Positions 1-64,000 of a stretch of DNA of 64,000 nucleotides are shown here, piece after piece (positions within the stretch are counted from its first letter, which is position 1; every line of letters starts with the position of its first letter). Under the pieces are notes generated by a model that made no database searches, was not told where the DNA came from, and was given only the letters and a program-made list of their open reading frames with translations. The stretch is taken from positions 62,001 to 126,000 of the forward strand of contig NZ_FZMZ01000006.1 of assembly GCF_900187325.1 (NCBI RefSeq), in the 5' to 3' direction. Made by a program: the position numbers and the translations under genes. Source of the stretch: Virgibacillus ndiopensis (GTDB lineage Bacteria > Bacillota > Bacilli > Bacillales > Amphibacillaceae).

Positions 1-429
1 CCCCATCAGTTCACGTAACTGATGGTCATTTACAATTAAATCTTTTATGGTATATTCCTCAAGCACTACAAAAAACGAATGCAATGCTTTATTTAAAACG
101 TGTTTTAGCTTACATGCAGGTGAAATTACACAGTGATTTGTCTCCCGATCAAAGCATTCCAGCAGGACAGTATCCGCTTCAAGTATTCGCACAACTTTCC
201 CTACATTAATTTCTTCCGGTTTTTTAGCCAGACGTATCCCACCATTTCTACCTCTAATTGTTTCCAGTAATTCAAGCTTATTCAATTCAAACACAATCTT
301 ACTCAAATGGTGCTGGGAGATAGAAAATGTCTCGGAAATTTCTTTAATGCTTGCAAGTTCACCTTCCGATTTCATTCCCGTAAAAATTAAAACCCGTAAT
401 GCATAATCGGTATATTTTTTTAAATTCAT
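1..429 (-). CDS. nsrR: Rrf2-family nitric-oxide-sensing repressor NsrR (3' end cut by window edge)
   Basis: 143 codons are readable from an ATG at 427-429 to the window edge, where the frame is still open. An N-terminal winged helix of Rrf2 type (about residues 1-65) is followed by three cysteines at 92, 100 and 106 with C-x7-C-x5-C spacing. That is the [4Fe-4S] ligand pattern of Bacillus NsrR, which releases DNA when nitric oxide damages the cluster. It is divergent from hmp, the classic NsrR target, and NsrR-type palindromes lie in the shared intergenic region. IscR and CymR are other Rrf2 proteins, but cysteine spacing and neighbour favour NsrR. Only the extreme C-terminus is missing. Confidence 0.88.
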   Translation of the reverse strand, partial: MNLKKYTDYALRVLIFTGMKSEGELASIKEISETFSISQHHLSKIVFELNKLELLETIRGRNGGIRLAKKPEEINVGKVVRILEADTVLLECFDRETNHCVISPACKLKHVLNKALHSFFVVLEEYTIKDLIVNDHQLRELMG

Positions 430-487
430 ATCGAAACTCCTTGTTAATTATTTCACAAAGTTGTAACACAAATACCTGTTTCCCCTA

Positions 488-517
488 TTGAAACAGTGTA
501 TATAGTCATTATACAAT
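488..517 (+). promoter_or_regulatory. Probable hmp promoter
   Basis: TTGAAA (488-493) and TACAAT (512-517) are separated by 18 bp, each close to the sigma-A consensus. A start point around 523 would fall inside the adjacent palindromic operator, which suits repression by NsrR. Confidence 0.55.
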
Positions 518-520
518 AAA

Positions 521-552
521 GATGTATTTGAAATACATGTTTAAAATACATC
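521..552. promoter_or_regulatory. NsrR operator(s) upstream of hmp
   Basis: A perfect 17-bp palindrome, ATGTATTTGAAATACAT (522-538), overlaps a second match, ATGTTTAAAATACATC (537-552). The whole block is bounded by GATGTATTT and AAATACATC. This fits the NsrR consensus GATGYATTT/AAATRCATC. It sits between the hmp promoter and its ribosome binding site. Confidence 0.7.
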
Positions 553-577
553 TTTCATAAAAAGGGAGTGCTTTGTT

Positions 578-1807
578 TTGACAACACAAGTTACAACAGG
601 ATTAGACCAACAATCTAGGGATATTGTAAAAGCGACAGTACCAATTTTACAAGAGCGTGGTGGTGAAATTACAAAGCGGTTCTATCAGCTTTTATTTGAA
701 AACCACCCAGAATTAAAAAACATTTTTAATCAAACAAACCAACGGAAAGGTGATCAATCAAAAGCGCTTGCCAACACTGTTTATGCTGCAGCGTTACACA
801 TTGATCAGCTTGAAGAAATTTTACCACAAGTAAAACAGATTGCACATAAACATAAAAGCTTGAATATTAAACCTGAACATTACCCACTCGTTGGAGAAAA
901 CTTATTATTAGCAATGAAGGATGTGTTGGGGGACACAGCTAGCGATGAAGTAATAGGTGCATGGGAAAAGGCATATGGGGTAATTGCTGGTGTATTCATC
1001 GATACCGAGAAGAAAATGTATCAGGAAGCAGTCAGCTCTGTAGGGGGATGGATTGATTACCGTGATTTCAAGGTGATTGATAAGGTTGTGGAAAGTGATG
1101 TCATTACATCATTTTATTTAGAGCCAGTGGATGGAAACCCATTTCCTATTTACAAACCAGGGCAATATATTACCATAAAGGCAAAAATTGACGGAGAACC
1201 GCATAATCATTTGCGACAATACAGCTTGTCGTGCGCACCTGGTGAAGGTGCTTACCGTATTAGTGTGAAACGTGAAGATGCTGTAGGAGACAAACCATCC
1301 GGTATCGTATCAAACTATTTACACAAAGAGGTTCATAAAGGTGGAATAGTATCAATCAGTGCACCATCAGGAGATTTCACATTAGATCAACAGGATACAA
1401 GACCATTAGTTTTAATTAGTGGTGGCGTAGGATTAACACCAATGATAAGCATGTTGGAGAGCACCATAAAACAACAACCGGAACGCGAAATCTACTATAT
1501 TCATGCAGCGCAAAACGGTAATGTGCATGCAATGAAAAATAGAGTGGAAGAAATAGCTGAACAATATAATCAGGTTCACGCCTATACTGTATACGATAAT
1601 CCTAGTAATGAAAATAATTATGACAAAAAAGGCTATATTGATTACGAATGGTTAACAACCATTCTCCCATCAAACGATGCAGCATTTTACTTCTGCGGAC
1701 CAAAAGGGTTTATGCGTGCAATGTACCAAAACTTGAAAAAATATGATGTGGCAGATCGTGATATTCACTTTGAATTCTTTGGACCTTCTGCTGCAATTAC
1801 AGAATAA
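578..1807 (+). CDS. hmp: Flavohemoglobin, nitric oxide dioxygenase
   Basis: 409 aa, full length for the family. Hmp oxidises NO to nitrate with O2 and NAD(P)H in the cytoplasm. The N-terminal globin domain (about 1-145) has the proximal haem histidine in IAHKHKS (H92). The reductase domain follows, with a flavin-binding RQYSLS motif, an NAD(P)-binding GGVGLTP motif and a C-terminal FCGPKGF. The start is TTG at 578: AAAGGGAG (561-568) lies 9 nt upstream, and this gives the normal Hmp N-terminus. It is divergent from nsrR and preceded by NsrR-type operators, so NO induction is expected. Convergent with acsA across a shared hairpin terminator. Confidence 0.95.
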   Translation: MTTQVTTGLDQQSRDIVKATVPILQERGGEITKRFYQLLFENHPELKNIFNQTNQRKGDQSKALANTVYAAALHIDQLEEILPQVKQIAHKHKSLNIKPEHYPLVGENLLLAMKDVLGDTASDEVIGAWEKAYGVIAGVFIDTEKKMYQEAVSSVGGWIDYRDFKVIDKVVESDVITSFYLEPVDGNPFPIYKPGQYITIKAKIDGEPHNHLRQYSLSCAPGEGAYRISVKREDAVGDKPSGIVSNYLHKEVHKGGIVSISAPSGDFTLDQQDTRPLVLISGGVGLTPMISMLESTIKQQPEREIYYIHAAQNGNVHAMKNRVEEIAEQYNQVHAYTVYDNPSNENNYDKKGYIDYEWLTTILPSNDAAFYFCGPKGFMRAMYQNLKKYDVADRDIHFEFFGPSAAITE

Positions 1808-1811
1808 ATAT

Positions 1812-1841
1812 AAAGGGTGCCAGCAATTTGGCACCCTTTTT
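1812..1841. terminator. Bidirectional terminator between hmp and acsA
   Basis: 10-bp stem AAGGGTGCCA / TGGCACCCTT (1813-1822 and 1829-1838) with a 6-nt loop, followed by T residues on the plus strand and an AT-rich tract on the minus strand. It lies between convergent stops. Confidence 0.85.
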
Positions 1842-1843
1842 AA

Positions 1844-3559
1844 TTATTCCTCTAAAGTTGATGTATCACCTGTAGGTAATCCCAGCTCCCATGATTTCAA
1901 CAGGCGTCGCATGATTTTACCACTGCGCGTTTTTGGAATTGTATCTTTCACTTCAATTTCACGAGGTGCAGCATGTGCGGCTAATCCTGTTTTGATAAAC
2001 TGACGAATCTCTTCTAATAATTCCGGTGAATCTTCATAACCATCATTTAATGTGATAAACGCTTTAATAATTTCGCCACGTTCTGGATCCGGTTTACCGA
2101 TAACTCCCGCTTCTGCAACTGCTGGATGCTCGATCAATTTACTTTCCACTTCAAATGGTCCTACACGTTCACCAGATGTATTGATAACATCATCTAAGCG
2201 TCCTTGGAACCAGAAATAACCATCTTCATCCCTGTAAGCACTATCACCGGATACATACCATCCATTAACAAAATAGCTTTCAAACTTACCAGGGTTCTTC
2301 CAAATTTTCCGCATCATAGATGGCCAACCGGCTTTAATTGCTAAATTACCCATTTGATTTGGAGGTAATTCATTTCCTTCGTTGTCAACAATCGATGCAT
2401 CAACGCCAGGAATTGGTTTACCCATTGAACCAGGACGTATTTCAAGTGAAGGATAGTTTACGATTAACATCGCACCAGTTTCGGTCATCCACCATGTATC
2501 ATGAATTCGTAAGTCAAATGCTTTTAGTCCCCAAGTAATAACTTCTGGGTTTAACGGCTCCCCAACACTCATGATATGTCGTAATGAAGAGAAGTCATAT
2601 TTCTTAACTACATCTTCGCCAGCACTAACTAATTTTCGTAGTGCTGTAGGCGCAGTGTACCAAACCGTTACATTATGTTTATCAATCGTTCCATACCAAT
2701 CATCTGGAGTAAAACGACCACCGCGGATTACATTCGTTACACCATGTAACCAAGGGGCGAATATGCCATAACTTGTACCAGTTACCCAGCCCGGGTCAGC
2801 AGTACACCAATAAACATCATCCTCTTTTAAATCAATTACCCATTTAGCAGTAGCATAATGCTGAATCATTGCATTGTGAACATGGTACACACCTTTAGGC
2901 TTACCGGTAGATCCAGATGTATAATGGATAACCATACCATCCTCTAAATCAACCCACTCAATATCAAAATCGGTAGAAGCATCTTTCATTTCATTATTAA
3001 AATCGATGTATTTGTCGGAAGTTTCATTATGATCACCAACAAGAACTATTTTTTCTAAATTAGTTAAATCTTCTTGTGGTACGCGTTCCAATAAGTCTGG
3101 TGTTGTAATAAGCATTCTAGCTTCACTATCCTGCAGACGATCACGAACAGCTTGCTCCATAAACGCTTCAAACAATGGACCGGCGATGGCTCCTGTTTTA
3201 ACAATACCAAAGAATGTTACGTAGAATTCAGGACTCCTTGGAAGAAATAAAAAAATACGATCTCCTTTTTCTATATCATATTTCTTTAAAACATTGGCAA
3301 ATTGATTACTTTGTTTACTGATTTCATCAAATGTCATTTTCTCTTCTCGACCAGGTGCTGAATATAATAACGCTACTTTATCCTTTTTGTTTGGATCAGC
3401 TGCATGACGATCAATTGCCTCATATGCAATATTTACTTTTCCAGTTTCATTCCAACTAAAATTCTTTTTAACGTCATCCCATGAAAAATTCTCTCGAGCT
3501 TTTTCATAGTTTTGTAGATTATGATCTCCATCTCTTGCAGGAATACGCTGCATATCCAT
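1844..3559 (-). CDS. acsA: Acetyl-CoA synthetase (acetate-CoA ligase)
   Basis: 571 aa, matching Bacillus AcsA (about 572). It activates acetate to acetyl-AMP and then acetyl-CoA, for acetate use after overflow metabolism. The adenylation core A3 motif YTSGSTGKPKGV is at 213-224. The C-terminal PKTRSGKIMRR carries the conserved lysine (K548) that AcuA-type acetylases inactivate in relatives. No acuABC genes lie beside it, unlike in B. subtilis. GAGGTG is 5 nt before the first ATG; a second in-frame ATG at 3551-3553 is a possible alternative start. A consensus cre just upstream points to CcpA control. Confidence 0.94.
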   Translation of the reverse strand: MDMQRIPARDGDHNLQNYEKARENFSWDDVKKNFSWNETGKVNIAYEAIDRHAADPNKKDKVALLYSAPGREEKMTFDEISKQSNQFANVLKKYDIEKGDRIFLFLPRSPEFYVTFFGIVKTGAIAGPLFEAFMEQAVRDRLQDSEARMLITTPDLLERVPQEDLTNLEKIVLVGDHNETSDKYIDFNNEMKDASTDFDIEWVDLEDGMVIHYTSGSTGKPKGVYHVHNAMIQHYATAKWVIDLKEDDVYWCTADPGWVTGTSYGIFAPWLHGVTNVIRGGRFTPDDWYGTIDKHNVTVWYTAPTALRKLVSAGEDVVKKYDFSSLRHIMSVGEPLNPEVITWGLKAFDLRIHDTWWMTETGAMLIVNYPSLEIRPGSMGKPIPGVDASIVDNEGNELPPNQMGNLAIKAGWPSMMRKIWKNPGKFESYFVNGWYVSGDSAYRDEDGYFWFQGRLDDVINTSGERVGPFEVESKLIEHPAVAEAGVIGKPDPERGEIIKAFITLNDGYEDSPELLEEIRQFIKTGLAAHAAPREIEVKDTIPKTRSGKIMRRLLKSWELGLPTGDTSTLEE

Positions 3560-3581
3560 CCAATCACCTCATTTAGAATTT

Positions 3582-3595
3582 TGAAATCGGTTACA
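3582..3595. promoter_or_regulatory. cre site (CcpA) in the acsA leader
   Basis: TGAAATCGGTTACA matches the cre consensus TGWAANCGNTNWCA at every fixed position. It begins just downstream of the predicted acsA -10 box, where a bound CcpA would block initiation or early elongation. Confidence 0.75.
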
Positions 3596-3602
3596 AAACC
3601 TC

Positions 3603-3632
3603 TTTATACTAGAGAATATTGTTTAATTACAA
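3603..3632 (-). promoter_or_regulatory. Probable acsA promoter
   Basis: On the minus strand, TTGTAA (3627-3632) and TATAAA (3603-3608) have an 18-bp spacer. This puts the start point next to the cre site. Confidence 0.5.
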
Positions 3633-3740
3633 CAAATATGCAATTAACAATTGTTTAAACATTTTGGTAACTATCTTCTATTTTAGAACAATCTGTGACA
3701 ATTTTAAAGTATTTTACTTGATCTGAAATAAAATTTTATA

Positions 3741-3773
3741 AAAAAATACGCACCTCTTTTAGAAGAGATACGC
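3741..3773 (-). terminator. Terminator of the cell-wall module
   Basis: Minus-strand hairpin GCGTATCTCTT / AAGAGGTGCG (two G-T pairs) with a CTAA loop, then a T-run (3741-3746), directly after the small gene ending at 3776. Confidence 0.75.
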
Positions 3774-3775
3774 TT

Positions 3776-3979
3776 TTAAACTAGATGAATCGTAACATCA
3801 TACCACTTTTTCTCATCTACTGATTGGTTTGATGTACTTTCTTTGATAGTAGCTTTCGGGTACTTCTTTCTTACCAATTCGATTTCATTACTAGATAAGC
3901 GAAGTTCTCGGTGATGAATGTCATCGTTAAAAGACTCTGTTAGGAACTCATCAAAGTAATCACGTTGTTTTAACTTCAC
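3776..3979 (-). CDS. Small protein of unknown function
   Basis: 67 aa from a GTG at 3977-3979. GGGAG lies 8 nt upstream of this GTG, whereas the ATG at 3983-3985 is only 2 nt from it, so the GTG is preferred; a longer in-frame version would start at 3997. The product is hydrophilic, with no signal peptide or membrane segment. I recognise no family. It is the last gene before a strong terminator and follows the racemase by 72 nt on the same strand, so it is probably co-transcribed with the racemase/MurE-like/ATP-grasp genes. Any role in that pathway is a guess. Confidence 0.6.
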   Translation of the reverse strand: MKLKQRDYFDEFLTESFNDDIHHRELRLSSNEIELVRKKYPKATIKESTSNQSVDEKKWYDVTIHLV

Positions 3980-4051
3980 TACCATTACTCCCTTCACTTA
4001 TTATCAGCAAAATCTTTTTTAAGTATATGCACAAGTATTAATTTCATACCT

Positions 4052-4762
4052 TTACCTATCTTTTAAAGTACCACCAGACAATTTTATTGATCGTTGAACA
4101 AGTACTTCCATTGCATCAACACTGTATTTTTTAATATCTTTACGTAAAGTGATAGTAGAGAGTTCTGTACAGGCTAGAATTACACAATCACATTTTTCAT
4201 TAAAAATTAGATCTTCAATGATCGCTTCAAAGGCGTCAGCTCTCAGGTCAATTCCGCTTTTAATACCATAAATAATGTCCATGACCTTTTTTTGTATGGT
4301 ATCATTTGGTGTGTACATTTCCATATTATATTTATTGCACTCACTGTGATAAATACCACTTTCAATCGTACCTTTCGTTGCTAAAAGACCTATTTTGCTA
4401 TTTTCGCCGTATTTTCTAGCTATCTCTTTTATCGTTTCTCCTACCATATTAATAATGTTAATGTCAGTAGACTGTTGCATTTCATGATAGAAATAGTGGG
4501 AGGTATTACAAGGAATAGCAATATTCGCTACACCTATATTTTCAAGTGTTTGAATATCTTTCTTAATAGGTTTAAGGAACGTATCACCAGTGTTATTCAA
4601 AATAACGTCCGTCCGATCTGGTAATGTTGCATGATTAAGAATGACCATATTAATATGATCCTGGTCTGAGTCTGCAACTGTATTTTCAATGACTTGTTCA
4701 AAAAATACGGAAGTGGCCATGGGACCCATTCCACCTAAAACACCAAGACTTTTTTTCTCCAT
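4052..4762 (-). CDS. Aspartate/glutamate racemase family protein
   Basis: 236 aa, the usual length for the Asp/Glu racemase superfamily. The cofactor-independent two-base mechanism needs two cysteines, and both are present: C85 in IPCNTSH and C198 in ILACTELS. The N-terminus GVLGGMGPMAT is typical of the aspartate racemase/YgeA branch rather than MurI. It likely interconverts L- and D-Asp or Glu in the cytoplasm. It starts 41 nt after the stop of the MurE paralogue, so the two genes form an operon. The context suggests it supplies the D-amino acid used by the upstream ATP-grasp ligase; substrate choice (Asp or Glu) is inferred. Confidence 0.85.
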   Translation of the reverse strand: MEKKSLGVLGGMGPMATSVFFEQVIENTVADSDQDHINMVILNHATLPDRTDVILNNTGDTFLKPIKKDIQTLENIGVANIAIPCNTSHYFYHEMQQSTDINIINMVGETIKEIARKYGENSKIGLLATKGTIESGIYHSECNKYNMEMYTPNDTIQKKVMDIIYGIKSGIDLRADAFEAIIEDLIFNEKCDCVILACTELSTITLRKDIKKYSVDAMEVLVQRSIKLSGGTLKDR

Positions 4763-4803
4763 TTTTTAACCTACTTTACATAACGTATAGTCTTCTATCT
4801 TTA

Positions 4804-6294
4804 TTACCTTGCCCGTTCCCGTGTCTTGGCACGGTGTTTCATAAAAGTTGTAACGATCTCTGTTTCATTAAAAGGAATTTCCTCTTTACCAATTAATTGA
4901 GCTGTTTCATGACCTTTTCCTGCTATGAGGATGGTATCGCCCTTTTCACTCATATCAATCGCAAATTTAATTGCCTCTTCACGGTCCAAAACCTTATAAT
5001 AAGCAGACGTTTCTTCATCAATTGATTCACTAATTTCATCGATAATCAAATTAGGATCATATTCCTTAGGGTTGTCCGAGGTTACGACAGAAAAATCTGC
5101 GTATTTAGCTGCTACTTTTCCCATCGAACGTCGTTTGCTCAAGCCCCGTTTATCACCAGGCGCATAAACGCCAAACACCAGAATAATTTTTCCTGTTGTA
5201 TAAGGTCTTAATGTTGTTAATGCCTTTTCCAAGCTATCCTCTGTATGGGCAAAGTCGACAACAATCCTGTAGTCATCTTCTTTGTAAATAACTTCAAGTC
5301 GTCCTTTAATTCCTTCCACATTGCTGATACCTGCTTGAATATCTTTAACCTCAATCCCAGCGCAATACGCACAAGCAATTGCTGCCAAACTATTGTAAAC
5401 ATAAATCTTTCCAGGCAGATTTACTTTCACGTCAAAATTACCCTTAGGGGTCTGAACAGTAAAAGTCGTATGCTCAAATGAATAATGTATATCTGTTGCA
5501 TAAATTTCAGCTTTTGTATCGATTCCATACGTAATTAATTCCGTATCATACTCTTCGATACGTTTAATAAGCTTCTGACCGTATTCATCATCCACGTTTA
5601 CAATATTATATTCACTTGTAAGGTCAAATAGCATTGCTTTCGCATTAAAATATTCATCCATCGTATTGTGCAGCTCTAAATGATCCGGTGTAAGGTTTGT
5701 AAAAATCCCCATATTAAAGCTACTATGGGCAACGCGTTTGAGACTCAATGCATGTGAGGACACTTCCATAATACAATTGTCACTTTTTGCTTCAACCATA
5801 TCAGCAAAAATCTTTTGTAAATCCAGCGATTCAGGTGTCGTGTTTTTATTTTTTGTTACGTTATTGTTGATTACCGTACCAATCGTCCCAATTAGACCAA
5901 TTGATTTTTTAGCCTGTTCAAAAATGGATTTGATAAAATATGTTGTTGATGTTTTCCCATTTGTTCCAGTGATACCAATCAAATTGAAATGTTCAGTTGG
6001 GCGATGGTAAAAATTGGATCCAATAAGTGCCATCGCATCTCTCGTATCAGACACTTTTAGAACCGTGATGTCAGCAGCAATCTGTATATCTTTTTCCACA
6101 ACGATTACAGTTGAGCCATTTTGAATTGCCTTTGTAATAAAATCGTGTCCATCAACGACAAAGCCGGAAATTGCCACGAAAAGGGAATTTTCCTTAGCTT
6201 CTCTGGAATCATAGGCAATGGATTCAACGCTAACGTCCATATTTCCTTTTACAATAGTAAAATCGAGATCTTTTACTACAGACTCTAACAGCAT
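4804..6294 (-). CDS. MurE-like UDP-N-acetylmuramyl-tripeptide synthetase (divergent paralogue)
   Basis: 496 aa from ATG 6292-6294, which has GGAGGT 7 nt upstream; a TTG 15 nt earlier contains that RBS and is rejected. The domain order is that of Mur ligases: N-terminal UDP-binding domain, P-loop GTNGKT (110-115), TTPES, the carbamylated-lysine segment KAMLF, and the C-terminal amino-acid-binding domain. MurE adds the third residue to UDP-MurNAc-L-Ala-D-Glu. The substrate motif reads DNPK (407-410), not the DNPR of DAP-adding enzymes. FAHTEDSLEKAL and VFGVYAPGDKRGL also differ from the usual YAHTPDGLEK and VFGCGGDRD. It lies outside any dcw cluster, in tandem with a racemase. L-Lys or L-Orn as substrate is plausible but unproven. 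Confidence 0.85.
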   Translation of the reverse strand: MLLESVVKDLDFTIVKGNMDVSVESIAYDSREAKENSLFVAISGFVVDGHDFITKAIQNGSTVIVVEKDIQIAADITVLKVSDTRDAMALIGSNFYHRPTEHFNLIGITGTNGKTSTTYFIKSIFEQAKKSIGLIGTIGTVINNNVTKNKNTTPESLDLQKIFADMVEAKSDNCIMEVSSHALSLKRVAHSSFNMGIFTNLTPDHLELHNTMDEYFNAKAMLFDLTSEYNIVNVDDEYGQKLIKRIEEYDTELITYGIDTKAEIYATDIHYSFEHTTFTVQTPKGNFDVKVNLPGKIYVYNSLAAIACAYCAGIEVKDIQAGISNVEGIKGRLEVIYKEDDYRIVVDFAHTEDSLEKALTTLRPYTTGKIILVFGVYAPGDKRGLSKRRSMGKVAAKYADFSVVTSDNPKEYDPNLIIDEISESIDEETSAYYKVLDREEAIKFAIDMSEKGDTILIAGKGHETAQLIGKEEIPFNETEIVTTFMKHRAKTRERAR

Positions 6295-6347
6295 ATTACT
6301 TACCTCCAACGTTACTAACTAAGATAACTACTTTATATTCGAACCGC

Positions 6348-6460
6348 AGCCAGAATACACTCCGCTTTCCACGGGTGACCCGTGAGCCTCCTCGTTCGTA
6401 CCACACTGCGGGGTCTCACATTAGTCACTGTCCCCGTAGGAGTCTTCGTGTATTCTGGCT
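6348..6460. repeat. Intergenic hairpin element, single unit (family A)
   Basis: 113 bp bounded by a perfect 13-bp inverted repeat AGCCAGAATACAC / GTGTATTCTGGCT. The interior carries the family core blocks GAGCCTCCTCG, GGGGTCTCA and AGGAGTC. It lies between the ATP-grasp gene and the MurE paralogue and would be transcribed with them. Confidence 0.8.
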
Positions 6461-6522
6461 ACTCAGATTTTTTAAGTATATTTCCGTCCTATTCCAAATG
6501 AAAAAACTATTATCAAAACAGT

Positions 6523-7710
6523 CTATTTCTTAAAAACTTTCTTAGCTACTTTCCCTATCAGCATGGAAGAATAATTTATCCCTGGTTTTGGGTCTTTCCA
6601 ATCCCAAATTGCATATGCCTTTGGTCTAAAGTATGTCTTCACTATATCTTTTACCGATAATTGACCAGTTTTCACATAGTCTTTAACTGCCAGCATATCT
6701 TCATAGCCATACCAGAAAGCACGGTTGGTTGTTGTTGTAATGGCCTTAGGCTCAACAGGGTTTCCTGTTAGTTCACGATACGTGATATAGGGAATATTTA
6801 AGCCAAGCGTGTAAATTAAATGATTAAAATTCGTAATCCGTACGTTTACCTCGATTAAATAATAGTTTCCCGTATCTTCATCTTTCTTAAACTCAATTTC
6901 AGCAAATCCTTTATATCCCGTTGCTTCTAAAAACTTCGAGCCAATTTCATATAACTCTGGAATATACTTTTGAACCGTATAAACAGATGCACCAAAATTG
7001 ATTGGATACTGACGAAACTTTTGACAGGTCAGCCAGTGGGTCACTTTTGAATCCTGATTTAAATAAGCATCAAACGTATACATGTGATCGTCAAACCCAG
7101 GGATAATCCGTTGTACAATTACTTCTAATCCCGCTTCTTTTACTTTAGCTAAAACTTCATTCAGCTCATCAAAATTGTATACCTTAAAAAGTTTTCGTCT
7201 AAATTTAGCCACAAATGTCGGTGAGTCTACCGGTTTCACAATACAAGGAAATTTGATAATTGTTTCAACCTTTTCCTCAAAATTATCCTCGTCAACACCT
7301 ACTGTCTCCGGTACCGCCATGCCTAGCTCCTGGGCAAAATGACGCAGGTTACCTTTATTCATTAATTTTGTATAAAGACCTGCCTCTGTTTGTGGAATTA
7401 GATAATGCTCTTTAAACTCGTCAAAATACGCATCAATTACTTCCACATAGGAATCATGACAAGGAATAAGCACCGGCTTCGCGTCCTGCATTTTTGCGTA
7501 ATCTATTAAAAAGTCAACAAATGCTCTCGTGTCTTCCTTATAATGAGGAGATATTACTCTCTCTGAAAGATATTTCGATTTCGCACCGTATGTATCTTCA
7601 TCAGAATAATCTACCGCTACTGTGTGTACCCCTTCTGTACCTAGACAGCGTATCGCACTTAAACCTATATAATAATTCGTTCCTAGAATTACTGCTTTAT
7701 TTTTCATCAT
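6523..7710 (-). CDS. ATP-grasp carboxylate-amine ligase, D-aspartate-ligase-like
   Basis: 395 aa. An N-terminal pre-ATP-grasp domain (VILGTNYYIGLSAIRCLG) is followed by an ATP-grasp fold with VQRIIPGFDDHMYTFDAYL and metal-binding residues in GFAEIEF and YLIEVNVR. Layout and motifs resemble the enterococcal D-aspartate ligase Asl (IPGDDSNM.. and FEINLR at matching places), which joins D-Asp to the epsilon-amine of L-Lys in UDP-MurNAc-pentapeptide. GAGGAG precedes two adjacent ATGs (7710 and 7707). It is upstream of a MurE paralogue and a racemase on the same strand. The alternatives are a D-Glu ligase or an unrelated ATP-grasp amide ligase. Confidence 0.75.
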   Translation of the reverse strand: MMKNKAVILGTNYYIGLSAIRCLGTEGVHTVAVDYSDEDTYGAKSKYLSERVISPHYKEDTRAFVDFLIDYAKMQDAKPVLIPCHDSYVEVIDAYFDEFKEHYLIPQTEAGLYTKLMNKGNLRHFAQELGMAVPETVGVDEDNFEEKVETIIKFPCIVKPVDSPTFVAKFRRKLFKVYNFDELNEVLAKVKEAGLEVIVQRIIPGFDDHMYTFDAYLNQDSKVTHWLTCQKFRQYPINFGASVYTVQKYIPELYEIGSKFLEATGYKGFAEIEFKKDEDTGNYYLIEVNVRITNFNHLIYTLGLNIPYITYRELTGNPVEPKAITTTTNRAFWYGYEDMLAVKDYVKTGQLSVKDIVKTYFRPKAYAIWDWKDPKPGINYSSMLIGKVAKKVFKK

Positions 7711-7852
7711 TCCAGCTCCTCAATCACACAAGATGAGTACTTGTCATTAATTGTATTTCTATCTAAAATTGCAAAAATCCACCTTAGGCAGTGGATAGTA
7801 AAGTTATTTCAACTAATTCGGTGATAGTGTAAGATTTAACTACCTTCATTAT

Positions 7853-7881
7853 ATTATAAAACATAGGAATATTATTGTACA
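7853..7881 (-). promoter_or_regulatory. Possible promoter of the ATP-grasp/murE-like/racemase unit
   Basis: Minus-strand TGTACA (7876-7881) and TATAAT (7853-7858) with a 17-bp spacer: perfect -10, weak -35. It implies a leader of about 140 nt with no riboswitch I recognise. Confidence 0.4.
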
Positions 7882-7956
7882 GATTGGGGGGATCATTGTT
7901 ATAAGTGAATACCAGCTGCACACTTTAAGTTGCGTTATAACCAATCCCCTTAATGT

Positions 7957-7998
7957 AAAAAAACACTTATCAAAAAAGAATAAGTGGCTTTTTCTTTC
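7957..7998. terminator. Terminator of the small membrane-protein gene
   Basis: Stem CACTTAT / ATAAGTG (7964-7970, 7980-7986) with T-runs on both sides, so it can work in either direction. The rest of 7711-8012 holds the promoter above and an imperfect inverted repeat around a GGGGAT..GTTATAA motif (about 7885-7950); no gene is seen. Confidence 0.7.
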
Positions 7999-8012
7999 AA
8001 ATTTATTTAAGG

Positions 8013-8258
8013 TTAAAATGTTCCTATCGTGTAATTTAACCTTTTGATTCTAATTTTTTTTCGTATTTCCTTAAGTTCACTAAGGATTTCTTTTTCAACT
8101 TTCAAGCCTTCTTTCCGCATTTCAATCATATCGTCATATTCAACTTTGTATTCATCTCTGATATCTTTTAAAGTAGATACTTGTTTCCTCACCATTTTTA
8201 AAGTTGAAATAACTATTAAAATTACAATTGTAAAGATTAAAAGATATATAATATCCAT
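8013..8258 (-). CDS. Small membrane-anchored coiled-coil protein
   Basis: 81 aa. One N-terminal transmembrane helix (residues 3-22, IIYLLIFTIVILIVISTL) is followed by a charged, likely coiled-coil tail ending in ILSELKEIRKKIRIK. It resembles the 69-aa product at 10114-10323, which has the same layout and ends LNELREIRKRL; the two look like paralogues. The function is unknown. It is followed by a terminator and is transcribed alone. Confidence 0.6.
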   Translation of the reverse strand: MDIIYLLIFTIVILIVISTLKMVRKQVSTLKDIRDEYKVEYDDMIEMRKEGLKVEKEILSELKEIRKKIRIKRLNYTIGTF

Positions 8259-8348
8259 TGTTTATACACTTCCCTATAGATATTTATTTTCAACATCATT
8301 TTCTTTTGTATTTTGCAAGCGAAAATCTTAGAATGTTGCAATTGTAAA

Positions 8349-8391
8349 TCGAGAATGTTGCAATGGCTTGACACCTTTGCAATATTCTCGA
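8349..8391. repeat. Inverted repeat TCGAGAATGTTGCAA
   Basis: TCGAGAATGTTGCAA (8349-8363) and TTGCAATATTCTCGA (8377-8391) pair over 14 of 15 positions around a 13-nt loop. A further direct copy of GAATGTTGCAA starts near 8333, and another is at about 10024-10034. The 8259-8660 interval also has AAAGTTAGACT / AGTCTAACTTT (8454-8464, 8495-8505). No gene is seen in this 400-bp gap. Confidence 0.65.
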
Positions 8392-8660
8392 CTTTTAGTT
8401 TACATTAAACATCTTTACTGTATTATTAATATTCTTTACTTTTCGACCCTTCAAAAGTTAGACTGAAATGTAAATTATATCATATAGACCATATAGTCTA
8501 ACTTTAACAAGTAATCATGGAAGGAGCAATCAATTATAATTGATTAATAGAATTATTTTTATTTAAATAATTCTTTATTGCTGTCAAGTCTATTTACTAC
8601 TATTAAGTATGGTTAATTATCCAATATAACTGTCTGAAATACTATAAGGAGGAGTATTAA

Positions 8661-9356
8661 ATGAACAAATTAATAATTACACTTATAATAGCTGTATTAT
8701 TAGCAGTTTTAACCGCTTGCAATACAGCAGAACCGACGCCAAAAGAAAGTAAAGATATTAAAGAACCATCTAGTAATGAAGAAAAAAATTCTGCTGGGGA
8801 TTCTTGGGAAGAAAGCTTAGATAAGGAAGTTGGAGAAAAGTTTTCGGATGAATTCACGGTAGCTCAGAAGGCAAATTTAAAAGGGCAAGAGACAAAAAAA
8901 CAATCTGGTCCAATAAATGTATCTCTTTCCCATGTTTATGTGGTTAAATCCGATGTAGATATTACAAGGGATATAAAAAAGAATGAATACTTCTTAGCGA
9001 TATATTTGTCAGCAGAAAATACTTCCAATGACTCTGTTGCCTTTGATATTTCATCTGGGGCAATTCCAGATTCTCAAAATAAACTAATTATGGATGAAGG
9101 GGTAGAAGTCAATCAAGTATACATAAGTGACTACGTAGACACCCATTTTTCCAAAAAAAGACAGGTAAATGTTATAATATGGTTCCCTATTCCAGACTAT
9201 AATGAAAAACTAAAGCAAGCAAACATAATAATCAATTATCCATACAGACTGGCTAATTATTCTGGGGAGTGGGAGGAATTACCGAAGTCTCTTCTAGAAT
9301 CTTTAGGTGAATCAGAAAAATTAGGTGAAAACATGAAATTTGGAATTGATTTTTAA
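8661..9356 (+). CDS. Secreted lipoprotein of unknown function
   Basis: 231 aa. It has a lipoprotein signal peptide with lipobox LTAC (C20), then a low-complexity acidic linker rich in E, K and S (21-75). The C-terminal region (about 85-231) looks beta-rich (INVSLSHVYVV, YFLAIYLSAENTS), a pattern seen in DUF4352-like immunoglobulin-type domains of Bacillus lipoproteins; that assignment is tentative. AAGGAGGAG is 6 nt before the ATG. It lies between two opposite-strand small coiled-coil membrane genes. It has no recognisable partner and is probably accessory. Confidence 0.75.
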   Translation: MNKLIITLIIAVLLAVLTACNTAEPTPKESKDIKEPSSNEEKNSAGDSWEESLDKEVGEKFSDEFTVAQKANLKGQETKKQSGPINVSLSHVYVVKSDVDITRDIKKNEYFLAIYLSAENTSNDSVAFDISSGAIPDSQNKLIMDEGVEVNQVYISDYVDTHFSKKRQVNVIIWFPIPDYNEKLKQANIIINYPYRLANYSGEWEELPKSLLESLGESEKLGENMKFGIDF

Positions 9357-9688
9357 ATCCCATATATCCCTTTTAGAGATAACGTTTATCGTCAACAAAT
9401 ACAAGACTTATTAGACCAAGTTCCTTAAAACAGTCATTATCTAAAGTGGCATGAACCATTGAGCTTTTTGAACTTCGCAATTCAAACATGCGTATACCCC
9501 ATAAATTTTCCTCCCTCCGTCCTTTTCTTCTAAGAAGACGATGGAGGTTCTTTACGTGTCACCAACTTCTTTATCCGGCATCCCAATTATTGAATTTCAG
9601 TTACAAACAATTTACGATGAATGATATATTTTATTTCAAATGGAGTCGTTTTTCCGAGAAGGAGCAACTAAAAGAAGGTGGAATCGTA
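9357..9688 (+). other. Gap with an in-frame post-stop peptide and a hairpin
   Basis: After the lipoprotein TAA the same frame stays open for 23 more codons (9357-9428), encoding ..FRDNVYRQQIQDLLDQVP then stop. This may be a remnant of another gene, or the end of an ancestral longer protein. Further on, CCTCCGTC and GACGATGGAGG (about 9515-9547) form a hairpin without a clear T-run. No other gene is supported. Confidence 0.35.
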
Positions 9689-9873
9689 ATGTTACTAGCA
9701 GCAATAAGTGGATTGCATATAGGGGATATTATCGTTCAACTGGTTTTTCTGTAATTACCCTAGCTTTAGTAGTAGGCATTATTTCATTGATTGTCATATT
9801 TATCAAAAGAAACAAGCGGTTGGAGGAAGTTGAAGAGAAATTAGCTAAATTGTTGTCAGAAAAAGAAAAGTAA
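9689..9873 (+). pseudogene. Small membrane/coiled-coil protein, frameshifted
   Basis: From ATG 9689 (AAGGTGG 7 nt upstream) the frame encodes MLLAAISGLHIGDIIVQLVF, then hits a stop. The following frame continues SVITLALVVGIISLIVIFIK and a charged tail RLEEVEEKLAKLLSEKEK. Adding one T to the five-T run at 9744-9748 joins them into a 61-aa protein with one transmembrane helix and a coiled coil. Proteins with a GDIIxQL start, a helix and a short coil are common in Bacillaceae (DUF4083-like). Either the gene is broken, or the T-run was miscalled, or it slips. A terminator follows at once. Confidence 0.6.
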
Positions 9874-9908
9874 ACCTAATGTGTAAAATCAATTTTATAA
9901 AGAAACTG

Positions 9909-9945
9909 CAAAAAGGATTAGAGAGGTTATTCTAATCCTTTTTTA
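9909..9945. terminator. Terminator after the frameshifted small gene
   Basis: Stem AAAAAGGATTAGA / TCTAATCCTTTTT (about 9910-9922, 9931-9943) with an 8-nt loop and T-rich ends on both strands. Confidence 0.8.
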
Positions 9946-10113
9946 AATGTGAATTATATTGTTAATTTAACAGTGAGATTTCTTTTGCGATTTACCTGTG
10001 TTTTGTAATTTTCACTCACAATTGCTGAATGTTGCAAAGAAGAATACCACCTTTTTGCCGGAACGCTTGAACAAGTAGTTTTCCTATGAATAATTAAAAT
10101 ATAATGCTTAATT

Positions 10114-10323
10114 TTAACTTTTTGAATCCAATCTTTTTCTTATTTCTCTTAATTCGTTTAGTGTTTCTCTTTGTACTTCTAACATTCCTTTTCTAATTGC
10201 ATTCATTTCATTTATCTGTTGAGAACCTTTTTTAGCCTGCTGAAGCGATGATTTAGCATAATTCAGCATAAAAAGAGTAAAAATGAAAGCCAAAACAACA
10301 ACTACTATAACCAGTAGATCCAT
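10114..10323 (-). CDS. Small membrane-anchored coiled-coil protein
   Basis: 69 aa: a transmembrane helix at residues 3-22 (LLVIVVVVLAFIFTLFML), then a basic/acidic helical tail with INEMNAIRKGMLEVQRETL and ending LNELREIRKRLDSKS. The C-terminal pattern E(I/T)L-x-EL(R/K)EIRK(R/K) is shared with the 81-aa protein at 8013-8258, so they are likely paralogues bracketing the lipoprotein. The function is unknown; holin-like, toxin-like or regulatory roles cannot be separated from sequence alone. Confidence 0.55.
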   Translation of the reverse strand: MDLLVIVVVVLAFIFTLFMLNYAKSSLQQAKKGSQQINEMNAIRKGMLEVQRETLNELREIRKRLDSKS

Positions 10324-10486
10324 AAATACTACCTTAATTTAGTTTATTCGGAAAAATTTATATCCACGCTAGTATCGTTACTAAATGAATCATCGCTGAC
10401 GTTAGTAATAGTATTCAGATTTAAAACTATAACTTTAGAAGTAAAAAATAGTGTTCCTTTCTAGACATTAGTGCAGTAATTATTTA

Positions 10487-10559
10487 CGCCCTCGGCAGGA
10501 TTCGAACCTGCGACACATGGTTTAGGAAACCAATGCTCTATCCCCTGAGCTACGAGGGC
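10487..10559 (-). tRNA. tRNA-Arg (anticodon CCT)
   Basis: 73-nt cloverleaf: acceptor GCCCTCG/CGAGGGC, D-arm GCTC..GAGC, anticodon loop TTCCTAA (CCT, reading AGG), T-arm GCAGG-TTCGAAT-CCTGC, discriminator G. The 3' CCA is not encoded. It borders the AT-rich accessory stretch, but I find no duplicated 3' end that would mark an integration site. Confidence 0.95.
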
Positions 10560-10570
10560 ATATTACAAAA

Positions 10571-10680
10571 GCGTAGCGGGCTTGTTCAGTGCGACATGTG
10601 TAATCAAATGACCGAAGAGCACATAGTTTTGGTGCTCGGAGTGTCTATTGATTACGTCACGAGCCACTAGCCTGCGCGAA
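10571..10680. repeat. Large imperfect hairpin upstream of tRNA-Arg
   Basis: Nested complementary blocks: GCGTAGCGGGCT with AGCCTGCGC on the outside, TAATCAA (10601-10607) with TTGATTA (10648-10654), and GAGCAC (10617-10622) with GTGCTC (10632-10637) at the tip. No coding frame is credible, and the rest of 10560-10885 shows nothing else beyond the dgk RBS. Confidence 0.55.
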
Positions 10681-10885
10681 GCTAGACTTGAATTTACAAG
10701 CTTAGTCAATAATCCAATTAGATTATTATCTAGTTTGAAAAAGCCTAACAAATTTCATTATACAGAAAGCCGCCACACTTGAAAAGTGACAATACTTCTA
10801 TTTTTTCTCCCATAGATTAGACCTATTTTTTATGATAAAATTAAAAACATATGTCGAATCTTGAATTATGATTGGAGGGGGAGTT

Positions 10886-11533
10886 ATGGCGGAGGTTCCG
10901 TTCATTGCAATAGAAGGGCCAATTGGCATAGGAAAAACATCACTTGCAAAGAAACTTTCTGTCCACTTTGACTTTCATTTATTAAAGGAAATCGTTGAAG
11001 AAAATCCGTTTTTGGGAAAATTTTACGATGATATTGATGAGTGGAGTTTTCAAACGGAAATGTTCTTTTTGTGCAATCGTTTTAAACAATTAGAGGATAT
11101 CGAGAAAAAATACTTAAATAAATATAAAGCGGTCGTAGCCGATTATCATATATCGAAAAACACGCTTTTTGCGAAACGCACATTACAGGAAGATAAGTTC
11201 GAAAAGTACGAGCAAATTTACCATATATTAACAAAGGATATGCCTGTTCCAAATATGATGATTTACTTACATGCGAGTCTTGATACCATTTTGAAAAGAA
11301 TTCGTATGCGCGGCAGGGATATTGAACAAAATATAAAATCATCTTACCTTGCACAGCTAGCGCAGGACTATGAAGATTATATGAATGAATTTGAAGTCTT
11401 ACATCCAGATATACCAGTTATTCGAATTAATGGTGATGAAACTGACTTTGTGAAACAACAAGGCGATTTAAACAAGATTGTTGAACAAGTTGAGTTTCAT
11501 CTTAACGGAAATGCAGAGGTTGCTAAACGATAA
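10886..11533 (+). CDS. dgk: Deoxyguanosine kinase
   Basis: 215 aa from ATG 10886, which has GGAGGGGG 4 nt upstream; the in-frame ATG at 10868 has no RBS. It is a cytoplasmic deoxynucleoside kinase with P-loop GPIGIGKT, catalytic ExxxxNPF, the DYHISKN segment (DRS equivalent) and the RxRxRGR-type lid RIRMRGRDIE. It phosphorylates purine deoxynucleosides in salvage. It is paired with dck, whose start lies 27 nt after its stop, as in the Bacillus dck-dgk pair. The dgk/dck split rests on similarity to the B. subtilis proteins and could be swapped in fine specificity. Confidence 0.9.
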   Translation: MAEVPFIAIEGPIGIGKTSLAKKLSVHFDFHLLKEIVEENPFLGKFYDDIDEWSFQTEMFFLCNRFKQLEDIEKKYLNKYKAVVADYHISKNTLFAKRTLQEDKFEKYEQIYHILTKDMPVPNMMIYLHASLDTILKRIRMRGRDIEQNIKSSYLAQLAQDYEDYMNEFEVLHPDIPVIRINGDETDFVKQQGDLNKIVEQVEFHLNGNAEVAKR

Positions 11534-11560
11534 CACATGTTACAAAGGGGAACGAAAATA

Positions 11561-12244
11561 ATGAATCTAAGAGAAAAGTATTCTATTCCGAATGATAGCA
11601 TTATTACGATTGCTGGTACTGTTGGGGTAGGGAAATCAACGATGACGAAGGCGCTAGCAAATGCCTTAAAATTTAAAACTTCCTTTGAGAAGGTAGATAC
11701 AAATCCATACTTAGAAAATTTTTATTCTGATTTTGAGCGGTGGAGCTTCCATTTACAAATTTATTTCCTAGCTGAGCGTTTTAAGGAACAAAAGAAAATC
11801 TTTGAATATGGCGGTGGATTTATACAGGACCGCTCAATTTATGAAGATACCGGAATCTTTGCCAAAATGCATTACGAAAATGGCACAATGTCCAGAATTG
11901 ACTATGAAACATATACGAATTTATTTGAAGCGATGGTCATGACGCCATATTTTCCACATCCAGATTTGCTTATTTACTTGGAAGGAACACTGGATGAAAT
12001 CTTAGAACGAATCCAAGCACGTGGACGGGAAATGGAAAAAAGTACGCCAATTGCGTATTGGGAAGAAATGTACACACGCTATGAAAATTGGATTAACAAT
12101 TTTAATGCATGCCCTATTTTACGAATTAATATTTCTGATTATGATTTAATGAAAAAAGAAGATTCTATTGAGCCTATCTTAGAAAAAATTGGCCATTTTA
12201 TCCAGCAGTCACGGAGATGGAAATCAAGAGAACTAGTTAAATAA
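11561..12244 (+). CDS. dck: Deoxyadenosine/deoxycytidine kinase
   Basis: 227 aa from ATG 11561; an earlier ATG (11537) lies before the AAAGGGGA ribosome site. P-loop GTVGVGKST, ExxxxNPYLENFY, the catalytic QDRSIYED (DRS) and lid RIQARGREME are all present, so the enzyme is complete. It salvages dA and dC to their monophosphates. It is co-transcribed with dgk and ends in a strong terminator. The neighbourhood (serS - tRNA-Ser - dck - dgk) matches Bacillus, apart from the 10 kb of amino-acid metabolism genes placed between. Confidence 0.92.
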   Translation: MNLREKYSIPNDSIITIAGTVGVGKSTMTKALANALKFKTSFEKVDTNPYLENFYSDFERWSFHLQIYFLAERFKEQKKIFEYGGGFIQDRSIYEDTGIFAKMHYENGTMSRIDYETYTNLFEAMVMTPYFPHPDLLIYLEGTLDEILERIQARGREMEKSTPIAYWEEMYTRYENWINNFNACPILRINISDYDLMKKEDSIEPILEKIGHFIQQSRRWKSRELVK

Positions 12245-12249
12245 TCGAG

Positions 12250-12286
12250 AAACGAGGTGATACATTAGTATTGCCTCGTTTTTTAT
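12250..12286 (+). terminator. Terminator of dgk-dck
   Basis: AACGAGG and CCTCGTT (12251-12257, 12274-12280) form a stem followed by a run of T. It reaches the stop of the convergent gene at 12287. Confidence 0.8.
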
Positions 12287-12580
12287 CTAGAACAACGGCT
12301 CTTCCTCCTTGCTTAGCTCCATAAAATTTGGATATAAGCAAAATGAAATGATTAACATGGTTGCAGCAATGGGAATTGACCATTTTAATGGGATATCAAA
12401 AATCCCCAAAGGTAGCCCGACAAACATTACTGGCATGGAAATTACACTCAACCTCCATCTTGCTTTAGTCGTTATATAATTCATATTATGACAATATGGA
12501 CAAACCATTTTATTTCGAAATAATTTTTTTAAAGTTGTTGCATAACTCCATTGTTTATCACAATATTGACAAGTAGGCAT
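12287..12580 (-). CDS. cxxc_20_cxxc-family zinc-ribbon membrane protein
   Basis: 97 aa. It starts MPTCQYCDKQWSY and has two CxxC pairs (C4/C7 and C27/C30) about 20 residues apart. This fits the small Firmicute family named for that spacing (TIGR04104), a presumed zinc ribbon. Two transmembrane helices follow (about 46-62 and 68-85). The function is unknown. The gene stands alone, convergent with dck. Confidence 0.75.
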   Translation of the reverse strand: MPTCQYCDKQWSYATTLKKLFRNKMVCPYCHNMNYITTKARWRLSVISMPVMFVGLPLGIFDIPLKWSIPIAATMLIISFCLYPNFMELSKEEEPLF

Positions 12581-12753
12581 TGTTTAACCACCTTTTCACT
12601 CTAACTTACCTTTATTATATTACTTCGATACGTACCTGTACTATTCCTCTTACAAAATGAAACAAAAATAGCCCAAAGCGTGATTTGAATCACCGAAAAA
12701 ATATCCTTAATTTTGTATAGTAAAGATAGGCTTTATAAAATGGAGGGATATTC

Positions 12754-13068
12754 ATGGCTACTATTCGTATGGAAAATGATAGAGATATGGTTCTGGAGGC
12801 AGATTTAACAGATTTGCAAATCATCATTGATGAAGCAACTAAAAACGTTGATCTTTACAAAGATGAAATTGCAATAATCTATGAAAAAATGCCCAAGTTC
12901 GACTATAAATATTTTTGTTTTTATGCATACTCCACCTATCATTTATTAGAAGCAGCAATGGACTTTGATACAAGTAATGTGGGACATTTCCGCTTAGATG
13001 CGCCAGATGAATTTTATTATGCATTTTATGGAATGGTTGCAACTCTGCACACAAAATGCATTGACTAA
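12754..13068 (+). CDS. Hypothetical protein
   Basis: 104 aa, starting 8 nt after a GGAGGG site. It is acidic and rich in aromatic residues in the second half (KFDYKYFCFYAYSTYHLLEAAMDF), with no signal peptide or obvious membrane span. I do not recognise the family. The start and stop are well defined by the RBS and by the convergent terminator shared with proC. Short and conserved-looking composition suggests a real gene; no functional claim is made. Confidence 0.65.
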   Translation: MATIRMENDRDMVLEADLTDLQIIIDEATKNVDLYKDEIAIIYEKMPKFDYKYFCFYAYSTYHLLEAAMDFDTSNVGHFRLDAPDEFYYAFYGMVATLHTKCID

Positions 13069-13076
13069 TGCCAAGT

Positions 13077-13128
13077 AATAAAAAAGCAGAAGGAGAAATC
13101 AGCATAATGCCGTTTTCTCTTTCTGCTA
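13077..13128. terminator. Bidirectional terminator overlapping the proC stop
   Basis: AGCAGAAGGAGAAA (13085-13098) pairs with TTTCTCTTTCTGCT (13115-13128). On the minus strand it is followed by a T-run. The stem includes the proC stop codon itself. Confidence 0.8.
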
Positions 13129-13941
13129 ATAATTTTTGCCAAGATTGATTGATCGTTCCCTGGCACTGTTCACACATTTGATTATCGCCTGTTGAAAATC
13201 ATTGGCATCCAACGTTTCAATAGCTGCTTGTGTTGTTCCCCCAGGACTTGTAATTTTCTCACGTAATACAGGTACGGGATCTTGAGATTTCCGCAGCATT
13301 TCACCTGCGCCTACTACCGTTTGTGTAATTAATGATTTTGCTACTCCCTTATCCAAACCCGCCTCCACAGCTGCTTGTTCCATTGCCTCAACTAAATAAT
13401 AAATATAAGCAGGACCACTGCCCGAAATACTCGTAATCGTGTGCATATCTTGTTCAGCCACAATCGTTGTGGTTCCAATTGTTTTAAACAATGTATCCAC
13501 TAGATCAATATGCTCCTGCTTAGCATTTTTTCCTCCCGCAATGGCTGTAGCTGAAAATCCTATTGAAGCGGATGTGTTCGGCATAACACGTACAACTGGT
13601 ATTTCCATATCCATTTTTTCTACAATAAATTCCGTTGATATTCCTGCTGCTACGGAGACAATTAATTGGTTCGGTTGAATATATGTTTTTATCGATTCAA
13701 TTGCTTCTTCAATGTCGTATGGCTTAGTGGATAGTATGATTAAATCCGCTTGATCGATAACATGTTTCTTGTCAGTTGTTCCGTTTATGTTAAATCGATA
13801 TTGAAGATTTGCCAAACGTTCATGGTTGTTCCTATTCGTGACAAAGATTTGGCGACGCGTTAACACTTGCTTTTGCAAGATACCAGCGATAATTGATTCA
13901 GCCATTGACCCTGCACCAATAAAAGAAATCTTATTAAACAT
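13126..13941 (-). CDS. proC: Pyrroline-5-carboxylate reductase
   Basis: 271 aa, normal for ProC. It reduces P5C to proline with NAD(P)H in the cytoplasm. The Rossmann motif is GAGSMAESI (about 9-17), and the C-terminal signature includes ISGSGPAYIYYLVEAM and TSPGGTTQAAIETL. GGAGGT precedes the ATG. It is a single gene whose transcript begins with a T-box carrying a proline specifier, so it should be induced when tRNA-Pro is uncharged. In a salt-tolerant organism proline also serves as a compatible solute; that link is inference. Confidence 0.95.
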   Translation of the reverse strand: MFNKISFIGAGSMAESIIAGILQKQVLTRRQIFVTNRNNHERLANLQYRFNINGTTDKKHVIDQADLIILSTKPYDIEEAIESIKTYIQPNQLIVSVAAGISTEFIVEKMDMEIPVVRVMPNTSASIGFSATAIAGGKNAKQEHIDLVDTLFKTIGTTTIVAEQDMHTITSISGSGPAYIYYLVEAMEQAAVEAGLDKGVAKSLITQTVVGAGEMLRKSQDPVPVLREKITSPGGTTQAAIETLDANDFQQAIIKCVNSARERSINLGKNY

Positions 13942-14119
13942 TTTAACAACCTCCTATTAATATAGTGAAACTTCAATCAGTAGGGGGTTTCATTCTTCCC
14001 CCACTGATTGTTAGTTGAACAGAATCGGGCATTTACGGGCAGTTGATCTACTTCAAGTTTTTGATATCACATCAAAACTTGAAGTAGTGGTCTTACTGGC
14101 AGTTAATCCGGGATAAAAA
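13942..14119 (-). repeat. Two strong hairpins between the T-box and proC
   Basis: AATCAGT.GGGGG pairs with CCCCCACTGATT (about 13976-14009), and CTACTTCAAGTTTTTGAT pairs with ATCAAAACTTGAAGTAG (14051-14089), flanked by direct GGCAGTT repeats. Neither has a T-run. They lie downstream of the T-box terminator and would be part of the read-through mRNA. Confidence 0.65.
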
Positions 14120-14375
14120 TCAAAAAAACCTCACGCCATCCTAATAAAAAGGACGGAAATGAGGTTTGTATCCGCGGTACCACCTAAATTGGCAAAATTA
14201 GCCCACTCTGGATTGATAACGCAGCAATGCACTGCGGTTAGTTTTTAGCTAACGACTCCCAGGTAGGTTCATGATTTAAGTAACCGATGGAATCTTCCAG
14301 CCGATGAATTCCAATCTCTTTCGGGCGAACCAATCATTACTGGCCTGCTCAACATCTGGTTTATTTTAATATTTC
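14120..14375 (-). promoter_or_regulatory. T-box leader (proline)
   Basis: The minus strand carries the T-box sequence AGGTGGTACCGCG (14173-14185) followed by a terminator stem (AAACCTCA..TGAGGTTTTTTT, 14127-14166). In Stem I the specifier context GAA-CCT-ACC gives a CCU proline codon, which agrees with the downstream proC. Confidence 0.9.
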
Positions 14376-14493
14376 TATGTAATATACGCTGGATATGATG
14401 GATTGTCAAGGAAAATTCTGAAAAAAATTATAAGCTCCATCTTATTAATACAAAAGCCTTTTTAAACTCGATACTGACCGTGGCAATTTTCGC

Positions 14494-14535
14494 TAAAAAA
14501 ATAAAACTGCTACATATATGTAACAGTTTTATTAT
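14494..14535 (-). terminator. Terminator of tRNA-Ser
   Basis: Minus-strand stem ATAAAACTG.TACATAT / ATGTA.CAGTTTTAT with a following T-run (14495-14501). Confidence 0.8.
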
Positions 14536-14567
14536 TATCTCCAATATTTATGCGCTTGTTTAATAAA

Positions 14568-14660
14568 TGGAGGAGGTAGAGGGATTCGAACCCCCGCGCG
14601 GTTTGACCCGCCTGTCGGTTTTCAAGACCGATCCCTTCAGCCAGACTTGGGTATACCTCC
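14568..14660 (-). tRNA. tRNA-Ser (anticodon TGA)
   Basis: 93 nt including encoded CCA, with a long variable arm. The acceptor is GGAGGTA/TACCTCC and the anticodon loop CTTGAAA (TGA). The position between serS and dck matches the Bacillus tRNA-Ser. Oddity: the discriminator base reads T, where G is usual for serine tRNAs. Confidence 0.95.
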
Positions 14661-14675
14661 GTTTCGACAAGATAT

Positions 14676-14704
14676 AATATAACATGTGTGATATATCTTG
14701 TCAA
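14676..14704 (-). promoter_or_regulatory. tRNA-Ser promoter
   Basis: Minus-strand TTGACA (14699-14704), 17-bp spacer, TATATT (14676-14681): near-consensus and well placed for a start about 10 nt before the tRNA. Confidence 0.8.
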
Positions 14705-14728
14705 TGCAGAAAAAATAATTTTTATCAT

Positions 14729-15940
14729 TTATTTGTCAAACTGTGTACGTTGTAAAAATTCCTGATAAATAGCTTCATACACAGGTCTATTTGTTAATAG
14801 CTCTAGTATCGTCAAAGCGATTGCCTTAGCCCCAACAATAAGCGCCTGATCTCCCTGCTCGGATTTGGCCGCTTCTCTGAATTCAACAGTATGGCCAATT
14901 AAATCAACTGGACCTATTTTGATATGTGGATGAATAGTCGGAACAACTTGACTAACATTACCTGCATCTGTAGATCCTAATGCCGTTCTTTCCACCGTAT
15001 TAACTGTCTCTCCTAATCCTTCAATTACATTTTTAAACACACTATCAAAACGTTTATTAATAATAAAATTGTCTACTTCGTTTTGAAATGCCGCTATTTT
15101 CACTGTAGCTCCGGTTGCTAAAGCAGCACCATTTGCGATGGCTTTAATCTTTTCGGTGACCTCGTTTAATACTGACCTTGTAGAAGCTCGGATAAAAAAC
15201 CTTGCTTTAGCATATTCTGGAACGATGTTTGGCGCATCACCGCCATTGGTAATAATACCGTGAATCCTTACATCAGCAGGTACATGCTGACGTAATGCAT
15301 TAATTCCATTGAACAGTTGAATAACTCCGTCTAAGGCATTAATCCCTTTCTCCGGATGTGCGGATGCATGTGCTGGTTTACCAAAAAACTCAAAATCAAG
15401 TGGATCAACAGCTAAACTTGGTCCAGTAAGATTTGTTTCATTACCTGGGTGAATCATAATGGCTGCATCAATATCCTCAAGTAACCCAGCTTTTACGAAG
15501 CTACCTTTTGCACTGCCGTTTGGTCCGCCTTCTTCTGCAGGCGTTCCAAGTACAACTAGCTCCCCGCCAACGTCATCAATTACTTTACTTAAGGCAACAG
15601 CTGCTGCAACACTCGTTGTTCCAATAATATTGTGTCCACATGCATGACCTATTTCTGGCAATGCATCATACTCAGCTAAAAAACCAATCCGAAGCCCTTC
15701 TTTCTTGCCTTTTCGTTTAGCTACAAATGCTGTTTCATGTCCTGCAATTCCTTTTTCAACGATGAACCCTGCTTCTCGAAGTATCTCTGTTAATAAATTT
15801 GATGCAAAAAACTCTTGGTTGCCAATTTCAGGATTGTCATGGATATCATGACTTGTTTTTATATATCGTTCTTTATTTTCCTCAATATTACTAGAGATAC
15901 GCTCCTTTATTTCTTCTATCCTGTTTGCTAAAACTGTCAT
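14729..15940 (-). CDS. M20-family amidohydrolase/aminoacylase in the methionine operon
   Basis: 403 aa from ATG 15938-15940 with GGGGTG 6 nt upstream; the GTG 9 nt earlier overlaps the RBS. It is a M20D-type dinuclear metallohydrolase, with EYDALP (90-95), HACGHN (99-104) and TPAEEGG (catalytic Glu about 136-137), then a dimerisation domain and a C-terminal H-containing segment. It is closest in feel to the AbgB/HipO-like N-acyl amino acid hydrolases. It starts 42 nt after metQ on the same strand, with no terminator between, so it is the fourth gene of the SAM-riboswitch-controlled operon. It plausibly frees methionine or a relative from an imported N-acyl or peptide form; the substrate is unknown. 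Confidence 0.85.
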   Translation of the reverse strand: MTVLANRIEEIKERISSNIEENKERYIKTSHDIHDNPEIGNQEFFASNLLTEILREAGFIVEKGIAGHETAFVAKRKGKKEGLRIGFLAEYDALPEIGHACGHNIIGTTSVAAAVALSKVIDDVGGELVVLGTPAEEGGPNGSAKGSFVKAGLLEDIDAAIMIHPGNETNLTGPSLAVDPLDFEFFGKPAHASAHPEKGINALDGVIQLFNGINALRQHVPADVRIHGIITNGGDAPNIVPEYAKARFFIRASTRSVLNEVTEKIKAIANGAALATGATVKIAAFQNEVDNFIINKRFDSVFKNVIEGLGETVNTVERTALGSTDAGNVSQVVPTIHPHIKIGPVDLIGHTVEFREAAKSEQGDQALIVGAKAIALTILELLTNRPVYEAIYQEFLQRTQFDK

Positions 15941-15981
15941 TCCAATCACCCCATAATAAAATTTTTTTATTCCAAAACTAC

Positions 15982-16797
15982 TTACCAGCCAATTTTGTCT
16001 AACGATACAAATGTTGGAATTTGGTTCCCATCGTATTCTTCCTTAATCAATTGTTTTACATCGTCGGATTGATAGATGTCTGCTAGCTTCTGTAACACTT
16101 TATTATCCTTGTCTTCTTCATTGACAGCGATAATATTTATATATGGTGTTGCTGTTTCACTTTCATGAAATATGGAATCATCTAACGGACTGAATCCAGC
16201 ATCAACGGCAATCCCATTATTAATAATAGATGCATCCACATCTGGTAAAACACGTGGTGTTTGAGCGGCTACAAGTGTTTCAAACTGTAGATTTTTAGGA
16301 TTTTCCACAATCTTATCTACCGATCCGTTACCATCAAAACCTTCTTCTAATTTAATCAATCCTGCCTCCTGAAGCAGTAACAATCCACGCCCCATATTCG
16401 TCGCTTCTTTTGGCAAAGCAATCGTTGCTCCTTCCGGTAAATCCTCTACTGCATCATGCTTTTCAGAGTATAATCCCATTGGTGCTATAACAGTAGTAGC
16501 AATTGGTACTAAATCCAAATTATGTTCTTTAATAAATGCATCAAAATAGGATACAGTCTGAAATGCATTTGCATCAAGTTCACCCTCTGCTAGTGCAAGG
16601 TTTGGCTGTACATAATCGGAAAATCGAACGATCTCAACGTTAATTCCTTCTTCTTTAGCTTTTTCCGCCACAAAATCCCAAATTGTTGTATCAGATCCAC
16701 TGATCCCCACCTTAACTGTCGATTCATCTTTGCTTGAGCACGCACTAACAAATACCGCTAAACTAATAAGTAATACTATAAGACCAAATTTTTTCAT
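15982..16797 (-). CDS. metQ: D/L-methionine ABC transporter substrate-binding lipoprotein
   Basis: 271 aa from ATG 16795-16797 (AGGAGA 9 nt upstream); longer in-frame readings run into metI and are rejected. It has a lipoprotein signal with lipobox VSAC (C20). The mature NlpA-type domain shows VEIVRFSDYVQPNLALAEGELDANAFQ and PKEATNMGRGLLLLQEAGLI, typical of MetQ. It is anchored to the outer face of the membrane and delivers methionine to MetI/MetN. Third gene of metN-metI-metQ-M20, under tandem SAM riboswitches. Confidence 0.94.
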   Translation of the reverse strand: MKKFGLIVLLISLAVFVSACSSKDESTVKVGISGSDTTIWDFVAEKAKEEGINVEIVRFSDYVQPNLALAEGELDANAFQTVSYFDAFIKEHNLDLVPIATTVIAPMGLYSEKHDAVEDLPEGATIALPKEATNMGRGLLLLQEAGLIKLEEGFDGNGSVDKIVENPKNLQFETLVAAQTPRVLPDVDASIINNGIAVDAGFSPLDDSIFHESETATPYINIIAVNEEDKDNKVLQKLADIYQSDDVKQLIKEEYDGNQIPTFVSLDKIGW

Positions 16798-16840
16798 GTT
16801 GTTTTCTCTCCTTTTTGTCTGTTTACGAAACGCTTTTGAA

Positions 16841-17491
16841 TTAGCGCCTTCTAATTTTTTTCGATAAAATATTGCCTGTTGTTTGCAACCCTTGGACCAT
16901 GACAACAAGAATTGCTACCGTAATTATCATCACAACGGTGTCAAAACGTTGATATCCGTAAGTTATTGCTAAATCACCAAGACCACCGCCACCAATTGCA
17001 CCAGCCATTGCAGAAGCTCCAACTAGCCCAATTGTTGCAATCGTCAACCCTAAAATGAGTGAGCTTAAGGCTTCTGGTAGCAAAAAACGAACAATAATTT
17101 GTCTTGGCGTCGCTCCCATTGCCTGCGCCGCTTCCATTACACCGGGATCAACTTCAAGTAAGGAATTTTCAATCAATCTAGCAATGTATGGTCCTGAAAA
17201 AAGCACCATCGGAACAATTGCTGCTGCAGTTCCAATGGAAGTCCCAACAATTAATCGCGTAAAAGGGATAACAGCAACCATCAAAATGATAAATGGAATG
17301 GAACGAAACACGTTCACCACTGCATTTAATACGTTAAAGACGGGTGCATTTTCCCATAAATGACCTTTTCGTGTTACAACTAAAAGAATTCCTAAAGGTA
17401 ACCCGATTATTGTTGCAAAAGCTAATGAAAATGCCACCATTGAAATAGTTTCTTGTAATGCTATAAGGATTTGATCCCAATCAACTAACAT
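16841..17491 (-). CDS. metI: Methionine ABC transporter permease
   Basis: 216 aa with five predicted membrane segments and the cytoplasmic EAA loop EAAQAMGATPRQIIVRFLLPEA, which couples to the ATPase. It is full length for MetI/MetP. Its start overlaps the end of metN by 11 nt, implying translational coupling. The tail AGAIGGGGLGDLAITYGYQRF is a family signature. Confidence 0.94.
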   Translation of the reverse strand: MLVDWDQILIALQETISMVAFSLAFATIIGLPLGILLVVTRKGHLWENAPVFNVLNAVVNVFRSIPFIILMVAVIPFTRLIVGTSIGTAAAIVPMVLFSGPYIARLIENSLLEVDPGVMEAAQAMGATPRQIIVRFLLPEALSSLILGLTIATIGLVGASAMAGAIGGGGLGDLAITYGYQRFDTVVMIITVAILVVMVQGLQTTGNILSKKIRRR

Positions 17492-18512
17492 TGTCCAACA
17501 CCTCCTTAACCGTTACTTCTTGTTGGTTAATATGCATAATAACTCTACTAATCTCCTTTGCTTCACCCTCAAATTTGACTATTAAATTACCAAATGGAGT
17601 TCCTTGTAGCTCCGTTATACTACCAAACAAGACATTTACTTCGACATCAAACTGTTTAGCTATTTGTGAGAGTAATGGAGCTCCAGCAGATTCTCCAACA
17701 AAAACAATACGGTAAATTTGACTAGTAGATTCTTGTGACTGTATCAATTGATGAACCGATTCTGGTATTTCATCATGCATAACCGTACTTACGAAATTAT
17801 GAGCAATTTCCGTTTTTGGCTGGGCAAATACATCAAAAACAGATCCTGCTTCAATGACTTTTCCTTGATCAAGCACAGCAACCTTATCGCATATCTCTCG
17901 GATAACTCCCATCTCATGCGTGATTATCAAAATGGTAATGTTATATTCCTTATTAATTCGTTTTAAAAGATCTAAAATAGATTGTGTTGTTTGTGGATCA
18001 AGTGCTGATGTTGCTTCATCACATAACAAGACAGAAGGCTGTGTTGAAAGCGCACGTGCAATTCCAATCCGTTGTTTTTGACCACCTGATAATTGGTCCG
18101 GGTAATTATCCGCCTTATCTCGTAGTCCAACAAAATCCAACAATTCGTAAACTCGTTTCTTCACTTCTTCTTTTGGTGTCTTCGTTAATAACAATGGCAT
18201 TGCCACATTCGTAAATACTGTTTTTGAATTAAGCAGATTAAAGTGTTGAAAAATCATCCCGATATTTCGTTTGGCCTCCCGCAACTCTTTGGGAGACAGA
18301 CTGAGCAAATCTTGGTTATTTACAACAACTTTCCCTGAAGTCGGTCGCTCGAGTAAATTTACACAACGGATCAGTGAACTTTTACCTGCACCACTGAATC
18401 CAATAACACCATATATTTCGCCTTTTTCGATATGCAAATCAACGTCATCTAACGCTTTCACTTGTTTTCCTGTGCTTTCATAAATTTTTGTTACTTTCTC
18501 AAACGTAATCAT
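17481..18512 (-). CDS. metN: Methionine ABC transporter ATP-binding protein
   Basis: 343 aa from the second of two adjacent ATGs, 6 nt after AGGAGG (the first is only 3 nt away). Walker A GFSGAGKSS (about 38-46), ABC signature LSGGQKQR, Walker B VLLCDEATSALDP and the H-loop ITHEM are present. The C-terminal NIL domain (about 265-343) is the methionine-sensing domain of MetN. The leader of more than 400 nt includes two SAM-I riboswitches and a pair of repeat elements. Confidence 0.95.
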   Translation of the reverse strand: MITFEKVTKIYESTGKQVKALDDVDLHIEKGEIYGVIGFSGAGKSSLIRCVNLLERPTSGKVVVNNQDLLSLSPKELREAKRNIGMIFQHFNLLNSKTVFTNVAMPLLLTKTPKEEVKKRVYELLDFVGLRDKADNYPDQLSGGQKQRIGIARALSTQPSVLLCDEATSALDPQTTQSILDLLKRINKEYNITILIITHEMGVIREICDKVAVLDQGKVIEAGSVFDVFAQPKTEIAHNFVSTVMHDEIPESVHQLIQSQESTSQIYRIVFVGESAGAPLLSQIAKQFDVEVNVLFGSITELQGTPFGNLIVKFEGEAKEISRVIMHINQQEVTVKEVLDNVS

Positions 18513-18557
18513 CATTTCCCTCCTTAAAAAATAAGACCCTTTTCGTAAATATCTTTG

Positions 18558-18948
18558 TTTTTAACCTTGTAGCTAACACAAAATGCGACGTAACAAAAAC
18601 GTGATTTCCGCTCCGGGCAGTCACGCACCTTAGGGTGGCTAGAGAGCCTCCTCGTATTAACGCACTCCAAGGGTCTCACCGATGCCTTTCATCCCCTAGG
18701 AGTCGAACCCACAGCGAAGATCATTGATATTAAGTGATGAATGGTACAGAATTATAAACACCCAACCCTAGCGAAGGAAAACACGGAGACTGATATGAAC
18801 GAAACTCCTGCGGGAAAGCGAAGACGATGAGACCCCACAGGGAGCGGTCTTTGCAAGCGAGGAGGCTCAGCGCGAGCCCGCGGAAAGCGTAGTATTTTTC
18901 CGTAGCGGTAACTGGTCGCGAACAAAATTCAAAATTACGTCATATTTT
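18558..18948. repeat. Paired intergenic hairpin elements (family A) in the metN leader
   Basis: Two GC-rich units face each other (about 18595-18720 and 18770-18908). They contain GAGCCTCCTCG/GGGTCTCA in one orientation and TGAGACCCC/CGAGGAGGCTC in the other. The pair is framed by AAAATGCGACGTAA (18580-18593) and its inverted partner TTACGTCATATTTT (18935-18948). An upstream block TTTTAACCTTGTAG is shared with the pair at 37867-38348. Transcribed as part of the metN 5' region. Confidence 0.75.
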
Positions 18949-18975
18949 CTACAACAATCTTTTAGAAACAGCCAA

Positions 18976-19134
18976 ATATAAAAATGCCTCTCCTTAATAA
19001 AAATGAAGAGGCATCTATATTTTTCCTCTTCTTATCTATCAAGCTTGTTGCTTGCTGGATTTGGCACAGTACTTTACATAAAGTCCGCTGCCGAGGTATC
19101 AATGGGCCAGTCCCTCCACCTCTCTAAATAAGAA
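18976..19134 (-). promoter_or_regulatory. SAM-I riboswitch (S-box), second of tandem pair
   Basis: Minus strand shows the S-box core: CTTCTTATTTAGAGAGGTGG, then AGGGACTGGCCC, CTCGGCAGC and the closing AAGAAG. It is followed by an intrinsic terminator, ATGCCTCT..AGAGGCATTTTT (about 18977-19015). SAM binding should stop transcription before metN. Confidence 0.92.
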
Positions 19135-19161
19135 GTTAACACGTATTCAGTTTTTAAAATT

Positions 19162-19323
19162 AAAAAATCTCTCCTTATAAAAATAAGAAGAGATTGCAAA
19201 CGTAAGCACACTCTTCTTATTTTTCAAGCTAATGCTTGTTGGATTTAGCACAGTACTTTAACTATAAAGTCCGCTGCCGAGGTATCAATGGGCCAATTCC
19301 CTCCACCTCTCTAAATAAGAAGT
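19162..19323 (-). promoter_or_regulatory. SAM-I riboswitch (S-box), first of tandem pair
   Basis: Complete S-box aptamer (about 19211-19323) nearly identical in its core to the second copy. It has its own terminator, AATCTCTTCTTAT / ATAAGGAGAGATT plus T-run (19162-19195). A promoter candidate TTGACA (19374-19379) / TAAAGT (19351-19356) with 17-bp spacing lies just upstream. Confidence 0.92.
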
Positions 19324-19412
19324 TCAATTATTCAATTTAATATGATATATACTTTACTATCGGTAGTTATTTTTGTCAATTGTTTTTTTATTCTTTTTTG
19401 CAGGAAAATTCA

Positions 19413-20780
19413 TTAAGACAACTTTTTATCTCTAACAGTCAAACTATTTAAACGATCCGCCAAACCTAGTTTATGACTAGCCGGAACATTCTCTTCAGTT
19501 AAAAGTACTTCTTTTAGCTCATAAGCATTTGACCCATGTTCGGCAAAGTCCAAACCTGCAATTTCTTCTTCCTCTGACACCCTGATAGATGAAAAACGTG
19601 AAATTACAAATATAAATACTCCAACGGTTATCATCGTCCAAGCAACTACTGCAATCACACCAATCAGTTGTACAATTAATTGTGAGAATCCACCACCATA
19701 AAATAAACCAGTTGAGGTAGAGAATAACCCTACTGCAAGTGTACCCCAAATACCACAAATCCCATGAACTGTGATAGCTCCGACTGGATCATCAATTCTT
19801 AATTTTGTATCTAGAAAACGGATACCCTCTACAAGAAATACACCGGATAGTAACCCAACGATTATGGAACCACCTAGCGAGATTTCAGCACAACCTGCAG
19901 TAATTCCTACAAGCCCTGCTAAAACACCATTTAATGATAACGAAGCATCAACCCGTTTGAAGCGAATTTTTGTATATAATGCTGATGATACTAATGCCGC
20001 TGACGTTGATAGCAATGTCGTTCCAATGACCATTGGCACTAGACTAGGATCTGCCGCTAATGTGCTTCCCCCATTAAATCCAAACCATCCTAACCATAGA
20101 ATAAATACGCCAAGTGCTCCAATAGGGATGTTATGTCCTGGTATTACGTTCACCTTTTTACCACTGTATTTACCAACACGTGGTCCTAAAAATAACACGA
20201 CAGTCAGTGCTCCAACAGCTCCTGTCAAATGCACCACCGTTGAACCAGCAAAGTCACTGAACCCTAATGCTGTTAACCACCCATCTCCTTGCCATATCCA
20301 ATGACCTACTACTGGATAAATTACCGCGGTCATAGCAATGACAACTAGTACATAGCTACCAAATTTCATCCGTTCCGCAACTGCACCAGAAATGATAGTA
20401 GCACATGTAGCAACAAACATCGCTTGGAATACAAAGAAACTTATATCTTCTACACCACTTAAAAGAAATCCATCAGAACCAACGATTGACCCTGCAGATG
20501 TCCCAAACATTAATCCGTACCCGACAATAAAAAATAACAACGAAGCCATACTAATAGTTATAAAGTTTTTCATTAAAATATTTAATGAATTTTTAGCCCT
20601 CGTGAATCCCGATTCAACCATCGCAAAACCAGCATGCATAAAAAATACAAGAAATGCACCTAACATTACCCAAACTAAATCAACTGATAATTGAAGGGAT
20701 TCTGTAGTAGGCGTTGCTGCATAAACTGGAGATGCAATCAATAAAAATAACACGAACAAAAGCGTACTTTTCTTAAACAT
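19413..20780 (-). CDS. amtB: Ammonium transporter
   Basis: 455 aa Amt-family channel. A cleavable-looking N-terminal signal (to about AYAA) precedes about 11 membrane helices. Conserved stretches include FVFQAMFVATCATIISGAVAERM, GHWIWQGDGWL and the twin-His HGICGIWGT. It conducts NH4+/NH3 across the membrane at low ammonium. The C-terminal cytosolic tail EEIAGLDFAEHGSNAYEL is the segment that contacts the PII protein. It starts 20 nt after glnK, which precedes it: the reverse of the B. subtilis nrgA-nrgB order. No clear terminator is seen after it. Confidence 0.94.
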   Translation of the reverse strand: MFKKSTLLFVLFLLIASPVYAATPTTESLQLSVDLVWVMLGAFLVFFMHAGFAMVESGFTRAKNSLNILMKNFITISMASLLFFIVGYGLMFGTSAGSIVGSDGFLLSGVEDISFFVFQAMFVATCATIISGAVAERMKFGSYVLVVIAMTAVIYPVVGHWIWQGDGWLTALGFSDFAGSTVVHLTGAVGALTVVLFLGPRVGKYSGKKVNVIPGHNIPIGALGVFILWLGWFGFNGGSTLAADPSLVPMVIGTTLLSTSAALVSSALYTKIRFKRVDASLSLNGVLAGLVGITAGCAEISLGGSIIVGLLSGVFLVEGIRFLDTKLRIDDPVGAITVHGICGIWGTLAVGLFSTSTGLFYGGGFSQLIVQLIGVIAVVAWTMITVGVFIFVISRFSSIRVSEEEEIAGLDFAEHGSNAYELKEVLLTEENVPASHKLGLADRLNSLTVRDKKLS

Positions 20781-20800
20781 GTAAATTCCTCCTCATTTTT

Positions 20801-21142
20801 TTAAAGAACTGCATTTATTCCATGTTCTCCCGTGCGAATACGTATTACCTCTTCAATAGGATGAATGAATATCTTTCCGTCGCCAACTTTTCCTGTGCTG
20901 CAACTATCAATTATGAGATTAACGATTTCATCCACTTGATCGTTTTCCACCACCATTTCAACTTTTATCTTAGGCAGTAATTGAATTTGAAAAGTAGTCC
21001 CACGAAAAACTCCTTTTTGCCCTTTTTGCTTACCAGTTCCAGCTGCCTCTGTCACAGTTAGGCCACCAATTCCTATTGAAGAAAGCTTATTGCGAAGTTC
21101 CTGAAACTTTTCTGGCCGAATAATAGTTTCGATCTTTTTCAT
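20801..21142 (-). CDS. glnK: PII-family nitrogen regulatory protein
   Basis: 113 aa, full length. The trimeric signal protein binds ATP/2-oxoglutarate and gates AmtB, and in Bacillus also affects TnrA. The B-loop region SCSTGKVGDGKIFIHPIEEVIRIRTGE is well conserved. In the T-loop, the tyrosine modified in enteric PII is replaced by phenylalanine (VFRGTTFQ), so uridylylation is not expected. First gene of glnK-amtB; two GlnR/TnrA-type boxes sit at its promoter. Confidence 0.93.
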   Translation of the reverse strand: MKKIETIIRPEKFQELRNKLSSIGIGGLTVTEAAGTGKQKGQKGVFRGTTFQIQLLPKIKVEMVVENDQVDEIVNLIIDSCSTGKVGDGKIFIHPIEEVIRIRTGEHGINAVL

Positions 21143-21163
21143 TTTATCACCTCTTTTTCTTTA

Positions 21164-21180
21164 TGTTAGTTTTCCTTACA
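21164..21180. promoter_or_regulatory. GlnR/TnrA box, downstream copy
   Basis: TGTTAGTTTTCCTTACA fits TGTNAN7TNACA exactly. It lies between the predicted start point and the glnK RBS, a position suited to repression. Confidence 0.7.
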
Positions 21181-21186
21181 TTAATT

Positions 21187-21228
21187 TGTTATGTTTAATA
21201 TCATAATAGGTATTGAAATAAAATTCAA
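21187..21228 (-). promoter_or_regulatory. glnK promoter with an overlapping GlnR/TnrA-like box
   Basis: TTGAAT (21223-21228), 17-bp spacer, TATGAT (21200-21205). TGTTATGTTTAATATCA (21187-21203) matches the GlnR/TnrA pattern with one mismatch and covers the -10. Its centre is 23 bp from the downstream box. Confidence 0.6.
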
Positions 21229-21301
21229 GTGTTTTTAGTTTAATTTTTTAAAAATTTAAACTAAAACGGTTTCATTAAAGATCAATATTGTAAATAAACC
21301 T

Positions 21302-21342
21302 AACAAAAAAGAGTTTGGATGTCTCCATCCAAACTCTTCCAT
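21302..21342 (-). terminator. serS terminator
   Basis: AGAGTTTGGATG / CATCCAAACTCT around a 4-nt loop, followed by TTTTTT on the minus strand. Confidence 0.88.
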
Positions 21343-21373
21343 ATAGTGGTCTTTTATATACGCTTTGGTAAAC

Positions 21374-22648
21374 TTACTTAATTACTTGTCTGCCACCCAT
21401 ATACGGACGCAGAACTTCTGGAACAACAACAGATCCATCTTCCTGTTGATAATTTTCTAAAATAGCTGCAACAGTTCGACCAAGTGCTAAGCCAGAACCA
21501 TTAAGTGTGTGTACAAATTCTGGTTTGCCTTTATCCTCACGACGGAAACGAATACCTGCACGTCTAGCTTGGAAATCTTCAAAATTTGAACAAGAAGAAA
21601 TTTCACGATATGTTTCTTGACTTGGAATCCATACTTCAATATCGTATTTTTTTGCTGCAGTAAATCCTAAATCGCCAGTACACATACTCATAACACGATA
21701 TGGTAATTTCAGTAGCTGTAATACTTTTTCAGCGTTTGATGTTAGTGTTTCTAATGCCTCATATGATTCCTCAGGCTTCACAAACTGAACAAGCTCAACT
21801 TTGTTAAATTGATGCTGACGAATCAATCCTCGTGTATCACGTCCAGCAGATCCTGCTTCAGATCGAAAGCATGCACTAAAGGCAACATATTTTTTCGGTA
21901 AATCATCACTTGTTAAAATATCATCACGATGATAATTCGTCACTGGTACCTCAGCAGTAGGAACTAAGAAATAATCCCAATCAACAAGTTTAAATGCATC
22001 CTCTTCAAACTTAGGTAATTGTCCAGTTCCTGTCATACTTGTTCGGTTCACAATGTAAGGTGGTAACATTTCTTCGTAACCATGTTCATCGGCATGTAAA
22101 TCCATCATAAAGTTTAACAAAGCACGCTCTAATCGTGCTCCTTGACCCTTATAAAACACAAATCGACTTCCAGCAACTTTGGCGCCACCTTCAAAATCTA
22201 ATATACCCAAGTCAGTCGCGATATCCCAATGCGGCTTAGCTTCAACGTTAAAGCTAGGAATGTCTCCCCATTTACGTGCCTCCACATTATCATCTTCGTC
22301 CTCACCAACTGGAACACTTTCATGAGGAAGGTTGGGGATGGACAGCATAATGTGGGCTAACTTTTCTTCAATTTCTTTTAATTCTGTGTCCAATACTTTG
22401 ATTTGCTCGCCAACCTCACGCATTTCCTTAATAGCAGCGTCAGCATCCTTCTTCTCTTTTTTCAATACTGAAATTTTCTGTGAAGCTTCATTTCGTTTTG
22501 CCTTTAATTGTTCTGTCTCAGCTATTAACGCCCGACGACGTGAATCAAGTTCCCCAAACTTATCTAATTCTGATAAATCCTCACCACGATGAACTAACTT
22601 TTCTTTCACTTCTTGAAAATTGTTACGTAAATACTTCATATCAAGCAT
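21374..22648 (-). CDS. serS: Seryl-tRNA synthetase
   Basis: 424 aa class II synthetase. The N-terminal tRNA-binding coiled coil (about 27-105, rich in E/K) precedes the catalytic core. Motif 2 is [25 protein letters not shown] and motif 3 is [17 protein letters not shown]. It charges tRNA-Ser. GAGGAGG precedes the ATG. Transcribed alone behind a serine T-box, with its own terminator. Confidence 0.97.
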
Positions 22649-22681
22649 TATAAAATCCTCCTCATTCTAAAAAAATATAAA

Positions 22682-22935
22682 AAACTCCCGCCCCTAAAAT
22701 AGGGACGAGAGTATGGTTCCCGCGTTGCCACCCTTATTGAAGAGAAAACTCTTCCGGCTCACAGTTGATAACGGTACTTAACCGGGTTTATTTACTAAAG
22801 CTTCGTTCAATAAACCAGTTCAAGGATGGATTCACGGCATTCCCACATCGATTCACACCGACCATCGACTCTCTTTAGAATGAATACCGTTACTATTTCC
22901 TATCAATACTATTAAGGGTGTTCATTTATCTCGCC
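22682..22935 (-). promoter_or_regulatory. T-box leader (serine)
   Basis: The minus strand has the T-box motif GGGTGGCAACGCGGG (22719-22733) and a terminator stem AACTCCCGCCCC/GGGACGAGAGT (22683-22713). In Stem I the context GTGAA-TCC-ATCC gives a UCC serine specifier. This suits serS immediately downstream. Confidence 0.92.
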
Positions 22936-23004
22936 TAGACGAACAGTAAAAACCCTACTAAATGAGGTTTCACTTTATTACATAACATCATAGCTAATAT
23001 TTTA

Positions 23005-23595
23005 CTAAGAAGCAAGTGTTTTCTTAGATTCTTCCACTATTGCAACAAAATATTCAATAAAACGATTGTCATCTGTTAATTCAGGGTGAAAGGCAGTACA
23101 TATATAATGACCTTGTTTGGCTGCTACAATTTTATCTTGATAAGTTGCAAGAACTTCTACATCTGGACCCACTTCTAAAACATACGGTGCACGAATGAAA
23201 ACTGCATTAAAATCAGCTGCAACATGTTCAATTTTGAGTTCTGCTTCAAAGCTTGCAACCTGACGACCGAATGCATTTCGAGCAACCTTCATATCAATTA
23301 ATTCGAGATGTGCCTGATCCTGACCCTCAATCGCACTTGCCAACAATATCAGCCCAGCACATGTACCAAAAATTGGCTTTCCTTGTATACCGAATTCCTG
23401 AAGCGCTGTGAAAAATCCATAGCTATCAATAAGCCTGCGCATTGTTGTACTTTCTCCACCAGGAAGAATTAATCCATCAATTTCATCAAGTTGTTCTGTA
23501 CGTTTAATTTCAACAGCTTTTGCACCAGATGCTTCGATCGAACGAATATGTTCACGAACGGCACCTTGTAATGCAAGTACACCAATCGTTGTCAT
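23005..23595 (-). CDS. pdxT: Pyridoxal 5'-phosphate synthase glutaminase subunit
   Basis: 196 aa class I glutamine amidotransferase. It has oxyanion/first motif [10 protein letters not shown], nucleophile cysteine in FGTCAGLI (about C79) and the C-terminal His-Glu pair in [10 protein letters not shown]. It supplies ammonia to PdxS in the 24-subunit PLP synthase. The gap to pdxS is 15 nt, and an AAGGA site precedes the ATG. Confidence 0.96.
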
Positions 23596-23610
23596 ACCAA
23601 TTCCTTCTTT

Positions 23611-24495
23611 CTATTCACTGCGGTCCTGCATGCGATCTGATGGTTCCAAAGTACTCATTTCAATCCCTTTCATTGCAGTTCCTAGACCTTTTGAAAGTTC
23701 ACCGATTAATTTATAGTCCGTGTAATGAGTAGTTGCTTCTACGATTGCTTTTGCAAATTTTCCAGGGTTTTCCGATTTAAAAATACCAGATCCTACGAAT
23801 ACACCATCTGCACCAAGCTCCATCATTAATGCAGCATCAGCTGGTGTAGCAACACCGCCTGCAGCAAAGTTTACAACTGGTAAGCGGCCATCGAGACGAA
23901 TTTGTAATAATAACTCGTATGGTGCACCAATATTTTTAGCAAATGTCATTACTTCATCCTCTGACATTGCACTTAATTGACGAATTTCTGACTGTACTTG
24001 ACGCATATGACGAACAGCCTCTACAATGTTTCCGGTACCAGGTTCACCTTTTGTGCGAAGCATGGATGCACCTTCTCCGATTCGACGTGCAGCTTCACCT
24101 AAATTACGGCAGCCACAGACAAATGGTACGGTAAAATCTGATTTTTTAAGATGGTAAACTTCATCAGCCGGTGTTAATACTTCACTTTCATCAATATAGT
24201 CTACACCCATAGCTTCTAAAACACGTGCTTCGACAATATGTCCAATACGAGCTTTAGCCATAACTGGAATAGAAACTGCATTCATTACTTCTTCTGTAAT
24301 TCGAGGTTCAGCCATACGAGCTACACCACCTGCAGCACGAATGTCTGATGGAACACGTTCTAATGCCATTACGGCAACTGCCCCTGCTTGTTCAGCAATT
24401 TTTGCTTGTTCAGCATTAACAACGTCCATGATGACGCCGCCTTTTTGCATTTCTGCCATACCACGTTTAACACGTTCTGTTCCTGTGTTTGCCAT
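23611..24495 (-). CDS. pdxS: Pyridoxal 5'-phosphate synthase lyase subunit
   Basis: 294 aa TIM-barrel enzyme that makes PLP from ribose 5-phosphate, glyceraldehyde 3-phosphate and ammonia. It has the starting [21 protein letters not shown] and the catalytic lysines in VMAKARIGH and [17 protein letters not shown]. It is operonic with pdxT. A family A repeat pair separates it from dacA. Confidence 0.97.
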
Positions 24496-24586
24496 TTGCT
24501 CGTCCCCCTGTTTATAAATCTAAATGTTTATATTCGCAAATTTTTGTTGCTCTTTAACCTCATAAATGTAGTTAGGCAGCCGTTCC

Positions 24587-24931
24587 GGAAATACACTACG
24601 CTTTCCGTGGGCTCGCGATAAGCCTCCTCGGAAGAAGACCACTTCCTGCGGGGTCTCATCGTCTTCGCTTTCCCACAGGAGTCTCCGTGTATTTCCTCCA
24701 CTGATGTGGGGCTTTATAATCTCATATATTGATGAAGATGAGAAAATAGAAAAAGCATATATTTTCTTACTAACTACCCGTATACACGGAAACCCCTGGG
24801 GAAGATGAAGCATCGGTGAGACCCCGAAGATGCGATAGCACGAGGAGGTTCACCAGCCGCCCCCCGGAAAGCGGAGTGTTTAGGGCTGCGAGGCAAAAAA
24901 CACAAAAAATGTGAACATTTACGTCGAATTT
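24587..24931. repeat. Paired intergenic hairpin elements (family A) between dacA and pdxS
   Basis: Unit 1 (24587-24696) has perfect ends GGAAATACAC / GTGTATTTCC and the core blocks AGCCTCCTCG, GGGGTCTCA and AGGAGTC. Unit 2 (about 24777-24890) is inverted (TGAGACCCCG, CGAGGAGG). An ACGTCGAATTT block near 24921 matches the outer boundary motif of other pairs. It spans nearly all of 24496-24996; the long frames inside are artefacts. Confidence 0.78.
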
Positions 24932-24996
24932 CATGCCTTTTGTATAAAAATAAAACAATAAACTTTTTATAAGCCTACCTTTATTAATTGTACTAC

Positions 24997-26331
24997 TTAG
25001 AACCAACCTTTAACAGTATCGACAATTGTTGAAAATAAATTACCAAAGAAGTTACCGATTGATCCAAGTAAAAGCATAAACCAATTATCTTTCTCAACAG
25101 CACCTTTTGTTACAATATCTACTGTGTTATTAGACTCAGCGTTAAAAATATAGCCATAATCATTTTCTCCTTCAAAAATAACCTCAGCAGTACCTATTTT
25201 CTCACCTTTTTTAATTGGTGCTTTCAATTCACCATCTTTATTTAATTTATCTTTATCGATTGTGTATTTAATCGTATATTTTTCTTCTTGTTCTTTCGTA
25301 ACTGGTACTTTTATTGCATTTTTTGTAGCAATTTCAACAGTATCTTTTTTCCCTTTTGCTACAGGAAGTGATTTTTGTCCTTCTAGTTGATAACCTTTAG
25401 CGAAAAGCTCTTTCGTTTGATAGTTTGTAAAACCATAGTTATATAATTTCTCAGTTTCCTGAAAACGTTTCGCTTTACTATCCGTTTTCATAACTACAGA
25501 AATTAATCGTTGTCCATCACGTTCAACAGTTCCTGTAAAACAATATCCTGCAAGGTCAGTGTGACCTGTTTTTAACCCATCAACACCTTCATAATGAAAT
25601 TGCTTTATGAATGTTGCATCATGTGGCAACATCCAGTTCAAATTCTCAACATGATGTCCTTCAAAATCTGTTTCTGTAACTTTTGATACTTCCAAAGCTT
25701 TTGGATGATCTTTAATTAGGTTGTATGCAAGTAAGGCTGCAGATCTAGCTGATAATAGATTATTAGCATTGGGATCTGTACCCTCTGGAACATTTTCTCC
25801 AAGCAGTGAATTAGGTAACCCTGTGGAATTTACAAACTTATAATCTGGTAATCCCATTTCCTCTGCTTTTTTATTCATCATTTTAACAAATTCACCTTCA
25901 GAACCTGCAATGAGCTCTGCTAGTGCAATTGTTGTACCATTGTCTGAAAAAATAGCCATAGCATCATATAATTGTTTTACTGTATATGCTTTATCCTGTG
26001 TTAATCCGATACCGGAAAAATTTGCGTTTGCAGATATACTGTATGGATAGTCACTTATCTGTGTTGTAGTATCCCAGCTGATTTGTTCCGATTCGATGGC
26101 TTCCCATACGAGGTATTCAGTCATCATTTTGGTCATACTAGCAGGGGGTAGTGCCATATCCGAATTCTTTTCAAATAAAATCTTACCTGTTTCCGCGTCT
26201 ACTAAAATTGCTGACTCAGCATCAACTTCTACCTCTGCTGCCTGTGAGGAAAGTGGCTGTGCTAGTATTGTTGTCAACATTACAAGTCCTACAAGTAATA
26301 GTGACAAATTTCTCTTTAATTTGTGTTTCAC
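24997..26331 (-). CDS. dacA: D-alanyl-D-alanine carboxypeptidase (PBP5 type)
   Basis: 444 aa from GTG 26329-26331, which has GGAGGT 7 nt upstream; the longer ATG frame lacks an RBS. It has a Sec signal peptide (to about SSQAAE). Penicillin-binding motifs are S65-M-T-K, S129-D-N (SAN in B. subtilis) and K254-T-G. The C-terminal beta domain ends in an amphipathic anchor WFMLLLGSIGNFFGNLFSTI. It trims the terminal D-Ala from stem pentapeptides outside the membrane. The gene lies between guaB and pdxS, as in Bacillus. Confidence 0.95.
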   Translation of the reverse strand: MKHKLKRNLSLLLVGLVMLTTILAQPLSSQAAEVEVDAESAILVDAETGKILFEKNSDMALPPASMTKMMTEYLVWEAIESEQISWDTTTQISDYPYSISANANFSGIGLTQDKAYTVKQLYDAMAIFSDNGTTIALAELIAGSEGEFVKMMNKKAEEMGLPDYKFVNSTGLPNSLLGENVPEGTDPNANNLLSARSAALLAYNLIKDHPKALEVSKVTETDFEGHHVENLNWMLPHDATFIKQFHYEGVDGLKTGHTDLAGYCFTGTVERDGQRLISVVMKTDSKAKRFQETEKLYNYGFTNYQTKELFAKGYQLEGQKSLPVAKGKKDTVEIATKNAIKVPVTKEQEEKYTIKYTIDKDKLNKDGELKAPIKKGEKIGTAEVIFEGENDYGYIFNAESNNTVDIVTKGAVEKDNWFMLLLGSIGNFFGNLFSTIVDTVKGWF

Positions 26332-26389
26332 TTTCTCTACCTCCACCCAAAATAGATTACATCTTTGATATTTTACCACAATAATCGAC

Positions 26390-26428
26390 AAAAAAATAGA
26401 CAGGGAATAATCCCTATCTATTGATATT
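26390..26428 (-). terminator. guaB terminator
   Basis: Minus-strand AATAGATAGGGA / TCCCTGTCTATT with T-run (26390-26396), within the guaB-dacA gap. Confidence 0.8.
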
Positions 26429-26488
26429 TCTTATAGGTAATCACTACCGTTATCGTTATACAATAAATTATTTAAACACTATTTTTGC

Positions 26489-27970
<1,482 letters not shown>

Positions 27971-28135
27971 TTAAAGTTAGCTGGAATGCTATTTGAATGT
28001 GTATTTTTTAACACACTGGTTAAACTATTATTGTTATTTACAATACGGTATCAATAACGCTTTTTCAACAAAAGAATTAGTACGATATAAAAGAAAATAG
28101 ATTCTAAATATTTTAATAGTTCTGAGGAGAAAATT

Positions 28136-29086
28136 ATGTGGGAACGAGAAAGACAATCATTTTATAGGTATTTATTATCACAAGAAACAGGTCATAACTA
28201 TTTGCATCAATGCTATCAAAATATAAATGGAATTGATGCAGAAGCGAAAAGTTACGAAAACTGCAATGCATTTCTTTATTATATTGATCATGGGAACCGT
28301 TTTTTTGCAAACGCGAAACAATTAGAAACACTATTGCAGCCGCTTCTGTTGTTTTATGGTACAACCCATTTACTGAAAGCATGTCTACTAACAAAACGTC
28401 CCAATTACCCTGAATCAACAGCTATATTAGCGCACGGGGTTTCAACAAGAAAACGAAAAAAAAAGCAGTACACGTTCATGCAGGATGAAGTTAAAACACA
28501 GCATAACGGACTATTTTCGTATGTAGCAAAACATTTATACTTATTCGAGCATGTACCATTTGAAAAGATTAAGATGCGAGATCTACTAGCACTTATTCCC
28601 GAAATGAACGATTTATTTACATACAGCAATGATGAAAAGCTAGTTTCGATTGGTAAACTAAATGCAACAACACTGCATTTTCCTATTGAACTGTTAGACA
28701 GCTATCACTTAACTAAAAATACATTTGTAAAACGAATTACTTCACATTTGCCTAAAATAACTAATTTGAGTGTAAAGGCAAACTATATATATGTGGAATT
28801 GGAAAAGCCGTTAAACAGTTCAACAGGTCCATTCTTCTTTCATTTTAAAAAAGGTGAAATCTATTTTCCAAGACACAGGGATAATTTCCTTGTAATTCCA
28901 GAGGTGCTGATACATTATTTACTTTTATACAATTTAAGTATGATTAGTCGATATGAAACAGAGTGGTGGGGTGAACTACTGGCTACAAAGGCAGAAATTG
29001 ATTATCCATTTATTAAACAATTTTTAGATGTAACGGCAGAGAAAATGCCACTTCTGCTTGGAAATGAACTTTTTCATAATATTTAG
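28136..29086 (+). CDS. yaaC: YaaC-family protein
   Basis: 316 aa, similar to B. subtilis YaaC by position (next to guaB, opposite strand) and by sequence feel (LLFYGTTHLLKACLLTKRPNYPESTAILAHGV). The function is not known. It is cytoplasmic, with no membrane or signal segments. GAGGAG precedes the ATG. Its TAG overlaps the TAA of the convergent EcsC-family gene by 3-4 nt, leaving no space for a terminator. Confidence 0.85.
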   Translation: MWERERQSFYRYLLSQETGHNYLHQCYQNINGIDAEAKSYENCNAFLYYIDHGNRFFANAKQLETLLQPLLLFYGTTHLLKACLLTKRPNYPESTAILAHGVSTRKRKKKQYTFMQDEVKTQHNGLFSYVAKHLYLFEHVPFEKIKMRDLLALIPEMNDLFTYSNDEKLVSIGKLNATTLHFPIELLDSYHLTKNTFVKRITSHLPKITNLSVKANYIYVELEKPLNSSTGPFFFHFKKGEIYFPRHRDNFLVIPEVLIHYLLLYNLSMISRYETEWWGELLATKAEIDYPFIKQFLDVTAEKMPLLLGNELFHNI

Positions 29087-29787
29087 TTCAAATACCGAAT
29101 TCTAAAGCAATTTATTGCTGTTTCTCCTAATTGGTCAAGCAAATTATAATTTGCATACGCACCAACAATGGCGCCTATTCCAGGAATAAGCTGAAGCATT
29201 TTTACAAAGTCGATATAATCCCGGTATTCTTGCTGAAATAACTGCCAATCAAGCTCAGTCAATTCTTCTTTTCGATCTTCCCAGTTCTCAATAAGTTCTA
29301 AGGTTTCATTACGATGTTTATCACTTGAGAATGCCAGTTGGAACACATGCAGGATAAATAGGCGTTCCTCGTATAGCTTCGTATTATATCCATAAAGTGA
29401 AGCCACTTCAAATAGAAAACGCATCTTTATTGATAATAATAGAGGAAAGTCGGCTAACCCTAAAAATATTCCTCCTGCCCCAGTTCCAGCACCTTCTACG
29501 GCTGCAGTTCGCTTATAAGAGTCAATTTTTTCTTTAACCCGATTCTCTTTTTCCTCTAGGGTTACTGGAGAGCTCTCCGGACTTTTTGTCATATATTCTG
29601 ATCCAACTAAGGTTGCTTGAACCATTTTTTTAATACTTTCTGTAATGATAGTATGTGCTTTTTGAGGGATCTTTTCGTTTATTTTAATTTGCGCTTTCTT
29701 GGACAGACGATTTATCAGAGATGATCTCTTCTTTATCTTTTGACGCCATTGCACCAACTCAGCTCTCGCCTTATCTTCGTATTCCAT
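29083..29787 (-). CDS. EcsC-family protein
   Basis: 234 aa. The conserved EcsC family core is visible in GAGTGAGGIFLGLADFPLLLSIKMRFLFEVASLYGY and LIPGIGAIVGAYANYNLLDQLGETA, with amphipathic or membrane-associated segments. The biochemical role of the family is not established. The start ATG gives a charged N-terminus (EYEDKARAELVQWRQKI). Its 3' end overlaps that of yaaC. Confidence 0.82.
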   Translation of the reverse strand: MEYEDKARAELVQWRQKIKKRSSLINRLSKKAQIKINEKIPQKAHTIITESIKKMVQATLVGSEYMTKSPESSPVTLEEKENRVKEKIDSYKRTAAVEGAGTGAGGIFLGLADFPLLLSIKMRFLFEVASLYGYNTKLYEERLFILHVFQLAFSSDKHRNETLELIENWEDRKEELTELDWQLFQQEYRDYIDFVKMLQLIPGIGAIVGAYANYNLLDQLGETAINCFRIRYLN

Positions 29788-29924
29788 CAGGCAACAATCC
29801 CTTTCTTAAACAATCTCCATACCAGAATATGTTTCCCCTTAGACGTTATTTTCATAAAAGCTGTTTTCTAGAAGATTGTTGCTTTATTAAATGCTTAATA
29901 TGATCTAATAGTCAACACAAACCG

Positions 29925-30035
29925 TGAGTAACTCCCCGCTCGCCACCGCTACGGAAATACACTACGCGCACCAAAGGACCACAAGCCGCCCTAAGTTGCG
30001 GGACTGCTAGGAGCGGAAAGCAGACTGCATACATC
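29925..30035. repeat. Decayed family A element
   Basis: GGAAATACACTACG and GGAAAGCAG-type blocks remain, together with a shortened GCGGG..TAGGAGCGG section, but the two arms no longer pair well. The remaining 29788-30063 sequence shows no gene. Confidence 0.5.
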
Positions 30036-30063
30036 ACATTTTCTATAAATAGCACCAAACCCT

Positions 30064-31149
30064 TTACAAAATTTCAGCAATATACAAGTTTGGTTCATTT
30101 TTTAAGATAACAATCTTGTCGTTCTCGTCTAATCGTACCATTGGTCTTGTTGGATATTTTTCTTCCATAAAAACAATTTCGCCGGTGTAGTTATTGGAGA
30201 GTTTTACCCTTGTACCGATAGAAAAGTTAGCAAGACTCGACACAAATGTTTGAACTACATTGTGATCTAACTGAGAAAACTGTTCCTTCTGTATTTCTTC
30301 CATCACTTTAAAAGGAGATTGTTTTTTCTTATAGTGTCGTTCGCATATCATCGCATGGTATATATCACTAACTGCAATAATTCTGGCATATGTAAGTATT
30401 TTATTCCTGGAAAGACCAAGTGGGTACCCACTTCCATCCATTCGCTCATGGTGCTGTAGAATAGCTAATTTTACTGTTTGCGTAATTGTTGGTATTTGCT
30501 CAACAAGCCGATAAGAATAAGTTGGATGTTTTTTGATTTCATTTAATTCGCTGGAAGTTAATGCACCTTGCTTATTAACAATGGCAGGATCAACCCTTGC
30601 CATACCGCAATCACTTAAAAAACCAGCTAAACCAATTTGGAGCCATTCACCCTTAGTATAACCCATTTTTTTTGCTAGGTAAGCTGAAAAAATAGCAACG
30701 GAAACACTATGATGATAATAATAGTCTTCCTTTTTTACGGAATGATGTAAAGTGAATAGATCAGATCCAACCATGCCAACACGTTCTAACAACGGAATGA
30801 GCATTTGACGTACATGTGGCATATCGATAGGAACACTATTTTGCCAAGATTCAAACACTTTCCTATAACGATCAACTACATCTAAGTAATGATCGACAAG
30901 TGAATTATATTCCTTTTTTGATTTTCTTTTTCCTATAGATTCTTTCTTATGTATGACTTTTGGTGTGAATGGTTCACCATTTATCAACTTAGGAGATACA
31001 TCGACAGTCTCCACTAAAAACTTTTGTAATACTGTAATATGTTTTTCGGATAAAACCGTATTCATTGGAACAATTGGTCGATTTGTTTTACCTTTTACAT
31101 CACTGATTAAAACACACCCTGGAACTAATTGTGATGGATCTATATGCAT
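30064..31149 (-). CDS. HD-GYP domain protein with altered HD motif
   Basis: 361 aa. An N-terminal DUF3391-like segment (1-60) precedes an HD-GYP fold: HHSVSVA (146-152), a KKHPTYSY histidine (H208), HHERMDGSGYPLGL (233-246) and a C-terminal beta segment. HD-GYP enzymes hydrolyse cyclic di-GMP. The central HD dyad, normally LHDIGK, reads LSDCGM (about 178-183): the histidine is replaced by serine. So metal binding, and hence activity, may be lost or changed. GGGGGAG precedes the ATG. It sits directly downstream of gyrA, after a hairpin. Confidence 0.85.
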   Translation of the reverse strand: MHIDPSQLVPGCVLISDVKGKTNRPIVPMNTVLSEKHITVLQKFLVETVDVSPKLINGEPFTPKVIHKKESIGKRKSKKEYNSLVDHYLDVVDRYRKVFESWQNSVPIDMPHVRQMLIPLLERVGMVGSDLFTLHHSVKKEDYYYHHSVSVAIFSAYLAKKMGYTKGEWLQIGLAGFLSDCGMARVDPAIVNKQGALTSSELNEIKKHPTYSYRLVEQIPTITQTVKLAILQHHERMDGSGYPLGLSRNKILTYARIIAVSDIYHAMICERHYKKKQSPFKVMEEIQKEQFSQLDHNVVQTFVSSLANFSIGTRVKLSNNYTGEIVFMEEKYPTRPMVRLDENDKIVILKNEPNLYIAEIL

Positions 31150-31202
31150 TTTAACTCCCCCTAATAAGACCTTTTAAATTTACTGCCCAGTTTAGGTAAG
31201 AT

Positions 31203-31250
31203 AAATAAAGTGACTCTAGAATATATCCCTTAATCTGAGTCACTTTATCA
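31203..31250 (-). terminator. gyrA terminator
   Basis: ATAAAGTGACTC (31205-31216) pairs with GAGTCACTTTAT (31237-31248). The trailing T-tract is short. Confidence 0.65.
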
Positions 31251-31278
31251 ATCTCTTTATATTATTCTGTCGTAATAC

Positions 31279-33801
31279 TTATTCGTCTGTTTCATCTGCC
31301 CCGTCTTCAATCTCTTTATTTTCCTCAGTAATTACTTCTTGTGCGTCATCTTCAGATGATTCTTCTTCCTCGTCATCTGGTTCGATTTTTGCAACAGTAG
31401 CGACTTCTTCATCTTCCTGTAAGCGAATCAAACGTACACCTTGTGTATTACGACCAGTTTGTGAAATACCTTCTACAGGAATCCGAATAAGAACACCGGC
31501 AACGGTAATAAGCATAATATCTTCTTCTCCAGTAACTGCCTTCACTGCTGCAACATGGTCTGAATCAGCCAACTTACACGTGAAAATCCCTTTACCACCA
31601 CGGTTGGTAATTCGATATTGATCCTCTGGTGTACGTTTTCCAATACCTTTATTGGTCACATGAAGTATTTGTCTGCCTTCTTCTAAAATTTCCATCGATA
31701 CTACTTCATCATCACCACGTAGAGAAATACCTTTTACTCCAGCAGCAGTTCTGCCCATAGAACGAATTTGTTCTTCTGGGAATCGGATTAAATAACCGTT
31801 TCGAGTACCGATCATAATATCCTTTGAACCATCTGTTAATCGAACTGAAATCAGTTCATCTTCATCGCGTAAGCCAACAGCTATTAAGCCACCTTTACGG
31901 ATATTTGCAAACTGTGATAACTTCGTCCGCTTCGATATACCATGTCGTGTCGTAAAGAATAAATACCAATCATCGGAAAACTCTTTCACAGTAATTACCG
32001 CGTTAATCCACTCATCCTTTTCAACCTGAAGTAGATTAATAATTGGAATCCCTTTTGCAGTTCGGCTAAATTCTGGAACTTCATAACCTTTTGTTTTGTA
32101 AACCTTACCTTTGTTTGTAAAGAACAAAACGGTATCATGTGTCGATGTAGATACTAAATGTTCAACAAAGTCATCTTCATTGGTTCCCATTCCTTGGATA
32201 CCTCGTCCACCACGTTTCTGTGTACGATACGTTGATGCAGGCAAACGTTTAATATACCCTTGATGTGTAAGCGTAATAACAATGTTTTCTTCAGGAATAA
32301 GGTCTTCATCTTCAATAAAGTCCAGTCCACCAACTGTGATTTCCGTGCGGCGCTTATCACCATAACGTTCTTTAATTTCGGTCAACTCTTCACGAATGAT
32401 TTCTAATACCTTTTGTTCGTTAGCTAAAATTTCTTTTAATTCATTAATTAATTTTAAAAGCTCATTATATTCATTTTCAATTTTTTCACGCTCTAGGCCA
32501 GTTAAACGCTGCAGGCGCATATCTAGAATTGCTTGTGATTGCTTTTCAGATAATCCAAAACGTTCCATCAATCCCTCACGTGCAATATCTGCCGTTTTTG
32601 AATTACGAATTAATGTAATGACTTCATCAAGGTGATCTAAAGCAATACGCAAACCTTCCAAAATGTGCGCACGCGCTTCGGCCTTACGCAATTCAAAGGC
32701 TGTACGACGTTTAATGATAACTACCTGGTGGTCTAAATAATGCTCTAAACACTGTTTAATTGTTAATACTTTAGGCTGTCCATCAACCAATGCTAATGTG
32801 TTGATCCCAAATGTAGTTTGTAGGGATGTATACTTATATAAATTGTTTAAAACAATGTTCGCATTAACATCACGACGTAGTTCGATTACTACACGAAGAC
32901 CATTACGATCTGATTCATCGCGTAAATCAGTTATGCCGTCAATTTTTTTATCACGTACAAGTTCTGCTATTTTTTCAATTAATTTTGCTTTATTAACTTG
33001 ATAAGGAAGCTCAGTAGCAATAATTGTTGACTTGCCATTTGCTTTCTCTTCAATATTTACTTTAGCCCGAATTGTTACGGAGCCTTTCCCTGTTTCAAAT
33101 GCCTTACGAATTCCGCTACGGCCAAGAATCAAACCACCAGTAGGGAAGTCTGGTCCAAAAATATAATTTTCCATTAATTCATCTATCGTGATTTCAGGAT
33201 CTTTACTAACAGCTAATACAGCATCTATGGTTTCTCCTAAATTATGTGGTGGGATATTTGTGGCCATCCCAACCGCAATTCCAGATGTTCCGTTTACTAG
33301 CAGATTTGGAAAACGGGAAGGAAATACTACTGGTTCACGCTCTGATCCGTCATAGTTATCCCTATAGTCAATTGTATCTTTATTAATATCACGTAATAAT
33401 TCCATTGAAATTTTTGACATACGGGCTTCTGTATAACGCATTGCTGCAGCAGAGTCACCATCCACTGAACCAAAGTTTCCATGACCATCAACAAGCATAT
33501 AACGATAGCTGAAATCCTGTGCCATACGTACCATTGTTTCGTAGACGGCCGAGTCACCATGTGGGTGATACTTACCGATTACTTCCCCAACAATACGGGC
33601 AGATTTTTTGTGAGGTTTATCCGAATGCATACCTAAATCATTCATAGCATATAATATTCTACGATGTACCGGTTTTAACCCATCCCGAACATCTGGTAAT
33701 GCACGCGAGACGATTACACTCATAGCATAATCCAGAAATGATGTACGCATTTCATGACTAAGATTTATTTCTTGAACATTAGAACGTTGTTGATCCGACA
33801 T
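31279..33801 (-). CDS. gyrA: DNA gyrase subunit A
   Basis: 840 aa. The breakage-reunion domain has the catalytic tyrosine in [10 protein letters not shown] (about Y122). The GyrA box is present as QKRGGRG, and six C-terminal beta-pinwheel blades are followed by a very acidic tail ([13 protein letters not shown]..). It forms A2B2 gyrase with GyrB for negative supercoiling. The quinolone-resistance positions read GDSAVYE, the wild-type form. AGGAGG precedes the ATG. Downstream of gyrB on the same strand. Confidence 0.98.
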
Positions 33802-33837
33802 TAAATTACCTCCTAAAGAAAAACAGTAAACGTTTTT

Positions 33838-33916
33838 CTTAAAGTCAGACGCAGGAATTCAGACTTGGAGAAATCGGCAGGTTTGCAGATTTCATGATCT
33901 GAATTCCTCTCTAGAC
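33838..33916. repeat. Hairpin element between gyrB and gyrA
   Basis: AGGAATTCAGA and TCTGAATTCCT form an outer stem. Inside it GAAATC..GATTTC forms a second. A related sequence (GTCAGA.GC..GAA.TC.GA.T..AGAAATCG.CA) lies upstream of gyrB at 35980-36030, in the same orientation. Confidence 0.65.
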
Positions 33917-33998
33917 TTTTATACTTTCTATATCTTGAAAAAATAAATATCTTTATGCGTGATGTATATTACTTTGTTATGTGTTTCTAACCATTGTA

Positions 33999-36030
<2,032 letters not shown>

Positions 36031-36035
36031 TTTTT

Positions 36036-36314
36036 TTACTCTATCTCATCAGAGTAATCATCAAGCTTACTTATCATTGACATCATGCTTGTTCGCTTTT
36101 TTAATGTTGGAACTGACAAAGAACTGTAATAAATCTGATCATTTGTAATTACGACAGATTTACTGTCATCAATAGGTCCTTTAACCATATTGTTCTTCTC
36201 AGCATTTGTCATCATTTCTTCCATAATGGACGATGAGGATATAACATTACGGTCGATAATCGAAATAACATCTTTTGATTGAATCACTGTATCATTACCA
36301 ATATGAATAAACAT
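36036..36314 (-). CDS. remB: Extracellular matrix regulator RemB (YaaB, DUF370)
   Basis: 92 aa. The opening MFIHIGNDTVIQSKDVISIID is the DUF370 signature. In B. subtilis, RemB helps activate matrix/biofilm genes, and the gene likewise lies between recF and gyrB. GAGGTGGTGG precedes the ATG. It begins 14 nt after the recF stop, so it is co-transcribed. Confidence 0.92.
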   Translation of the reverse strand: MFIHIGNDTVIQSKDVISIIDRNVISSSSIMEEMMTNAEKNNMVKGPIDDSKSVVITNDQIYYSSLSVPTLKKRTSMMSMISKLDDYSDEIE

Positions 36315-36328
36315 CTACTCCACCACCT

Positions 36329-37441
36329 CTATGTAACTACTGTCCCACTATTCACACGGAAAAGTTCGGCTTTTTTCAATGTTTCATGATTAATTCCGTC
36401 AACACTTGTGGTGGATACAAAGGTTTGAACTTTTCCTTGAATGGTATTTAACAAATGGGATTGCCTATAATCGTCTAATTCACTTAGAACATCATCAAGA
36501 AGCAAAATTGGATATTCTCCAACCTCATTGTAGATTAGATCAATCTCTGCAAGCTTAATCGAAAGTGCGGTTGTTCGCTGCTGTCCTTGTGAGCCAAATG
36601 TTTGTACATCTTTATTGTTTACGAAGAAAATCAAGTCATCACGATGTGGCCCAATTAATGTTGTTCCACGTTCAATCTCTTTTTCCTGTATCTCGTTGAA
36701 TTTGGACAAGTAGATAGTTTCTATTTTCTCCTTATTCGCGTCTTCTGATACCTCAATTGTCGCATGGTACTTGATTTCCAACTCTTCTAATTCACGACTT
36801 ATTCCATGATGAATCGGCCTTGCCCATTTACGGAGTAATTCAAGAAATACAAATCTTCTCTCTAACAAGGTTGCAGCATGTTCGATTAATTGATCAGTTA
36901 AAACATTTAACATTGTTGGATCTGTTTTGACATTGCGTTGCATTTGCTTCAATAGATGATTTCGTTGTTTTAACACTTTTTGGTACTGTCCTAGATGATA
37001 AATATAGCGGGGCTGTATTTGACCAAGCTCCATATCAATAAAACGCCTGCGTATTTGCGGAGGACCTTTTACTAAAGTCAAATCCTCTGGAGCAAACATG
37101 ACAACATTTAGTGCTCCAATATAATCGCTTAAACGTTTTTGTTCAATTCGATTCAGTTTGGCTTTTTTACCTTTTGTTGAAATAATAATTTCAAGTGGAA
37201 AGTTTTGATTTCGCTTTGTTATCCTACCCTCTATTTTAGCATATTCCTGCTCCCATTGGATAAGTTCTTTTTCTCTTGGGGTTCTGTGTGACTTTGAAAA
37301 TGCTAAAACATAAATAGCTTCCATCAGATTGGTTTTCCCCTGTGCATTTTCACCAATAATAAGATTGACTTTATCATCAAACGAAAGATCAAGATCACCG
37401 TAGTTTCGGTAGTTTTTTAATTTTAATTGTTGAATATGCAT
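36329..37441 (-). CDS. recF: DNA replication and repair protein RecF
   Basis: 370 aa SMC-like ATPase: Walker [10 protein letters not shown] (30-38), signature [18 protein letters not shown] and Walker [14 protein letters not shown]. It loads RecA at gaps together with RecO/RecR. AGAGGAA precedes the ATG. Member of yaaA-recF-remB. Confidence 0.97.
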
Positions 37442-37483
37442 GAGAATTCCTCTTTTTTACGTTAAGAAATATAAATTACTAGT

Positions 37484-37705
37484 TTATTTATTACGTGCAA
37501 CTATATATGATCCAGCACCGTCAATTTCAACAACATCATTTTCATAAAGCTTACGTCCACGGCGATATTCTTTTTCGCCATTTACGATAACACCTTGCTC
37601 CTGTAGAAATCCTTTTATCATTCCACCCGATTCAAAAATGTTAGCAAGCTTTAGAAATTGACCTAGTGTAATATAATCCGTTCCTATTTCAATTTTTTCA
37701 TGCAA
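37484..37705 (-). CDS. yaaA: S4-domain RNA-binding protein YaaA
   Basis: 73 aa from TTG 37703-37705. This start leaves 12 residues before ITLGQFLK, as in B. subtilis YaaA, and has GGTGAG upstream, though only 4 nt away. Start codons at 37712 and 37715 are alternatives. The S4 fold (LGQFLKLANIF..GRKLYENDVVEI) binds RNA and is linked to ribosome assembly in Bacillus. It is separated from dnaN by a 700-bp gap filled with repeats, unlike the tight dnaN-yaaA spacing of Bacillus. Confidence 0.87.
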   Translation of the reverse strand: MHEKIEIGTDYITLGQFLKLANIFESGGMIKGFLQEQGVIVNGEKEYRRGRKLYENDVVEIDGAGSYIVARNK

Positions 37706-37866
37706 TTTTCTCACCAAAATTCTTTTTAAATAGTATTATTTACGCCTTCTATCTATTTTACTAAAGATTTGGCATTAAGGAAAGGAAGGTCCTTATAAAT
37801 GTTTTTAAAAGGCAAATAAAGGCTTAAAATGATTTTAAAATAAAGTTGTATCTGAAATTTTTTTGC

Positions 37867-38348
37867 TTTTAACCTTGTAGTTTAAGTAAAATGCGACGTA
37901 AATGATTTAATAATTAAGTCCAATTCTCAATCGCCGTCCGGGATCGCTGCGGGCGGATGCGCACCTTAGGGCACGGCCTCAGCCTCCTCGAGAAAACCAC
38001 TCTGCGGGGTCTTCGGACACGTGCTGTTCTGTGCAGGAGTCACCGCCCTCCGCTCACCCGGACTGGTGCAGTATAAGTTTTTAAATAATGCTCCTATTTA
38101 CTGGTGTTGTGTATAATAATCCCATTTATTTTATGGATAAATATATAAGCATGTAAATATGCATATATAAACTTACTAGCAGCCCGTATACACGGAGACT
38201 CCTGGGGGAGATGAGGCATCGGTGAGACCCCGGAGTGCGTAGCACGAGGAGGCTCATCAGCCGCCCCCGGAAAGCGGAGTGTATACGGGCTGCGGGAACA
38301 GAGAGCAACGAAAAATGTGAAATCTATTCCGCACTTATGTCGCAGTTT
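37867..38348. repeat. Paired intergenic hairpin elements (family A) between dnaN and yaaA
   Basis: Starts with TTTTAACCTTGTAG and AAAATGCGACGTAA (37888-37901), ends with TTATGTCGCAGTTT (38335-38348). Unit 1 is about 37930-38070 (AGCCTCCTCG, GGGGTCT, AGGAGTC). Unit 2 (38179-38293) is inverted, with perfect 15-bp ends GCAGCCCGTATACAC / GTGTATACGGGCTGC. Short frames within it are not genes. Confidence 0.8.
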
Positions 38349-38387
38349 ATATCAATTGTAAAAAACTATGCGAAAAGTGCTTAAACT

Positions 38388-38426
38388 AAAGAAAGAATCC
38401 TTACCCTTTGATAAGAATTCTTTCTC
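38388..38426 (-). terminator. dnaN terminator
   Basis: GAAAGAATCCTTA (38391-38403) pairs with TAAGAATTCTTTC (38412-38424), with T residues beyond it on the minus strand. It implies that dnaN is no longer co-transcribed with yaaA-recF. Confidence 0.7.
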
Positions 38427-38451
38427 TAACTTACGACATCTAATCACTGCT

Positions 38452-39588
38452 TCAGTATGTCCGTACAGGGAGAATCAGTTGTAGTATGGATTCTCCATCA
38501 GCTGGGCGAATTATAAATGGTCGCATTGCTCCAGTAAATTCAATCTTTACTTCGTCATTTTCAATTGCTTTTAAAGCATCAAGCATGTATTTCGAGCTGA
38601 ATGAGATTTTTAATTCTTCTCCTTCGATCGATTGTACTGCAATTTCTTCAGCAACCCTTCCTACTTCAGGTGAATTACTTGTTATTTCAAGAAATTGATT
38701 ATCATTTGTTACTAGTTTAACAACATTGTTACGTTCCTCTTTTGCAAGAAGGGAAGCCCGGTCTATCGTATGAAGCAATTCTTTTGTATTCGCATGAATT
38801 ACTGTTTTACTTTGTTCTGGTATTAAACGAGAAGTTTCTGGATAATTTCCGTCAAGTAAACGTGATAAAAAGTATAAGTGCTTAGTACGGAAAAGAATTT
38901 GGTTGTTTGTTACATTAATTTCTAACAATTCTTCTGTATCATCTAGAATTTTGTTAAGTTCGTTTAAACTTTTTCCAGGAACTACAACACTTGGAAATTC
39001 TATGTTTGCATCGGGGACTGGAATTTCTCTTGATGCTAGACGATGACTATCTGTTGCTGTAAAGGTTAAATTATTATTCTCCAGTTTTAAATGAACCCCT
39101 GTTAGTATGGGCCGAGTTTCCATTGTTGAAACCGCGAATACTGTTTGTTTTATAAGACTTTTCATTAAGTCAGTAGGAATTTTGAAACTACTTTCTGTTT
39201 GTAGTTTTGGCAGATGCGGATATTCTTCAGCATCCTGTCCATTTAAATTGAATTCTGCCTTGCCAGAACGAATTGTTACTTTTAAATTTGAATCTGCTTC
39301 AATTTCTACTGTTTTTTCAGGGAGTTTCCGAACAATATCCGGAAAATATTTAGCCTGTAAAACGATATTTCCTTCTTCAATGTTCTCAACATGTACAATA
39401 CCATCTTCTTCTGCAGGTATATATGATTCAATTGAAATGTCTGAATCACTTCCTGTTAATGTTATTCCATGTTGTTTAGCTTCGATTTTCATTCCAGTCA
39501 AAATTGGAATTGCTGTTCGTGACGATATTGCTTTCATTACATCTTGTACACTTGCGATTAATTGATCGCGTTGAATTATAAATTTCAT
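38452..39588 (-). CDS. dnaN: DNA polymerase III beta subunit (sliding clamp)
   Basis: 378 aa with the three-fold clamp pattern. Landmarks are MKFIIQRDQLIASVQDVMKAISSRTAIPIL, RPILTGVHL, LSRLLDGNYPETSRLIP and the C-terminal RPADGESILQLILPVRTY. It encircles DNA and tethers polymerase. TAGGAGGA precedes the ATG. It follows dnaA across the DnaA-box and trio region. Confidence 0.98.
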   Translation of the reverse strand: MKFIIQRDQLIASVQDVMKAISSRTAIPILTGMKIEAKQHGITLTGSDSDISIESYIPAEEDGIVHVENIEEGNIVLQAKYFPDIVRKLPEKTVEIEADSNLKVTIRSGKAEFNLNGQDAEEYPHLPKLQTESSFKIPTDLMKSLIKQTVFAVSTMETRPILTGVHLKLENNNLTFTATDSHRLASREIPVPDANIEFPSVVVPGKSLNELNKILDDTEELLEINVTNNQILFRTKHLYFLSRLLDGNYPETSRLIPEQSKTVIHANTKELLHTIDRASLLAKEERNNVVKLVTNDNQFLEITSNSPEVGRVAEEIAVQSIEGEELKISFSSKYMLDALKAIENDEVKIEFTGAMRPFIIRPADGESILQLILPVRTY

Positions 39589-39641
39589 GAAATAAATCCT
39601 CCTAATGGAAGTTCTTTATATTATTTTTTTTTATAAAAATA

Positions 39642-39659
39642 TAGTAATAATAGTAATAA
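39642..39659. other. DnaA-trio array in the origin unwinding region
   Basis: Six uninterrupted trinucleotides, TAG TAA TAA TAG TAA TAA, next to an AT-only stretch (39617-39641). They lie 12 bp from a perfect DnaA box. This is the arrangement described for the Bacillus basal unwinding system. Confidence 0.7.
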
Positions 39660-39671
39660 GGCTTGTGAGTA

Positions 39672-39772
39672 TGTGGATAACCTTGTTTTTATGAATAAAT
39701 AAAAGTATTCACAGGTGTGGATAGATTGTTGATAAGTTTGCAACTTTTTTCACACTATTCACATGTGGACAA
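39672..39772. other. DnaA boxes between dnaA and dnaN (oriC, downstream half)
   Basis: TGTGGATAA (39672-39680, consensus), TGTGGATAG (39716-39724) and TGTGGACAA (39764-39772). Confidence 0.85.
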
Positions 39773-39773
39773 G

Positions 39774-41126
39774 TTAAATAGATTTTAATTGTTCTTTTAT
39801 TTCTTCGATGTCTTTGTTTATAAGGTTATCATTTTCCATCATTTTTGATATTTTTTCATGGGCATGGATAACTGTTGTGTGATCACGTCCGCCAAATTCT
39901 TCGCCAATTTTAGGTAAGGAGAAGTCTGTTAGCTCACGTGATAAATACATCGCAATTTGTCTAGGAAAGGCGATTGATTTAGTACGTTTTTTCGCAATAA
40001 AGTCCTCTAATTTGACACTGTACTTTTCTCCAACAACTTCTTGAATCTTTTGAATCGTAATTACCCGTGGCTTGCTGCTAGGAATAATATCTTTTAATGC
40101 ATCAGCTGCAAGTGAGGCATCAATATCCTGATTAACTAACGATGAATAAGCAACAACACGAATTAATGCACCTTCTAGTTCACGAATATTGGTATCAATT
40201 TGGTTAGCAATATAAAGCATCACTTCATTTGGAATGTCAAGTCCCTCTGCTTTCGCTTTCTTACCTAATATTGCAATTCTCGTTTCTAAATCTGGTGGTG
40301 TAATATCTGTAATCAAACCCCATTCAAATCGCGAACGTAAGCGATCTTCAAGCGTCGGAATTTCTTTTGGTGGTCTGTCACTGGAAATAATAATTTGTTT
40401 ATTTTCCTCGTGTAATGCATTGAATGTATGGAAAAATTCTTCCTGGGTCGATTCTTTTCCAGCTATGAATTGAATATCATCAATTAATAAGATATCGACA
40501 TTACGATATTTATTGCGGAAATTTATCGTTTTATTATCCATAATTGCATTAATAAATTCATTGGTAAATTTCTCAGATGAAAGATAGACAACTTTGGCAT
40601 CTGGATTGTGGTCCCGGACATAGTGACCGATCGCGTGCATTAAATGCGTTTTTCCAAGTCCTACTCCTCCATAGATAAATAGAGGATTATAAGCCTTAGC
40701 AGGAGCTTCTGCAACTGCTAGTGATGCCGCATGAGCAAAGCGATTTCCAGAACCGATGACAAATGTATCAAATGTATAATTCGGATTTAACATTGATTTA
40801 GGTACGTCAGATCCCTGATTGTTGTTTACATTTGGTTTATTTTTTGGTGTAGGTTTTATATCTTCAACCTCAGTATTTGATTCTGGGATAACAAATTTGA
40901 TTGTTAATCTAGCACCTGTTAGTTCAAATAAAATGTCGGAAATTAATTCTGTATATCGTCCCTCTAACCAATCTCTTGCAAATTCGTTAGGTGCGGATAT
41001 GATTAATAAATCTTTCTCTAATGTTTCTGCTTTTGTATTTTTCAGCCATGTATCAAAACTTGGCTTACTAATTTTTTCTTCGACTTTTTCTAACGTTGCT
41101 ACCCATAGTTCTTCAATATTCTCCAA
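39774..41126 (-). CDS. dnaA: Chromosomal replication initiator DnaA
   Basis: 450 aa from TTG 41124-41126, which reads LENIEELW and aligns with the B. subtilis MENILDLW start. AAGGAG is 11 nt upstream; the GTG 12 nt earlier overlaps that site. Domain I covers about 1-80, with a Q/N-rich linker. The AAA+ domain has GGVGLGKT (about 153-160) and LLIDDIQF. The C-terminal helix-turn-helix has [13 protein letters not shown], which reads DnaA boxes. Boxes on both sides point to autoregulation and a bipartite origin. Confidence 0.97.
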
Positions 41127-41256
41127 GAATCGGTTCACTCCTTTCAGGTAAATGTATTGAAAGAAAAAGCCTCTCTCAATCTTTCAGGTAATGTGGAATA
41201 AAGAAAGATGGAAAGGCGTATTGTACGAATCAACTAATGCATAAAAAATATTTGAT

Positions 41257-41597
41257 TGTGGATAGTAGAACATAGATATACTAATACTTACAATTAGTTA
41301 TGTACGTTATCCACATTTATGTTGATAAGTAAGTTAACAGGGCTGTGAACAAATGTCCACAGGTTATCCACACGTTGTGGAAAAGTGAAATTTAATTTTC
41401 AAATGTACACATGTTAAAACACAAATATAATACCAAAAAAAAGCGTGAAGCGCAATGGGGTTTTGAGACTTATCCACAAATTCAATCTGTTGTAGACAAG
41501 TTTTATCCACACTACTATATTTTGTGATTAAGTTGTCGATATGTGTTGTGGATAGAAAAAATATGTCGAGAATGTTTAAACAGGGAGGTGTGGATAA
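41257..41597. other. oriC: oriC, DnaA-box cluster between dnaA and rpmH
   Basis: Matches to TTATCCACA or its complement: 41307-41315, 41364-41372, 41470-41478, 41503-41511 and 41589-41597 are perfect. 41257-41265 and 41547-41555 have one mismatch, and 41353-41361 (ATGTCCACA) and 41376-41384 (TGTGGAAAA) are variants. No gene lies in 41127-41709. Together with the boxes past dnaA this gives a bipartite origin. Confidence 0.93.
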
Positions 41598-41614
41598 TTA
41601 TTTTAGAGATGGAT

Positions 41615-41644
41615 TTGACAGAGTGCCTTAAAGTTCAGTATAAT
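41615..41644 (+). promoter_or_regulatory. rpmH promoter
   Basis: Consensus TTGACA (41615-41620) and TATAAT (41639-41644) with an 18-bp spacer. A DnaA box ends 17 bp upstream of the -35, so DnaA could influence it. Confidence 0.8.
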
Positions 41645-41709
41645 TAGCAAGACTGTCTAATGGATATGTTTTAATTTGATTTTTAATTCCTCGGGGAGGT
41701 GCATGATAA

Positions 41710-41844
41710 ATGAAAAGAACGTTTCAACCAAACAATCGTAGACGTAAAAAGGTACATGGCTTTCGCGCACGCATGAGCACAAAAAATGGACGTAAAGTTT
41801 TAGCTCGTCGTCGTCAAAAAGGAAGAAAAGTATTATCTGCATAG
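41710..41844 (+). CDS. rpmH: Ribosomal protein bL34
   Basis: 44 aa, highly basic: [20 protein letters not shown] at the N-terminus and [14 protein letters not shown] at the end, the standard bL34 sequence and length. GGGGAGGTG lies 9-10 nt before the ATG. First gene right of oriC, with rnpA following. Confidence 0.98.
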
Positions 41845-41875
41845 GCCGCTGAAATTGTCAGTGGTCTTTTTTTAA
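41844..41875 (+). terminator. Attenuator/terminator between rpmH and rnpA
   Basis: GGCCGCTGA pairs with TCAGTGGTC (G-T pairs included) followed by seven T. A second hairpin, AGCAGTG / CACTGCT (about 41882-41914), sits before rnpA. Confidence 0.75.
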
Positions 41876-41954
41876 GAAGAAGCAGTGTTTCTTACAAATG
41901 TGAGATCCACTGCTTATTCCATACATAGAATTTAACTTTAGAGGAAGTTCCGTA

Positions 41955-42296
41955 ATGAAAAAAGCATTTCGTATTAAAGACAATAAAGAATTTCAGCATG
42001 TATTCAAAAAAGGTAAATCCTTTGCAAATAGACAGCTTGTCATTTATTACTTGCAAAAATCAGATCAGGAGCATTTTCGTGTTGGACTGTCAGTAGGTAA
42101 GAAAATTGGCAATGCAGTAACTAGAAATCGGATTAAACGATATTTACGTCAGGCATTTCATGAGATTGAAGGAAAGGTATTGTCACCATACGATATAGTG
42201 ATCATTGCCAGGCAGCCGACGAAATATATGGATTTTCATGAGGTAAAAAAAAGTTTAGTCCATCTATTATTTAAAGAACGATTAATGAAAAAATAA
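41955..42296 (+). CDS. rnpA: Ribonuclease P protein component
   Basis: 113 aa basic protein. The RNR-type motif is in [19 protein letters not shown]. It helps the RNase P RNA mature tRNA 5' ends. GAGGAAG lies before the ATG. Next to rpmH, as in nearly all bacteria. Confidence 0.96.
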
Positions 42297-42433
42297 TGAA
42301 ATGTAGATTTTTTATAGAATCTTGCCTTCATTTAATGATAAAATAACACATAATAACGTTTTTAAATGGTTGTTAGATGTATGGTGTAAATGGACAAGGT
42401 ATTTGCACTTTTCGAAAGATAGGAGGAAAAAGG

Positions 42434-43204
42434 GTGCGTAAAAAGATTTTACTGCTTGCAACTTTAATTGGTTTGCTAGCATTGCTTTCCGGTTGTACAG
42501 ATATCAATACCCCTATAGATGAAAATACCGAGGGATTTTGGGCGGAGTATTTTGTTTACCCAATGTCAATGTTAATTACTTATTTTGCTGAATTGTTTGG
42601 GGAAAATTATGGTTTATCAATTGTTATTGTAACAATTATTATTCGTTTAGTACTTTTACCACTAAACGTAAAACAATTAAAAAGCTCCAAAGCGATGCAG
42701 GATATCCAACCAGAACTTAAAGAAATACAAAAGAAATATAGTTCTAAGGATGCGAATACACAACAGAAATTACAACAGGAAACGATGGCTTTATTCCAAA
42801 AACATGGTGTAAATCCACTTGCCGGTTGTTTGCCTATATTTATTCAAATGCCAGTTTTGATTGCAATATATCATGCAATTATGCGTACAGAAGCAATAAA
42901 ACATCATGAGTTTTTGTGGTTTCAATTAGGTGAATCGGATCCATATTATATTTTACCATTAATTGCTGGTGGAGCGACATTCCTACAGCAAAAATTAATG
43001 ATGGCAGGTAGCCCTGCAGGACAAAACCCACAAATGGCAGTAATGCTTTATGTAATGCCAATTATGATTACTGTTTTTGCAATTTTCTTCCCATCAGCTT
43101 TAGCACTATACTGGGTAGTCGGTAATGTGTTTATGGTGGCGCAAACTATTTTCATTCGTAAACCGATGATGAAAGATAAGAGTACTGGAGGAGACAAAAA
43201 GTGA
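42434..43204 (+). CDS. yidC: Membrane protein insertase YidC (SpoIIIJ type)
   Basis: 256 aa from GTG 42434, with AGGAGG 7 nt upstream; an ATG at 42377 would add a hydrophilic tail before the signal. It has a lipoprotein signal with LLSGC (C21), five predicted membrane segments and a conserved YidC core ([41 protein letters not shown]). It inserts membrane proteins with or without Sec. Its stop overlaps the jag start (GTGA). Confidence 0.95.
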
Positions 43205-43815
43205 GAGAAATAACTGCTAGTGGCCAAACAGTTGAAGAAGCGGTCCAATCAGCATTAGAGCAGTTAAACACTACAAGGGACCACGTAAAAGTTGATATTA
43301 TTGATGAAGGTAAAAAAGGACTTCTTGGTGTATTTGGATCTAAACGTGCAGTCGTAAAAGTGATACTTACTAAAAATCAAATCCAACAAGCTGAAAAATA
43401 TTTAAAAGAAATTGTAAATAATATGCAGGTTGCAACAGAAGTAACAACAACTGTCGAGGATAAGCATGTTACATTTGACTTATCAGGTGAAAAAATTGCA
43501 TTAGTAATTGGAAAACGTGGTCAAACATTAAATGCGCTACAATATTTAGTTCATCTAGCCATTAATAAAGATGGAAAAGATTTTTATACGGTTACAGTTG
43601 ATGCAGAAGGTTATCGTGTGAGAAGAAAAGAAACGCTGGAATCTTTAGCAATAAAGATGGCTGATAAAGCAACTCGGTTAAATAAAAAAGTAGCACTTGA
43701 ACCAATGCCAGCATATGAACGCAAGGTAATTCATAGTGCATTGCAAGATAATCATCATGTATCCACTTATTCTGATGGAGTTGAGCCTCATCGGCATATT
43801 GTAATTAAGCCATAA
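43201..43815 (+). CDS. jag: RNA-binding protein Jag/KhpB
   Basis: 204 aa. The Jag-N domain (about 1-48, [20 protein letters not shown]) precedes a KH domain ([22 protein letters not shown]) and an R3H domain ([25 protein letters not shown]). It binds RNA, with a role in cell-wall/division control in relatives. GTG start, with GGAGA upstream, overlapping the yidC stop. Confidence 0.95.
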
Positions 43816-43827
43816 TTTTATATAATC

Positions 43828-43857
43828 GAAACCCCCGGGAAACCGGGGTTTTTTGTG
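43828..43857 (+). terminator. yidC-jag terminator
   Basis: AAACCCCCGG / CCGGGGTTT with a GAAA-type loop, then TTT. Confidence 0.88.
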
Positions 43858-44003
43858 TATAGTTATTTTTGATTAGTGCTTTTGTCTGTAAAATTTATAT
43901 GAATAGTATCCCTTATATGACAAACTTATCATTTTGTTTAAATATAAAGGAATCTACATCTAATCTATCGAATGCCTACTAAAACTAGAAAGGTGTGTAT
44001 TCG

Positions 44004-44981
44004 ATGAAATATGTAAAGGTATCAAGTCTTTTTTTCGTTTTAATACTGTTAATGAGTAATGCAGTATATGCTGCACCTCAAGATGGAAACGCAAAACATG
44101 CATTTGACAATAAGATAGTAAAGCGAGTAAACGTTGATAATATGTATAATCACATTTACAACTTGTCCGAGGTCATTGGTCCACGTGGGGCAGGAACGGA
44201 GGGTGAATTGCAAACAGTTGACTATCTCGTAGATCAATTTGAAAGTTATGGTTATGATAATGTTGAAGTACAGGAATTTACGTTTACAAGTGGTGGAGAA
44301 GAAATAACCTCTTATAATGTTAGTGCAGTAAAAGAGCCGATGCAAAATCATAATACGGACCAACAAGTTATGGTTGGATCACACCACGATTCAGTGCCAT
44401 GGGGGCAGGGAGCAAATGATGATGCTTCGGGAACAGCTGCTGTTCTAGAATTGGCAAGAGTTTTTGCGAACACTCCGACAGATACGGCAATTAAATTTGT
44501 CGCATTTGGTGCAGAGGAATATGGATTGTGGGGTTCTCGTAAGTATGCTGAAGCGATGCCAGCTGAAGAGGCAGAACGTACAGTAGCAATGTTTCAAATG
44601 GATATGGTAGGTAGTAAAGATGCTGGTGACTTAGTAATGTTTACTGCTGATGGACAGAAAAATACTGTTACAGATTTAGGAGCAGCTGCTGGTTCAAGAG
44701 TTTCAGAGCTCGTTCCATACAGTCAATTGGGACGAAGCGATCATGTTCCGTTCCATAATCTAGGTATTCCAGCTGCATTGTTCATCCACACACCTTTAGA
44801 GCCTTGGTATCATACAGAGGATGATATCATTGAACACATTAGTAAAGATAAGTTAAAAGATGTTGCAGATACCGTAGGATCGGCAGTGTACCAAATTACA
44901 AGAAAGGATACACCAGCTTTAGAACGATCTGCTGTGGCACCTGTACCGGTCGATTATTATTATGAGGAACCGGAGTTATAA
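44004..44981 (+). CDS. Secreted M28-family metallopeptidase
   Basis: 325 aa from ATG 44004 (AAGGTG about 9 nt upstream; the GTG at 43995 lies in the RBS). It has a signal peptide ending near AVYAA. M28 zinc ligands are visible: HxD in GSHHDSV (H127, D129), the bridging Asp in NDDASG, GAEEYG (E171/E172), D in FQMDMVG and the final His in PWYHTEDD. It is likely an extracellular aminopeptidase akin to YwaD, releasing amino acids from peptides. It is inserted between jag and mnmE, where Bacillus has no such gene, and has an own promoter region. Confidence 0.88.
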   Translation: MKYVKVSSLFFVLILLMSNAVYAAPQDGNAKHAFDNKIVKRVNVDNMYNHIYNLSEVIGPRGAGTEGELQTVDYLVDQFESYGYDNVEVQEFTFTSGGEEITSYNVSAVKEPMQNHNTDQQVMVGSHHDSVPWGQGANDDASGTAAVLELARVFANTPTDTAIKFVAFGAEEYGLWGSRKYAEAMPAEEAERTVAMFQMDMVGSKDAGDLVMFTADGQKNTVTDLGAAAGSRVSELVPYSQLGRSDHVPFHNLGIPAALFIHTPLEPWYHTEDDIIEHISKDKLKDVADTVGSAVYQITRKDTPALERSAVAPVPVDYYYEEPEL

Positions 44982-45050
44982 AAATAAAGGTTGTTTTTGA
45001 AAAGGGTTGTTGCTTTTTCAAAAGAGTGAAGCGTATCTAATAGTTGACAT

Positions 45051-45160
45051 AAAACGCAACGTAAGTGTCATGTTTATTTTGCACTTTTGGTTGCTCTTTA
45101 CCCAGCTGCCTGTATCCACTTCGCGTATCCATGGCGGCTGGAGAGTGTTTTAACTTTAAA
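45051..45160. repeat. Remnant of a family A element
   Basis: AAAACGCAACGTAA (45051-45064) matches the outer boundary motif of the paired elements, followed by a short decayed GC-rich part (CAGCTGCC..GGCGGCTGG). No gene is seen in 44982-45458. Confidence 0.45.
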
Positions 45161-45175
45161 AAAAACAGTCAAAAG

Positions 45176-45222
45176 CAAAAAGCCCGGTTGGATCATGGTT
45201 GATGGTCCAAACGGGCTTTTTT
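45176..45222 (+). terminator. Terminator downstream of the M28 peptidase
   Basis: AAAAAGCCCG..TTGGATC pairs with GGTCCAA..CGGGCTTTTT and ends in a run of seven T. Confidence 0.85.
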
Positions 45223-45297
45223 TGTGGAATAGTAACAATCACATAATATTTAAAGGCAATTATAGTTGTTGATAAATCGAAATTAACTTAATATAGA

Positions 45298-45353
45298 TTA
45301 TTCACATGTGGATAACTAAGGCAAAAAATCTATTTATATATTGTTGTGGATAA
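45298..45353. promoter_or_regulatory. DnaA boxes upstream of mnmE
   Basis: Two perfect TGTGGATAA boxes (45307-45315 and 45345-45353) and one near-match TTATTCACA (45298-45306), about 110-150 bp before mnmE and 3.7 kb from oriC. Confidence 0.7.
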
Positions 45354-45458
45354 GTTTATTTTTGATTTGATTTATGATATTCTATTAAGTTAGTGACGAT
45401 AAAAATAAATTTATTTACAATAAATGATTGATAAAAGATTGAGATGGAGGTGAAATAG

Positions 45459-46835
45459 ATGGAGACAGATACAATTACAGCAATTTCCACGCCAATTGGT
45501 GAGGGAGCAATTGCAATAGTAAGGTTAAGCGGCCCGGAGGCAATTAAGATAGCCAATGATTTATTTAGAGGCAAAGATCTTGAAAGTGTAGATTCTCACA
45601 CGATTCACTATGGGAAAATAATTGAACCAGAAACGAATGAGGTAGCAGAAGAAGTCATGGTTTCCATTATGCGTGCTCCAAAAACGTTTACGAGAGAAGA
45701 TGTAGTTGAAATAAATTGTCATGGTGGTATGGTAGCAGTTAATCGTGTTTTAGAAATTTTATTGAGTAAAGGTGCACGACTAGCTGAGCCTGGAGAATTT
45801 ACGAAACGCGCATTTTTAAATGGAAGAATTGATTTATCCCAGGCAGAAGCGGTAATGGATTTGATTCGTGCTAAAACCGATAAAGCGATGTCTGTTGCCT
45901 TAAAACAAATGGATGGTCGATTGTCTAGTCTAATTAGTCGTTTAAGACAGGAATTGTTAGAAACAGTTGCCCATGTCGAGGTTAATATTGATTATCCCGA
46001 ATACGATGATGTGGAAGAAATGTCCCATGAAATGATGCGTAAAAAAACGAAAGAAGTTCACGATGAAATTGAACAGCTTTTAGAAGTGGCTAAACAAGGG
46101 AAAATATTACGCGAAGGTCTGGCTACTGCCATTATCGGTCGTCCAAATGTAGGAAAATCATCGTTGATGAATACACTCGTACAGGAGAATAAAGCGATCG
46201 TAACTGAAGTTGCTGGTACGACGCGTGATATTATTGAGGAATATGTTAATGTCCGTGGTGTTCCATTAAAGCTAGTGGATACAGCAGGAATACGTGATAC
46301 AGAAGACATTGTTGAAAAGATTGGTGTCGAACGATCCAGGAAAGTGCTAACAGAATCAGATCTTATTTTATTTGTCTTAAATAATAACGAAGCATTAAGT
46401 GATGAAGATATAAAATTATTTAAAGCAGTTCATGGATTAGAATATATTGTAATCATTAACAAGACTGATTTGCCTAATAAGCTAAATCTTGAAAAGGTTC
46501 GTGAATTAGCTGAGGGGAATCCAGTCATATCAACAGCATTAATTAACGAAGCTGGTGTGGATGAATTGGAAGCGGCTATCGCCCAAACGTTTTTTGCTGG
46601 TGACATAGATACTGGCGATTTGACGTATGTATCAAACGTCAGACATATCCAGTTATTGAAGCAAGCAAAGAAAGCATTGGAAGATGCGATGGCAAGCTTG
46701 GAAATGTCTATGCCTCTAGATATCGTTCAAATAGATGTTACGAGAACGTGGGAGTTTTTAGGAGAAATAATTGGAGATACTGCTAGTGACAGTTTAATTG
46801 ATCAGTTATTTTCACAATTTTGTTTAGGAAAATAA
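45459..46835 (+). CDS. mnmE: tRNA modification GTPase MnmE
   Basis: 458 aa. The N-terminal folate-binding domain (TIAAIST-type start, EINCHGG) is followed by a helical domain holding the G domain (GRPNVGKSS about 226-234, DTAG, NKTD). The C-terminus CLGK is the conserved cysteine motif. It works with MnmG to install (carboxymethyl)aminomethyl groups on U34 of tRNAs. GGAGGTG precedes the ATG. First of mnmE-mnmG-rsmG. Confidence 0.97.
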
Positions 46836-46868
46836 AACGGTTATTTATTATAGAAAGGATGAAATACT

Positions 46869-48755
46869 ATGGTATATGATGCAGGACATTATGATGTCAT
46901 TGTCATCGGTGCAGGTCATGCAGGCTGTGAAGCTGGTGTAGCCGCAGCAAGAATGGGTGCAAAGACGTTAATGCTTACCCTTAATTTAGATATGATCGCG
47001 TTTATGCCTTGTAATCCTTCACTTGGTGGCCCAGCAAAAGGGATTGTTGTTCGGGAAATTGACGCACTTGGTGGAGTAATGGCTAAAGTTATTGACAAAA
47101 CGTATATTCAAATGCGTATGTTAAATACTGGAAAAGGGCCTGCTGTAAGAGCATTACGTGCACAAGCAGACAAACCATTATATATTCGTGAAATGAAAAA
47201 GACGCTTGAAAATGAGGAAAATTTAACATTACGTCAAGGGATGGTAGACAGCTTAATTATTGAAGACGGTGTATGTAAAGGTGTATTGACTGAAACGGAT
47301 GCAGCTTATCATGCAGATACAGTTATAATGACGACTGGTACGTTTATGCGCGGAAAAGTACTAATGGGTGATTTAGAATATGAAAGTGGTCCAAATAACC
47401 AACGTCCGTCTATTAAGCTTTCTGAGAACCTGGAAGAACTAGGATTTGAAATTACACGATTTAAAACAGGAACCCCACCTCGGGTAAATAGCCATACAAT
47501 TGATTATTCTAAAACAGAAATTCAGCCAGGTGATGATGTTCCACAAGGCTTCTCATATGAGACAACAGAATTTATTACAGATCAAATTCCATGTTGGTTA
47601 ACGTATACTAACGAGTTCACACATCAGATTATTAATGATAATTTAGGACTTTCTGCAATGTATTCAGGAATGAAACGTGGAACTGGACCACGATATTGTC
47701 CATCCATAGAGGACAAAATTGTTCGTTTCAACGATAAGCCACGTCATCAAGTTTTCTTGGAGCCAGAAGGACGTGAAACAGAAGAGGTTTATGTACAAGG
47801 GTTATCAACGTCACTCCCGGAATCTGTTCAACATGAAATGATTAAAACAGTCCCAGGATTAGAAAATGCTGAAATTATGCGGGCTGGTTATGCGATCGAG
47901 TATGATGCGGTAGTTCCAACACAACTGTGGCCAACACTAGAAACAAAAAAAATACCTGGATTGTTTACAGCTGGTCAAATTAATGGTACTTCTGGTTATG
48001 AAGAGGCAGCGGCGCAAGGTATGATGGCCGGAGTTAATGCGGCAGCTAAAGTATTAGGAAAAGATCCCCTAATTTTAGATCGTTCCCAAGCATATATTGG
48101 CGTTTTAATTGATGATTTAGTAACGAAAGGAACAAATGAACCTTATCGTCTATTAACATCACGTGCTGAGTATCGTTTACTATTACGTCACGATAACGCT
48201 GATCTAAGATTAACCGAAACTGGATATAAGCTAGGGTTAATTACAGATGAACGATATCAAAAATATGTCGAAAAAAATCGATTGGTAGAACAAGAGAAAA
48301 AACGTCTGGAAAAAATAATTGTTAAAGCGGAAGAAAATGTTCAAGCAATGCTACAAGAGGCAAATGCAACGCCACTAAAAGATGCTGTAAGAGCATCAGA
48401 TTTGCTAAAACGGCCAGAAATCACTTATGCAATGCTGGAAACAGTGATTGAACCGGATAATACACTGCCATTAGTGGTAAAAGAACAAGTTGAAATCCAA
48501 ATTAAGTATGAGGGTTATATTAAAAAAGCAAACGAACAAGTAGAACGTATGCTTAAAATGGAAGATAAAAAAATCCCAGACAATCTCGATTATGATGACA
48601 TTAGTGGTATTGCTACTGAAGCAAGGGAAAAACTTAAAAAAGTACGTCCACTTTCCGTCGGTCAAGCATCTAGAATTTCAGGTGTTAATCCATCAGATGT
48701 TTCTATTTTGCTCGTTTATATTGAACAGGGGAAAATTGCTCGAATTGCCAACTAA
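46869..48755 (+). CDS. mnmG: tRNA uridine-5-carboxymethylaminomethyl modification enzyme MnmG
   Basis: 628 aa FAD protein. Dinucleotide motif GAGHAGCEA (about 15-23), [12 protein letters not shown], the [12 protein letters not shown] motif and a C-terminal helical domain binding MnmE and tRNA are present. It is the partner of MnmE in U34 modification. AAAGGATG precedes the ATG. Located 33 nt after mnmE. Confidence 0.97.
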
Positions 48756-48773
48756 TTATGAGGAGACGCTTAT

Positions 48774-49490
48774 ATGAATCCAGAACAATTTGTAAAACAA
48801 CTTCAAAAAAAAGGTATTGAATTAAACGAAACACAAATTGAACAATTTTCGATTTATCTTAAAACATTGGTTGAATGGAACAATAAAATAAATTTAACAG
48901 CAATAACTGCTGAAGAAGAAGTATATTTAAAACACTTTTATGATTCCATTTCAGCGGCATTTTATAATGATTTTACTGGTGATTTGCATATTTGTGATGT
49001 GGGTGCTGGTGCTGGATTCCCAAGCATCCCACTCAAAATATGCTTTCCCAACCTTAAGGTTACGATTGTTGATTCCTTACAAAAACGAATTGGGTTTCTC
49101 AATCAATTAGCTGTAGAGCTTAATCTAGCAGATGTTTCTTTTTATCATGATCGTGCAGAGAATTTCGGTAAAAATGTTAAATTCAGAGAGACATTTGATA
49201 TTGTAATGGCACGTGCTGTTGCGAGAATGTCGGTTTTAAGCGAATTGTGTCTTCCATTGTGCAAAAAGAATGGTGTTTTTATTGCCATGAAAGGAGCACA
49301 ATCAAAGGAAGAATTAACAGATGCTGAAGCAGCTATACAATTATTGGGTGGGGAAATAAGAGAAATTAATAGATTTAATTTACCAGAAGAGAATAGTGAA
49401 CGCTCTATTATCTTAATTAATAAAAAAAGAAAGACTCCAAAAAAATATCCAAGAAAAGCAGGAATGCCTAATAAAAGCCCCATTATTTAA
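48774..49490 (+). CDS. rsmG: 16S rRNA (guanine-N7) methyltransferase RsmG
   Basis: 238 aa. The SAM-binding motif [12 protein letters not shown] and the NLT-type start [12 protein letters not shown] fit RsmG (GidB). It methylates G527 (E. coli numbering) of 16S rRNA. It starts 18 nt after mnmG with a GAGGAGA site. The C-terminus is a basic tail ([14 protein letters not shown]). Confidence 0.96.
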
Positions 49491-49637
49491 AGTAGGGAAA
49501 ATATATTTTCCCTATTACATACTTTTCTAGTTTTAAATATGGTAAAATAAGAGCAGAAACTGAAATTACCTAACCTTCTTTTATGCGCAGCAGTTTTAAC
49601 TGTAGCGTTTTTGTCATTTTGTACTGATGCTTAAAAA

Positions 49638-49653
49638 TGTTCCACGTGAAACA
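49638..49653. other. parS site upstream of noc
   Basis: TGTTCCACGTGAAACA, the perfect 16-bp parS consensus bound by ParB (Spo0J), in the rsmG-noc gap. Confidence 0.95.
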
Positions 49654-49705
49654 TTTTTATTTTTCAATGGTGTTAATAAAGTTTTAAGAATAAAGGTGGT
49701 GTCTG

Positions 49706-50566
49706 ATGATGTTGCATCCTTTTAACCGTATTTTTGGTTTAGGAGAAAAATCAGATTCTGAAATAGAAGAAGAAACGTATCACCAAGATGAAGTGATTCA
49801 ACTTCCCATAGATAAAATTGAACCGAATCGCTTTCAACCTAGGTCCATTTTTAATGAGGAAAAAATTAAAGAGTTAGCGCAAACGATACATACACATGGT
49901 ATGATTCAGCCTATAGTTGTGAGAAAGCTGGAAGGTGAATCATATGAATTAATTGCTGGTGAACGTAGATGGCGTGCGATCCAAACGCTAGGCTGGGAGA
50001 ATGCCCCCGTTATTGTTCGTGGTATGTCAGATGCGGAAACAGCGTCTGTTGCATTAATTGAAAACTTACAGCGAGAAGAATTAACAGTCATTGAAGAAGC
50101 TAGTGCATATGCAAGACTACTAGAGCTTCATTCATTAACACAGGAAGCGCTAGCGCAGCGGTTAGGGAAAAACCAATCAACAATTGCAAATAAATTAAGG
50201 CTACTTAAGTTACCCGAAAGTGTACAGCAGGCGCTATTAAACAAGGATATAACGGAACGTCACGCACGTGCATTGATTAAACTGAAGGAACCGGAAAAAC
50301 AAGAGAAGATCTTACAGGAAATTTTAGAAAAAGAATTGAATGTGAAACAGACTGAAGAACGTATTGCCAAGTTAGAGGAAAAAGATACCGACAAGAAGAA
50401 AAAGCGTCCTAAACTGAAAGGTGTCAATAAAGATATTCGAATTGCGATGAATACGATTCGTCAATCATTAAATATGGTGTCGGATACGGGTATTGATGTT
50501 GAGACAGATGAAGAAGATTTGGATGATTATTATCAATTCACAATTAAAATCCCTAAAAAGAAATAA
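49706..50566 (+). CDS. noc: Nucleoid occlusion protein Noc
   Basis: 286 aa ParB-like CTP-dependent DNA-binding protein. It has an N-terminal membrane-targeting amphipathic helix ([11 protein letters not shown]) and the CTP-binding motif GERRWRA. The HTH is [23 protein letters not shown]. It prevents division over the nucleoid. The N-terminal helix and position upstream of parA distinguish it from ParB. Two adjacent ATGs are possible starts. Confidence 0.95.
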
Positions 50567-50589
50567 TATTTTTATATAAACTACTAGAT

Positions 50590-50628
50590 TGTTACCCATC
50601 TTTTGATTACAAGGTGGGTATTTTTATG
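50590..50628 (+). terminator. noc terminator
   Basis: ACCCATCTT (50594-50602) pairs with AAGGTGGGT (50611-50619), then TTTTT. Confidence 0.8.
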
Positions 50629-50804
50629 AACAAAAAGCTTAAGATGTTGGAAATATAGTCTAATATACTATAAATTTATGCAAAAAATCTAGCAAAAAAC
50701 CACAACAAAATTACTTTTTTCTAACAAAATACAAAAATAATAGTTATATTTATTAAAAGAGTGATAAAATATAAAGTATAGAGTTTTAGGTAGGTGAGAA
50801 CAAC

Positions 50805-51578
50805 ATGGGTAAAATAATCGCCGTGGCAAATCAAAAAGGTGGCGTAGGAAAGACAACTTCATCGGTCAACTTAAGCGCATGTCTTGCATATATGAATAAC
50901 AAAGTATTACTTGTAGACATTGATCCACAAGGAAATGCTACAAGTGGTGTGGGAATAAATAAAGCGGACATGGATCAATGTATATATAATGTGCTTGTTG
51001 AGGATTTACCTGCAGAGGAAGTATGTGTTTCTACAAATGTAGAAAACTTAAGCATTATACCGGCTACCATTCAACTTGCCGGTGCAGAAATTGAACTAGT
51101 ACCAACTATTTCACGTGAAATTCGTTTGAAAAAATCTCTAGATAGTCTTAAAGATAATTATGATTATATAATTATTGATTGTCCTCCATCATTAGGTTTA
51201 CTAACCATAAACGCACTAACTTCAGCTGATACGGTTATGATACCGGTTCAATGTGAGTATTATGCATTGGAAGGGCTTAGTCAGTTGCTAAATACAATAC
51301 GTTTAGTGCAAAAACATTTAAATAAAGAGTTGATGATAGAGGGAGTCCTATTAACGATGCTAGATGCTCGTACTAATCTTGGAATTCAAGTCATCGAAGA
51401 AGTTAAGAAATATTTCCAGGACAAGGTTTATCAATCTGTTATACCGAGAAACATTCGGTTAGGTGAGGCTCCTAGTCATGGGCAACCGATCATTACATAT
51501 GATCCAAAGTCGAGAGGTGCAGAAGTTTATCTTGAATTGGCGAAGGAAGTGATGAATAGTGGCGAAAGGGTTAGGTAA
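50805..51578 (+). CDS. parA: Chromosome-partitioning ATPase ParA (Soj)
   Basis: 257 aa. Deviant Walker A KGGVGKTTSS (11-20), Walker A' DIDPQGNAT and Walker B DCPPSLG are present. With ParB it segregates origins and regulates DnaA. The gene carries an internal palindrome, ATTTCACGTGAAAT (51108-51121), intermediate between parS and a Noc site. It overlaps parB by 20 nt. Confidence 0.97.
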   Translation: MGKIIAVANQKGGVGKTTSSVNLSACLAYMNNKVLLVDIDPQGNATSGVGINKADMDQCIYNVLVEDLPAEEVCVSTNVENLSIIPATIQLAGAEIELVPTISREIRLKKSLDSLKDNYDYIIIDCPPSLGLLTINALTSADTVMIPVQCEYYALEGLSQLLNTIRLVQKHLNKELMIEGVLLTMLDARTNLGIQVIEEVKKYFQDKVYQSVIPRNIRLGEAPSHGQPIITYDPKSRGAEVYLELAKEVMNSGERVR

Positions 51579-52398
51579 AGGTATTAATGCATTTTTCCCT
51601 GGAATGGAAGAAGAAATTGATGAAGCAGCAATTCAGGAAATTCCTATTAATGAATGTAGACCAAATCCCTATCAACCTAGGAAAACTTTTCACGCAGATG
51701 CGATAGAAGAACTTAAAGAGTCTATATTACAATATGGAATTATCCAGCCTCTAATTGTTCGTAAAAGTATTAAAGGGTATGAAATTGTTGTAGGCGAGAG
51801 ACGTTTCCGCGCAGCTAAAGAAGCTGGATTAGAAACGGTCCCTGTAGTTGTAAAAGAACTATCAGATGAAAAAATGATGGAACTAGCTTTACTAGAAAAT
51901 TTACAACGGGAAGATCTAACACCTATTGAAGAAGCCCATGCTTATGCAAACTTAATGAATGAGCTCCACATTACACAGGAGGTATTATCCCAACGTTTGG
52001 GAAAAAGCAGATCACATATTGCTAATATTGTTCGCTTGCTTTCATTACCGGACCAAGTAATTGCATACATCAATAATGGCGAATTGTCCATGGGCCACGG
52101 ACGCGCACTATTAGGGTTAAAAGATAAAAGTAAATTATTACCGTTCGTAAATAAGATTAGACAAGAAAAGCTAAATGTCCGCCAAGTAGAACAATTAATC
52201 GTTCAGTTAAATAGTAAAGCCCCGAAAAAGAAGCAGAAATCGAAAAAGGATATCTTTTTACAGGAACGGGAAACTATTTTACGAGACCGCTTAGGAACTG
52301 CAGTAACTATTCAACGTGGAAAACGCAAAGGAAAGATTGAGATAGAGTTTTACACAGACGACGATTTGGAAAGAATAATTGAAACATTAGAAACCTAA
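51559..52398 (+). CDS. parB: Chromosome-partitioning protein ParB (Spo0J)
   Basis: 279 aa from GTG 51559. The N-terminus MAKGLGKGINAFFP is typical of Spo0J. CTP-binding GERRFRAAKEAG, HTH ITQEVLSQRLGKSRSHIANIVRLL and a C-terminal dimerisation domain follow. It loads at parS, spreads as a clamp and recruits SMC. Translationally coupled to parA by a 20-nt overlap. Confidence 0.97.
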   Translation: MAKGLGKGINAFFPGMEEEIDEAAIQEIPINECRPNPYQPRKTFHADAIEELKESILQYGIIQPLIVRKSIKGYEIVVGERRFRAAKEAGLETVPVVVKELSDEKMMELALLENLQREDLTPIEEAHAYANLMNELHITQEVLSQRLGKSRSHIANIVRLLSLPDQVIAYINNGELSMGHGRALLGLKDKSKLLPFVNKIRQEKLNVRQVEQLIVQLNSKAPKKKQKSKKDIFLQERETILRDRLGTAVTIQRGKRKGKIEIEFYTDDDLERIIETLET

Positions 52399-52413
52399 TT
52401 TTATTTGAAGAAA

Positions 52414-52454
52414 GAACTGCCTGTATATTATATATTGTACAGGCAGTCTTTTTT
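52414..52454 (+). terminator. parAB terminator
   Basis: ACTGCCTGTA / TACAGGCAGT stem (52416-52425, 52438-52447) and CTTTTTT. Confidence 0.9.
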
Positions 52455-52523
52455 ATATTAAAAATGCATGAAAACAGCTAAAATAGAAGTATAAGCTTAT
52501 TGGAATAGGGGGGGGTATTTATT

Positions 52524-53678
52524 ATGATATATTTCGATCAAGCAGCATCATCTTTTCCTAAACCACCAAGGGTTGGTAAAGAAATGGCTGAGGTAATAAA
52601 TAGCGTTGGTGCTAACCCTGGTCGTGGAGGACATGCATTGGCACGGAAAGCAGCAGAAATAATCAATCAAACTAGAGTTAAAGCGTCTAAGCTATTCGGT
52701 TGCAGCAATCCTAAAAGAGCTTTATTTTATCCAAATGCTACAGTAGCGTTAAATCAGGCAATAAAAGGGTTATCATGGCAAGAAGGAGATCATATTGTTA
52801 CGACCTCGTTCGAACACAATTCAATTCGTCGACCACTGGAGTACATAAAACAAAAGTATGATGTATCAATTTCATTTATACAATGGAATGGTAATATAGA
52901 AACGTTTATGAACGATATTAACGAATCAATTCAATTAAATACAAAGTTAATTACGATGACGCATGCATCAAATGTAACGGGGGCACTTATCCCAATTGAA
53001 GAAGCTACTAAGGTTGCAAAAGAAAATGATATATTGATACTTGTTGATGCTTCACAAACAGCGGGGCATTTACCGATTAATATGAAGGAGCAGGGGATTA
53101 ATATGTTAGCTTTCCCAGGACATAAAGGCTTGTTGGGACCACAGGGGACAGGTATGTTACTTGTAGAGGGAAACATCGATTTAGAACCTATTCATCATGG
53201 AGGAACAGGCGCTTTTTCAGAAAGTCCAGATCAACCTGAACAATGGCCGGAACGTATGGAAAGTGGAACGTTGAACACACCCGGTATTGCTGGTTTATAT
53301 GCAGCTTTATGTGCATATGAGGAACGTGAAGATAAAAATGTTCCACGTGAAACATTTCTTATAAATCGTTTGTATGAAGGGTTAACAGAAATACCAGGAA
53401 TAATATGTTATGGGCCATCATCAAACGAAACAAGGATGCCAATCGTAGCATTTAATGTTAAGAATGTAGACTCGCAGGAAATAGCTATGATTTTAGATAC
53501 ACATTATGATATTGCTGTACGTGCAGGTCTACATTGCAGTCCTTTAAGTCATGAAACGTTAAAAACAACAGATCAAGGGGTGGTCAGAGCCAGCCTAAGC
53601 AGATATAATACAGAAAAAGAAGTTGAAGTATTTATACAAGCAGTTAAGGAAATTACAGCAGCTTATCATGAACTTTAA
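52524..53678 (+). CDS. Cysteine desulfurase-family aminotransferase (class V)
   Basis: 384 aa PLP enzyme starting MIYFDQAASSFPKP, as in the am_tr_V EF2568-type subfamily. The PLP lysine is K201 in FPGHKGLLGPQGTG, and the cysteine used for persulfide is C338 in RAGLHCSP. It may release sulfur from cysteine, though this subfamily is less studied than SufS/IscS. A perfect parS lies inside the gene over codons for NVPRET (residues 272-277). Confidence 0.87.
   Translation: MIYFDQAASSFPKPPRVGKEMAEVINSVGANPGRGGHALARKAAEIINQTRVKASKLFGCSNPKRALFYPNATVALNQAIKGLSWQEGDHIVTTSFEHNSIRRPLEYIKQKYDVSISFIQWNGNIETFMNDINESIQLNTKLITMTHASNVTGALIPIEEATKVAKENDILILVDASQTAGHLPINMKEQGINMLAFPGHKGLLGPQGTGMLLVEGNIDLEPIHHGGTGAFSESPDQPEQWPERMESGTLNTPGIAGLYAALCAYEEREDKNVPRETFLINRLYEGLTEIPGIICYGPSSNETRMPIVAFNVKNVDSQEIAMILDTHYDIAVRAGLHCSPLSHETLKTTDQGVVRASLSRYNTEKEVEVFIQAVKEITAAYHEL
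53339..53354. other. parS site inside the desulfurase-like gene
   Basis: Second perfect TGTTCCACGTGAAACA, within coding sequence, 3.7 kb from the first. Confidence 0.95.
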
Positions 53679-53712
53679 ATCAAACTAGGAATAGATAATT
53701 GGAGATGTCGTT

Positions 53713-54420
53713 ATGGTTTTATTTGGAACACTGGTAAATGGTGCGTGTATAATAATAGGAAGTTTAATAGGGTTATTCTTTACAAAAATACCCGAACGAT
53801 ACAAAGAGACGGTCATGCATGGGATAGGATTGGCCGTCATATTAATTGGTATGCAAATGGCATTTTCAACAGAATCTATTATAGTTGTCCTATTGAGTTT
53901 ACTAAGTGGAGCTATTATAGGAGAATTTGTTCATGTTGAGGAGGGCTTAAATCGGTTAGGTAACTGGATTGGCAGTAAGTTTACGACAACAAATGACGAT
54001 TTTAGTGTAGCTCAAGGATTTATAACTGCCTCACTTATTTTTGGAATTGGTGCAATGTCTATTATTGGTGCGTTAGACAGTGGGATACGAGGAGACCATG
54101 AAGTTCTGATTACAAAAGGTGTAATTGATGGTTTCGTCGCACTTGTTTTAACAACGTCCTTAGGATATGGCGTTATATTTTCAGTGATTTCAGTTGTACT
54201 GTATGAGGGTTCTATTGCATTATTAGCAACTCAAATTGAGAATTGGATGTCCGAGTCGCTTTTAAATGGATTTATTACAGAACTAACTGCAGTGGGTGGA
54301 CTTCTTATTATAGCTATTGGATTGAATCTATTAAATCTCATGAAAATAAGAGTAGGAAATTTATTGCCTGCTCTTGTAACAGTTGGCTTTATCTATTATA
54401 TATATGAATTAATTGTATAA
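53713..54420 (+). CDS. DUF554-family membrane protein (YqgA/YdfK-like)
   Basis: 235 aa, about seven membrane helices. It starts VLFGTLVNGACIIIGSLIGLF and contains GEFVHVEEGLNRLG, both typical of DUF554. Its function is unknown; transport is often suggested. It begins 34 nt after the desulfurase-like gene and is probably co-transcribed. A perfect hairpin terminator follows. Confidence 0.85.
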   Translation: MVLFGTLVNGACIIIGSLIGLFFTKIPERYKETVMHGIGLAVILIGMQMAFSTESIIVVLLSLLSGAIIGEFVHVEEGLNRLGNWIGSKFTTTNDDFSVAQGFITASLIFGIGAMSIIGALDSGIRGDHEVLITKGVIDGFVALVLTTSLGYGVIFSVISVVLYEGSIALLATQIENWMSESLLNGFITELTAVGGLLIIAIGLNLLNLMKIRVGNLLPALVTVGFIYYIYELIV

Positions 54421-54433
54421 TTTTATACTAAAA

Positions 54434-54470
54434 TGTCACCAAACTTATAAGTTTGGTGACATTTTTTACT
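54434..54470 (+). terminator. Terminator after the DUF554 gene
   Basis: TGTCACCAAACTT / AAGTTTGGTGACA with a 2-nt tip and TTTTTT. Confidence 0.92.
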
Positions 54471-54546
54471 GTCTATTAGATTGTTGTTTTAATGCTGAAG
54501 TTAAGAGGTGGGTATTGGAATTATAGGGTGTATGCAACACCAGTGA

Positions 54547-54670
54547 GGAAATACACGGAGCCCATAGTGAATGGCTTTCTCATGAGTATGCTCATAATTT
54601 GCCTTTTGTGTGAGTGGCGTATTTCAGGTAGTCTAAGCATAAATTTACGTCTCTGTTTTTATAGCAACAA
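54547..54670. repeat. Remnant of a family A element
   Basis: GGAAATACACGGAG (54547-54560) equals the end of the unit at 24587-24696, but the core blocks are lost. An ACGTCTC-type boundary remains near 54655. The frames in this stretch are not credible genes. Confidence 0.4.
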
Positions 54671-54687
54671 ACTTTCCGAAAATCACT

Positions 54688-56043
54688 TTATACAAAAATT
54701 AGCTGAACCCAATAGAATAATAAGATTAAAGTAATAATTGTTGTGATCGGTATAACTAAAAGTGAAACACTTAAATAATCCTTCCATTTAATTTTTATTT
54801 TATTTTGATTTAAAATATACATCCAGATAAGAGAGGCAAGTGTTCCAATTGGTAATAACAAGGATCCCATATCACTACCAATAATATTTGCAAGATAGAT
54901 AGTCTTTAATGTTATAGGGTCAAGTCCCATTTCCGTTAAAGTGATGGTTCCAATCATTAATGCAGGGTGATTATTAAAAAAGTTGGAGAGAATTGAAACT
55001 AATCCTCCCATCATAAAGCTTGCTTGTAGCAAACCTTGGCTGACAATAGGTTTACAAAATTCTATAAGCAGCGTGGTAAGCCCTGAATTATGCAAACCAA
55101 AAATTATTACATACATGGAGAAGGCGAAAACGAAGATGTGCCAAGGCGTTTTCTTTAAAATGTCTAAAGGGCTAATGCCTAAACGAGCCCATCTAAATAC
55201 TAGTAGAACTATTGATCCTAGAACTGCTACTAATTCAATCGGTATAGCCAGGTAAGATGCAACGAAAAGTAAACAACGTAGAATAAATACAAATAGTAAA
55301 ATTTTTAACATAAGCTTTGTTCGTTTTCTTTTTGTCTCAACAGAAATTGTTCCTTTTAATGGGTGAAATCGTTTAGTGAAAAAATTTTCTTCAATATAGT
55401 GTATAGAGCTAGGTAATGTTTTTGGTAATTTACTTTTTATTATTAAGAACATAAGAATTGACATAAACATCAAGCCTAGCGTTGCAGGCACAAATATCAT
55501 TGCTGTATGCATATAAAGTGACATATCAACAATTTCCAGTGCAATTAAATTCACAATATTACTCACCCCTACTGGTGCGCTAGAAGCGGTTGCTATCAAT
55601 GCTCCAGTTAAAAGATAAGGAATCATTTGATGAGGCTTTAGACGGAGATTTTTGAGGAGTAAAATTAGTATTGGGGTAGTTATTAAAATACTGCCGTCAT
55701 TGTTGAATAATAGTGTCATTAAAAAACATAAAAGCTGAATGTACCAATATAAACGGTATCCAGAACCTTTCGCTAGGGTAGCAAGACGAGCTGCAGACCA
55801 GTGAAAAAAACCAAAACTCTGCAATGTAACAGCCATAACTATTGTAGCGATAATAGTAATAGATGCTCCGCTGATTTTACTGAGTATATCTGTAACATCG
55901 CCATAAGATACTTGGCCAGTGAGTACTATAATCACAGCACCTATTGCTGCCGGCCATGCTTCGTTGATGCCACGTGGCCTCCAAAATATAACAACCATGG
56001 TTAAAAGGAAAACCAGAATAGTAAAGCCAATCCCGATAGCCAT
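54688..56043 (-). CDS. ArsB/NhaD-type transporter (YdfA-like)
   Basis: 451 aa with about 11-12 membrane helices of the ion-transporter superfamily. Conserved stretches are FLMTLLFNNDGSILITTPILI and SSAPVGVSNIVNLIAL in the first half, and FNNHPALMIG..NIIGSDMGSLLLPIGTLASL in the second (the two-fold repeat). Annotation as an arsenite pump is customary, but the substrate is unproven and no arsR/arsC lies near. It is a close paralogue of the gene at 62949-64000. Convergent with the DUF554 unit. Confidence 0.82.
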   Translation of the reverse strand: MAIGIGFTILVFLLTMVVIFWRPRGINEAWPAAIGAVIIVLTGQVSYGDVTDILSKISGASITIIATIVMAVTLQSFGFFHWSAARLATLAKGSGYRLYWYIQLLCFLMTLLFNNDGSILITTPILILLLKNLRLKPHQMIPYLLTGALIATASSAPVGVSNIVNLIALEIVDMSLYMHTAMIFVPATLGLMFMSILMFLIIKSKLPKTLPSSIHYIEENFFTKRFHPLKGTISVETKRKRTKLMLKILLFVFILRCLLFVASYLAIPIELVAVLGSIVLLVFRWARLGISPLDILKKTPWHIFVFAFSMYVIIFGLHNSGLTTLLIEFCKPIVSQGLLQASFMMGGLVSILSNFFNNHPALMIGTITLTEMGLDPITLKTIYLANIIGSDMGSLLLPIGTLASLIWMYILNQNKIKIKWKDYLSVSLLVIPITTIITLILLFYWVQLIFV

Positions 56044-56407
56044 GATAATTCTCCTTTCAAAATTAAACTAGGATAATTTTGCTTATAAATATTTTTTTTT
56101 ATTATTTTCTCTAGTTAACTAATTACAAGAGACTGGTATCCAAGTAATATAAATACCTAGCGAAAATAGAAACAACAAGTATCTTTCCTTTCTATTTAAT
56201 ATATTCACCCTACGAGTCAGCGATTGGATATAAGCATAATTCCATTAAAATGTGTGATTGTTACTCTAGTAAAACTGTCCATCAATGATATTTTAACCAA
56301 GCTTATTCTGTTAGTATGATATAGCATTGTTATTTCTAATAAAATAGTCTATAGAGATAGATTTACATAGGATATATCTGCCTATTAAAATCAAGTATTT
56401 AGGATAC

Positions 56408-56452
56408 GTAAAAAAAGCGTCTGGATTGTATTTCAATCCAGACGCTTTTTAA
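56408..56452. terminator. Terminator between yyaC and the ArsB-type gene
   Basis: AAAAAAGCGTCTGGATTG / CAATCCAGACGCTTTTT, perfect and bidirectional. The rest of 56044-56407 is AT-rich, and I see no gene or clear signal in it. Confidence 0.9.
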
Positions 56453-56507
56453 TGGGTTAGTAAGACAAAAATGGGAAGGAATGATAATATTCATTGGCTA
56501 TTGTGCT

Positions 56508-57131
56508 TTATATATCTGCTATACTTTGTGTTAATGGTGGTGTTACGGTAGCAGGAAATGAGCGGCTGTAGCATAATCGTTTATCTATTTCCTCCAAAAC
56601 CGCAGACATTTTCTTTGCCATCTCAACAACAATGGAAAGTCTTGTGTTTTGTAATATGGAATATTCCATAAATCCACTTATATTTACGACACCAGTAACA
56701 TGAATATCTCCTATTGAGGGTAGGGGCTTATTTAAGGCCGCTCCTGGCTTTAAAGGACCCTCCCCAGTGATGATGCAACCAACTGAGGTACTTTTCCCTA
56801 AGCATGCATCAATGGCGATTATATAGGGATTCCTATGTTGTTCTGTAATTAGTTTTACATAGCCTTCCAGATTAGTTGCATGGACCGGTTCATGTAACGT
56901 ACCATATACTGTCATATGTTTGGGTTTCATTTCCGAAAAGAAAGTGCCAGTCAATGGTCCGAGAGCATCTCCAGTAGAACGGTCTGTTCCAATACAAACT
57001 ACTACATACTCACGAGGTATCTCAGGTAGCCATGAAATAATTTTTTCAGACATCGTGTTAATCAAGTCAGGATTAGTATGTATTAACCTTAAATTTTCAT
57101 TTTTTGCTGTAAAACGATTTTTTAGATTCAT
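56508..57131 (-). CDS. yyaC: Spore protease-like protein YyaC
   Basis: 207 aa of the DUF1256/YyaC family, related in fold to germination protease. Signature segments are CIGTDRSTGDALGPLTGT, GTLHEPVHATNLEGY and IIAIDACLGKS. It is associated with sporulation in Bacillus, where it also lies near parAB. It supports a spore-forming host. AGGATAAGC precedes the ATG. Confidence 0.92.
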   Translation of the reverse strand: MNLKNRFTAKNENLRLIHTNPDLINTMSEKIISWLPEIPREYVVVCIGTDRSTGDALGPLTGTFFSEMKPKHMTVYGTLHEPVHATNLEGYVKLITEQHRNPYIIAIDACLGKSTSVGCIITGEGPLKPGAALNKPLPSIGDIHVTGVVNISGFMEYSILQNTRLSIVVEMAKKMSAVLEEIDKRLCYSRSFPATVTPPLTQSIADI

Positions 57132-57219
57132 AGCTTATCCTCCACATACATATTGGTATAAGTATACGAACAAATTAATTTTTCTATACATACATCATTA
57201 AAATATTGGAGGAAATTCC

Positions 57220-58239
57220 ATGAGAGCTGGACTGAAATGGATGTTTTTAATTATTGGTACAACAATAGGGGCTGGGTATGCATCAGGAAGAGAACTATGG
57301 CAATTTTTTGGGCATGAAAGTGGACTGGCTATCCTTTTATTCGCAGTGTTCTTTTCAATGTCGTGCTTTGTTATTATGAAAATTAGCTTTCAAAGGAAGT
57401 CAACTGATTATTTACCTGTTCTTAGGGATATTGTTGGAAATAAATTAACAGGTATCTATGATGTTATGATTTTTTTATATTTATTTACGACAACAGTTGT
57501 TATGCTTGCAGGAAGCGGTGCAACTGGACAGGCGTTTAATATCTCTTATTGGTGGGGTGTACTCGTTATTGTAATTGCACTTATCCTATTGTTCTCAAAA
57601 GATATAAGCGGAATTTTATCGATGAATCAATTTATTTTACCGTTGTTACTTAGTGGTCTTATCTATATATTATTGTTATTTACGTTTGACCAAAAACTAC
57701 CACTCTTTTCACATTGGCATGAACAGCGGAATTGGACTGCAGCCTTCCCGTTTACCGCTTTAAATATTTTGCCCTTAATTGCAGTATTAGGTGCGATTGG
57801 AAATAAAGTTCATTCCAAAACGGAAATATGGGTTGCTAGTTTAGGAAGCGGCTTGATTTTAGGAGGGATTTCCTATATATACAACAATAGTTTAATCCAA
57901 ATTGCTGATGAATTGCTCTTATATGAGATACCGTTATTTGCAATTTTAAAGGAATATCCGTTTCAAATGCTGATTTTTATGTCAATTCTACTTTGGTTTG
58001 CCATTTTTACAACAGCAGCATCAGGAATTATGGGAATTGTCACTAGACTTCAAAGTCATTGGAATATACCTTTATGGCTGTTGGTTTTATTAACCTTAAT
58101 GGTGATGGTTCCATTGACCACGGTAGGATTTTCTACTTTAATCACGTATATTTATCCAATTTATGGGCTATTAAATTTATATGTGTTAACGCGTTTACTA
58201 CTGTACCCTATTTGGAACAAACTGGATAAAAAGGTGTGA
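57220..58239 (+). CDS. YkvI-family membrane protein
   Basis: 339 aa, about ten membrane helices. The start FLIIGTTIGAGYASGRELWQFF is the YkvI signature, in a LeuT-like transporter fold. The substrate is unknown. GGAGGAA precedes the ATG. Its end overlaps the long reading frame of the next gene, whose real start is about 100 nt downstream. Confidence 0.85.
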   Translation: MRAGLKWMFLIIGTTIGAGYASGRELWQFFGHESGLAILLFAVFFSMSCFVIMKISFQRKSTDYLPVLRDIVGNKLTGIYDVMIFLYLFTTTVVMLAGSGATGQAFNISYWWGVLVIVIALILLFSKDISGILSMNQFILPLLLSGLIYILLLFTFDQKLPLFSHWHEQRNWTAAFPFTALNILPLIAVLGAIGNKVHSKTEIWVASLGSGLILGGISYIYNNSLIQIADELLLYEIPLFAILKEYPFQMLIFMSILLWFAIFTTAASGIMGIVTRLQSHWNIPLWLLVLLTLMVMVPLTTVGFSTLITYIYPIYGLLNLYVLTRLLLYPIWNKLDKKV

Positions 58240-58340
58240 GGAAAATAAATATACTCTTTTCTTTTAATAATCCATATATTGTTGTAAAATTTATTCATAT
58301 GTTAATCCATTACAAAATACTAGTTTTTGGAGGGTTTAAC

Positions 58341-59246
58341 TTGGATGCAATTGACAAATTATGGAATTATATTACAGGGAAAGATTTATGGATAGATATA
58401 GGTGAAGGCTTTCTTAGAGTAATTGTTATCATAATACTAGCTATGTTCGTTGTTCGTGTTGGTAAAAAGATTATTAATCGTATATTTCAAAATAAACAAC
58501 GTGGGCCATTTCAAATAACAGAACGCAGAGAAACTACTTTGAAAAAATTAGTCCAAAATATGTTGACCTATACGGTTTACTTTGCTGCGTTAATTATGAT
58601 TTTAGACAATGCATTGGGATTTAATGTTGGAGCACTGCTGGCCGGTGCTGGTGTCGCTGGTTTGGCCATCGGTTTTGGTGCCCAAAATTTAGTTAAAGAT
58701 ATTATTTCTGGATTTTTTATCATTTTTGAAGATCAATTTTCGGTTGGAGATTATATTTTCACTTCAAATGCTGAAGGTACAGTGGAGGAGATTGGCATTC
58801 GAACAACCAAAATTAAAAGTTGGACAGGGGAGCAGCACGTTATTCCAAATGGCAATATCACACAGGTTACAAATTATTCTGTTCATAATGGTTTAGCCAT
58901 AATTGACATAAATGTTCCATATGAGAGTGATATCGTAGCGGCAGAGAGAATTATTAATGAGATGGCGCGGGAACTTCCTGGTAAATATGAGCAGATTGTC
59001 AGTGTCCCTGAAATTATCGGAATTGAGACATTAGGGTTATCTCATTATGTAATTCGTGTAACTGCTGAAACGCTTCCTGTATATCAATGGGCAGGTGCCA
59101 GAGTCATTCGAAGAGAAGTAAAAGAGAGACTTTATAAAGAAGGTATTGAAATTCCATCACCACGCCTTGTTATGTATTCACGTAATGAAAATCCAACTGC
59201 ATTAGAAGTAGAAGATTTCCAGGATAGGGATCAGGAGAGAGAATAG
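58341..59246 (+). CDS. MscS-family small-conductance mechanosensitive channel (YkuT-like)
   Basis: 301 aa from TTG 58341, with GGAGGG 6 nt upstream; the in-frame upstream start adds an unsupported 35 residues. Three membrane helices come first. The pore-lining TM3 is NVGALLAGAGVAGLAIGFGAQNLVKDIISGFFI, then an MscS beta domain (GDYIFTSNAEGTVEEIGIRTTKI) and an alpha/beta C-terminal part. It releases solutes on hypo-osmotic shock. Confidence 0.9.
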   Translation: MDAIDKLWNYITGKDLWIDIGEGFLRVIVIIILAMFVVRVGKKIINRIFQNKQRGPFQITERRETTLKKLVQNMLTYTVYFAALIMILDNALGFNVGALLAGAGVAGLAIGFGAQNLVKDIISGFFIIFEDQFSVGDYIFTSNAEGTVEEIGIRTTKIKSWTGEQHVIPNGNITQVTNYSVHNGLAIIDINVPYESDIVAAERIINEMARELPGKYEQIVSVPEIIGIETLGLSHYVIRVTAETLPVYQWAGARVIRREVKERLYKEGIEIPSPRLVMYSRNENPTALEVEDFQDRDQERE

Positions 59247-59264
59247 AAAGAGGGGGTATTATTT

Positions 59265-59462
59265 ATGGGAGACAAACAGTTTGCTCTAAATGATGTAGTT
59301 CAAATGAAAAAGCAGCATCCATGTGGAGAGAATCGGTGGAAAATAATTCGCATGGGCATGGATATTCGGATTAAATGCCTGGGCTGTGACCATAGTGTAC
59401 TTATTCCTCGAAAAGAGTTTACGAAAAAGATGAAAAAGGTTCTAGAAAAGACAGAAGAATAA
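59265..59462 (+). CDS. yyzM: DUF951-family protein (YyzM)
   Basis: 65 aa. FALNDVVQMKKQHPCGENRWKI and the CxxC in KCLGCDHSV match DUF951, a small zinc-ribbon-like family. It is linked to ychF in Bacillus, as here. The function is unknown. Starts 18 nt after the MscS gene with an AGAGGGGG site. Confidence 0.9.
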   Translation: MGDKQFALNDVVQMKKQHPCGENRWKIIRMGMDIRIKCLGCDHSVLIPRKEFTKKMKKVLEKTEE

Positions 59463-59544
59463 AATGGAAAATTATTTTCTTACCAATATTAAACTAATTT
59501 GTTAGGATTAATAGATAGAAAAAATTTATTTTCTACTTACGAAT

Positions 59545-59588
59545 TGCAAAAATAGGCATGAAAACTTGCTTATTTTTGCTTTTTCTTT
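59545..59588 (+). terminator. Terminator after DUF951
   Basis: GCAAAAATA (59547-59555) pairs with TATTTTTGC (59572-59580), then TTTTCTTT. Confidence 0.7.
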
Positions 59589-59590
59589 AC

Positions 59591-59618
59591 TTGTCAATTT
59601 GTGAGCTTGTATTATAAT
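59591..59618 (+). promoter_or_regulatory. ychF promoter
   Basis: TTGTCA (59591-59596), 16-bp spacer, TATAAT (59613-59618). Confidence 0.65.
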
Positions 59619-59669
59619 TGGTAAGACGAACGCGTTCAGATGAATGAATCCTTAAGGAGTGAAAGTTTA

Positions 59670-60770
59670 ATGTCTCTTACAGCAGGAATTGTCGGTCTTC
59701 CGAATGTTGGGAAATCAACATTATTTAATGCAATTACACAAGCGGGTGCAGAAGCAGCAAACTATCCATTTGCTACAATTGACCCAAATGTTGGGATTGT
59801 AGAAGTACCGGACAACCGCTTAAATAAATTAACAGAATTAGTAAAACCGAAAAAAACAGTACCAACAGCATTTGAATTTACCGATATCGCAGGTATTGTG
59901 AAAGGTGCTAGTAAAGGGGAAGGATTGGGGAACCAATTTCTATCTCATATTCGCCAGGTTGATGCGATTTGCCAAGTTGTACGTTGTTTTGTAGACGAGA
60001 ATATTACACATGTATCAGGCAAAATTGATCCAATTGATGATATTGAAATCATCAATTTAGAGTTAATTTTAGCTGACTTAGAAACTGTTAATAAACGTTT
60101 TCAACGAGTTGAAAAGCTAGCAAGACAAAAAGATAAAGAAGCTGTAGCGGAGTTTGATGTACTTGTAAAATTGAAAGAGGGTCTTGAAGAAGAAAAACCT
60201 GCAAGAGCTTTAGATTTTACTGAAGAACAGTGGAAAGTTGTAAAAGGTCTACATTTATTAACAAGCAAGCCAACACTATATGTGGCAAACGTTAGTGAGG
60301 AAGAAATTGCAAACCCCGATACCAACGAAAACGTGCAAAAGGTAAGGGAACGTGCAGCAAAGGAAAATGCAGAAGTAATCGTAGTTTGTGCTAAAATTGA
60401 GGAAGAAATTGCTGAACTTGATCAAGAGGAAAAGGAAATGTTTTTAGAGGATCTCGGAATTTCTGAATCTGGTCTCGACAAGCTTATTAAGGCATCCTAT
60501 AATCTTTTAGGTTTAGCAACATATTTTACAGCTGGTGAACAAGAAGTACGTGCCTGGACCTTCCATAAAGGAATAAAGGCACCACAAGCAGCGGGTATCA
60601 TTCATACAGACTTTGAGCGAGGGTTTATTCGTGCTGAGACAGTTTCATATGAAGACCTTGTCAATGCAGGTACAATGGGCAAAGCCCGTGAAAATGGTAA
60701 AGTTCGATTAGAGGGGAAGGAATATATCGTAAAAGATGGAGATGTTATTCATTTCCGGTTTAACGTATAA
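59670..60770 (+). CDS. ychF: Redox-regulated ATPase YchF
   Basis: 366 aa, the exact family length, from ATG 59670 with AAGGAG upstream. G1 GLPNVGKST (9-17), a coiled-coil insert (KRFQRVEKLARQKDKE) and a TGS domain at the end (VRAWTFHKGIKAPQAAGIIHTD) are present. It is an Obg-family protein that prefers ATP and binds ribosomes. It is followed by rpsF-ssb-rpsR, as in Bacillus. Confidence 0.97.
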   Translation: MSLTAGIVGLPNVGKSTLFNAITQAGAEAANYPFATIDPNVGIVEVPDNRLNKLTELVKPKKTVPTAFEFTDIAGIVKGASKGEGLGNQFLSHIRQVDAICQVVRCFVDENITHVSGKIDPIDDIEIINLELILADLETVNKRFQRVEKLARQKDKEAVAEFDVLVKLKEGLEEEKPARALDFTEEQWKVVKGLHLLTSKPTLYVANVSEEEIANPDTNENVQKVRERAAKENAEVIVVCAKIEEEIAELDQEEKEMFLEDLGISESGLDKLIKASYNLLGLATYFTAGEQEVRAWTFHKGIKAPQAAGIIHTDFERGFIRAETVSYEDLVNAGTMGKARENGKVRLEGKEYIVKDGDVIHFRFNV

Positions 60771-60830
60771 TTTATTGCGATACTGTATTTTAGAATTAAT
60801 TATTAACGTAAAGAAGGATCTCTCGAAATG

Positions 60831-60859
60831 TTGTTTTTTTATAAATGATTTGGTATAAT
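60831..60859 (+). promoter_or_regulatory. rpsF promoter
   Basis: TTGTTT (60831-60836), 17-bp spacer, TATAAT (60854-60859). Confidence 0.65.
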
Positions 60860-60893
60860 ACACTATTGTGAGTAATTACTAACGAATTACTCC

Positions 60894-60945
60894 TTGCTCC
60901 TTTCGAGAAAAGCTTATTGCTTGTCAATAAAAAGGAGCCGCTAAG
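60894..60945 (+). promoter_or_regulatory. S6:S18-type autoregulatory leader of rpsF
   Basis: GCTCCTTT (60896-60903) pairs with AAAGGAGC (60931-60938). An inner hairpin TTATTG/CAATAA abuts it, and a CCG (60938-60940) stands at the junction, as in the described rpsF leader bound by the S6-S18 complex. Confidence 0.5.
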
Positions 60946-60965
60946 ACCAAAAGGAGGTGTAACGG

Positions 60966-61256
60966 ATGAGAAAATACGAAATCATGTATATCATCCGCCC
61001 AGACATGGAAGAGGAAGCGAAAACCGCTTTAATGGAGCGTTTCCATAAAATCTTAACTGATAATGGCGCGGAGATTACTAAAGTTGACGAAAAAGGCAAG
61101 AAACGTCTTGCTTATGAAATTGAAGACTATCGTGATGGATACTATGTAGTTGTTAATTTCACTAGTGGTGAAGAAGCAGTTAACGAATTTGACCGCCTAG
61201 CGAAATTCTCAGACGATATTATTCGTCATATGGCAATTCGAGAAGAAGATCAATAA
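60966..61256 (+). CDS. rpsF: Ribosomal protein bS6
   Basis: 96 aa. [22 protein letters not shown] and [20 protein letters not shown] are characteristic. It pairs with S18 on the small subunit. AGGAGGTG precedes the ATG. First gene of rpsF-ssb-rpsR. Confidence 0.98.
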
Positions 61257-61271
61257 TAAGGGGTGGTTCTG

Positions 61272-61736
61272 ATGTTGAATCGAGTCGTACTTGTCGGCAG
61301 ATTAACGAAGGATCCGGATTTACGTTATACACCAAACGGAGTGGCAGTAGCCAATTTTACGTTAGCTGTTAATCGTCCATTTTCTAATCAACAAGGAAAT
61401 CGTGAAGCTGATTTCATTAACTGTGTTGTGTGGCGTAGACCAGCTGAAAACCTTGCTAACTACATGAGTAAGGGTAGTATGGTAGGTGTAGACGGCCGTG
61501 TTCAAACGCGTACTTTTGAAGGACAAGATGGTAAAACAGTATATGTTACAGAAATTGTAGCAGATAGTGTACAGTTTTTAGAAACAAAAGGATCTTCTCA
61601 GAATAAAAGCCAAGGGTCATCTGGCTTTCAACCGAATCAGAATCAAAACCAAAACAGACCAATACAAAACGAAGAGGACCCGTTTAAAAATAACGGTCAG
61701 CCTATCGATATATCAGACGATGATTTACCATTCTAA
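61272..61736 (+). CDS. ssb: Single-stranded DNA-binding protein
   Basis: 154 aa from ATG 61272 (GGGGTGG upstream; the GTG at 61263 overlaps it). The OB fold [23 protein letters not shown] is followed by a Q/N-rich linker and the acidic protein-docking tip DISDDDLPF. It covers ssDNA in replication and repair. Confidence 0.97.
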
Positions 61737-61743
61737 AGAGGTT

Positions 61744-61885
61744 GTTCAAAAGGTCAACAAATAATAAACGGTGAATTTCTTCGTTGGCTGGGCTTACCGG
61801 TTCTCATGTAGCTTTTGCCTACTCTCCGGCCCTCAAGCCTACGCCGCCTCGAACTTCTTGTTTCTAATTTGCCAACCTTTTGAAC
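61744..61885. repeat. Intergenic hairpin element (family B) between ssb and rpsR
   Basis: About 142 bp framed by perfect 11-bp inverted ends GTTCAAAAGGT / ACCTTTTGAAC. The interior is GC-rich, with CTTCGTTGGCTGGGC, GTAGCTTTTGCCTAC and CTACGCCGCCTCGAA blocks. It differs from family A and lies inside the ribosomal operon. Confidence 0.7.
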
Positions 61886-61912
61886 CCACATTTAAAAAAA
61901 GGAGGGGTATTC

Positions 61913-62143
61913 ATGGCAGCTCGTCGCGGACGTGCAAAGCGTCGTAAAGTGTGTTACTTCACAGCGAACGGAATTACACACATCGATTATAAAGATGTTG
62001 ATTTACTAAGACGTTTCATTTCAGAACGTGGAAAGATTCTTCCACGTCGTGTAACTGGAACTTCTGCTAAATATCAACGTAAACTTACAGTAGCAATAAA
62101 ACGTGCTCGTACAATGGCACTATTGCCTTACGTATCTGAGTAA
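61913..62143 (+). CDS. rpsR: Ribosomal protein bS18
   Basis: 76 aa from ATG 61913, with GGAGGGG upstream; the longer frame starting at 61880 lacks support. [20 protein letters not shown] and [22 protein letters not shown] are typical. Last gene of the operon. Confidence 0.98.
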
Positions 62144-62146
62144 TAA

Positions 62147-62204
62147 AATTACCTCTAATTTTGTGCAAGAGAATTGTTCTCTTTATAAAATTAGAGGTTT
62201 TTTA
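62147..62204 (+). terminator. rpsF-ssb-rpsR terminator
   Basis: ACCTCTAATTTT pairs with AAAATTAGAGGT, with an inner AAGAGAA/TTCTCTT stem, and ends in TTTTTT. Confidence 0.92.
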
Positions 62205-62259
62205 TGTTTTAAATACTTCAGTCCATACGTCGCTAATATTTGTTTTTTGCTTTTCCAAT

Positions 62260-62928
62260 TTATTCAATTGGAAAGTGCACAGTTTTTATATGTCTAAAGT
62301 TTAATATCTTACTTTTATCCCGTGCTGTGACTAACTCAATCATTTTATCTTCTATTTGTTCGAATTTTCCAATTTTGCTTGTGGATTCTCCTAAATCAAA
62401 TACGACAATTTTTCCTACCCGTTTTTTTAATTGTTCCTCAAAGCTACGCGCCAGTGTAATTTGAGTGGGTTTTACAGGTAGTCTTTGCTCGTTTAGTGCA
62501 TAAGGGGTTTGATTTGGATTGTAGGGAATTAAGGCTTTAAGATGATTTAATGAAATGAACATTGTTTTAAATACTGGGGAATAAAAAACAAAATAATCAT
62601 TTAAAATACTTGTTATATATCCGTGAATTGCCCTGTTTTTTATAACATGTATTTCTACAAATGTACCTTTTGCACTATTTAATATTTTTCGAAGTGATAT
62701 TTCTTCTGACCCTTCAAATGGAGTGTTTTCCGGTTTCTCAATATCTTCGTCCGGATCTAGGTTAAGCGAAACATTTTGTATATGTTGAAAGGGGATATAT
62801 ACATAATCCTCACCATTGTAAATAACCACTAGTTCAGACCCTATATCGATTAGCATTCCATTATAAACAACTCCACCGGATATCAAAATCGTAACGTCAT
62901 TACCTAAGAACTGGTTTAACAATCTCAT
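62260..62928 (-). CDS. Protein with Sm-like beta motifs, unknown function
   Basis: 222 aa. The N-terminal part (MRLLNQFLGNDVTILISGGV..GMLIDIGSELVVIY) reads like an LSm/DUF2642-type strand pattern. A similar one recurs (GTFVEIHVIKNRAIHGYITSILNDYFVFY) in the middle, and a third weaker one near the end (GKIVVFDLGESTSKIGKFEQIEDKMIELV). Similar layouts occur in spore-coat-associated proteins, but I cannot name the gene. AGGAGG lies 13 nt before the ATG. It begins 20 nt after the truncated transporter gene on the same strand, so they form an operon. Confidence 0.6.
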   Translation of the reverse strand: MRLLNQFLGNDVTILISGGVVYNGMLIDIGSELVVIYNGEDYVYIPFQHIQNVSLNLDPDEDIEKPENTPFEGSEEISLRKILNSAKGTFVEIHVIKNRAIHGYITSILNDYFVFYSPVFKTMFISLNHLKALIPYNPNQTPYALNEQRLPVKPTQITLARSFEEQLKKRVGKIVVFDLGESTSKIGKFEQIEDKMIELVTARDKSKILNFRHIKTVHFPIE

Positions 62929-62948
62929 TTTCTATACATAACCTCCTT

Positions 62949-64000
62949 TTAAAAAAATAACCAATTTGTCCATAGATATAAGCTCAAAAGGCTTATAATC
63001 AATCCTATTGGAATAACCATAATGGTTACTTTAAAATATTGTCCCCATGTGATAGGAATTTTGTTCTTTTTCAAAATGAACATCCAAAGGAGGGTTGCCA
63101 AGGTACCTACAGGTGTTAAGAGAGCTCCAATATCACTGCCAATTACATTTGCGAGGTAGGCAACTTGTAAAGTATCTATATCCAAATTCATTTCTGTAAG
63201 TGACAGTGTTCCAATCATAACTGCTGGTAGGTTATTAAATATATTTGAGAGAAATGTTAACAAAGTGCCCATTATAGCTATTGCATTTAAATGACTACTC
63301 GCAACCAAACTGTGCAGATGTTCAAATAATACCGTATTAAATCCTACATTTTTAAGTCCATATACGAGAACGTACATGCTAAACGCAAAAATGAGAATGT
63401 GCCAAGGTGTCTTTTTAATAATATCCCTAATACCTTTTTGATAACGAAACCACCTGATTCCGATCAATAAAACTGCACCGACTATAGCAATCCACTCTAA
63501 CGGTATACCAAACGTGGTTAAGGAGAAGAAGCCTACTCTGATAAGAACGACAATCGATATACATATTTTAAACATGGTCCAATCATATTCTGGTTTATCT
63601 GTACTAGTTTGAGAGAATGGGTGCTGGAATATAGGTTTTTCATTCATATCAAATGGTATATTTTGATATTCAATCTTTTTTGGTATGTCTTGTTTGAAGT
63701 ATAGGAATAGAAGAATTGCGATAGTTAAGATACCTATCATAGAGGGAACAAACATCATTTCTACGTAACTATTTAATTCCAGTCCTACTATTTTTAATGC
63801 AATTAGATTTGAAATATTACTAACTGCAATTGGAGCACTTGCTGCCGTCGCAATTATCGCTCCTGATAACAGATACGCAATTTTTTGGTGAGGCTTTAAT
63901 TTAATCATATTTAATACTCGGATGATGATAGGAGTTGTAATTAAAATGCTGCCATCATTATTGAAAAACAGTGTCATTAAAAAGCATATCACGATAATAT
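62949..64000 (-). CDS. ArsB/NhaD-type transporter (5' end beyond the window)
   Basis: 350 codons are visible; the N-terminal third lies outside. FLMTLFFNNDGSILITTPIII, ASAPIAVSNISNLIALKIVG and FNNLPAVMIGTLSLTEM..NVIGSDIGALLTPVGTLATL match the transporter at 54688-56043 along its whole length. So the two genes are close paralogues from duplication. No arsenic genes are adjacent. The frame stays open to the window edge, and the GTG at 63992 is internal to the family alignment. Confidence 0.82.
   Translation of the reverse strand, partial: IIVICFLMTLFFNNDGSILITTPIIIRVLNMIKLKPHQKIAYLLSGAIIATAASAPIAVSNISNLIALKIVGLELNSYVEMMFVPSMIGILTIAILLFLYFKQDIPKKIEYQNIPFDMNEKPIFQHPFSQTSTDKPEYDWTMFKICISIVVLIRVGFFSLTTFGIPLEWIAIVGAVLLIGIRWFRYQKGIRDIIKKTPWHILIFAFSMYVLVYGLKNVGFNTVLFEHLHSLVASSHLNAIAIMGTLLTFLSNIFNNLPAVMIGTLSLTEMNLDIDTLQVAYLANVIGSDIGALLTPVGTLATLLWMFILKKNKIPITWGQYFKVTIMVIPIGLIISLLSLYLWTNWLFF

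Follow-up and report, generated by a model that had tools for sequence, protein, structure and literature searches.

A ligase-murE-racemase operon outside the dcw cluster of Virgibacillus ndiopensis as a candidate side route to D-aspartate-bridged peptidoglycan

The analysed stretch of DNA, hereafter the window, comprises 64,000 nucleotides of the Virgibacillus ndiopensis contig NZ_FZMZ01000006.1 (positions 62,001 to 126,000, assembly GCF_900187325.1). Genes for an ATP-grasp ligase, a MurE paralogue, an Asp/Glu-type racemase and a small conserved protein follow each other on one strand and run into a single terminator (Table 1). The first-pass annotation had described three same-strand genes in front of one terminator, and its coordinates and gene calls proved correct. 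For murE, the mechanical open reading frame starts with TTG 6309 and codes for 501 amino acids, but the most likely start is the ATG at 6294 behind a GGAGGT. For the small gene, the best-spaced AGGGAG belongs to the GTG start at 3979. Three terminator-like sites were observed in the region against a chance expectation of 2.3, thus the position of the terminator, not its score, is the argument. With 18 sigma-A-type consensus sites against the 19.4 expected by chance, the site upstream of the ligase gene is only suggestive as a promoter candidate. The gene set had been called compact; this needs correction for the 228 nt between ligase gene and murE. This gap contains a strong palindrome with a fold z-score of -3.55, and the equivalent gap in Virgibacillus oceani (locus L055) measures 39 nt, thus a later insertion took place between the two genes. 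The dN/dS values against V. oceani were 0.017 for the ligase gene, 0.098 for murE, 0.074 for the racemase gene and 0.285 for the small gene, the highest of the four and still below 1. The operon genes are under purifying selection, an argument for a real module. These low values and a gene order conserved across many Bacillales and Paenibacillaceae, and also in a few Clostridia, show that the set is not a chance assembly.

Table 1 Features of the operon in the window
Feature	Position	Strand	Size or remark
Candidate sigma-A-type promoter upstream of the ligase gene	7853-7881	minus	TGTACA-17-TATAAT, consensus scan
ATP-grasp carboxylate-amine ligase gene, proposed D-aspartate ligase	7710-6523	minus	395 aa
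Ligase-murE gap with palindromic repeat	6295-6522		palindrome about 6345-6465
MurE paralogue, type A	6294-4804	minus	496 aa from ATG, GGAGGT upstream
Asp/Glu-type racemase gene	4762-4052	minus	236 aa
Small conserved gene	about 3979/3997-3776	minus	67-73 aa by start chosen
Intrinsic terminator closing the operon	3773-3748	minus	11-pair stem and T tail

The ligase was recognized only weakly as an ATP-grasp protein by sequence, with the specific Pfam ligase models below their cut-offs, and a sequence search of the PDB revealed no relative. An AlphaFold2 model (pLDDT 83) had ATP-grasp enzymes as best PDB matches, with a Z of 23.8 and an rmsd of 3.9 over 295 residues for 2pn1; the predicted fold is clearly that of an ATP-grasp carboxylate-amine ligase throughout. 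In an alignment of 19 relatives the residues K119, K159, E271, E273, E287 and N289 were invariant, thus fold and the catalytic Lys, Glu and Asn residues for metal and ATP are those of an ATP-grasp enzyme. We propose that the ligase charges the amino group of the third stem residue with D-aspartate. Distant relatives in 399 genomes of the class were 24-30 % identical over partial length and occur in ligase-racemase operons without an adjoining MurE (L215, L211). In one family of the class the order is asnB-ligase-racemase, also without a MurE beside it (L216), as is known from lactic acid bacteria (PMC4155827). Such operons of the wider ligase family speak for a D-Asp module. Ligases in comparable asnB-ligase-racemase operons of other families were about 27-30 % identical over partial length. 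The low identity to such Lactobacillales-like ligases, 24-30 % over part of the protein, is a counterpoint to a D-Asp module. A plasmid search retrieved only distantly related ATP-grasp proteins with the annotation carbamoyl-phosphate synthase and a single close ligase, in Acetoanaerobium noterae.

The racemase matched PF01177 (E 1e-33) and TIGR00035 (187 bits, cut-off 93) and carries one cysteine each in IPCNTS and ACTEL. It is thus a member of the Asp/Glu racemase family with both catalytic cysteines, as had been read from the window. The closest solved structure is the Pyrococcus aspartate racemase 1jfl (E 8e-42). With 198.8 against a cut-off of 190 the protein also lies just above the threshold of NF052483, the model for the cysteate racemase CuyB, and would be labelled a cysteate racemase by it, a further counterpoint to a D-Asp module. 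This score, and the Orn-D-Glu walls known in Bacillales (review PMC9781867), would fit a bridge amino acid other than D-Asp, namely D-Glu or D-cysteate from a different synthesis or supply. We consider such a bridge improbable, since the nearest relative of solved structure is an aspartate racemase and an AsnB-like partner in related operons fits Asp. The cysteate model itself seems too broad, because it is also passed by the operon racemases of Ornithinibacillus and of Halobacillus (score 215), a genus known for L-Orn-D-Asp walls. A supply of D-Glu already exists for the stem peptide and the racemase appears to be a dedicated Asp-type enzyme, which likewise suggests D-Asp in the bridge.

The MurE paralogue scored 485.3 bits on the general murE model TIGR01085 (cut-off 257.3) and has the P-loop GTNGKTS and the carbamoylated-lysine segment NAKAMLF, hence it is a MurE. 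The alignment further revealed the motifs DNPK and GKGHE and, directly before DNPK, a three-residue insertion; we term this design type A MurE. Housekeeping MurE proteins, the DAP type with DNPR and the Lys types with DNPA in S. aureus or DDPR in T. maritima, share the three Mur domains, the P-loop and the carbamoylated lysine; in contrast, type A has DNPK and the insertion, and its gene lies outside the dcw cluster beside a proposed D-amino-acid ligase. The window protein lacks the DNPR of DAP-adding MurE and has lysine in the fourth position, where the dcw MurE of the host has arginine; the charge is kept. Nor is it a Lys-adding MurE of the S. aureus type, as it stayed below the cut-off of the Lys-ligase model PRK14022 (NF010628; 386 bits, cut-off 536) and has DNPK, not DNPA. 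On the DAP-ligase model NF001126 it reached 549 bits (cut-off 373), and this NCBI model would label it a DAP ligase. The asparagine and arginine of DNPR contact the second carboxylate of DAP (PMC3829189, PMC9434261), DNPK has been called 'similarly charged' (PMC9434261), and in S. aureus MurE the specificity is not set by the motif alone (PMC3829189). The non-DAP substrate motif of the first-pass annotation was therefore half right: DNPK is not DNPR, but Asp, Asn, the positive charge and GKGHE are retained, so DNPK is compatible with DAP use, which counts against a D-Asp module with Lys or Orn. 'Not a standard DAP enzyme' would be a fair description judged from these motifs.

Alternatively, the paralogue too might add meso-DAP or a different diamino diacid, with D-Asp then placed on DAP by the ligase; the resulting A4gamma wall would resemble plain meso-DAP in whole-cell hydrolysates. 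Oceanobacillus is instructive here, as some of its species, O. profundus among them, carry a type A MurE as in the window and the genus is described as A1gamma (PMC4062624). For O. massiliensis, meso-DAP in a whole-cell hydrolysate was the basis of the A1gamma assignment, with A4gamma dismissed for taxonomic reasons (PMC4062624). We nevertheless regard a meso-DAP-adding paralogue as unlikely: it would be redundant with the intact DNPR enzyme of the dcw cluster, present in each of the 27 carriers with a recognized dcw murE, and related operons have swapped in a MurE type without DNPx, which suggests a different amino acid.

The host genome contains exactly two MurE genes, the window copy and the dcw copy at G000:C2:189373-190779. 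The latter encodes a DNPR protein 40 % identical to the window MurE and is the DAP-type murE that had been suspected elsewhere in the genome. A dcw MurE with DNPR was present in 27 of 28 carrier genomes checked, Halobacillus included, and usually adjoins the gene of a SpoVD-like protein. Bacillus kwashiorkori, the 28th carrier, was considered as a species with the module MurE as its sole MurE and rejected; the assembly also yields no true MraY, thus the gap at its dcw murE is probably an assembly gap. DAP for at least one wall probably comes from the dcw enzyme. This wall may plausibly be the spore cortex, by analogy to Bacillus (Lysinibacillus) sphaericus, a spore-former with two MurE for two diamino acids. 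In contrast to that species, the second MurE of the window organism is bundled with a proposed bridge ligase and a racemase.

A scan with the 19-ligase alignment over one genome per species yielded 160 relatives, of which the closest 80 were kept, and the gene context was counted at the 76 loci with enough sequence. The murE gene lies directly downstream of the ligase gene in 73 and a racemase gene is present in 73 of them, so that the ligase-MurE-racemase block recurs as one unit outside the dcw cluster, in scores of spore-formers that live in soil or favour salt. An AsnB-like gene is near the ligase gene in 38 of the 76 loci, in 27 between murE and the racemase gene; with 551 bits on TIGR01536 (cut-off 267) it is an asparagine synthase gene, a neighbour expected for D-Asp amidation. 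Carriers are Virgibacillus oceani, Oceanobacillus, Ornithinibacillus, Paucisalibacillus, Halobacillus, Aquibacillus, Cytobacillus, Fredinandcohnia and Neobacillus, and further Paenibacillus, Cohnella, Chengkuizengella and a few Clostridia. Overall the ligase is rare (17 of 299 genomes of the order, 8 of 117 genera). It was present in all 22 Halobacillus genomes searched and in 9 of 11 Ornithinibacillus genomes, which represent two lineages, apart on the tree of 81 ligases, and not 31 independent events. The same operon order in Halobacillus bears out the link to this genus drawn earlier. The Ornithinibacillus wall has been reported as type A4beta (PMC4062624).

Some relatives have a gene for a C39-like secreted peptidase inside the operon, and in Halobacillus genes for FtsX and a PcsB/EnvC-like M23 protein are directly downstream; these neighbours point to a link of the module to the wall. 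An M23 protein gene also adjoins the operon in some Bacillaceae. FtsX and EnvC-like proteins were not adopted as part of the window system, as their genes are beside the Halobacillus operon but absent beside that of the window. A role outside peptidoglycan, in which Mur-like and ATP-grasp ligases would form a soluble or wall-independent peptide or polymer, could be derived from the plasmid-borne ATP-grasp relatives and from the plain DAP wall types reported for many carriers. It is highly improbable in view of these wall genes, of the dense co-occurrence in genera with A4beta walls and of TIGR01085, which is passed by both MurE types found in the operons (485 and 305 bits, cut-off 257).

Ligases 64-73 % identical to that of the window adjoin one of two MurE designs. 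Type A proteins are 50-67 % identical to the window MurE and have DNPK, rarely DNPR. Type B proteins are only about 30 % identical, have the P-loop GITATNGKT, no DNPx and CQGMD at the position of GKGHE. Their N-terminal and middle domains are those of a bacterial MurE, in contrast to the C-terminal domain, for which the closest solved structures are archaeal pMurE (6vr8/7ufp, query residues 307-487). The pMurE of pseudomurein synthesis adds Lys (PMC12996149) and, like type B, lacks DNPx. Type B is not in the genome of the window organism, which has only the window and dcw copies, and is found in its relatives. On the 81-ligase tree the MurE type switches at least four times by well-supported branches and nine times at face value. 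In one Paucisalibacillus globulus genome, placed in the genus Ornithinibacillus, type A sits within a clade of type B carriers, and in Lentibacillus sediminis the two types occur in tandem. Type B probably adds ornithine, since it is the type of Halobacillus and of the other Ornithinibacillus genomes. These L-Orn-D-Asp (A4beta) genera share ligase clade and operon order with the window and differ in the MurE, type B apart from the one P. globulus against type A in the window. Of the Lys- or Orn-adding Mur ligase claimed for the window, the dedicated MurE is thus a conserved feature, but Halobacillus and most Ornithinibacillus carry the other type. In a separate family of the class (f49), a DDPR-type MurE was present in five of the six genomes examined, four of which have a DNPR-type MurE as well.

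The small gene, noticed early as a possible fourth part of 67 amino acids, has homologues directly after the racemase gene in 45 of the 76 loci and is thus a real conserved family. Its presence differs by MurE type, with 35 of 44 type B loci and 10 of 29 type A loci. Its absence from 31 of the 76 loci is another counterpoint to the module. Alignment of the relatives revealed an invariant RELRL...E, a conserved YP and K.WYEV, and often a predicted coiled tail. No Pfam or NCBIfam family matched. The predicted fold is an alpha/beta mini-fold (pLDDT 80) for which Foldseek found no reliable PDB match, which does not make the fold new. A regulator or a ligase scaffold are guesses only.

The operon is likely a self-contained side route to an alternative peptidoglycan precursor with a D-Asp side chain. 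From gene content, conserved order, folds, co-occurrence and selection we infer which reactions take place, that D-Asp is used rather than D-Glu and Lys or Orn rather than DAP, and when the route is active. The racemase would convert L-Asp to D-Asp. The MurE paralogue, in competition with the DAP-adding dcw MurE, would add a diamino acid, most likely L-Lys or L-Orn, to UDP-MurNAc-L-Ala-D-Glu. The ligase would activate D-Asp as beta-aspartyl phosphate and attach it to the free amino group on the side chain of the diamino acid, giving the branch for the later D-Asp cross-bridge of a type A4 wall. In many relatives the AsnB-like amidotransferase encoded in or beside the operon may amidate D-Asp, and the small protein would be a conserved accessory. 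By analogy to B. sphaericus, the most likely division of labour would have the module serve one growth state and the dcw MurE, encoded next to spoVD, another, e.g., the spore cortex. The main counter-evidence to a D-Asp module comes from reported wall types: Oceanobacillus is described as A1gamma, and the carriers in Paenibacillus, Cytobacillus and Cohnella are described as meso-DAP. The whole-cell hydrolysate typing used for O. massiliensis is blind to Lys and D-Asp bridges; the Oceanobacillus carriers found here include O. profundus. The L-Lys- or L-Orn-D-Asp chemistry expected by the first-pass annotation thus agrees with the context of ligase, MurE and racemase and with the A4beta genus Ornithinibacillus, but is at odds with type A carriers in a genus described as A1gamma. 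For V. oceani, Paucisalibacillus and B. kwashiorkori, a search of the literature gave no wall type.

Neither the chemistry nor any of the enzyme classes is new. In Lactococcus lactis and Enterococcus faecium, the ATP-grasp ligases AslA and Aslfm act with RacD and AsnH; alike are the ligase beside an Asp racemase and the frequent asparagine synthase partner, whereas the window-type operon has its own MurE and the small conserved gene. The stem Lys of L. lactis is supplied by the housekeeping MurE. In L. lactis, racD belongs to the operon of aslA, and amidation of D-Asp is the task of AsnH (PMC4155827). Within the literature searched, no precedent was found for the bundled operon, for the exchange of its MurE, for candidate genes of Orn-D-Asp walls or for the small protein family; no paper naming genes for the L-Orn-D-Asp walls of Halobacillus or Ornithinibacillus was found.

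A bolder reading, which we offer tentatively and hold somewhat more doubtful than credible, is that many 'meso-DAP' Bacillaceae and Paenibacillaceae possess, as a mobile kit, all the parts for a second wall chemistry with D-Asp bridges. Its MurE would be exchangeable between two unrelated designs of substrate recognition, one of them archaeal-pMurE-like, so that the third residue can be swapped while ligase and racemase are kept, and the kit would serve a growth state overlooked by routine typing. Taxonomists have long relied on the peptidoglycan type, which also sets the sensitivity to lysins, lysozyme and antibiotics. If the proposed chemistry is true, the operon names the genes for the L-Orn-D-Asp walls of Halobacillus and Ornithinibacillus, and D-Asp bridges are predicted in organisms filed as meso-DAP. 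The MurE exchanges, if true, would be a natural series for working out the specificity for the third residue.

The racemases encoded in the operon together with the ligase and the MurE paralogue exceed the cut-off of the NCBIfam model for cysteate racemase (CuyB, NF052483), therefore their automatic naming is probably wrong. In Halobacillus (L118-L133), the small conserved gene of the module is followed 3' on the same strand by ftsX and a gene for a PcsB/EnvC-like M23 protein.

In the window, the gap between ligase and murE holds a GC-rich palindromic repeat that occurs only once within the 64 kb and was not present at the corresponding position in Virgibacillus oceani. Elsewhere in the window, two ORFs lie side by side, deoxynucleoside kinase-like by appearance.

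Features and their coordinates (bare positions refer to the window).
Position	Genome	Feature
6345-6465	window	palindromic repeat
10868-12244	window	ORF pair, 221 and 235 aa
L111:13728-14951	Paenibacillus	second ligase
L126:13699-14937	Paenibacillus	second ligase
L113:10181-13170	Lentibacillus sediminis	tandem type B and type A MurE
L238 (G519:C1:64738-65919)	G519	type B-like MurE (CQGMD)
L118:9232-10776	Halobacillus	MurE
L061:9199-10689		MurE

Two Paenibacillus genomes encode a second ligase, 28-29% identical, downstream of the module; its neighbours are a C39-like gene and one for an asparagine synthase. A 63% identical ligase is encoded by Acetoanaerobium noterae NZ_CP154629.1 (L181); this 2.6-Mb replicon, deposited as a plasmid, is more likely a chromosome. 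The Bacillus kwashiorkori assembly (L122) yielded neither the housekeeping dcw MurE nor a true MraY, probably reflecting a missing contig.

In Lentibacillus sediminis, the MurE tandem lies downstream of ligase and racemase. Genome G519, from another family of the same class, has its ligase-like gene at 1.40 Mb, distant from the type B-like MurE. The MurE proteins of L118 and L061 lack the DNPx motif, and their C-terminal domain is nearest to archaeal pseudomurein pMurE. MurE with such a C-terminus is chimera-like, its carriers being Halobacillus, Ornithinibacillus, Cohnella and Clostridia.
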